Shown here: piece after piece, positions 1 to 26,230 of the stretch | How the letters are laid out: every line of letters starts with the position of its first letter | Numbering within the stretch: the first letter of the stretch is position 1 | Virus record (IMG/VR): IMGVR_UViG_3300044640_001026 | Coordinates: 1-26,230 of that record | DNA from: a virus | DNA length: 26,230 bases | Reading direction: 5' to 3' (one strand) | The notes under the pieces: generated by a model | What the model saw: the letters and a program-made list of their open reading frames with translations, nothing else | Told to the model about the DNA's origin: nothing | Database searches by the model: none | Made by a program: the position numbers and the translations under genes

Positions 1-1
1 G

Positions 2-133
2 GCGCAGTCAGCAGCCCTTGCCAACCGTGCGAAAGCCGCATCGGTGTCGGTACGTGGCAGCTCCCCTGCATCCGGCTCTGGCGCAGCACCAACCAACCTC
101 CGAGCAGCTCTAGAAAGCGCTTGGGACTCTTAA
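2..133 (+). CDS. C-terminal end of a probable head scaffolding protein (partial)
   Basis: An open frame enters from the left edge and stops at the TAA at 131-133. The visible 43 residues are rich in Ala and Ser and end in RAALESAWDS. An Ala/Ser/Gly-rich linker followed by a short charged helix just upstream of the major capsid gene is what I remember for podovirus scaffold or head-assembly proteins, and the position fits. The next gene starts 19 bases downstream with its own ribosome binding site. Function rests on position and composition only, because the body of the protein lies outside the window. Confidence 0.5.
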   Translation, partial: AQSAALANRAKAASVSVRGSSPASGSGAAPTNLRAALESAWDS

Positions 134-152
134 TTTTATTTGGAGTTAAACA

Positions 153-1148
153 ATGGCAACCTTCGCCAACATCAGTGACATCATCACTGCGGGTATCCAG
201 TCCCGTACCGGCTCACTGGCCGATAACGTCAGCCAGAACACCGCTCTGCTGCTTCGCCTTAAAAAGCGCGGCAACGTCAAGACTTTCAGTGGCGGTAACG
301 TCATTCTGCAAGAATTGGCATACCTTGATGCTTCTACCCGTAACGCTGGCTCGTACAGCGGCTACGATGTGATCGACATCACCCCAAACAGCCCAATCTC
401 GGCTGCTCAGTTCGATATCAAGCAGTACGCTGCTGCGGTGTCGGTATCCGGTCTGGAAATGCTCCAGAACGCGGGCAAAGAGCGCGTGATTGATTTGGTT
501 GAAGGCCGCATCATGGTGGCAGAAGCTAACTTGATGGATCGCATTTCTGCTGGTTTGTATTCCAACGGCACTGGCAACGGTGGCAAGGACATTACAGGTT
601 TGCAGGCCGCTATCGCTGTTGCGCCTACCTCTGGCACTTATGGCAACATCAACCGCGCCACTTGGACTTTCTGGCGCAATGCGTCATTTGGTGCTGTGAC
701 CAACGGCGGCTCTGCTGCAACCTCGGCAAACATCCAGTCTTACATGAACCGCTTGGCACTCCAACTGGTTCGCGGTACTGACTCGGCTGATTTGATCGTG
801 GCTGACAACAACTATTACCGTCTGTACCTGGAAAGCCTGCAAGCTATCCAGCGCGTAGCGTCGGAAGAAATGGCTGCTGCTGGCTTCGCCTCGCTCAAAT
901 ACATGGGCACGGGTAAAGCCGCTGATGTGGTGCTTGACGGTGGTATTGGTGGTTCTATCAGTGCCAACACCATGTACTTCATGAATACGAAGTTCTTGCA
1001 CTTCCGTCCGCACGCAGACCGCAACTTTGTGCCAATCGGCGGTGACCGCACCTCTGTTAATCAAGACGCTGTAACCAAGCTGATCGGCTGGGCTGGCAAC
1101 TTGACCTGCTCTGGCGCTCAGTTCCAAGGCGTTTTTCACGCTGGCTAA
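153..1148 (+). CDS. Major capsid protein (HK97-type fold, podovirus family)
   Basis: A 331-aa protein beginning MATFANISDIITAGIQ, preceded by GGAG at 142-145. It matches in length, opening and internal landmarks the major capsid family I know from many podovirus-like phages: LLRLKKRGNVKTFSGG near residue 35, the SVSGLEMLQNAGKE block near residue 98, NIQSYMNRLALQLVRG and LIVADNNYYRLYLESLQ in the middle, and HFRPHADRNFVPIGGDR with IGWAGNLTCS close to the C-terminus. It would form the icosahedral shell. It follows a probable scaffold gene, is followed by two small head proteins, and a short GC hairpin lies just after its stop. Family recognition is from memory; the HK97 fold is inferred. Confidence 0.92.
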   Translation: MATFANISDIITAGIQSRTGSLADNVSQNTALLLRLKKRGNVKTFSGGNVILQELAYLDASTRNAGSYSGYDVIDITPNSPISAAQFDIKQYAAAVSVSGLEMLQNAGKERVIDLVEGRIMVAEANLMDRISAGLYSNGTGNGGKDITGLQAAIAVAPTSGTYGNINRATWTFWRNASFGAVTNGGSAATSANIQSYMNRLALQLVRGTDSADLIVADNNYYRLYLESLQAIQRVASEEMAAAGFASLKYMGTGKAADVVLDGGIGGSISANTMYFMNTKFLHFRPHADRNFVPIGGDRTSVNQDAVTKLIGWAGNLTCSGAQFQGVFHAG

Positions 1149-1154
1149 TCAATG

Positions 1155-1166
1155 GGGCTTCGGCCC
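1155..1166 (+). terminator. Short UUCG hairpin after the capsid gene
   Basis: GGGC, loop TTCG, GCCC sits between the capsid stop and the next ribosome binding site. The stem is only 4 bp but carries the very stable UUCG tetraloop. There is no immediate U-run, although ATTTTT follows about 25 bases later. It could be an RNA processing or 3' stabilising hairpin, or a leaky terminator that keeps capsid mRNA more abundant than downstream messages. Confidence 0.35.
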
Positions 1167-1197
1167 TGTTGTTCATTCACATTTTTAGGAGTTTCAA

Positions 1198-1494
1198 ATG
1201 GCATCACCATTTACAGTTACGCCCGTTTTGGGCATTGACCTCAATACCATCACCCACGCGGCTGATGTCGGCACAACCGCAGAGGATGCACCTCAGTTGG
1301 GTACGCAAGTATTTGCCACCAATGGCCGTATTTACGTGTATTCACAAGCTAACGCCGTTATTTCCGCAAGCGATGCAGATTGCACCGTCAACGCAACCAC
1401 GTTTCTGGCTACTGCTTCCGGTGGTTCTTACCTGTCGCCTGCTGTGGCGATGGCTTCGGGTGACCGTGGCTGGTTCTCACGCGCTGGCGTTTAA
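1198..1494 (+). CDS. Small structural protein, possible head decoration protein
   Basis: A 98-aa protein with ribosome binding site TAGGAG shortly before the ATG. It is rich in Ala, Thr, Ser and Val, has no membrane segment, and its alternating hydrophobic pattern (FATNGRIYVYSQANAVIS) suggests a small beta domain. Position directly after the major capsid gene is typical for decoration or capsid-stabilising proteins. I do not recognise a specific catalytic or binding motif, so the role is inferred from gene order. It is followed after 10 bases by another small protein of similar composition. Confidence 0.6.
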   Translation: MASPFTVTPVLGIDLNTITHAADVGTTAEDAPQLGTQVFATNGRIYVYSQANAVISASDADCTVNATTFLATASGGSYLSPAVAMASGDRGWFSRAGV

Positions 1495-1504
1495 GGAGTA
1501 AAGC

Positions 1505-1873
1505 ATGGCAATTCCAACCCGGCTTATGGGTTCGGGGTTCTCAGCACAGCAAGCAGTTAATGCCTGCGGCGATGTGGTTGACACCATAACCGCCGCCGGC
1601 ACGACCCATGCTGACGCAACAGGACTCTCAGCCGCGATTAACCGCGTGACTACCGCTGCGGCGTCAACAGGTGTTCGCCTGATGGCCCCCGAGGCTGGTT
1701 CAGCCGTTGTTGTTATCAACTCAGGCGCTAACGCCGTGCTGGTGTACCCCAGTACCGGCGCAAGCATTAACGCCTTGACTGCTACTACTGGCGGCTTTTC
1801 AGTCGCTGCTGGTGGTCGCGCTATGTTCGTGGGAACAGGCTCGGCCAACTGGTTCGCTATTCTTTCAGCATAA
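1505..1873 (+). CDS. Small phage structural-region protein (beta-rich)
   Basis: A 122-aa protein with a strong ribosome binding site (AAGGAG at 1494-1499). It begins MAIPTRLMGSGFSAQQA and has alternating small and hydrophobic residues (VVVINSGANAVLVYPSTGASINAL, then an FSVAAGGRAMFVGTG block) ending SANWFAILSA. I remember this pattern from a common small phage protein found among head or tail genes, probably a compact beta-sandwich. Its exact role is unknown; decoration or fibre accessory are the realistic options. A strong GC hairpin lies just after its stop. Confidence 0.6.
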   Translation: MAIPTRLMGSGFSAQQAVNACGDVVDTITAAGTTHADATGLSAAINRVTTAAASTGVRLMAPEAGSAVVVINSGANAVLVYPSTGASINALTATTGGFSVAAGGRAMFVGTGSANWFAILSA

Positions 1874-1880
1874 GCCCTTC

Positions 1881-1903
1881 GCCCCGGTGGGCTAAACCGG
1901 GGC
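1881..1903 (+). terminator. GC-rich hairpin, candidate partial terminator
   Basis: GCCCCGGT (1881-1888) and ACCGGGGC (1896-1903) form a perfect 8-bp stem with a 7-base loop, between the stop at 1873 and the next ribosome binding site. Downstream bases are AACTTTA, so the U-run of a classical rho-independent terminator is missing. It may attenuate transcription or protect the 3' end of the head-gene message. Confidence 0.45.
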
Positions 1904-1922
1904 AACTTTAAAAGGAACTACT

Positions 1923-2465
1923 GTGGACAACTCCCCAGCCAATCTGTTTGTTGAATTTTATGAAGACGCTTTAGAAATACCTTTTAAGAGCGAACAAGAA
2001 GGCCGCCCGGTCTATGAGCAGCGCGTTTTTGTGCGAATCATGGTTCCAGGTGATGCAACGTCAATCATTGAGACGCCTGCTACTGAACAACACAAACAAG
2101 AATACCGCCGCCAGTTTGAACGCTTTGAAAAAGGCATGAAAGATGTAATCGACGGCACGCCGCTATCGATGTGGCCTGTTGTGAACAAGTCTCAGGTTAA
2201 AGAATGCGAATTCTTTGAGATACGCTCGGTCGAGCAACTGGCTGAATTGTCTGATTCAACCTGCAAGCGCATGGGGATGGGTTACATGGAACTACGCAGC
2301 AAGGCCAAAGCATGGCTATTAGCCGCGAAAGACTCTGCACTGGTTACGCGCCAAGCCGCTGAAAATGACCGCTTGCAAGGCGAGATTGAAGCCCTTAAAG
2401 AGCAGATCGCGCAAATGGCACAGCCTAAGCGCGGTCGGCCTGCAAAAGAAACCGAAGAGGCATAA
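1923..2465 (+). CDS. Phage protein with C-terminal coiled coil and AT-hook-like tail
   Basis: 180 aa, starting at GTG after AAAAGGAA, with no better ATG in frame. The first about 110 residues are a mixed domain I cannot name (LFVEFYEDALEIPF, RVFVRIMVPGDATSI). Residues about 120-165 form an amphipathic helix likely to be a coiled coil (ENDRLQGEIEALKEQIAQM). The extreme C-terminus is KRGRPAKETEEA, containing the K-R-G-R-P core of an AT-hook, a minor-groove binding motif. It lies between small head proteins and the adaptor gene, so it is probably a virion or assembly protein; DNA contact is inferred from the short motif only. Confidence 0.65.
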   Translation: MDNSPANLFVEFYEDALEIPFKSEQEGRPVYEQRVFVRIMVPGDATSIIETPATEQHKQEYRRQFERFEKGMKDVIDGTPLSMWPVVNKSQVKECEFFEIRSVEQLAELSDSTCKRMGMGYMELRSKAKAWLLAAKDSALVTRQAAENDRLQGEIEALKEQIAQMAQPKRGRPAKETEEA

Positions 2466-2468
2466 ACC

Positions 2469-3362
2469 ATGAATCTGCTGGAACTGACGCAACAGATGTG
2501 CTACGAGGTCGGCATAGCCGCGCCTACGCAAGTAGCGGCATCGACTGATCCGCAAATCCAGCAGATTTTCGCCCTCCTGAATCGCTTTGGCCGTGACTTG
2601 TCGCGCCAATTCGTCTGGCAAGAGCTGGATAAAGAATATTTACTGACCACCGCAACGCTAGTGACCACGGGTAACGTGACGCAAGGCAGTGCGGTGGTGA
2701 CTGGCATCCCCGACACCACGGGATTGACAACCAATTGGGGCGCTTCTTTTGTAGGCGCTGTGCCGTTCTCCCAGATCATTTCTGTAGGTGTAGGCACGGT
2801 CACGCTTAACCAGCCGTCAGAGGCTACAGGCGTAGGCATTGCTATCAACTTCGGTCAAGTCAACTACCCGCTGCCGGCAGACTGGCTACGGCAGATTGAA
2901 CAAACCGAATGGGACAGAACAAACCGCTGGCCTTTGAATGGCCCAAAGTCGGCGCAAGAGTGGCAGAACTTCAAAAGCGGCATTGTGTACGCTGGCCCTC
3001 GCTTGCGGTTCAGGATTGCAGGCAACACGATACAACTTAACCCGCCGCCGTCCGCTGCTTCGCTCTTGTCGATGGAGTACGTCAGCAAGAACTGGGTTAC
3101 AGCACTGGCAGGCACGACAAAAGAAAAGTTCACGGTCGATACCGATAGCGCCGTGTTTGACGATTCACTCATGGTGGAAGGCTTAAAACTTCGCTGGAAT
3201 AAAGCCAAGGGCTTTGCATACGACGACGATGCATATAAAAATCTGCTGGCAACGTGCCAAGCACAAAACAAATCAGCGCCTACGTTGTCACTGGCTCAGG
3301 GTAGCGGCTCGGTGTTGTTGAGCACGGAAAATATTCCGGACGGAAATTGGCCGGGTGCTTAA
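2469..3362 (+). CDS. Head-tail adaptor / tail tubular A-like protein
   Basis: 297 aa, starting 3 bases after the previous stop. The N-terminal helices (MNLLELTQQMCYEVGIAAP, QIFALLNRFGRDLSRQFVW) are like the helical core of podovirus adaptors such as T7 gp11 and P22 gp4. They are followed by a beta-rich insertion (residues about 60-130) and a conserved-looking stretch LPADWLRQIEQTEWDRTNRW...GPKSAQEWQNFKSG that I associate with phage adaptor proteins. It would form the ring joining portal to tail. The next gene starts immediately after its stop. Assignment combines sequence resemblance and gene order. Confidence 0.7.
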   Translation: MNLLELTQQMCYEVGIAAPTQVAASTDPQIQQIFALLNRFGRDLSRQFVWQELDKEYLLTTATLVTTGNVTQGSAVVTGIPDTTGLTTNWGASFVGAVPFSQIISVGVGTVTLNQPSEATGVGIAINFGQVNYPLPADWLRQIEQTEWDRTNRWPLNGPKSAQEWQNFKSGIVYAGPRLRFRIAGNTIQLNPPPSAASLLSMEYVSKNWVTALAGTTKEKFTVDTDSAVFDDSLMVEGLKLRWNKAKGFAYDDDAYKNLLATCQAQNKSAPTLSLAQGSGSVLLSTENIPDGNWPGA

Positions 3363-4217
3363 ATGGATAAAGCTAAACAACTCGCCGCCCTGCTGCGCGA
3401 CACCGCACAAAGCGCCTCTAACGCCATTGCCAGCAATGTCAGCGGCCCCGTAGACCTTCTTTCTATGGGACTCAAGGGGATAGGCTTACCCATGCCACAA
3501 AACCCCGTAGGCGGCTCGCAATGGATGGCAGACAAAGGATTGACCCGCGATGTGCCGATGGGCGCACCTCGAATCATTGGCGAGACATTGGGCATGGCTG
3601 GCCCTGCGCTGGCGACTAACTTTGCCCCGCAAATAGCGCGTGGTGCTTTGGGTGCGATGGATAATCTCTCGGCACCAGCAACCATGAACAAGCAGGCCGG
3701 CGTGATTGCTTTCCCCGATTATTTTACACAGCCAGAGAAGGTTGCCGCAGTTAAAAAACATGCAGAAGATTTTGTAGATTCATTAAAGGCGCGAGGCTTA
3801 CGCGGCTCAGTTGAGCATTCAGGGAGCCGCGCTGGGCCTAGTTCTTATGTGAAGGTTCATAACCCAGTAACAGGGGCGGGAGTTTTTGACAACACGCCAT
3901 TTAGATTCTCTGACCACTCAAAAGGGCCTGTGCAGTCGCAATATGTTCGAGAAATACGGGGAAGCCACGATTCTGGATTAAATATTGGCGAATACGACGA
4001 TTATTTAAATTCGCTTGCAAAAGTAACTCCAGAACAGCAATTGGCTTATGACACAAGAGTAGCGCAGTATCTCAAAGAGCAAGAATTGTATAACTCGCCA
4101 TTAGAAGTTGCCGCGCGGAACGCTCGAAAAAGTGTTTTTAAGGCTTATCAAGAAGCTAGGAATTCAGGCGCAGATTTTATTAAAGTGTTTAGTAATAACG
4201 GCAAACCTTTATTTTAA
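3363..4217 (+). CDS. Two-part protein: phage-conserved N-terminus plus variable C-terminal domain
   Basis: 284 aa, ATG abutting the previous stop. Residues 1 to about 115 (LLSMGLKGIGLPMPQNPVGGSQWMADKG..., ending LSAPATMNKQAGVI) resemble an N-terminal module I remember in phage proteins at this position, where it precedes quite different C-terminal domains. From about residue 118 (DNA about 3715) the sequence changes: codons become AT-richer and the protein becomes charged, with SGSRAGPSSYVKVHNP, an RFSDHSKG motif and a helical tail ending KVFSNNGKPLF. I cannot assign the C-terminal part; a small effector or toxin-like domain carried on a virion-targeting module is a reasonable inference. Confidence 0.6.
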   Translation: MDKAKQLAALLRDTAQSASNAIASNVSGPVDLLSMGLKGIGLPMPQNPVGGSQWMADKGLTRDVPMGAPRIIGETLGMAGPALATNFAPQIARGALGAMDNLSAPATMNKQAGVIAFPDYFTQPEKVAAVKKHAEDFVDSLKARGLRGSVEHSGSRAGPSSYVKVHNPVTGAGVFDNTPFRFSDHSKGPVQSQYVREIRGSHDSGLNIGEYDDYLNSLAKVTPEQQLAYDTRVAQYLKEQELYNSPLEVAARNARKSVFKAYQEARNSGADFIKVFSNNGKPLF

Positions 4218-4228
4218 ATTTTATTTAA

Positions 4229-5758
4229 ATGAAAAAACGCATAGCTTCGGTTGTTACTATGCCCGCCCCGGTAGGTGGCTGGAACGCAAAAGACCCAATT
4301 GCGCAAATGGGGCCGCGTGATGCGGTGATTCTGGATAACTTTTTCCCGCTGACCACTGAGGTATCACTGCGCCCCGGCTCCGTTGATCATGTGACCGGCA
4401 TTACTGGCACGGTGGAAACGCTGATGGACTACAACACGCCAGCCGGGGCGACTACCATGTTTGCTGCTGCTGGCACGAACATTTACAACGTGACCGCAGC
4501 GGGTGCCGTAGGTGCAGCGGTGCAGACTGGCCTAGCTAACGCGCAATGGCGATATGTGAATTTCTCCACCGCTGGCGGTTCGTTCCTCTACGCGGTGAAT
4601 GGTGCGGATAGCCCACGTTTGTGGAACGGCGCTACATGGGTTTCTGTAGATGGGGCAAGCGTTCCAGCGGTTACGGGCGTGACCACTACAACATTGACAC
4701 ACATTAATGTGTACGCACGGCGCATCTGGTTTACTCAAGATGACACGATGAAAGTCTGGTATTTGCCAGTTGATTCAATTGGCGGCGCGGCACAGTCAAT
4801 TGATTTTGCATCATTGTTTAATCGTGGCGGCTACTTGATGGCGATGGGTACTTGGACGATAGACAGCGGGTCTGGAATGGATGACCATGCGGTGTTTATT
4901 ACGTCTGAAGGCCAAGTGGCTGTGTATCGCGGCATTGACCCTTCTACAGCGGCTGGCTTCGTTTTAGTCGGTGTGTATGACATTGGCGAGCCTGTTACCC
5001 GCAATTGCTTTATGAAGTACGGCTCAGATTTGCTTTTGATTTGCCGTGATGGTGTGCAACCCCTGTCAGCGGCTTTGCAGTCCTCGCGGGTATCAACGAA
5101 AGTCAGCATAACCGACAAGATACAGCAAGCAATGAGCGATGCAACTGGGGCTTATGCATCGTCCTACGGCTGGCAGCTCCAAGGGTTTGCTGAAAAGAAC
5201 GCGCTGATTTTAAATGTCCCGGTGTTTGGCGGTAGTCAGCAGTATGTGATGAACACACTGAGCGGGTCGTGGTGTCGCTTTATTGGCTGGAATGCTTCAT
5301 GTTTTGTTCAAACGCAGTCAACCCTTTATTACGGCACTGCGGGTAAGGTTGTAAAGGCATGGATAGGTGCAAATGATTCTGGCGTAGCAATTACAGGAAA
5401 TGCTTTGCCGTCTTTTCAGTATCACGGCGGCATGAGCCAAAAGCGTTACACGATGGCACGCCCGATCATCACAACCGACTCTCCAAGCGTCGGTGTTTTG
5501 CTTCGCTTGAACGTAGATTTTGATATTCAGGAACCCGTAGGCAGTCCAACATTCAGCCCGTCAACCGCCGCGACATGGGACGCTGCAACATGGGACGGCG
5601 CGGTGTGGGCAGGTGGGCTAACACTTCGCAAAGACTGGAACACCATCGGCGGCGTTGGTTATTGCGCGGCTTTGTATCTCAAAGTGCAAACCAGTTCGGC
5701 ACAACTGCGCTGGCAGTCGGTGGACTACGTTGCAGAAAAAGGCGCAGGCGTACTTTGA
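4229..5758 (+). CDS. Tail hub / nozzle-like protein (P22 gp10 or tail tubular B type)
   Basis: 509 aa, rich in Gly, aromatics and beta-strand patterns, with no membrane segment. The opening MPAPVGGWNAKDPIAQMGPRDAVILDNFFP is the signature start of the large tail protein that follows the adaptor in many podovirus-like phages; the remainder looks like a beta-propeller or multi-sheet fold, with repeated patterns such as ATWDAATWDGAVW near residue 455. It would form the tail tube nozzle or packaged-DNA plug. The ATG at 4229 lacks a clear Shine-Dalgarno sequence (upstream AAATTTTATTTAA); translation may be coupled to the gene ending 11 bases earlier, or the start may be the ATG at 4259. Confidence 0.75.
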   Translation: MKKRIASVVTMPAPVGGWNAKDPIAQMGPRDAVILDNFFPLTTEVSLRPGSVDHVTGITGTVETLMDYNTPAGATTMFAAAGTNIYNVTAAGAVGAAVQTGLANAQWRYVNFSTAGGSFLYAVNGADSPRLWNGATWVSVDGASVPAVTGVTTTTLTHINVYARRIWFTQDDTMKVWYLPVDSIGGAAQSIDFASLFNRGGYLMAMGTWTIDSGSGMDDHAVFITSEGQVAVYRGIDPSTAAGFVLVGVYDIGEPVTRNCFMKYGSDLLLICRDGVQPLSAALQSSRVSTKVSITDKIQQAMSDATGAYASSYGWQLQGFAEKNALILNVPVFGGSQQYVMNTLSGSWCRFIGWNASCFVQTQSTLYYGTAGKVVKAWIGANDSGVAITGNALPSFQYHGGMSQKRYTMARPIITTDSPSVGVLLRLNVDFDIQEPVGSPTFSPSTAATWDAATWDGAVWAGGLTLRKDWNTIGGVGYCAALYLKVQTSSAQLRWQSVDYVAEKGAGVL

Positions 5759-6150
5759 TTGTCCAGGGCAAAGGCGTTTGCGAGTGGGTAGCAGCGCAGG
5801 GCGGCGGTGAGTATTTTGGCGGTGGTGTCGGGTTTGGGATTGAAAAAGAAGGCCGCATTGTGTGCGGTGTGTTCTTTGAAAACTACACCGGAAATTCGCT
5901 ACAGATTCACGTCGGCTTAGAGCCTGGACAGCGAATGTCAAAGGCTTGGCTACGCGCTTTGTTCGGCTATGCCTTCAACGTGGCTAAGGTTAAAAAAATA
6001 GTGGGTGTGATTGACTCCGAAAACTCGGCTTGTCTTCGCTTTACCCGACACATCGGCTTCACAGACGAATCACTTATCAAAGACGCAGGCCCAAAAGGGG
6101 ATTTTTGCATTCTCACTATGACACGCAATCAGTGTCGATTTTTGGAGTAA
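5755..6150 (+). CDS. GNAT-family N-acetyltransferase of phage structural region
   Basis: 131 aa from the TTG at 5755, which overlaps the TGA of the tail gene as TTGA, giving MIVQGKGVCEWVAAQ. The frame is open further upstream, but only as a shadow of the tail gene. The middle and C-terminus (KAWLRALFGYAFNVAKVKKIVGVIDSENSACLRFTRHIGF) have the layout of GNAT enzymes: a helix, then a strand with V-x-DSEN, then a helix leading into GF. I remember this family in the same place in podovirus genomes, between tail hub and internal proteins. Substrate unknown; acetylation of a virion or host protein is an inference. A typical Q/RxxGxG/A acetyl-CoA loop is not obvious. Confidence 0.72.
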   Translation: MIVQGKGVCEWVAAQGGGEYFGGGVGFGIEKEGRIVCGVFFENYTGNSLQIHVGLEPGQRMSKAWLRALFGYAFNVAKVKKIVGVIDSENSACLRFTRHIGFTDESLIKDAGPKGDFCILTMTRNQCRFLE

Positions 6151-6153
6151 ACA

Positions 6154-7035
6154 ATGGGTAAAAGCAGCAGTCCACCACCACCACCGCCACCGCCAGCACC
6201 TGACTATGCAGGCGCAGCAACAGCTACGGCAGCGGGAAATCTTGAGGCCGCAAAGTACGCAACCGTTGCGAATCGTGCCAATCAGTACACGCCTTACGGT
6301 TCATTGGAGTGGCAGCGCGGCGCAACAGACTATGACCCGTGGACGCAGCGCATTAATTTAACGGCTGAAGGCCAAAAGCTACTCGACCAAAGCAACAAAA
6401 CCAGCCAGGGGCTTGCAAACCTGCAAGACCAAGCCACGGCACGGGTTGCAGCACAGCAGGCGGCAGGATGGGGTGATGACAAGCTGGTTAAACCCACATT
6501 TAACCCCGGCGAAACGGCACAAGACGCAATCCTTCGCAGAATGCAGCCACAGCTTGACCGCTCCCGCGCAAGTGCTGAAACACGCCTGGCCAACCAAGGT
6601 ATTCAGCAAGGCTCGGAAGCCTACAGAAACGCACAGGACGACATCGGCAGGCAGGAAAATGATGCGTACAGCCAAGCCGCCTTACAAGGCATCAGCACAG
6701 GCCAGCAGGCACGCCAGCAGGGTATTCAAGAGCAGCAGTATTTCAACACCCGCGACTTGAACGCCTTGAACGCCTTGCGTACTGGTTCACAGGTGACTAA
6801 CCCCACGTTTGGCAGCTACGCACAGCAAGCCACAGCGCAAGGTGCCGACATGCTCAGCGCTGCAAATTCACAGTTCAGCGCGGCAAATAGCAACTACAAC
6901 AACGCGCTAGGCGCACGCAATGCGGCAAACGCAAGTAATAACAACTTTACAAGCGGCTTGTTTGGCTTGGCTGGCTCGGCATTAGGTGGGCCAATGGGCG
7001 GGATGCTCGGCTCTGGCATTGGCAAGATGTTTTAA
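6154..7035 (+). CDS. Internal virion / ejection-type protein with polyproline N-terminus
   Basis: 293 aa, ribosome binding site GGAG before ATG. After MGKSSS comes a run of eight prolines, then a long Ala/Gln/Asn-rich, mostly helical body (ATARVAAQQAAGWGDD, RMQPQLDRSRASAETRLANQG) and a Gly-rich hydrophobic C-terminus (SGLFGLAGSALGGPMGGMLGSGIGKMF) that could insert into membrane. Such proteins sit downstream of the tail hub gene in podoviruses and are packaged for ejection with the DNA. It is the first of three consecutive proteins of this type. Function is inferred from composition and order. Confidence 0.65.
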   Translation: MGKSSSPPPPPPPPAPDYAGAATATAAGNLEAAKYATVANRANQYTPYGSLEWQRGATDYDPWTQRINLTAEGQKLLDQSNKTSQGLANLQDQATARVAAQQAAGWGDDKLVKPTFNPGETAQDAILRRMQPQLDRSRASAETRLANQGIQQGSEAYRNAQDDIGRQENDAYSQAALQGISTGQQARQQGIQEQQYFNTRDLNALNALRTGSQVTNPTFGSYAQQATAQGADMLSAANSQFSAANSNYNNALGARNAANASNNNFTSGLFGLAGSALGGPMGGMLGSGIGKMF

Positions 7036-7043
7036 GGTAACTT

Positions 7044-8486
7044 ATGGCACAAGCTAACTTCTTCCAGCCCGGATTTGATGAGCAAATCGAGGCGCAAAAC
7101 ATTGAACGCCAACGCCAGTACGCCCAGCTTTTACGGCAAAAGGGCGACCAAGCACCACAAAGCCAGATGGTAAGCGGCCATTATGTAGCCCCTAGCATCA
7201 CACAAAACCTCGCACAGCTCCTAAACGCCTATCAAGGTGGGCAAGGTGTACGGCAAGCCGATGAACGCCAGAAAGCACTTGCAGAGGCTGTGCGTGGCCG
7301 TCAGTCTGAGGAAATGGGGCAATTCACCAAACTGCTAGGCGGTGAGCCAGCGCGTGATATTCAACCCCTTACGCCAAACGATGATGAAGGCAACGCCATG
7401 CCAGTCGCGCAAAAAGCTGCAGTTCCTGGCGACATTAACGCTGCTTACCAGTACGCGGCAAGTGCTAGAACGCCCGGACTACAACAAATGGGCACGCAAG
7501 GTCAATTGCAGATGGCGCAAGAGCAGGCGAAGCAGGCGCAGGCACAGGCGCAACAGCAGCGCATGATGGCCGTGCTTCAAAGCGCACCAGGGCCACAGCA
7601 AGCTATTGCAGCGGGTGTGCCGCCTGAGATGGTCAAACAATACTACGAGTCTAGGAACTACGGGCGCGACGAGGTGACTTTCCAAGACGTAGGCGGGCAA
7701 AAAGTGCCTGTTACAAAGTTTGGCGACAGGCCGTCAGGTGTTGCGCCGCTTGAAATGACAGGCAACCCATATAAAGACCTTTTGGTTAGCGATGGCAAAG
7801 GCGGCTTTATCCCTAATGCTCCGCTGGTGGGCGTTAAATCTGGAATCGCAAGAGCTGGCGCATCGAATGTTAGCGTAAACACGGAAAAAGGCTATGCAGG
7901 CGAAATTGCCAAAGGACTAGCAGCATCTGACTTAGCAACTATAGACGCGGCGCGTGCCGCTGGCGACCGTATCAGAAACGCGCAAAGCATCAAATCCTAT
8001 CTTGACAAAAACCCGATCACGGGCACGGGCGCAGAGGCTCGGTTAGCGCTTAACAAAGCACTGACTACAGCAGGTATTATTGACGGCAAACAGGTTCAAA
8101 ACACTGAAACTCTTGCGGGCTTGCTTGCCAGTTCTACGCTGGACGCTATCAAAACATCTGGATTGGGTGGTGGGCAAGGCTTTACCGACAAAGACCGCGC
8201 ATTCTTGGAGCGTGCCAAGTCTGGTAATTTGGAGGTCAACGCCAGTACATTGCGCGACCTTGCAGATATGAACGAACGCGCTGGCCGTGCATCTATCAGC
8301 AAAGGCAAGGCAGTAGCAGACAGGTTGAAAAACAATCCGACAATGGGGACGGTGGGTCAGGAGTTTAATTTTGACGAGCCAGCCGCAGTGACTGGCGCAC
8401 CCGATCCCGCAAGCGCAAAACCAATGCCCCAAGGCAATCGCGTTTTTAATGACGCTGACGCTATCCTGAACCGGAGTAAAAAATGA
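7044..8486 (+). CDS. Internal virion / ejection-type protein
   Basis: 480 aa, preceded by AAGG. It is very rich in Ala, Gln and Gly, with long helical stretches (NIERQRQYAQLLRQKGDQ near the start; AQEQAKQAQAQAQQQRMMAVLQ near residue 160) and a central globular part (DEVTFQDVGGQKVPVTKFGD). The C-terminal third has helices with charged faces (AARAAGDRIRNAQSIKSYL). No membrane segment or enzyme motif is visible. Length, composition and position between two similar genes suggest an internal core or ejection protein. It overlaps the next gene by 4 bases (ATGA), indicating coupled translation and probably matched stoichiometry. Confidence 0.62.
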   Translation: MAQANFFQPGFDEQIEAQNIERQRQYAQLLRQKGDQAPQSQMVSGHYVAPSITQNLAQLLNAYQGGQGVRQADERQKALAEAVRGRQSEEMGQFTKLLGGEPARDIQPLTPNDDEGNAMPVAQKAAVPGDINAAYQYAASARTPGLQQMGTQGQLQMAQEQAKQAQAQAQQQRMMAVLQSAPGPQQAIAAGVPPEMVKQYYESRNYGRDEVTFQDVGGQKVPVTKFGDRPSGVAPLEMTGNPYKDLLVSDGKGGFIPNAPLVGVKSGIARAGASNVSVNTEKGYAGEIAKGLAASDLATIDAARAAGDRIRNAQSIKSYLDKNPITGTGAEARLALNKALTTAGIIDGKQVQNTETLAGLLASSTLDAIKTSGLGGGQGFTDKDRAFLERAKSGNLEVNASTLRDLADMNERAGRASISKGKAVADRLKNNPTMGTVGQEFNFDEPAAVTGAPDPASAKPMPQGNRVFNDADAILNRSKK

Positions 8487-10135
8487 GTGCCGAAAAGTAC
8501 GCGCAATGGATAGTTGACAACCAAGACAAACAGGGTTCTCCTGAGTTTGAAACGGTTGCGTCAGCGTACAAAGCGGCTCGAGAACAGACCAAACCAGCAC
8601 AACCCAAAAAGCAGTCTAACAATGTTTCTGCGGAGGCATCAAAGGCGGCGGCTGAGGGCCTGGGCTTAGGCGATACGTTAGCGGTTGCAGCAGGACAAGG
8701 GTTTGACAAAATGGCAATGGGTCTAAAAGACCTGACTCTTGCGGGCGTTGAAAGGTTTGCGCCTGAAAGTTTTGCAAATGCAGCAAAGCAGGAGCGAGAA
8801 AAACAGGCGCGACTTGAGTCTGAAAAAGATGCAATATACGCAGGGCTAAAAGCCGCTCGACCAATAGCTACTGGTGCAGGGGAGGCTATTCCTTCTATTA
8901 TGGCAACAGGGTTGGCCGGGCTTTTACCATCAGCAGCGGTGACTGGTGGTATGGAGGCTCTTAAATACGGTTCTCCAGAAGAACGCGCATCACGCGGCGT
9001 GGTTGGCGCTGGTTCTACCCTTATTGGTGGTGCTGTTGGTCAAAAAGTAGCTAATCTTATTTCCCCTGTAGCCAGCAAAATGCTATCAAGCGGACAGCGT
9101 GCGGCGTTAAAAGCTGCAATTGCAATGGGGTATCGACCGAGAATCTCTGAGGTAACAGGTAGCCCGCTAATGGCGCGCATTGAGGACGTTGCAGCACGCA
9201 CTCCTGGCGGCGCTGGCGTCATGCAAGATTTTGCACAAGCCAATCAAAATGCCGTAAACCGTAGAGCCGCACAAAGTATTGGCGAAACTGCGGACGAAAT
9301 GACTCCGCAAGTATTTTCTGACGCTGCAACTCGCCTGGGGAAAACTTTTCAAGAAATCAAAGACCTACCCGGCAAACAAATTGCTATTTCGCCAAAAGTC
9401 GGGGAAATTGCAGACGAGTTGTTAAAAACCCAAAGCAAGCAAATAGCCGCCCAGCGCGACCCGGCGCTTACAGTAATTGCAAAACAGGCCAAAATGCTTG
9501 CTCAAAATAGCGGCAAGATTGATGGCGAAACCTATCAGTTAACGCGGTCTGGATTATCAGATCAAGCATTTGATGCAACAGGTACAAACAAGGCTTTGTA
9601 CGGCAAGCTATTAGGTGCGCTTGACGATTCAGCAGAACAATCTCTTAAAGCATCTGGTAACGAGGCATTAGCCAAGGCGCTGCGAGAAGTGCGTCCGCAA
9701 TACGCTAATCTTAAAACGCTTGAAAAGGGCATGGTTGCCGAAGGTGGCAATGTAAGCCCTGCTCGATTGGCCGCTGCTCTACGAAACAACAATCCCTCCG
9801 CTTTCCGTCAGGGCAAGCTTGAAGGTAATCCGCTTTATGACATTGCCAAAATAGGCGAAAACATGAAGCCGCTTAAAGCAGGTTCACCCACTTACGAGCG
9901 TGAGGCAACAGCAGATATTTTGTCTTCGTTGATTCGTGCTCCATTGGCTTACACGGCGGCAAAAGCAACAACATCACCAATGATGACGGCTTATCCGCGA
10001 TTTATTGCAAACAATCCAACGGCTGCATTGTTAGCAGATCAAACAAGTAAAGCAGCTACACCAGCCGCAAAAGCATTAGCCGCCGCGCTTGCGCAAAGAA
10101 TGCTTCTTAACCCAGTAATGGCCGAAAATCAATGA
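8483..10135 (+). CDS. Large internal virion / ejection-type protein with hydrophobic stretch
   Basis: 550 aa, start ATG at 8483 overlapping the previous TGA. The N-terminus (MSAEKYAQWIVDNQDKQGSPEFETVASAYKAAREQ) is a short helical segment I have seen at the start of phage internal proteins. Residues about 130-190 are unusually hydrophobic and Gly/Ala-rich (SIMATGLAGLLPSAAV and STLIGGAVGQKVANLI), compatible with membrane insertion during DNA ejection. The rest is helical and charged. No lytic transglycosylase motif was found, although such domains often occur in this position. It closes the internal-protein block. Confidence 0.62.
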   Translation: MSAEKYAQWIVDNQDKQGSPEFETVASAYKAAREQTKPAQPKKQSNNVSAEASKAAAEGLGLGDTLAVAAGQGFDKMAMGLKDLTLAGVERFAPESFANAAKQEREKQARLESEKDAIYAGLKAARPIATGAGEAIPSIMATGLAGLLPSAAVTGGMEALKYGSPEERASRGVVGAGSTLIGGAVGQKVANLISPVASKMLSSGQRAALKAAIAMGYRPRISEVTGSPLMARIEDVAARTPGGAGVMQDFAQANQNAVNRRAAQSIGETADEMTPQVFSDAATRLGKTFQEIKDLPGKQIAISPKVGEIADELLKTQSKQIAAQRDPALTVIAKQAKMLAQNSGKIDGETYQLTRSGLSDQAFDATGTNKALYGKLLGALDDSAEQSLKASGNEALAKALREVRPQYANLKTLEKGMVAEGGNVSPARLAAALRNNNPSAFRQGKLEGNPLYDIAKIGENMKPLKAGSPTYEREATADILSSLIRAPLAYTAAKATTSPMMTAYPRFIANNPTAALLADQTSKAATPAAKALAAALAQRMLLNPVMAENQ

Positions 10136-10258
10136 CCCAAGTTTTTGGGGTAAAAATTTTCGACCAAGCCATAAACTGGTTGACAAAAGCAACCACCAAA
10201 CCCAGTTGCGCGCTGCAAATGCAATCGCAAAGCCGATAGCAGAATAAAGAGTATCCAT
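10076..10258 (-). CDS. Candidate small membrane protein on the opposite strand
   Basis: A 60-aa leftward frame fills most of the 168-base gap between the last internal protein and the tail fibre, and overlaps the end of the internal-protein gene by 60 bases. It has one strong hydrophobic, Trp-rich segment (AFAARNWVWWLLLSTSLWLG) followed by basic residues, a layout typical of single-span phage accessory proteins. No good Shine-Dalgarno sequence precedes its ATG (GCGAGA) and I see no clear promoter. It could be a moron-type gene or chance. If it is not real, the gap 10136-10303 holds only a weak hairpin (CCCAA/TTGGG) and the ribosome binding site AAGGA of the fibre gene. Confidence 0.3.
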   Translation of the reverse strand: MDTLYSAIGFAIAFAARNWVWWLLLSTSLWLGRKFLPQKLGSLIFGHYWVKKHSLRKRGG

Positions 10259-10303
10259 TCTCGCATTCTAAGCCCAGTAACCAGTAGTCACAAGGATACA
10301 AAC

Positions 10304-11512
10304 ATGCCATTTAACGGATCAGGGTCGTTTTCACCCTACACGCCGGGGAATCCGGTTATCACCGGGACTGTCATTAGTTCCACCGCGTTTAACGCCACAA
10401 TGACAGACATTGCGGCTGGCCTGACAAACGCGATCACCCGGGACGGCCAATCGCCCCCAAGCGCCAATCTGCCAATGGCTAGCAACAAACTAACCGGGCT
10501 TGGCGCGGGTACTGTTTCGGGTGATTCTTTGCGGTTTCAGCAGCTATTTAGCCAAGGCGCGCCAGCGTCACTGCCGTCAGCCGCCACGGTTGATATTGGT
10601 GGTCAAAACAGCGTAGCGGTTGAAATATCTGGAACGACTGGCATTACATCGTTTGGCACAAACTACAACGGGCCACGATACATCAGGTTTTCTGGTGTGC
10701 TTATCCTGACAAACAGCGCAACTCTCGCATTACCCGGCGCGGCCAACATCACAACAGCGGCAGGCGATACATGTATCGCATATCCGAATTTAGCGGGTAA
10801 CGGCTGGAATGTTGTGCAGTATCAGCGTGCCGCCAACTTGCATGCTGCAGCAGGCGCAAACAGCGACATTACATCGCTAGGCAACAACACCAGCACGATC
10901 TACACCACGGGCGGCACAAGCACCGCCTACACGATCACGCCGAATCCTGTTTACACGGCATATGCAGCGGGCATGTCTTTTGTTGTGAACTTTAATGCCG
11001 CTTGCGGGGTATCACCGACCTTAGCGATAAACGGCATTGCAACCCCGCCGAATCTGGTTAAAGAAAATTTAGACGGCACGTACTCAAACTTGGCGGCTGG
11101 CGACATTCCTATCAATCACCGTAGTCGCGTCACACTTATAAGTGCGACACAAGCTCTGGTTGAAAGGTTTATTGCACCTTTCAGCGGCTCCTACACATCT
11201 CCAGCCCAAACAATCACACTTGCTGGCGCTTTGTCTTTAACACATAGTCTTGGCGGTATGCCTTCGCTGCTTCAGGCTCGTCTTAGATGCGTTACCGCAG
11301 AAGGCGGCTACTCCATCAATGATGAAGTGATGTTTAACCTTCAAGGGGATTTTGACGGCGCAGCGGCGCGTGGCGTCTCGGTTGTACCCACTGCAACAAC
11401 GCTTGACGTGAGATACAGCTCAAACGGGTTTCAAATAGTTCGAAAAGACAATGGCGCGTTGCTGAGCATCACAGCCGGAAACTGGAATTTAATTTTAAGA
11501 GCTTGGAGATAA
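10304..11512 (+). CDS. Tail fibre protein
   Basis: 402 aa, ribosome binding site AAGGA before ATG. The N-terminus MPFNGSGSFSPYTPGNPVITGT...STAFNATMTDIAAGLTNAITRDGQ is the recognisable virion-attachment start of many podovirus tail fibres, followed by the ASNKLTGLGAGT motif that marks the beginning of the shaft. The body is low in charge and rich in Thr, Ser, Ala and Asn, as expected for a trimeric beta-rich fibre. The C-terminal third (SLTHSLGGMPSLLQARLRC, ending TAGNWNLILRAWR) is probably the host-recognition head. The next gene, a carbohydrate-binding protein, follows at once. Confidence 0.8.
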   Translation: MPFNGSGSFSPYTPGNPVITGTVISSTAFNATMTDIAAGLTNAITRDGQSPPSANLPMASNKLTGLGAGTVSGDSLRFQQLFSQGAPASLPSAATVDIGGQNSVAVEISGTTGITSFGTNYNGPRYIRFSGVLILTNSATLALPGAANITTAAGDTCIAYPNLAGNGWNVVQYQRAANLHAAAGANSDITSLGNNTSTIYTTGGTSTAYTITPNPVYTAYAAGMSFVVNFNAACGVSPTLAINGIATPPNLVKENLDGTYSNLAAGDIPINHRSRVTLISATQALVERFIAPFSGSYTSPAQTITLAGALSLTHSLGGMPSLLQARLRCVTAEGGYSINDEVMFNLQGDFDGAAARGVSVVPTATTLDVRYSSNGFQIVRKDNGALLSITAGNWNLILRAWR

Positions 11513-11514
11513 GC

Positions 11515-12075
11515 ATGACAGTTTACGTAAACGTCAACGGTGTAATCCACACCGCATCCGGCAGTCTGACGCTTGCCAGCGTACCAAAACCAGCACCGAG
11601 CCTGCCCCCGCGCAACAACGCCGAGATAACGCCCACACTGAGCGCACCGACTGGCGGCGGTCACACGGCTTTTGCAACGTCCGAATATAGCGAAGCTGGC
11701 ATAACCGCTGCGGCTTGGCGTGCGTTTAACAAACAAACAGGCAACGGGTGGGCAGTGGGTTGGTCATCAACATCACAACCATCGGCAAGCGCACCGCAAA
11801 TTCTGCAAATTGACATGCCAGCGGCTGCGCCTTGCTACAGCTACAACCTGACCAATCGCAGCGATGCCAACACGCTATGCCCCAACACATGGACGTTTGA
11901 GGGTTGGAATGGTTCGGCATGGTCGGTACTTCACAGCGCAAACAGCATATCATTTGCAGATGGAGAAACCAAAGCATTCAATGTCACGTCGCCTGGTGTT
12001 TACAGTAAGTATCGCTGGTGCGTTACTGCTGGCGGCGCGTTGTGCCAGATTGCAGAAGCAAGAGTTTTTTCCTAA
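11515..12075 (+). CDS. Discoidin (F5/8 type C)-like carbohydrate-binding tail protein
   Basis: 186 aa from ATG 11515, chosen because GGAG at 11505-11508 is well spaced; an in-frame TTG at 11503 would remove that spacing. Residues about 1-50 are a Pro-rich linker. Residues about 50-186 show the discoidin / galactose-binding-like pattern: AAWRAFNKQTGNGWAVG near the start, the TWTFEGWNGSAWSVLHS strand pair, FNVTSPGVYSKYRWCV and the closing IAEARVF. Such domains bind glycans. Between a tail fibre and a hydrolase it probably forms part of the receptor-binding apparatus. The binding partner is unknown. Confidence 0.7.
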   Translation: MTVYVNVNGVIHTASGSLTLASVPKPAPSLPPRNNAEITPTLSAPTGGGHTAFATSEYSEAGITAAAWRAFNKQTGNGWAVGWSSTSQPSASAPQILQIDMPAAAPCYSYNLTNRSDANTLCPNTWTFEGWNGSAWSVLHSANSISFADGETKAFNVTSPGVYSKYRWCVTAGGALCQIAEARVFS

Positions 12076-12076
12076 T

Positions 12077-12808
12077 ATGAACGTCAACGACCTTGAAGGC
12101 ACATTGACTGCGACAAGCGCAGAAGAAAGCGTGAGTGTCCGTTATGTGGGTGACGAGCCATATAAACGCGCCGTGAAGGGCTGGCCTCGCACATTGATTG
12201 TGGTTTTCCATGCGTGGAGCAGCAACATGAACGAGCTGGACAACTACCCGCTGCTGGCGAGTTTGAACAACTATGTGATGGTCTGCCCAAACGCTGGTGG
12301 GATTAATTTTCACCCGCAAGGCGCAGGCCACCCGTCGCAACTGGAGCGCATCAACCGTGTGATTGAAAGCATCAAGGCTGAATTTCCCATGATTGAACGT
12401 GTCATTGGCATAGGCACATCAGGCGGCGGCTATCTCGGTTTGATGTACATGGCGGCATATCCGGGCGTTTTGTACGGTGGTTTGTTTTGGGTGTTTCCAT
12501 TTGACCTTGCCGACTGGTGGCTGCAAAAACCTCAGTTCCGCGAAAGTCTTGAGGCGTGCATGGGAGGCACTCCGTCACAAGTGCCTAACGAATATTTCAG
12601 CCGCTCACCTTTAAGTAAATCAATCTCGGGGGCGGTTATTTATTTGAACGGGAGCCCTGAAGATGTGCAAGTGCCCTTCTATCAGCAAGAGCAGGCGCGT
12701 GACAGGTTTGCACAAGGCAACACACTGACTTTTCGCAGCTTCCCCGGTGGGCATATTACTCAATGGGATGTTGCAGTCAGTCAAATGCAGGCAATGTACC
12801 CGACATGA
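12077..12808 (+). CDS. Alpha/beta-hydrolase (serine esterase-like) of the tail region
   Basis: 243 aa from ATG 12077, two bases after the previous stop; the longer in-frame extension is a shadow of the upstream gene. The nucleophile elbow GIGTSGGG gives Ser115 in a G-x-S-x-G motif; Asp196 (SPEDVQVPF) and His226 (PGGHITQW) sit at the correct places for a triad; RTLIVVFHAWSSN carries the strand and HxW stretch near the oxyanion hole. The layout resembles esterase and polyhydroxybutyrate-depolymerase-like enzymes. No signal peptide. Its place after fibre and glycan-binding genes suggests it deacetylates or cleaves a host surface polymer, which is an inference. Confidence 0.75.
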   Translation: MNVNDLEGTLTATSAEESVSVRYVGDEPYKRAVKGWPRTLIVVFHAWSSNMNELDNYPLLASLNNYVMVCPNAGGINFHPQGAGHPSQLERINRVIESIKAEFPMIERVIGIGTSGGGYLGLMYMAAYPGVLYGGLFWVFPFDLADWWLQKPQFRESLEACMGGTPSQVPNEYFSRSPLSKSISGAVIYLNGSPEDVQVPFYQQEQARDRFAQGNTLTFRSFPGGHITQWDVAVSQMQAMYPT

Positions 12809-12867
12809 CAAGCCGCAAAGACTTTAAAGGCTGGCACATCAGAAAACAAAAGGGCGAAAATGCTTAA
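12805..12867 (+). CDS. Possible 20-aa ORF overlapping the hydrolase stop
   Basis: ATG 12805 overlaps the hydrolase TGA (ATGA) and reads 20 residues, MTSRKDFKGWHIRKQKGENA, strongly basic. It ends just after the start of the next gene at 12860. It may simply be a coupling peptide that carries ribosomes to the next start, or chance. Confidence 0.3.
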   Translation: MTSRKDFKGWHIRKQKGENA

Positions 12868-13015
12868 AGAAGACGCAACCATTGCAGTACGCTCAAAAAC
12901 CGGCACTATTCAAACGCTAACGACCAACCAAGTCAAGGGCTTGGCCGGGGCGCTACTGGTCTACGTTCAAGGCGTATTTGCCGAATCATGGGCGGCTAAG
13001 GACGCACTGCCATGA
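12860..13015 (+). CDS. Small phage protein, DUF4376-like
   Basis: 51 aa, ATG 12860 with AGGG about 6 bases upstream, ending in an ATGA overlap with the next gene. The sequence IAVRSKTGTIQTLTTNQVKGLAGALLVYVQGVFAE resembles the short helical core of DUF4376-type domains found at the end of phage tail fibres or as separate fibre accessory genes: a beta turn (RSKTGTIQTL), then an Ala-rich helix with a conserved V-x-x-x-F. No enzyme motif. It may be a fibre chaperone or a free-standing fibre tail piece. Confidence 0.5.
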   Translation: MLKEDATIAVRSKTGTIQTLTTNQVKGLAGALLVYVQGVFAESWAAKDALP

Positions 13016-13497
13016 AAACCGCGCTCTACATCGGCAACCACAGCGGCGACACCTTGAAGGTGCGCGCTGGCTGGGCGCTTACCCGGCTAGTCCAGCGCGG
13101 CATTTATCAGCGCGTTACCCACACGGAGATGATTCACGACGAGCTGACAGACGGCTCGGTTGTCATTGCCAGCGCCAGCCTGCGCGACGGAGGCGTGCGC
13201 ACAAAAACCGCCCGGCTGACGGCTGGGCATTGGATGATTGTTGACGTACCAATCTGGAGCTTGAACCAGTCAAAAGAATGGTTTGCTATCCACAATGGCG
13301 AAAAGTACGACATGCGCGGGGCACTGGCCACGGTACTACCCGGCAGTCAATACATCGACCGCTGGTATTGCAATGAGGCCTGCGGCGCAAGTGTCGGCAT
13401 TGTCGAACCGCAGCTATTTGGCCCGGCGCAGTATGCGGCCATTGCTATGAGCTTGGGGCGGGATGTGACAGAAGACTTTTTCAGGGGGCGGGCATGA
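13012..13497 (+). CDS. NlpC/P60-like (permuted papain fold) protein
   Basis: 161 aa, starting in an ATGA overlap. The pattern RVTHTEMI (His37) early, YDMRGALA in the middle and RWYCNEACG (Cys120, Glu122) late matches the permuted NlpC/P60 family common in phages, in which the His comes before the Cys and the signatures are usually R-x-SH-x-E and W-x-CSE. Members are thiol hydrolases that may cut peptidoglycan peptides or lipid/amide bonds. No signal peptide. It heads the lysis block with a one-TM protein, a lysozyme and a holin, so a cell-wall role is plausible. Confidence 0.7.
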   Translation: MKTALYIGNHSGDTLKVRAGWALTRLVQRGIYQRVTHTEMIHDELTDGSVVIASASLRDGGVRTKTARLTAGHWMIVDVPIWSLNQSKEWFAIHNGEKYDMRGALATVLPGSQYIDRWYCNEACGASVGIVEPQLFGPAQYAAIAMSLGRDVTEDFFRGRA

Positions 13498-13784
13498 CAA
13501 GACCGGACGACGAGTTTTATTTTTGGTATTGGCTCAGGGACAAGATTGTCCCAGGGCTATTGATAGCACTTTGCCTTGGCGTGTTTGGTATATACACACA
13601 GATCGTGCGTTTGGTTGATGCGCATGAAACTACACGCTCGCAACTGCATGAGGTCAAAGCCGAAGTCGCCGCCATGCGCGAGGCCTACGTCAAACGCATC
13701 GAGCTGCTGGAGCTGCTTAAACGTGTTGAACAACAACTCGAGATTGCTTTGTTGAAGGCTGAAAAACGTGGCGTGAAAGGTTAA
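13494..13784 (+). CDS. One-TM coiled-coil protein of the lysis block (i-spanin-like)
   Basis: 96 aa, ATGA overlap with the preceding gene and GGGGG before the ATG. A short polar N-terminus is followed by a single hydrophobic segment (KIVPGLLIALCLGVFGIYTQIV, about residues 18-39) and then a long charged helix (HETTRSQLHEVKAEVAAMREAYVKRIELLELLKRVEQQLE) predicted to form a coiled coil outside the membrane. This topology is that of inner-membrane spanins, although it could also be a small holin partner. No outer-membrane spanin lipoprotein gene is evident nearby. Confidence 0.55.
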   Translation: MTRPDDEFYFWYWLRDKIVPGLLIALCLGVFGIYTQIVRLVDAHETTRSQLHEVKAEVAAMREAYVKRIELLELLKRVEQQLEIALLKAEKRGVKG

Positions 13785-13786
13785 TC

Positions 13787-14269
13787 ATGAAAACCTCAAG
13801 CAGCGGCATTCAAGTACTGCACAATTTTGAGGGCTGCAAGCTAACCGCCTACCCAGACCCTGGCAGTAAAAATGGTCTACCCCTAACTATCGGCTGGGGT
13901 GATACCGGGCCGCACGTCACACCCGGGTGCACCATCACGCAAATTGAGGCCAATATGCGCTTTGCCAAGCGGCTTGCCCGTGAGTTTGAGCCCGGTGTAT
14001 CAGCTTTGATTAAAACCGCAACACAGGGCCAATTCGACGCTCTGGTGTGCTTTGCTTATAACCTCGGTTTGGGCAACCTCAAATCTTCGACGCTGCTACA
14101 GAAATTCAACGCTGGCGACATACCCGGCGCGGATGCACAGTTTCCGCGATGGAACAAAAACGACGGCAAAGTGATGCTCGGCCTGACCCGCCGTCGCGCT
14201 GCTGAACAGGCGTTATTCCGTGGCTTGTCTGGCGACCAAGCTATCGCAGTAGGCGCGGCTATTAAATGA
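13787..14269 (+). CDS. Endolysin, GH24 lysozyme
   Basis: 160 aa, AAAGG before the start. The N-terminus FEGCKLTAYPDPGS...LTIGWGDTG is the T4/P22-type lysozyme active site: Glu15 as acid, Asp24 eight residues later as in the family, then a slightly longer loop (SKNGLPL) before TIGWGDTG. FDALVCFAYNLGLGNLKSSTLL and the GLTRRRAAEQALF ending are also typical. It cuts the glycan backbone of peptidoglycan. No signal peptide or SAR segment is present, so it needs a holin; one is encoded just downstream. Confidence 0.93.
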   Translation: MKTSSSGIQVLHNFEGCKLTAYPDPGSKNGLPLTIGWGDTGPHVTPGCTITQIEANMRFAKRLAREFEPGVSALIKTATQGQFDALVCFAYNLGLGNLKSSTLLQKFNAGDIPGADAQFPRWNKNDGKVMLGLTRRRAAEQALFRGLSGDQAIAVGAAIK

Positions 14270-14289
14270 GTTTAAATTAAAGGAAAAAA

Positions 14290-14826
14290 ATGGACTTTAC
14301 GAAAATTCTAACGACCGCTCTGCCTTGGATAGGCGCGGCTGCTACTGGCAACGTCCCGGCCTTAATTGCGATGGCCGCTAAGGAGGTTGGCCAGGCGCTG
14401 GGCGTAACAGTTGGCGCTACACCCGAAGCGATTGGCAATGCCGTGGCCAATGCAACGCCTGAACAACTTTTGGCCCTAAAAGAAGCCGACCAGAATTTTG
14501 AACTGCAAATGAAGGCGCTCGGTTTTGCCAACATCAAGGACTTGGAGGCAATCGCCGCGGCTGACCGTGACAGCGCCCGTAAGCTGCAAATGGCAAACCC
14601 AAGCATAGTTCCTGCGGCTTTGTCTATTATCGTGACTGTTGGCTTTTTGGGCGTGCTTATCTGCATGATGAAAGGCTGGCTAACCACGGATTCATCTGAC
14701 GCGCTGCTGCTGATGCTGGGCAGTTTGGGTACAGCCTGGACAAGCGTGATGGCTTTCTGGTTTGGCACGACACGCCAAAGCGAGAACAAAACCACGATGC
14801 TGGCCGCCGCGCCGTCTGTCAAATAA
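14290..14826 (+). CDS. Holin family protein (3-TM, GTA-holin-like)
   Basis: 178 aa, AAAGGA before ATG. Residues 1-40 are weakly hydrophobic, and two clear membrane segments follow near residues 108-130 (AALSIIVTVGFLGVLICMM) and 138-158 (ALLLMLGSLGTAWTSVMAFWFG). The ending FWFGTTRQSENKTTML is the hallmark of the three-TM holin family PF11351 known from gene-transfer agents and many phages. It would form the membrane lesion releasing the lysozyme encoded upstream. It is the last gene of the rightward late operon and ends 9 bases before the convergent leftward operon. Confidence 0.75.
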   Translation: MDFTKILTTALPWIGAAATGNVPALIAMAAKEVGQALGVTVGATPEAIGNAVANATPEQLLALKEADQNFELQMKALGFANIKDLEAIAAADRDSARKLQMANPSIVPAALSIIVTVGFLGVLICMMKGWLTTDSSDALLLMLGSLGTAWTSVMAFWFGTTRQSENKTTMLAAAPSVK

Positions 14827-14835
14827 CCGCTTGGC

Positions 14836-15135
14836 CTAAGCAGTAAATCCAATTTCAGCGGCAACTTGCAGCACTGCATGGTGGACGGTTCTGCCGTTGT
14901 CACCAAAATGATGGCGCAGCGTGCTCCAGTGCTCTGCAAAACCCTCATTGAAATCGATGACGATATTGAGCTTTTGCGCAAGCCTGAATAGATCGCCATC
15001 GTCCTCAAGTGGATTCCATGCGTGATATGTCTTACCCTGGTAAAACATGGGTTGCCATTTGTCAGGGTGGCCGTCCCACTCAAGATTAATCCCCGCAGCC
15101 TTAGCCGCATCAATCAATAATTGTTTGTCTGTCAT
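14836..15135 (-). CDS. Phage DUF2591-like protein
   Basis: 99 aa from the ATG at 15135, chosen because AAGGAG precedes it; the longer frame is a read-through of the upstream repeat region. The motif WNPLEDDGDLFRLAQKLNIVIDF followed by a C-terminal AVLQVAAEIG is that of the DUF2591-type phage protein. It has no known biochemical role. It is the last gene of the leftward operon, overlapping the previous gene by 4 bases and converging on the holin gene. Confidence 0.6.
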   Translation of the reverse strand: MTDKQLLIDAAKAAGINLEWDGHPDKWQPMFYQGKTYHAWNPLEDDGDLFRLAQKLNIVIDFNEGFAEHWSTLRHHFGDNGRTVHHAVLQVAAEIGFTA

Positions 15136-15344
15136 TTGTCGGCTCCTTGATTGGCTGGTTTGCGTTGCTGTTCTCTGATGGCTTTGCGTTGCTGTTCTCT
15201 GATGGTTGCAATCCAAAATACATCTTCTATGTTCTTTGCGCCATGAATCAGTTCTGCGCCTACTGCCGTGCCATCTGACGTGTCATAGGTGTCCGTGCGT
15301 GGGTTGTATGTGGTCGGCGCAAGTCCTGTGCGATATTCAGCCAT
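15132..15344 (-). CDS. Small phage protein with duplicated C-terminal octapeptide
   Basis: 70 aa from ATG 15344, which has a purine-rich GAGAGGGGGG stretch upstream; an in-frame GTG directly before (15347) is possible. The body (MAEYRTGLAPTTYNPRTDTYDTSDGTAVGAELIHGAKNI) is unknown to me. The C-terminus contains IREQQRKA followed by IREQQRKP, encoded by a 24-bp tandem duplication at 15159-15206. ATGA-type overlaps on both sides place it firmly in the operon. Confidence 0.6.
   Translation of the reverse strand: MAEYRTGLAPTTYNPRTDTYDTSDGTAVGAELIHGAKNIEDVFWIATIREQQRKAIREQQRKPANQGADK
15159..15206. repeat. 24-bp tandem duplication inside a coding region
   Basis: Two adjacent 24-bp units, identical except for the last base, lie within the end of a small leftward gene. 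They preserve the frame and encode the repeated octapeptide IREQQRK(A/P). This looks like a recent slippage or duplication event. Confidence 0.85.
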
Positions 15345-15592
15345 CACTCCCCCCTCTCAGATTTACCAATGGCTGCGGCAGCGCGTTTTGCTCGGACTGT
15401 TCCAATAAAGCCGAGATTTTTGCCGCACTGATGACAAATAGCATCACAGGCTTGAGTCTCGCCAAAATCGCCATCATGTTTGCAGCGCCATTGTGCCCAC
15501 CAAATGAGAAAATAAATCACCAGCAAAATTAGGCCAAAAATTGCAGCCAAGGCAAAAGAAATAATATCGCCAAGAGTTATGAATACGCTCAT
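15344..15592 (-). CDS. Small membrane protein with zinc-finger-like cysteines
   Basis: 82 aa, AGGGGG upstream of ATG 15592 and an ATGA overlap with the preceding gene. The N-terminal half is one membrane segment (ISFALAAIFGLILLVIYFLIWW). The C-terminal half, RCKHDGDFGETQACDAICHQCGKNLGFIG, contains four Cys and two His that could form a small zinc-binding knuckle on the cytoplasmic or periplasmic face. I remember close relatives in other proteobacterial phages with the same TM-plus-CHQCGKNLGFIG layout. Function unknown. Confidence 0.65.
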   Translation of the reverse strand: MSVFITLGDIISFALAAIFGLILLVIYFLIWWAQWRCKHDGDFGETQACDAICHQCGKNLGFIGTVRAKRAAAAIGKSERGE

Positions 15593-15978
15593 TTGTCACC
15601 CCCTGGTGCTGGTGGTGCAGGAAGTGGCATGAAATGAGTGGCTTTGTAAGTTGATATTGAGCCGCCCCAGTATTGTTCTTTTTTAAACCAGACCCACTGC
15701 CCCGGATAGCAGTCTGGCGGCTGGCTTTCTGTGAAGTAATGCTTTCCGTCAGTAGCCCAATACTCAGTTCCGCCTTTTGGCGCATCCGCAATATCCCGCC
15801 ACCCCGGCGCTGCTTTGAGTGTGGCTGCTTGCCAAGTTACCCACTTTTGAGCAACCCAGTGCGTTACATAATCGCCAGCTTCATTGCGCTGCAAGGCCTG
15901 CATTAAGCCGCCTTCGCTTTCGATGCAGTCATTGATGTGATTGGCGAAATCCTCGCGCATCTTGTCGGTGTTTGTCAT
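15589..15978 (-). CDS. Phage accessory protein, DUF551-like C-terminus
   Basis: 129 aa. The N-terminal part (DKMREDFANHINDCIE...VAQKWVTWQAA) resembles the REDFEAW/W-x-AWQAA helical segment common in phage accessory proteins. After GWRDIADAPKGGTEYWATDG it ends KATHFMPLPAPPAPGGDK, close to the THWMPLPEPP ending of DUF551 proteins. Such proteins are widespread in prophage early operons and have no established activity. It overlaps both neighbours by 4 bases. Confidence 0.6.
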   Translation of the reverse strand: MTNTDKMREDFANHINDCIESEGGLMQALQRNEAGDYVTHWVAQKWVTWQAATLKAAPGWRDIADAPKGGTEYWATDGKHYFTESQPPDCYPGQWVWFKKEQYWGGSISTYKATHFMPLPAPPAPGGDK

Positions 15979-16199
15979 GTCAATCCTTCTGTTCTTTTAC
16001 TTTGAGGTGGCACATATTTAGTCAGTTTTTTAACACTGACGCAAAACGGCATACACCCCTGATTACGCACCATTGCATACCCTTCGGCCTGCGCCATCAG
16101 ACGAACCACCCGGGTGCTGGTGATATGCGTCCACTTGCCTTTTGTCAATTTATCAGGGAGCGTTTCAGTCAGCACCCAGTATTCTTTTTTAGCCGCCAT
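15975..16199 (-). CDS. Small phage hypothetical protein
   Basis: 74 aa using the second ATG of an ATGATG pair (16199), which has AGAG about 7 bases upstream; the first ATG (16202) is the alternative. The longer upstream frame only shadows the preceding gene. Sequence MAAKKEYWVLTETLPDKLTKGKWTHITSTRVVRLMAQAEGYAMVRNQGCMPF is basic and mixed alpha/beta with no known motif. It overlaps the preceding gene's end and the next gene's start, as elsewhere in this operon. Confidence 0.55.
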   Translation of the reverse strand: MAAKKEYWVLTETLPDKLTKGKWTHITSTRVVRLMAQAEGYAMVRNQGCMPFCVSVKKLTKYVPPQSKRTEGLT

Positions 16200-16377
16200 C
16201 ATTGCGCTCTGCTGGTTGCGGGGCATCTGGATTGCGTGCCTGGACGAAAACCACAAACTCACACATGCTGGCAAGCTCCGAGACATTGGCCGCCGTACCT
16301 TTGTGCTGTAGCCACGCGATCACGATGTCAAAGGCTTTAGCCATCGCCAGCCTTTCGGCATCACTTTTGTCGATCAT
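16189..16377 (-). CDS. Small phage hypothetical protein
   Basis: 62 aa, starting in an ATGA overlap with the large upstream gene. The sequence (MIDKSDAERLAMAKAFDIVIAWLQHKGTAANVSELASMCEFVV) is helical, with a charged C-terminus ending PAERNDGG. No membrane segment or recognised domain. Translation is probably coupled on both sides. Confidence 0.55.
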   Translation of the reverse strand: MIDKSDAERLAMAKAFDIVIAWLQHKGTAANVSELASMCEFVVFVQARNPDAPQPAERNDGG

Positions 16378-17669
16378 GGGGTGGCCCCTGGCTTGGTGCT
16401 GGCTATGGCAGCAATTTCCTCAAGTGTTGGTGCGCTCTCAATGCAGCCGCTCCAGCCCGTTGTTATTAGCCATGACCGGATGCTTTCGTTGGCGCAAACC
16501 AGTGCATCGACTTCGGCGTGCGGGGCAGTCGACGCGCCGCGTTTTCTTTCGATAATGATTTTTCCAGCCGCCCATGTAGCAACAGTCAAAAGCCGCCTTG
16601 CCAGTTCGAGAGATTTTTCCAGCCGCGCTACTTTTTGGTGAACAAACGCATTTACCAAATTCCAATCAAGTAATGGCTGTCGAAAATCAGATTTAGCTGA
16701 TGGCTCTGCTTGGGCTACAGGCTTTGTGTTAGTGGCTGATGAATACCATTTCTTGCTGCCCCATGCTGCATTGACACATTCATACTTAACATCATCCGTC
16801 ACCGCCCCGCCAATGCTGGTGGATGGTGGTGTGGTGTAGAGCAAGCGCATTTCAACGCCATCAGCCCATGTGGAATGCTGCTCTTTAGGGTCAAGCGGCA
16901 CACTCCACTCACTCATGCCGTATTCTGTTTTATGGCGAACCTGAACATAAACTGGCTCTGCTACCAGTGGTTTCAGCGCAGCCCTTGCCGCCTCAAGCTC
17001 TGCTTTGAGCTGATCTACTTCTGTGTTTTTGTCAACAACCCAATTGCGCATAGATTCCGGCGACATGCCGCATTGCGCATAATGCTCCGCCACTTCTTCA
17101 AACAAATGCAGGTCAGAAAAAATCTGCTGCAAAGTTTTTGAGTGATTTTCAGGGTGAAAGTAAGCACGCTTTTTTAAGTCAGCGTTCTCAGAGCGCAGTG
17201 ATTCTGCGTAGGTGAGGGCATCTGAAACTTTGCAGAGCGGTTGGTCTACTGGCTTCGGAATCCAGCTTTCTTTGTAGAAAAAGTTGCTTGTCAAAATACC
17301 TGCCCCAGTAAGCCACGCCACTACTGGCAACTCAGGCAACTCAGGCATAGCTTGTATGGCGCGTGCCTCGATTGCTGCGTGCAACTTTCGCAACTCCTGC
17401 TGCAAATAAGCCTCTGGCGCTGTCTTGGCCTCAAACCACAACCCGCCGTCTTGCGCCTGTGCTTCTACAAGATTTAGCAGTTGCTGGCTGACTGGCAACT
17501 CAGGCGTAGCCTGTACTGTTTTATCGGTCATATCGTTCCCACGGTTAATTTGTACAAACTCCATCAACTCCAGTGCCTCTAAATATTCATCTGTCGGCAA
17601 AAGATTGTGCTTAATGCACAGCTCTGCCAATAGCATGATTAAGCGGCACTGATCTGGTGTGATTTGCAT
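16374..17669 (-). CDS. Large phage accessory protein with coiled-coil centre
   Basis: 431 aa if started at ATG 17669 (MQITPDQCRLIMLLAELCIKHNLLP). An in-frame GTG at 17744 lacks a ribosome binding site, and an ATG at 17531 (MTDKTVQATPELP) has GGGAACG upstream and may be the true start; the first about 46 residues could be a once separate small gene now fused. The rest mixes short repeats (ATPELPV, AMPELPELPVV), a helical SLRSENADLKKRAYF segment and a coiled coil (NTEVDQLKAELEAARAALKPL). It resembles the mosaic accessory proteins of prophage early operons. Function unknown. Confidence 0.6.
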   Translation of the reverse strand: MQITPDQCRLIMLLAELCIKHNLLPTDEYLEALELMEFVQINRGNDMTDKTVQATPELPVSQQLLNLVEAQAQDGGLWFEAKTAPEAYLQQELRKLHAAIEARAIQAMPELPELPVVAWLTGAGILTSNFFYKESWIPKPVDQPLCKVSDALTYAESLRSENADLKKRAYFHPENHSKTLQQIFSDLHLFEEVAEHYAQCGMSPESMRNWVVDKNTEVDQLKAELEAARAALKPLVAEPVYVQVRHKTEYGMSEWSVPLDPKEQHSTWADGVEMRLLYTTPPSTSIGGAVTDDVKYECVNAAWGSKKWYSSATNTKPVAQAEPSAKSDFRQPLLDWNLVNAFVHQKVARLEKSLELARRLLTVATWAAGKIIIERKRGASTAPHAEVDALVCANESIRSWLITTGWSGCIESAPTLEEIAAIASTKPGATP

Positions 17670-17739
17670 GGTTGAATGGTGCGCTTTGATTCTTACGCTT
17701 TGCTTACAAAAGGTGCCAGTGACAGCTACTACCCTGTCG

Positions 17740-17779
17740 GCCACACATTAAAGAATTAACCAAAACAATGGTGTGTGGC
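17740..17779. other. Inverted repeat in the gap between two leftward genes
   Basis: GCCACACA (17740-17747) and TGTGTGGC (17772-17779) form a perfect 8-bp stem around a 24-base AT-rich loop. It lies between the Gp157 gene (ending at 17797) and the large accessory gene. On the leftward transcript no U-run follows, so it is a poor rho-independent terminator; TTTT follows only on the + strand. It might be an RNA processing site or an operator. Confidence 0.35.
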
Positions 17780-17796
17780 TTTTACTGGCGTAAAAC

Positions 17797-18306
17797 TTAC
17801 TTAATCACCAGACGCTGAGACTGCACCAGCTTTGCGCCTGGAACATCGTCACCAGCTTGCAACGCTTCTTTGATGCGTGCTTTATCAGGTGCAGCCACGG
17901 GCGGTTTTGGCTCTGGTGTGCGCCACAGTTCTTTTGGCAAACTGAGCGGGTCAAACACCTCCACGGCTACCGGGTTGTTTTGAATGCTGATGGCAAACAG
18001 TGGGCATTCAATCTTTGTAATGCCAGTGCGTTGCATGTTGTCCAACAAATACTTGCGTACACCAGCCGCTACAGCAGCGCGGCGTGCTTTCAGGCCTGTC
18101 AAACGGGCTATCTCTGCATCAATTGCGCCATCATGGGCGGTTGCCCCGCGTGCAACAAATTCAAGCGCCTGAGCCTTGTCTTTGAATTCGTCAACAATGC
18201 CGCTTGCTTCAATCGTGTCGTCAATCGTGGCAAGGTCAAAATCACCGTCTGCCAGCGTTTCGGCTAGCTTTATATATTCGTTGCTGATGTTGTAAAGGGC
18301 TGTCAT
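17797..18306 (-). CDS. Gp157 family protein
   Basis: 169 aa. Clear family recognition: N-terminal MTALYNISNEYIKLAETL, the helical middle AEIARLTGLKARRAAVAAGVRKYLLDNMQRTGITKIECPLFAISIQNNPVAVEV, and the C-terminal PDKARIKEALQAGDDVPGAKLVQSQRLVIK are the hallmarks of Siphovirus Gp157 (PF05565). The family was named from lactic streptococcal phages, where it was linked to phage resistance, but it normally sits in recombination/replication gene clusters next to single-strand binding genes, as here. The exact biochemical role is unknown. It starts 8 bases after the SSB-like gene. Confidence 0.9.
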   Translation of the reverse strand: MTALYNISNEYIKLAETLADGDFDLATIDDTIEASGIVDEFKDKAQALEFVARGATAHDGAIDAEIARLTGLKARRAAVAAGVRKYLLDNMQRTGITKIECPLFAISIQNNPVAVEVFDPLSLPKELWRTPEPKPPVAAPDKARIKEALQAGDDVPGAKLVQSQRLVIK

Positions 18307-18314
18307 ATTCTTCC

Positions 18315-18962
18315 CTAAAAAGGTATATCATCGTCCATATCGTCAAAACCTGACGTTGGTTTGGCGGCGGGTGCTGCATCGTCTTTTTTGTTTGATGGCG
18401 CACCCGTTTTACTGCGCTGGATGGCTTGATATTCGGGTGATGCCCTCACCATTTCTTTAAAGCCTTTTGAAAGCGGCTCAAAGTCTTTCTCGCTGTACTG
18501 GTCACCATCAAGCGTGAAATAAAAATTCGGATTGATCTGCGGTGCAGCAGCCATGCCTTTGGGTAATCCCATGACGGAGGTAACTTTTACCTTGCCTTTT
18601 TCAGTAAGGCCAACAGCCAACATGCAGGGCTTACCCAAAATGCTTTTGAGGTCAAAGCCTTTCAGCTCGTCAGCGCTGAAATCACGCCCACGCCACGAGG
18701 CCAAATCTTTGCGTAAAACTGCTTTTTCATGCAGACTTGCCGTGTAAAAGCGGCTCACTGTGAACGGCTTGCCTTTATATTCGCCGTCCTGCATAAGCTC
18801 GTTGCCAAGCTCCCACCGCAAAACAACCTGCCGCTTAATCTGCGCTTCGCCTTCGTAGGTCGATCGCTGCGTGCCAAGGTCGATGATTGAAATGCACCGG
18901 GCGGCGTGTGAGCCTGTTGGTGGTTGTTCAAATGATGTGCCGCCACTGTCTGAAAGAATCAT
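18315..18962 (-). CDS. Phage single-stranded DNA-binding-like protein
   Basis: 215 aa, AGGAG eight bases before ATG 18962. The N-terminus MILSDSGGTSFEQPPTGSHAARCISIIDLGTQ is typical of a phage protein family placed with recombination genes; the middle (RQVVLRWELGNELMQDG, SRFYTASLHEKAVLRKDLASWRGRDF) fits an OB-like beta fold. A disordered Pro/Ala/Lys linker leads to FDDMDDDIPF, the acidic tail that single-strand binding proteins use to recruit partners. Together with the adjacent Gp157 gene this suggests a recombination/replication subunit. OB fold is inferred; the acidic tail is directly visible. Confidence 0.72.
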   Translation of the reverse strand: MILSDSGGTSFEQPPTGSHAARCISIIDLGTQRSTYEGEAQIKRQVVLRWELGNELMQDGEYKGKPFTVSRFYTASLHEKAVLRKDLASWRGRDFSADELKGFDLKSILGKPCMLAVGLTEKGKVKVTSVMGLPKGMAAAPQINPNFYFTLDGDQYSEKDFEPLSKGFKEMVRASPEYQAIQRSKTGAPSNKKDDAAPAAKPTSGFDDMDDDIPF

Positions 18963-19013
18963 GCTAAATGCTCCTGCTTAAATAACTGGCTTTAAGGTAG
19001 CCAGTAAACCTAT

Positions 19014-19136
19014 TTAAAAATCCAAAACGTCGGGGTTGCCACCGCGCTGCATGTGCCTGATAAACCGATAGCGCTCTACGGCTGAATTGAATCCGCACTG
19101 GATTGACCAGCGCAGCGCATTAAAAAAATTACACAT
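19014..19136 (-). CDS. Small phage protein (40 aa)
   Basis: A 40-codon frame from ATG 19136 to TAA at 19014, MCNFFNALRWSIQCGFNSAVERYRFIRHMQRGGNPDVLDF. GAAAG lies about 7 bases before the start. The amphipathic, basic-aromatic sequence (LRWSIQCGFNSAVERYRFIRHM) looks like a real small helical protein and resembles short phage ORFs I have seen. It occupies an otherwise empty gap between the SSB-like gene and a small membrane protein gene. Function unknown. Confidence 0.5.
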   Translation of the reverse strand: MCNFFNALRWSIQCGFNSAVERYRFIRHMQRGGNPDVLDF

Positions 19137-19173
19137 GGTTTTCTTTCAATTAAAAAACTTTAGACAATAGGGC

Positions 19174-19204
19174 AAGCCAAGCGGGTGATATCCCCGAGCG
19201 GCTT
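19174..19204 (-). terminator. Imperfect hairpin just after a leftward gene
   Basis: AAGCC (19174-19178) pairs with GGCTT (19200-19204), and an inner GGG/CCC adds a second stem across an internal loop. It starts directly after the TGA at 19205-19207 of the leftward membrane-protein gene. No U-run follows, so it is at most an attenuator or processing hairpin. Confidence 0.25.
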
Positions 19205-19378
19205 TCATGCGAAATGCGCCGCAATAAAGCCTGCAACAATGCAGAGCACGACAAGGCCAACTGCAATACAAGCCGCGCCTAAAGCAGTAACCACAAGTTC
19301 GCCTTGTTCGCTTTCTGTGCCGTCATCGTTGGTTTGTTTAATAGGCGCGTTCATGGCGGCTTGGTAGTTGTCGTTCAT
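19205..19378 (-). CDS. Small single-span membrane protein
   Basis: 57 aa from ATG 19378, with GGAG seven bases upstream; the longer frame overlaps a different gene. MNDNYQAAMNAPIKQTNDDGTESEQGELVVTALG is polar and acidic, then a strongly hydrophobic C-terminal segment AACIAVGLVVLCIVAGFIAAHFA spans the membrane. This tail-anchored layout and position in a phage early operon are compatible with a host-modulating or superinfection-exclusion protein, but there is no diagnostic motif. It overlaps the preceding gene by 4 bases. Confidence 0.6.
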   Translation of the reverse strand: MNDNYQAAMNAPIKQTNDDGTESEQGELVVTALGAACIAVGLVVLCIVAGFIAAHFA

Positions 19379-19545
19379 GGCTGCACTCCATAGCAAATTG
19401 CAAAAATAATCAAAATAATCACGCAAGCAATGACAACCGGGCGGTCAGCATTGGGACGCCGCCAGCCTTCGGTACAGCTTGCGCGGTCTGATGGAAACGC
19501 ATCGGCCAGGGTGCGGGGGTAGCGGCGGGTGGTGTCGTAGTTCAT
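19375..19545 (-). CDS. Small phage membrane protein (MNYDTTRRYPRTLADAF type)
   Basis: 56 aa from ATG 19545 to the TGA at 19375-19377, overlapping both neighbours by 4 bases. The N-terminus MNYDTTRRYPRTLADAFPSDRA is a very common opening in phage small proteins of Burkholderiales and relatives; the C-terminus holds a membrane segment (PVVIACVIILIIFAICYGV). Conserved opening, membrane anchor and exact coupling argue that this is a genuine gene despite its small size. Function unknown. Confidence 0.65.
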   Translation of the reverse strand: MNYDTTRRYPRTLADAFPSDRASCTEGWRRPNADRPVVIACVIILIIFAICYGVQP

Positions 19546-19802
19546 GCTGCCATCCCATACCGAGCATCAAGCTCAAGGCGCTCTGGATAGCGGCGGCGCT
19601 CTTGCTGCTGCTCAAGATATGCGGCTTCGACTTGTGCGTCTTTCAGGTCTTTTTCAGCCTTAGACAATTGGTCTGCCCAATCCTCGATTGACCATGACAT
19701 ATAGTTGCAGATTGGGTCATCTGCATAGTGCGCGTGCTGGTCGTGCAAGAAAGCAATAAGCTGCTTTGGCGACAGCTTTGGGCTTGGTGCTGGTGTGTTC
19801 AT
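19542..19802 (-). CDS. Small phage hypothetical protein with C-terminal helix
   Basis: 86 aa, ATG 19802 overlapping the stop of the pentapeptide gene (ATGA). It begins MNTPAPSPKLSPKQLIAFLHDQHAHYADDPICNYMSW and continues into a long charged helix (EDWADQLSKAEKDLKDAQVEAAYLEQQQERRRYPERLEL), probably a coiled coil. No known domain. Its end overlaps the next gene by 4 bases. Confidence 0.6.
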   Translation of the reverse strand: MNTPAPSPKLSPKQLIAFLHDQHAHYADDPICNYMSWSIEDWADQLSKAEKDLKDAQVEAAYLEQQQERRRYPERLELDARYGMAA

Positions 19803-20383
19803 AATGCGGCCTTTGCAGCACCACCCAGAACAGCACCGCCCAGATCAGCGCCAACCAGATCAGCATCACGCAGAACAGCATCACGCAGATCAGCGCCACC
19901 CAGAACAGCATCACTCAGATCAGCGCCAACCAGGGAAGCGCCACTCAGATCAGCGCCAACCAGGGAAGCGCCACGCAGATCAGCGCCACGCAGATCAGCG
20001 CCACGCAGATTAGCGTGATGCAAATAAGCATCACTCAGGCCAGCGCCACGCAGATCAGCGCCACGCAGATCAGCGCCACGCAGATTAGCGTGATGCAAAT
20101 AAGCATCACGCAGATCAGCATCACGCAGAACAGCATCACGCAGATCAGCGCCACGTAAATCAGCGCCACTCAGATCAACATCACGCAAATCAACGCCACT
20201 CAGATCAACGCGACGCAGATAAGCGCCACGCAAATCAGCGTCACTCAGATAACGACGCGGACGTTGTGCAACCGCGTTTTCAAGCGCGTAACGGATTGCA
20301 AAGAAGCGCGGCACATCGTCCGGCACTTCGCATTCAAACAAAACTTTGCCGGACTCCCAGCGGCTCATAATTTGCATTTTCAT
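19799..20383 (-). CDS. Pentapeptide-repeat protein
   Basis: 194 aa, GGAGGAG before ATG 20383. Residues 1-44 form a small leading domain (MKMQIMSRWESGKVLFECEVPDDVPRFFAIRYALENAV). From about residue 45 to 190 the protein is an almost unbroken series of about 28 A(D/N)LxG-type pentapeptides (DLRGADLRGADLRGA), expected to fold as a right-handed quadrilateral beta-helix of about seven coils with an Asp/Arg-rich surface. Family members such as MfpA and Qnr mimic DNA and bind gyrase, but most phage examples have no known partner. Gyrase binding is a hypothesis only. The regularity is mirrored in 15-bp DNA repeats. Confidence 0.9.
   Translation of the reverse strand: MKMQIMSRWESGKVLFECEVPDDVPRFFAIRYALENAVAQRPRRYLSDADLRGAYLRRVDLSGVDLRDVDLSGADLRGADLRDAVLRDADLRDAYLHHANLRGADLRGADLRGAGLSDAYLHHANLRGADLRGADLRGASLVGADLSGASLVGADLSDAVLGGADLRDAVLRDADLVGADLGGAVLGGAAKAAL
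19815..20250. repeat. 15-bp tandem repeats coding the pentapeptides
   Basis: On the + strand the unit cagatcagcgccacg and close variants recur in strict 15-bp phase, one unit per pentapeptide. Within it a 75-bp higher-order unit is duplicated, giving the repeated protein block DAYLHHANLRGADLRGADLRGA with a period of 25 residues. Extended frames on the + strand here are by-products of the repeat. Confidence 0.85.
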
Positions 20384-20398
20384 TGCTCCTCCTGTGGG

Positions 20399-20614
20399 TT
20401 AGGCGGCGAGTGCTGCTGACATGCTGTCAAAGCCGCCTTCAATGCCGTTGTGAGGCACAAAGCGGTAGAACTTGTCAGCCTTAGCGTTTGCAAGGATGTA
20501 TGCGTCTGGTTTGTAATCGCCAGGGGTTTCCTGGGTAGCCATTACGCGCAAAGACATGAAGCCGACTTTGACCATTTCGCCAACTGCCCATATTTGTTTG
20601 CTTTTCGTAATCAT
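20399..20614 (-). CDS. First gene of the leftward operon, small phage protein
   Basis: 71 aa, AGGAG eight bases before ATG 20614. MITKSKQIWAVGEMVKVGFMSLRVMATQETPGDYKPDAYILANAKADKFYRFVPHNGIEGGF contains the patterns VGFMSLRV, PGDYKPDAYIL and FVPHNG that I remember from a widespread small phage protein, probably a compact beta-barrel. Function unknown. It is the promoter-proximal gene of the leftward operon and is transcribed divergently from the gene at 20740. Confidence 0.65.
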   Translation of the reverse strand: MITKSKQIWAVGEMVKVGFMSLRVMATQETPGDYKPDAYILANAKADKFYRFVPHNGIEGGFDSMSAALAA

Positions 20615-20687
20615 TTGCTCTGCTCCTGTTATGCCGCTGCGATTGCTGCGACTTGTGTTAATTTTGCCAACAATTTAAAAAAAGTAT

Positions 20688-20704
20688 CTAGGGGTTTTCC
20701 CTAG
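20688..20704. promoter_or_regulatory. 17-bp palindrome, candidate operator in the divergent control region
   Basis: CTAGGG (20688-20693), five bases GTTTT, CCCTAG (20699-20704): a perfect 6+6 inverted repeat between the two divergent operons. It directly abuts the TTGACA box at 20705-20710. Placement and symmetry suggest a dimeric repressor or activator site controlling one or both operons. The regulator is not encoded in this window. Confidence 0.55.
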
Positions 20705-20739
20705 TTGACATTAAATAAATTAGTTTGACAATTTAGCGC
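20705..20739 (+). promoter_or_regulatory. Sigma70-type promoter for the rightward early genes
   Basis: TTGACA (20705-20710) is a perfect -35 box; 16 bases later GACAAT (20727-20732) matches four of six positions of a -10 box. The predicted start of transcription, about 7 bases on, falls at 20739-20740, on the ATG of the first gene, which has no Shine-Dalgarno sequence. The message may therefore be leaderless. A second TTGACA (20725-20730) overlaps the -10 region. Confidence 0.5.
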
Positions 20740-20916
20740 ATGAACACCTACACACAACACGAGCAGGCTAGCGGCTTACTGCTTTACAACAGTGCCAGGA
20801 CGCTTGCACGCGAATATGCACCTCCGCAAGATCAAGATGCCGCAACCATAGCCCTGCTGCTAGAGGCGCTGGTTCTCGCTGGTGGCGAATCTTTTATTAA
20901 ACCAACTGAGGAGTGA
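20740..20916 (+). CDS. First rightward early gene, small helical protein
   Basis: 58 aa, MNTYTQHEQASGLLLYNSARTLAREYAPPQDQDAATIALLLEALVLAGGESFIKPTEE, from ATG 20740 to TGA at 20914-20916. No Shine-Dalgarno sequence precedes the ATG, and the predicted transcription start coincides with it, suggesting leaderless translation. Two amphipathic helices are separated by a Pro/Gln turn; no DNA-binding motif is evident. GAGGAG at its end serves as ribosome binding site for the next gene, 3 bases after the stop. Its position beside the control region would fit a regulatory role, which is inference. Confidence 0.55.
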   Translation: MNTYTQHEQASGLLLYNSARTLAREYAPPQDQDAATIALLLEALVLAGGESFIKPTEE

Positions 20917-20919
20917 AAA

Positions 20920-21141
20920 ATGTCAAAACAGCAAGCCATGCTGCCCAACGACTACAGCCGCTGCACAGGCACGAACTGCGACCGGGCTACCCAGTGCCAG
21001 CGCTTCACCGACAAAGGCACTGGCGACCGTATCAGCATGCACGACGCGGCGCACGGCTGCATTGGCTTTATCGAGGTTGTGAAACCTGTTAAACAAAAAC
21101 CCGCGCATGGCGTGTTTGGAAACAAATACGGATTGATATGA
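20920..21141 (+). CDS. Small Cys-containing phage protein
   Basis: 73 aa, GAGGAG upstream. MSKQQAMLPNDYSRCTGTNCDRATQCQRFTDKGTGDRISMHDAAHGCIGFIEV has the C-x4-C...C...C spacing of a small phage protein family common in proteobacterial prophages (MLPNDYSRC-x-G start). The four Cys may bind a metal ion. It overlaps the next gene by 4 bases (ATGA at 21138). Confidence 0.65.
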   Translation: MSKQQAMLPNDYSRCTGTNCDRATQCQRFTDKGTGDRISMHDAAHGCIGFIEVVKPVKQKPAHGVFGNKYGLI

Positions 21142-21515
21142 CATTTATTGTTGGACAAGAGCTGTTTTGGGTTTGGTCAGACCTATCATTAACTAATCAA
21201 CTTGTGACTGTTACAAAGGTTGGTCGCAAGTGGGTAGAACTGTCAAACTTTTACCGCTTTGATATGCAGACAGGCTGGGGTGATAGCAAAGGCTATGCTA
21301 CGCCGGGACGCATTTATTTAAGCGAGGCCGCTTATGATGCCGAGCAATTGGCTGATATGGGTGTGTACCATGCTTTTAACAGGTTGAAAAGCCTTATGCA
21401 GCGTTCGGCCCCAAAAAAGGGCGTAAAAATTGAAGACATTTACGAGGCGGCGCGTCTGCTTAACTTGCATGATGCTAATGACTACATAAACATTCAATCG
21501 ATAGGGTATGTATGA
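21138..21515 (+). CDS. Phage beta-barrel-type early protein
   Basis: 125 aa, starting in an ATGA overlap. FIVGQELFWVWSDLSLTNQLVTVTKVGRKWVELSN followed by RFDMQTGWGDSKGYATPGRIYLSEAAYDAE is a pattern I know from phage early proteins with an N-terminal small beta-barrel; the C-terminal third is helical. The final 11 codons lie inside one copy of a 33-bp direct repeat that recurs 268 bp downstream. Function unknown. Confidence 0.65.
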   Translation: MTFIVGQELFWVWSDLSLTNQLVTVTKVGRKWVELSNFYRFDMQTGWGDSKGYATPGRIYLSEAAYDAEQLADMGVYHAFNRLKSLMQRSAPKKGVKIEDIYEAARLLNLHDANDYINIQSIGYV

Positions 21516-21516
21516 C
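21484..21516 (+). repeat. 33-bp exact direct repeat, copy 1
   Basis: It covers the last codons of the 125-aa gene (INIQSIGYV), its TGA, and the first four bases of the next gene (ATGA overlap). The identical 33 bases occur at 21752-21784. The repeat ends exactly where the two downstream genes diverge in sequence. Confidence 0.95.
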
Positions 21517-21736
21517 ACCGCTACAGACAAAACGCCAAATTGAAACCGCGCAAGAAATGGCCGAGCGCAATGGGTTCTTACTGCAGATCTTCGATGACAT
21601 CCGAGTGATTGCTAATCGCAAGCCGTATGTGCAGGGCACTTGGGTCGTGACGCTTCCCACTTTTGACGCTGTTATCTTTTACTTCAAAGGCTACGAACAA
21701 ATGGAACTAGAGCGGCAAGAACTTGACCGTAAATAA
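21512..21736 (+). CDS. Small early protein carried on the repeat-bounded cassette
   Basis: 74 aa, ATGA overlap with the previous gene. MTPLQTKRQIETAQEMAERNGFLLQIFDDIRVIANRKPYVQGTWVVTLPTFDAVIFYFKGYEQMELERQELDRK shows an N-terminal helix and then alternating beta strands; I do not recognise the family. It is the only gene between the two 33-bp direct repeats, so recombination between them would remove exactly this gene and leave both neighbours intact. It is probably a recently acquired accessory gene. Confidence 0.6.
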   Translation: MTPLQTKRQIETAQEMAERNGFLLQIFDDIRVIANRKPYVQGTWVVTLPTFDAVIFYFKGYEQMELERQELDRK

Positions 21737-21747
21737 CCGGAGGCAGC

Positions 21748-21783
21748 ATGAACATAAACATTCAATCGATAGGGTATGTATGA
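21748..21783 (+). CDS. 11-codon leader peptide made from the duplicated gene end
   Basis: ATG 21748 with a strong ribosome binding site (GGAGG at 21739-21743) reads MNINIQSIGYV and stops at TGA 21781-21783, overlapping the next start as ATGA. Its last nine codons are identical to the end of the 125-aa gene. The next gene has no ribosome binding site of its own outside this mini-ORF, so the peptide probably exists to deliver ribosomes by coupling. Confidence 0.55.
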   Translation: MNINIQSIGYV

Positions 21784-21784
21784 C
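21752..21784 (+). repeat. 33-bp exact direct repeat, copy 2
   Basis: Identical to 21484-21516. It supplies the body of the 11-codon mini-ORF and the ATGA junction to the gene at 21780. Bases on either side differ from those flanking copy 1, which defines the repeat borders. Confidence 0.95.
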
Positions 21785-22166
21785 TAAGCCACATTGGGAA
21801 ACCATTTCAGAGCTGGCCGACCGCTTGGCTGCAGCTGGCATGGTTTCAAACGCTGACATCAAAGACCTGCGCTGCGCTGCTTACCAGCTTGAATTGTGGT
21901 TCAGCACATTGCAAGAACTTCGCGAGGAGTGCGAGGCCGCACGTATCAAACGATATGAGCACGACACCGCACTACAAGCCTTGGCTGATGTGTTTTTTCA
22001 CTCTGCAAAGTTTGCAAGGCAAGAGATGACGATGGACGCATTTGCTACAGGTGTGCGAGACAAGGCTGGTTTTAAAAACATTATGGCGACGGCGTATGGC
22101 CTGGACTCTATCGGTGCCGCATTACCTGCGAAAAAGAGCCGTAAACAAAAAGAGGTGACAGCATGA
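21780..22166 (+). CDS. Phage early hypothetical protein, helical
   Basis: 128 aa from ATG 21780; the frame is open upstream, but the duplicated ATGA junction marks the start. MTKPHWETISELADRLAAAGMVSNADIKDLRCAAYQLELW is followed by a coiled-coil-like helix (LQELREECEAARIKRYEHDTALQALADV) and ends in a Lys-rich tail (AKKSRKQKEVTA). No known domain. Without the cassette at 21512-21736 it would directly follow the 125-aa gene. Confidence 0.6.
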   Translation: MTKPHWETISELADRLAAAGMVSNADIKDLRCAAYQLELWFSTLQELREECEAARIKRYEHDTALQALADVFFHSAKFARQEMTMDAFATGVRDKAGFKNIMATAYGLDSIGAALPAKKSRKQKEVTA

Positions 22167-22411
22167 CTAAGTTTGATAAAGATGGCTACGGTTTTTTATT
22201 GAAGTTTGTACGCAAAACAAAAGGCCGGCCTTTTTGCTCTGAGGAAGTAACACTTGCTGCGATTAAGGCTGGCATTGCCCCCCCGGAATTACGGCACTGG
22301 GGCAAGATATTTACTCAAGCCGCAAAGGACGGCTATATCAGCCGCTGTGATGTTCCGTTTCGACGCACATTAGGTAATGGAACTTTGACTTTGGGTTGGG
22401 TTGCAGCTTGA
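22163..22411 (+). CDS. Small basic phage protein, possible winged-helix
   Basis: 82 aa, starting in an ATGA overlap. MTKFDKDGYGFLLKFVRKTKGRPFCSEEVTLAAIKAGIAPPELRHWGKIFTQAAKDGYISRCDVPFRRTLGNGTLTLGWVAA has three short helices followed by a beta-hairpin (GYISRCDVPFRRTLGNGTLTLGW), compatible with a winged helix-turn-helix. This is judged by eye and is not a family match. A strong promoter overlaps its stop codon. Confidence 0.55.
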   Translation: MTKFDKDGYGFLLKFVRKTKGRPFCSEEVTLAAIKAGIAPPELRHWGKIFTQAAKDGYISRCDVPFRRTLGNGTLTLGWVAA

Positions 22412-22437
22412 CACGCATTAAAAACTTGGTGTAACAT
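22408..22437 (+). promoter_or_regulatory. Sigma70-type promoter upstream of the C4-like RNA
   Basis: A perfect TTGACA (22408-22413), an 18-base spacer and TAACAT (22432-22437, four of six matches). It overlaps the stop codon of the preceding gene. Predicted transcripts would begin near 22444, just before the paired elements of the RNA locus, and would read into the replication genes. Confidence 0.6.
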
Positions 22438-22456
22438 TGTGATTCAGAACACGGCT

Positions 22457-22563
22457 GTAGTCGCCAATTAGGACAAATGTTTAATTTTTTAATAAACCTG
22501 CACACAGACCCATCAAGGCGCTCGCCGACTTGTCCTGGGAAGACTACCTGTGTGCGGGTTTTT
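22457..22563 (+). ncRNA. C4-antisense-RNA-like structured element
   Basis: Arms 22495-22507 and 22548-22560 form a 13-bp stem with one G-U pair, closed by a U-run (22559-22563). Inside is a GGC/GCC hairpin followed by GACTTGTCCT, which I associate with the phage C4 antisense RNA family (P1/P7 immI). TTGTCCT (22530-22536) is complementary to AGGACAA (22470-22476), and GACTAC (22542-22547) to GTAGTC (22457-22462), reproducing the two a/b pairings of C4. The AGGA element is the ribosome binding site of a leader ORF at 22477. Family membership is from memory of the motif; structure and complementarity are directly visible. Confidence 0.6.
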
Positions 22564-22581
22564 CAAAAAGTTACGCTATGA
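22477..22581 (+). CDS. 34-aa leader ORF across the C4-like element (icd-like)
   Basis: ATG 22477, preceded by TTAGGA, reads MFNFLINLHTDPSRRSPTC... through the whole RNA hairpin and ends at TGA 22579-22581, overlapping ATG 22578 of the next gene as ATGA. Its ribosome binding site is complementary to the loop TTGTCCT. By analogy with P1, where C4 RNA blocks translation of icd and thereby of the coupled ant gene, this is the expected regulatory reading frame. The peptide itself has no recognisable domain. Confidence 0.45.
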   Translation: MFNFLINLHTDPSRRSPTCPGKTTCVRVFQKVTL

Positions 22582-22778
22582 CCGACAAAGAACGCGAAAT
22601 AAAAATCCAGCGCTGCGCATCAGGAATTGAGGCCGCCATGCACGATTACGAACAATCTGGCTATTTCCATGATCGTGGCCGTGCTGACGGCTACCGCATT
22701 GAAATGGAAGCGCTGATTAAAGGTCGTGGCGCTGACCGAGTGGCCGCAATGGAGCAGGCTTTGGGGTTGGCCGCATGA
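22578..22778 (+). CDS. Small phage protein coupled to the leader ORF
   Basis: 66 aa from ATG 22578, MTDKEREIKIQRCASGIEAAMHDYEQSGYFHDRGRADGYRIEMEALIKGRGADRVAAMEQALGLAA. There is no Shine-Dalgarno sequence; the start overlaps the leader ORF stop (ATGA), so translation is probably coupled. An alternative TTG at 22530 would place the start inside the RNA hairpin. Helical, charged, no domain recognised and no resemblance to Ant. It overlaps the replication gene by 4 bases. Confidence 0.5.
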   Translation: MTDKEREIKIQRCASGIEAAMHDYEQSGYFHDRGRADGYRIEMEALIKGRGADRVAAMEQALGLAA

Positions 22779-23620
22779 GAGATTACGGCAAGGTTCATAC
22801 CTCGTTTTGGACAAGTGCGGATATGCGTGAGCTGTCAGAGGATGGCAGGACGATGGCAATCTATCTACTGACCTGCCCACATGGGACGATTGCGGGGGTC
22901 TTTCGTTTGCCTGATGGCTACGCAAGCGAAGACCTCAAATGGGAATCAGAGCGGGTTAAATCAACCCTTTCGGAACTGTTGGTAAAGGGTTTTGCAAGCC
23001 GTTGTGAACAGACTAAATGGGTTTGCGTAACCAAGCATTTGGACTGGAATCCACCAGAAAACCCAAACCAGAAAAAAGCGGTTGCAAAGATTATTTCACA
23101 AGTGCCAGATTCTTGTGATTGGAAGGCTGGTTTCATTGGTAAATACGGTGCAGAGCTAGGGATTGAGGCTAAACCCTTGCCGAACCCTTCCGCGACCCTT
23201 CCTGAACCAGTAACAGTAACAGTAGCAGTAACAGGAACAGTAGAACCTAAAGGTTCTTTGTCGCCAGCAAAGCTGACAACCTCAAATTGCCCGACAGAAA
23301 AAATTATCGAGATCTATCACGATGTTTTACCCGAGTTGCCTGCTGTACGCATTAAAACCGCAGGCCGTGATCGGGCGGTAAAAGCCCGTTGGCAGTGGGT
23401 TTTGACAAGCAAAAAACCAGACGGCACGCGCCGCGCTGAAACGACTGATGCTGGTCTGGAGTGGTTCAAAAACTATTTCACCCGCACCCGTGATAACGAA
23501 TTTTTGATGGGGCAAACCCCCCGCACTGGCGACCATAAAAACTGGCAATGCGATTTTGACTTTTTGCTGACAGAAAAAGGCATGAAGCACGTAATCGAAA
23601 AAACCCGAGAAACAGCATGA
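22775..23620 (+). CDS. Phage replication initiator / helicase-loader-like protein
   Basis: 281 aa, starting in an ATGA overlap. The N-terminal about 110 residues (DYGKVHTSFWTSADMRELSEDGRTMAIYLLTCPH...GVFRLP...STLSELLVKGFASRCEQTKWVCVTKHLDWNPPENP) have the winged-helix pattern of phage replication proteins; a low-complexity linker (VTVTVAVTGTV, from short repeats near 23210-23250) leads to a C-terminal domain (EKIIEIYHDVLPELPAVR...GLEWFKNYFTRTRDNEFLMG) typical of O-like or loader proteins. It overlaps the DnaB helicase gene by 4 bases, the classic arrangement for origin recognition plus helicase loading. Confidence 0.78.
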   Translation: MRDYGKVHTSFWTSADMRELSEDGRTMAIYLLTCPHGTIAGVFRLPDGYASEDLKWESERVKSTLSELLVKGFASRCEQTKWVCVTKHLDWNPPENPNQKKAVAKIISQVPDSCDWKAGFIGKYGAELGIEAKPLPNPSATLPEPVTVTVAVTGTVEPKGSLSPAKLTTSNCPTEKIIEIYHDVLPELPAVRIKTAGRDRAVKARWQWVLTSKKPDGTRRAETTDAGLEWFKNYFTRTRDNEFLMGQTPRTGDHKNWQCDFDFLLTEKGMKHVIEKTRETA

Positions 23621-25008
23621 ACGCAATGACAGAAATGCAATATTTGCGCACGCCACCGCACAGTTTGGAGGCTGAAAGCGCGGTACTCGGTGCGCTGATG
23701 CTGGACAACAGGGCTTGGGACACTTGCGCCGACGTGTTGGCCTCTGCCGACTTTTTCCGCAGTGAGCATCAGGTGATTTTTTCTTGCATCGCTGGTTTGC
23801 TGATGGCGAACAAAAGCGCGGACGTTATCGCGGTTTTTGAGCGACTGCAAGCCGACGAAAAAGCAGATCATTGCGGCGGCTTGGCTTACCTGCATTCATT
23901 GGCGCAATACGTGCCAAGCGCGGCAAACCTACGCGCCTACAGCGAGATTGTGAAAGAACGCGCTGTAAGCCGCAAACTGGTAAACGCAGGCAATGACATT
24001 CAGGCGTTAGGTTTTGACCAGCAAGAGCCTATTGCAGACCGTCTGGACAAGGCCACGGCTAGTCTGACCGCTTTGATTGGTAACGGCGCGTCAACCGATT
24101 GGGTTGAAGTCGATTCAATGGTTGTCAGCTTTTTGGACAACATCGAGCAAAAAGCCAGCGGTGCAATGCTGGATAACGTCATCTCTACCGGGTTGCGCGA
24201 CCTTGATGAAATTCTAGAGGGTGGGTTTAGGCCGGGGCAGCTCATCATTATCGCGGCACGCCCGAGCATTGGTAAGTCGGCGCTGGCTGTAAATTGCACG
24301 GTGCATTCAACTTTGCAAGGCAAAAAAGAGGGGTTTTTCTCGCTTGAAATGCCAAAAGAGGAATTGACACAGCGCATTGTGTCGGGCTTGTCGCACGTTC
24401 ATTTGTCCAAAATCCGCAAAGCGAAAAACCTGCAAGAACACGACTGGCCGCGCATGATCGAAGCCATCGAGCAGATGCGCGGTTTGCCTTTGTACATTGC
24501 AGAGCAGGCCAGCCCAAACATCAATCAGATACGGGCTAAAGCCCGGTTATTGCGCCGCAAGTATGGCCTGGACAAGCTGACGATTGATTACATCGGCTTG
24601 ACCAGCGGGACAAACCCAAAAGAGCCGCGCCATCAGCAGCTAGGCGAAGTCACACGCGGTTTAAAAGGCTTGGCTAAAGAGCTGAATATTCCAATCATTG
24701 CCCTGGCGCAATTGAGCCGGGGACTGGAGCAGCGCACCAACGGCAGGCCGATGCTGTCAGACCTAAAAGACAGCGGCGATATTGAGCAGGACGCGGATGT
24801 TGTGATTTTCATTGACCGCCCGTATCACACCAATAACGACTTAGGCCAGCAGTGGGAACATTACGCAGAACTGATTGTGGCAAAGCACCGCAACGGCGCG
24901 ACAGGCAGCATTAACGCCCGGTATGTAGGAGGCAATGTGCAGTTTTTAAATTGGGACGGCGCAAAGCCTGAAAAGCTGGGCGCAAAAAGAACAGGGAGCA
25001 ACCTGTGA
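23617..25008 (+). CDS. dnaB: Replicative DNA helicase, DnaB family
   Basis: 463 aa. The N-terminal domain (PPHSLEAESAVLGALMLDNRAWD) and the RecA-like C-terminal domain are both complete: Walker A AARPSIGKSAL near residue 222, SLEMPKEELTQR, Walker B LTIDYIGL, and the late motifs SDLKDSGDIEQDADVVIFIDR and VAKHRNGATGSI. It unwinds the phage replication fork as a hexamer, loaded by the protein encoded just upstream. Length is normal for the family. The Q of the usual DYLQL Walker B context is G here. Confidence 0.95.
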   Translation: MNAMTEMQYLRTPPHSLEAESAVLGALMLDNRAWDTCADVLASADFFRSEHQVIFSCIAGLLMANKSADVIAVFERLQADEKADHCGGLAYLHSLAQYVPSAANLRAYSEIVKERAVSRKLVNAGNDIQALGFDQQEPIADRLDKATASLTALIGNGASTDWVEVDSMVVSFLDNIEQKASGAMLDNVISTGLRDLDEILEGGFRPGQLIIIAARPSIGKSALAVNCTVHSTLQGKKEGFFSLEMPKEELTQRIVSGLSHVHLSKIRKAKNLQEHDWPRMIEAIEQMRGLPLYIAEQASPNINQIRAKARLLRRKYGLDKLTIDYIGLTSGTNPKEPRHQQLGEVTRGLKGLAKELNIPIIALAQLSRGLEQRTNGRPMLSDLKDSGDIEQDADVVIFIDRPYHTNNDLGQQWEHYAELIVAKHRNGATGSINARYVGGNVQFLNWDGAKPEKLGAKRTGSNL

Positions 25009-25272
25009 ATGACCTGCACAGACTGCCAAACCGCAACGATAACGCAAGGCTGCTGGCCGCAATACAACAGTCCCAGCTGCAAATATTGCGCGGCGCGACT
25101 GATACAGCGGCTGGGCAAGTTGCGCACGCCGACAACGGAACAGATAACGGCACGCCGCCGGGCGGTACTGACCGAGGCGATAGCGCAGGGGCACAACGAG
25201 CAGGATGTGCGCGAGCTGGCGAAGGCCAAAACAATGGCGGTGCAGCCGCTTCAAACGAAAGCTAAAAAATGA
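25009..25272 (+). CDS. Small zinc-finger-like phage protein
   Basis: 87 aa from ATG 25009, one base after the helicase stop. A GTG-started frame at 25005 in another phase encodes a low-complexity sequence and is rejected. MTCTDCQTATITQGCWPQYNSPSCKYCAARLIQRLG has Cys3, Cys6, Cys15, Cys24 and Cys27, a CxxC...CxxC zinc-binding pattern, followed by a helical basic domain (EQITARRRAVLTEAIAQGHNEQDVRELAKAK). The same layout is common next to phage helicase genes. It may bind nucleic acid or a replication partner. It overlaps the next gene by 4 bases. Confidence 0.65.
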   Translation: MTCTDCQTATITQGCWPQYNSPSCKYCAARLIQRLGKLRTPTTEQITARRRAVLTEAIAQGHNEQDVRELAKAKTMAVQPLQTKAKK

Positions 25273-25625
25273 AAATCGAACTAACTGAAGAGACTATTGA
25301 TGTGAAAGTCGTGCTTTTATGCGGCCTGCGGGCGTGCATGGGCAGCGGCTCTTATGCGGCAGGCTGTGGCATTGATTTCATTAAAAGCAATTGGAGCGAT
25401 TTGCCCGGCCAAATGCAGAAAAACATCGCGCGTGATTTGTTGAAGTGGCTTGGGGAGGAGCACCTCACCACAAACGACAAAAAACAGTACCGGGCAGAGT
25501 GGTTTGCGTTGATGCAATTCATAAACGAAAAAAGCCCCGATGTTGTGACTTGGGCGGCTGGGAGTAATTTGTGCGAACGTGAACGCATGGCGGGTGTCGA
25601 TGAGTTCTTTGAGGTGAAAAAATGA
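25269..25625 (+). CDS. Phage hypothetical protein of the replication module
   Basis: 118 aa, ATGA overlaps on both sides. MKIELTEETIDVKVVLLCGLRACMGSGSYAAGCGIDFIKSNWSDLPGQMQKNIARDLLKWL is followed by a charged helical part (EEHLTTNDKKQYRAEWFALMQFINEKSPDVVTWA) and ends MAGVDEFFEVKK. It resembles phage proteins of unknown function found near replication genes, but I cannot name a domain. Confidence 0.6.
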   Translation: MKIELTEETIDVKVVLLCGLRACMGSGSYAAGCGIDFIKSNWSDLPGQMQKNIARDLLKWLGEEHLTTNDKKQYRAEWFALMQFINEKSPDVVTWAAGSNLCERERMAGVDEFFEVKK

Positions 25626-25792
25626 CTGAAGAAAAAGCCCTTGAAATACTCACGCATCATCAAAAATGGCGGCGCGGGCTGGGGGGGGATGACTTGCCGA
25701 TGCTTGACCCCAAAGAGGTCGGCTTGGCACTGGACGTTGCAATTAAGGCCATGAAATTTCAGGCCAAAAAGCCGAAGGGTGCAAGCAAGTGA
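25622..25792 (+). CDS. Small phage protein (56 aa)
   Basis: ATG 25622 overlaps the preceding stop and TGA 25790-25792 overlaps the following GTG. MTEEKALEILTHHQKWRRGLGGDDLPMLDPKEVGLALDVAIKAMKFQAKKPKGASK resembles a widespread short phage protein with the pattern HHxKWRRG...DPKEVGLALD. It is two short helices with a basic tail. Function unknown. Confidence 0.6.
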   Translation: MTEEKALEILTHHQKWRRGLGGDDLPMLDPKEVGLALDVAIKAMKFQAKKPKGASK

Positions 25793-26079
25793 GAGCAGCA
25801 AAGATAGACCGCAACCAGCCTGAGATCGTGGCCGCATTGCGAAAGGCCGGGGCAAGCGTGCAGAGCTTGGCGGGGGTGGGTCAAGGCGTGCCAGATTTGC
25901 TCGTGGGTTACATGGGCAAGACTGCGCTGCTGGAGGTCAAAGACGGGCTAAAAGTCAAAAGCAAACAAAAGCTGACCGAAGACCAAAAGCCGTGGCACGC
26001 AAACTGGCGCGGTGGCACGCTGGCCACTGTGGACGGCATAGACGCGGCGCTGCGGGTTTTGAAGGCGATGACTGCATGA
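25789..26079 (+). CDS. VRR-NUC-type PD-(D/E)xK nuclease
   Basis: 96 aa from GTG 25789, in a GTGA overlap with the previous gene. The compact VRR-NUC core is complete: Glu12 in the first helix, GVGQGVPDLLVGY with Asp36, ALLEVKDG with Glu49 and Lys51, and the trailing QKLTEDQKPWHANWRGG. Such enzymes act as structure-specific or resolvase-like nucleases on replication or recombination intermediates, which fits its place after the helicase and before a Ref nuclease. Substrate is not predictable from sequence. Confidence 0.85.
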   Translation: MRAAKIDRNQPEIVAALRKAGASVQSLAGVGQGVPDLLVGYMGKTALLEVKDGLKVKSKQKLTEDQKPWHANWRGGTLATVDGIDAALRVLKAMTA

Positions 26080-26230
26080 AGGGCACAACACCAACAAAAG
26101 CCGACAAGCAGCTATGGGACGCACTAGCCCAGCTTGGGTGCATTGCTTGTCGCAAGCACGGCAATTTCACGCCTGACGTTTCCATTCATCATATTGACGG
26201 CAGAACCAAGCCGGGGGCGCATCAGCGCGT
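26076..26230 (+). CDS. Ref-type RecA-dependent nuclease (partial, right edge)
   Basis: At least 51 residues, starting in an ATGA overlap and running off the right edge. MKGTTPTKADKQLWDALAQLGCIACRKHGNFTP...SIHHIDGRTKPGAHQR carries Cys22 and Cys25 and the HHIDGRTKPGAH signature of the P1 Ref family, an HNH-like enzyme that cuts DNA at RecA-made displacement loops and enhances recombination. Only the N-terminal part of the zinc and catalytic region is visible. Confidence 0.8.
   Translation, partial: MKGTTPTKADKQLWDALAQLGCIACRKHGNFTPDVSIHHIDGRTKPGAHQR

Follow-up and report, generated by a model that had tools for sequence, protein, structure and literature searches.

A candidate self-complementary leader RNA of a phage replication operon, similar in design to C4, P4 CI and IsrK and outside their families

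Ahead of the replication genes of a viral sequence of 26,230 nucleotides (IMG/VR record IMGVR_UViG_3300044640_001026; this whole stretch is called the window here) lies a hairpin whose loop is complementary to sequences in its own leader, among them the presumed ribosome site of a short open reading frame. Our preferred reading, which we hold tentatively, is that this is a regulatory leader RNA of the replication operon that resembles C4, P4 CI and IsrK, lies outside those families and is a singleton. According to this model, a structured, self-complementary leader RNA would be transcribed from a promoter at 22408 into the replication operon, and its loop would carry an element b', directed against a Shine-Dalgarno (SD) sequence, and a specificity element a', which would pair with elements b and a, 50-90 nt further upstream in this leader. 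The ribosome site of the leader ORF would be hidden by the pairing. Translation of that ORF would open the hairpin and pass ribosomes on to the gene at 22578 and then, by way of overlapping stop and start codons, to the initiator and DnaB genes; if the ORF is left untranslated, the likely effect of the hairpin and its U-run would be to terminate transcription or to block 22578. We infer the production of the RNA, the pairing of a and b with b' and a' inside the cell, be it in cis or through a short RNA released to act in trans, and the effect on replication-gene output.

The leader, its hairpin and the coupled genes

The coordinates of the features are collected in Table 1. The promoter that the earlier note had proposed is present, and 10 of its 12 positions agree with the consensus. 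The promoter scan is by itself not significant (2 found against 2.2 expected); the region is conserved in three sister contigs from IMG/VR (L085-L087), one of which, L085, keeps both boxes as TTGACA-16-TAATAT, with 16-nt spacing and a better -10 box than that of the window. The scan returned no minus-strand antisense promoter over or near the hairpin.

Table 1. Features of the leader region and the genes that follow it (positions in the window)
Feature	Position	Strand	Remarks
Sigma-70-type promoter, TTGACA-18-TAACAT	22408..22437	+	-35 box overlaps the stop codon of gene 22163
Third block, ACACGG	22449..22454	+	can pair with CTGTGT (22548-22553) in an alternative cis fold
Element a, GTAGTC	22457..22462	+	a1-like target; sole copy in 22380-22900 at <=1 mismatch
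Element b, TTAGGACAA	22468..22476	+	b1-like target; includes AGGA, 3 nt before ATG 22477
34-codon leader ORF	22477..22581	+	spans the hairpin; ends in ATGA with gene 22578; not coding-like
Hairpin, 14-bp stem and 40-base loop with inner helices, then U-run	22494..22563	+	candidate small RNA body or attenuator
Element b', TTGTCCTGG	22530..22538	+	complement of b; partly paired within the loop in the minimum-free-energy (MFE) fold, only UCC clearly free
Element a', GACTAC	22542..22547	+	complement of a; unpaired in the predicted hairpin
66-aa protein	22578..22778	+	without a family match
Replication initiator / DnaD-like (DnaD/O-like) helicase loader	22775..23620	+	PHROG matches, IMG/VR relatives
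DnaB-type replicative helicase	23617..25008	+	

The stem-loop proper occupies 22494-22561 and the U's come next. It had been described with a stem of 13 bp, which measures 14 bp; the loop of 40 bases and the U-run are as described. The fold of 22486-22570 has z = -4.19 (about -4.2 s.d.), with none of 200 shuffles equally good, and that of the wider stretch 22440-22570 has z = -1.7 only. The inner helices of the predicted fold are CCCA/UGGG and CAAG/CUUG. Both complementary pairs that had been pointed out, TTGTCCT with AGGACAA and GACTAC with GTAGTC, are there and are collinear: the core of the b/b' match joins 22470-22476 to 22530-22536, the extended match joins 22468-22476 to 22530-22538, and a and b are separated by 5 to 7 nt.

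The earlier note was also right about the 34-codon ORF, its ATGA overlap with the gene at 22578 and the lack of an SD sequence before that gene. The other genes of the early operon that lack an SD (21138, 21512, 22775, 23617 and 25269) start inside the ATGA of the preceding ORF, so that a link of this kind between the 34-codon ORF and 22578, as suggested, is in keeping with the local style. The claim that AGGACAA is the ribosome binding site of the leader ORF holds up only in part: AGGA does lie beside the ATG, but the gap is 3 nt, where other AGGA-type sites on this strand of the window keep a distance of 5-9 nt, and the presumed site looks poor. The codon score of this ORF is -0.24 to -0.27 bit per codon, as against a mean of +0.17 to +0.33 for five neighbouring genes. 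Beyond 22578 the operon leads, as had been said, into the replication module with no recognisable antirepressor: the 66-aa protein is followed by the initiator and then by DnaB.

Elsewhere in the window, the major capsid protein resembles its counterpart in Myxococcus phage Mx8 (53%). Some 1 kb before the RNA locus, at 21138-21515, an early protein matches Pfam PF24203 (phage ProQ C-terminal-like domain) and is possibly encoded by an RNA chaperone gene. On the minus strand, the leftward early block includes a pentapeptide-repeat-like protein with ADLRGADL runs (19799-20383), and 17797-18306 encodes a Mu Gam-like DNA end-protection protein (PHROG 253) in this phage with an Mx8-like capsid protein.

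Relatives, chance and rival readings

Covariance searches with the Rfam models place the RNA in no known family. Neither C4 (RF01695), the check that the earlier note had suggested, nor c4-a1b1 (RF03163) matches at the gathering threshold or at E<=10, while the C4 model recovers its positive controls in P1 (68.8 bits) and P4 (74.9 bits); isrK (RF01394) has no match in the window at E<=10, nor int-alpA (RF02996) in 22350-22700 at the same cut-off. Filing the RNA as C4 or int-alpA is thereby ruled out. Protein-context scans with the products of 22578 and 22163 and the initiator as queries found no homologue of the RNA, DNA similarity to phages and plasmids gave chance-level matches only, and the exact stem pattern does not recur in IMG/VR. 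A single-sequence covariance model, which is weak, found only itself among 60 sequences and 369 genomes; some of the collections used in these searches omit records very near the window. Of the three findings that the earlier note had set down as refuting its proposal, two thus apply as far as sequence can tell: the covariance search gave no hit, and there is no homologue in which compensatory changes of the a/b pairs could be seen.

The weight of the complementarity was therefore judged against chance. With a helix-chain score of 13, the window is equalled by 27 of 5000 controls when both parts are shuffled and by 37 of 5000 when the loop is; in a test run alongside the proven pairs of P1 and P4 its p value is 0.0025-0.0065. 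The same test gives P1 a1b1 a score of 14 (p 0.005), P1 a2b2 15 (0.0035), P4 seqA 15 (0.0015) and P4 seqC 12 (0.032), and in helix count and spacing the pairing of the window equals these proven pairs (12-15). Its duplex energy is weaker, at -20 to -21 against -27 to -37 kcal/mol (window p 0.03-0.08). Among 498 comparable hairpins from 1.68 Mb of strand, 18 reach a score of 13; two of these are the window locus on its two strands (the minus-strand match at 3734-3818 is the same inverted complementarity read on the opposite strand) and several are duplicates, which leaves roughly 2%. A chance rate of this size makes the complementarity suggestive, not conclusive.

The same chance rate and the marginal duplex energy lend themselves to a simpler account, in which the locus is a plain attenuator or intrinsic-terminator-like hairpin, the a/b match is fortuitous and the 34-codon ORF is untranslated or has no regulatory role. 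We regard this account as unlikely, if a serious contender. A GC-rich stem with a U-run on its 3' side is what it would lead one to expect, and the poor ribosome site and codon score of the leader ORF agree with it; yet intrinsic terminators seldom have a loop of 40 bases, and a terminator scan of the window did not call the hairpin. Nor would it account for complementarity that sits precisely on the AGGA beside the ATG in the order and spacing of C4, and it would make 22578 the sole gene of the early operon with neither an SD sequence nor coupling.

An improbable variant retains the pairing and dispenses with a diffusible RNA: a purely cis-acting two-state switch in which 22449-22476 pairs with 22530-22553 (the loop and the first part of the 3' stem strand) and thereby prevents the hairpin, with the fold set by ribosome occupancy of the leader ORF as in an attenuator or in RepY/RepZ. 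It draws on the collinear complementarity of ACACGG, GTAGTC and TTAGGACAA to TTGTCCTGG, GACTAC and CTGTGT, and, judging from their order, the leader segments would meet b' and a' during transcription before the 3' stem strand is made. Inclusion of the third block, however, gives the extended pairing a p value of only about 0.03, and the three-block cis fold, when forced, reaches -32.7 kcal/mol against -40.5 for the MFE structure, about 8 kcal/mol less stable. Moreover, in an intact stem only about 1 nt lies between a' and the 3' strand, and full pairing of a and b in cis seems sterically barred as a result; full pairing would then occur between molecules, as in C4, or with the stem opened, which favours action in trans.

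It is scarcely credible, and we reject it on the start sites of relatives and the want of a credible homologue, that the region is an N-terminal coding extension of 22578 with an incidental hairpin: the frame is open from 22485 (FFNKPAHRPIKALADLSWEDYLCAGFSKSYA-M...) with a near-neutral codon score of -0.009, but upstream of TTG 22530 it contains no codon usable as a start, in L085, L086 and L090 the related proteins start at the methionine equivalent to 22578, and the best database match to the extension has E = 5.

Sister phages, the cassette slot and int-alpA RNAs

The regulatory leader RNA that we prefer also fits into a slot whose contents change between related phages. L085-L087 share 97-99% identity with the window as far as the promoter, gene 22163 included, and diverge at about 22450; right after the promoter (22450 in the window, about 3290 in the sisters) both the leader RNA and the replication protein downstream become different, and the sharp breakpoint at 22450 is a module-swap boundary. 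In the same, syntenic slot the sisters carry an int-alpA-type RNA (24 bits, E ~1e-4, a weak match), followed by a relative of the 66-aa protein of the window (39-41% identity in L085/L086), to which a protein in L090 is related as well. In L002, whose initiator is 54% identical to that of the window, an int-alpA RNA scoring above threshold (51 bits) ends 27 nt before the initiator gene. That contig also has a C4 RNA further upstream: the two RNAs, at 2729-2818 (C4) and 3907-3973 (int-alpA), stand about 1.1 kb apart before the replication initiator, and an integrase is present too.

No function assigned to int-alpA was found in the literature searched. In 31 int-alpA loci the loop of the last hairpin is more complementary to the downstream sequence of its own locus than to the corresponding sequences elsewhere in the set (mean longest match 5.81 against 4.85; 0 of 1000 permutations as good), with no effect for the upstream sequence (127 of 300); in this set one locus, L100, was taken from the wrong strand and at least one more, L115, was out of register. 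A second set of 23 loci, drawn independently, gave 6.17 against 5.06 downstream (0 of 2000 permutations) and again no effect upstream (787 of 2000). The loci (L105-L162) are partly related, and the permutation preserves their composition. The loops have two targets, one directly after the stem and the other at the ribosome site of the next ORF, as in L137, where ATCCTTTCA matches TGAAAGGAT. These sequence matches suggest that int-alpA may be an anti-SD regulator, acting as a pseudoknot or as an antisense RNA, and the comparison thus offers a candidate function for it, in that the loop co-varies with the SD of the following gene. As the sisters carry an int-alpA-type RNA behind the same promoter and int-alpA loops match their own SD, the slot would seem to hold interchangeable anti-SD leader RNAs.

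We speculate further, and give the idea little credence, that the RNA of the window acts in trans as an allele-specific immunity RNA with an origin separate from that of C4, that it lies inside the leader ORF that it represses, and that it and the int-alpA-type anti-SD RNAs are cassettes that can replace one another after a single conserved promoter of phage replication operons. A tyrosine integrase was found neither in the window nor in the sister contig G004, which leaves lysogeny, and immunity with it, unproven; the contig is possibly incomplete. If the idea were true, control of the C4/CI type, with an anti-SD loop and a specificity element in an early leader, would be a recurring design reached by unrelated RNAs, and such RNAs would be swapped like immunity cassettes at the entrance to the replication operon.

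Comparison with C4, P4 CI, IsrK and plasmid leaders

The earlier note had seen in the locus the logic of immI of P1/P7, and the order of the elements, their spacing and the chain score of 13 support this in part; the RNA is no member of the C4 family, and the ribosome site is weak. In the P1 record, where Rfam finds both C4 and c4-a1b1, a1 and b1 lie upstream of c4 with a1-7-b1 spacing, a2 and b2 lie downstream, and icd, overlapping ant1, comes next. As in P1, the window has a and b upstream and b' then a' in the hairpin, enclosed by an outer stem with a' beside its 3' strand; the targets belong to the same transcript, the pairing score is comparable and a short ORF is ATGA-coupled to the next gene, as icd is to ant1. 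Unlike C4, the window RNA lacks a covariance match and an antirepressor, a U-run follows its stem and the leader ORF overlaps the RNA. C4 consists of a P1 stem with P2 and P3 hairpins and carries b' in the P3 loop; the window has the outer stem and no P3. RNase P processing of C4 follows a GG(W) rule at the 5' end of the stem (PMC5320573), whereas the stem of the window begins with AAACC and has no GG at this site. A second target pair corresponding to a2-b2 is missing downstream: 22380-22900 contains no second GTAGTC, and AGGACAA recurs there with one mismatch only at 22808 and 22847, both inside the next genes.

Two supposed departures from the known systems fall away. The position of the target upstream of the hairpin is shared with a1/b1 of P1, and control of a replication operon is already exercised by P4 CI, an RNA that scores as C4; neither feature is new in kind. 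P4 CI blocks replication-gene expression through pairing with seqA and seqC (PMC4825925), and the P4 genome scores 74.9 bits for C4, 60.8 for isrK and 44.1, just under the cut-off, for c4-a1b1, in the leader of the alpha primase operon. By position and predicted pairing, the window likewise has an RNA in a replication-operon leader that pairs with leader targets; P4 CI, however, belongs to the C4 family by true homology; an isrK-like hairpin and a c4-a1b1 element lie upstream of it and seqC lies downstream, and no counterpart of these was found in the window. IsrK of Gifsy-1 controls orf45, whose stop codon overlaps anrP as AUGA (PMC4825925). It shares with the window a leader RNA with alternative folds, a hidden ribosome site and a short ORF with an AUGA overlap, and differs in matching the isrK model, in activating translation in trans and in having an antirepressor as its downstream gene.

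In the RepY/RepZ and tap/repA leaders of IncI and IncFII plasmids, too, a regulatory hairpin couples a replication gene to the translation of a leader peptide. Their antisense RNA comes from the opposite strand, whereas near the locus of the window no minus-strand promoter was found. The int-alpA RNA, finally, is unrelated to the RNA of the window in sequence and inner structure and has its targets downstream instead of upstream, but it occupies the same slot after the same promoter in the sister phages and has the same outer stem with a U-run and an anti-SD loop.
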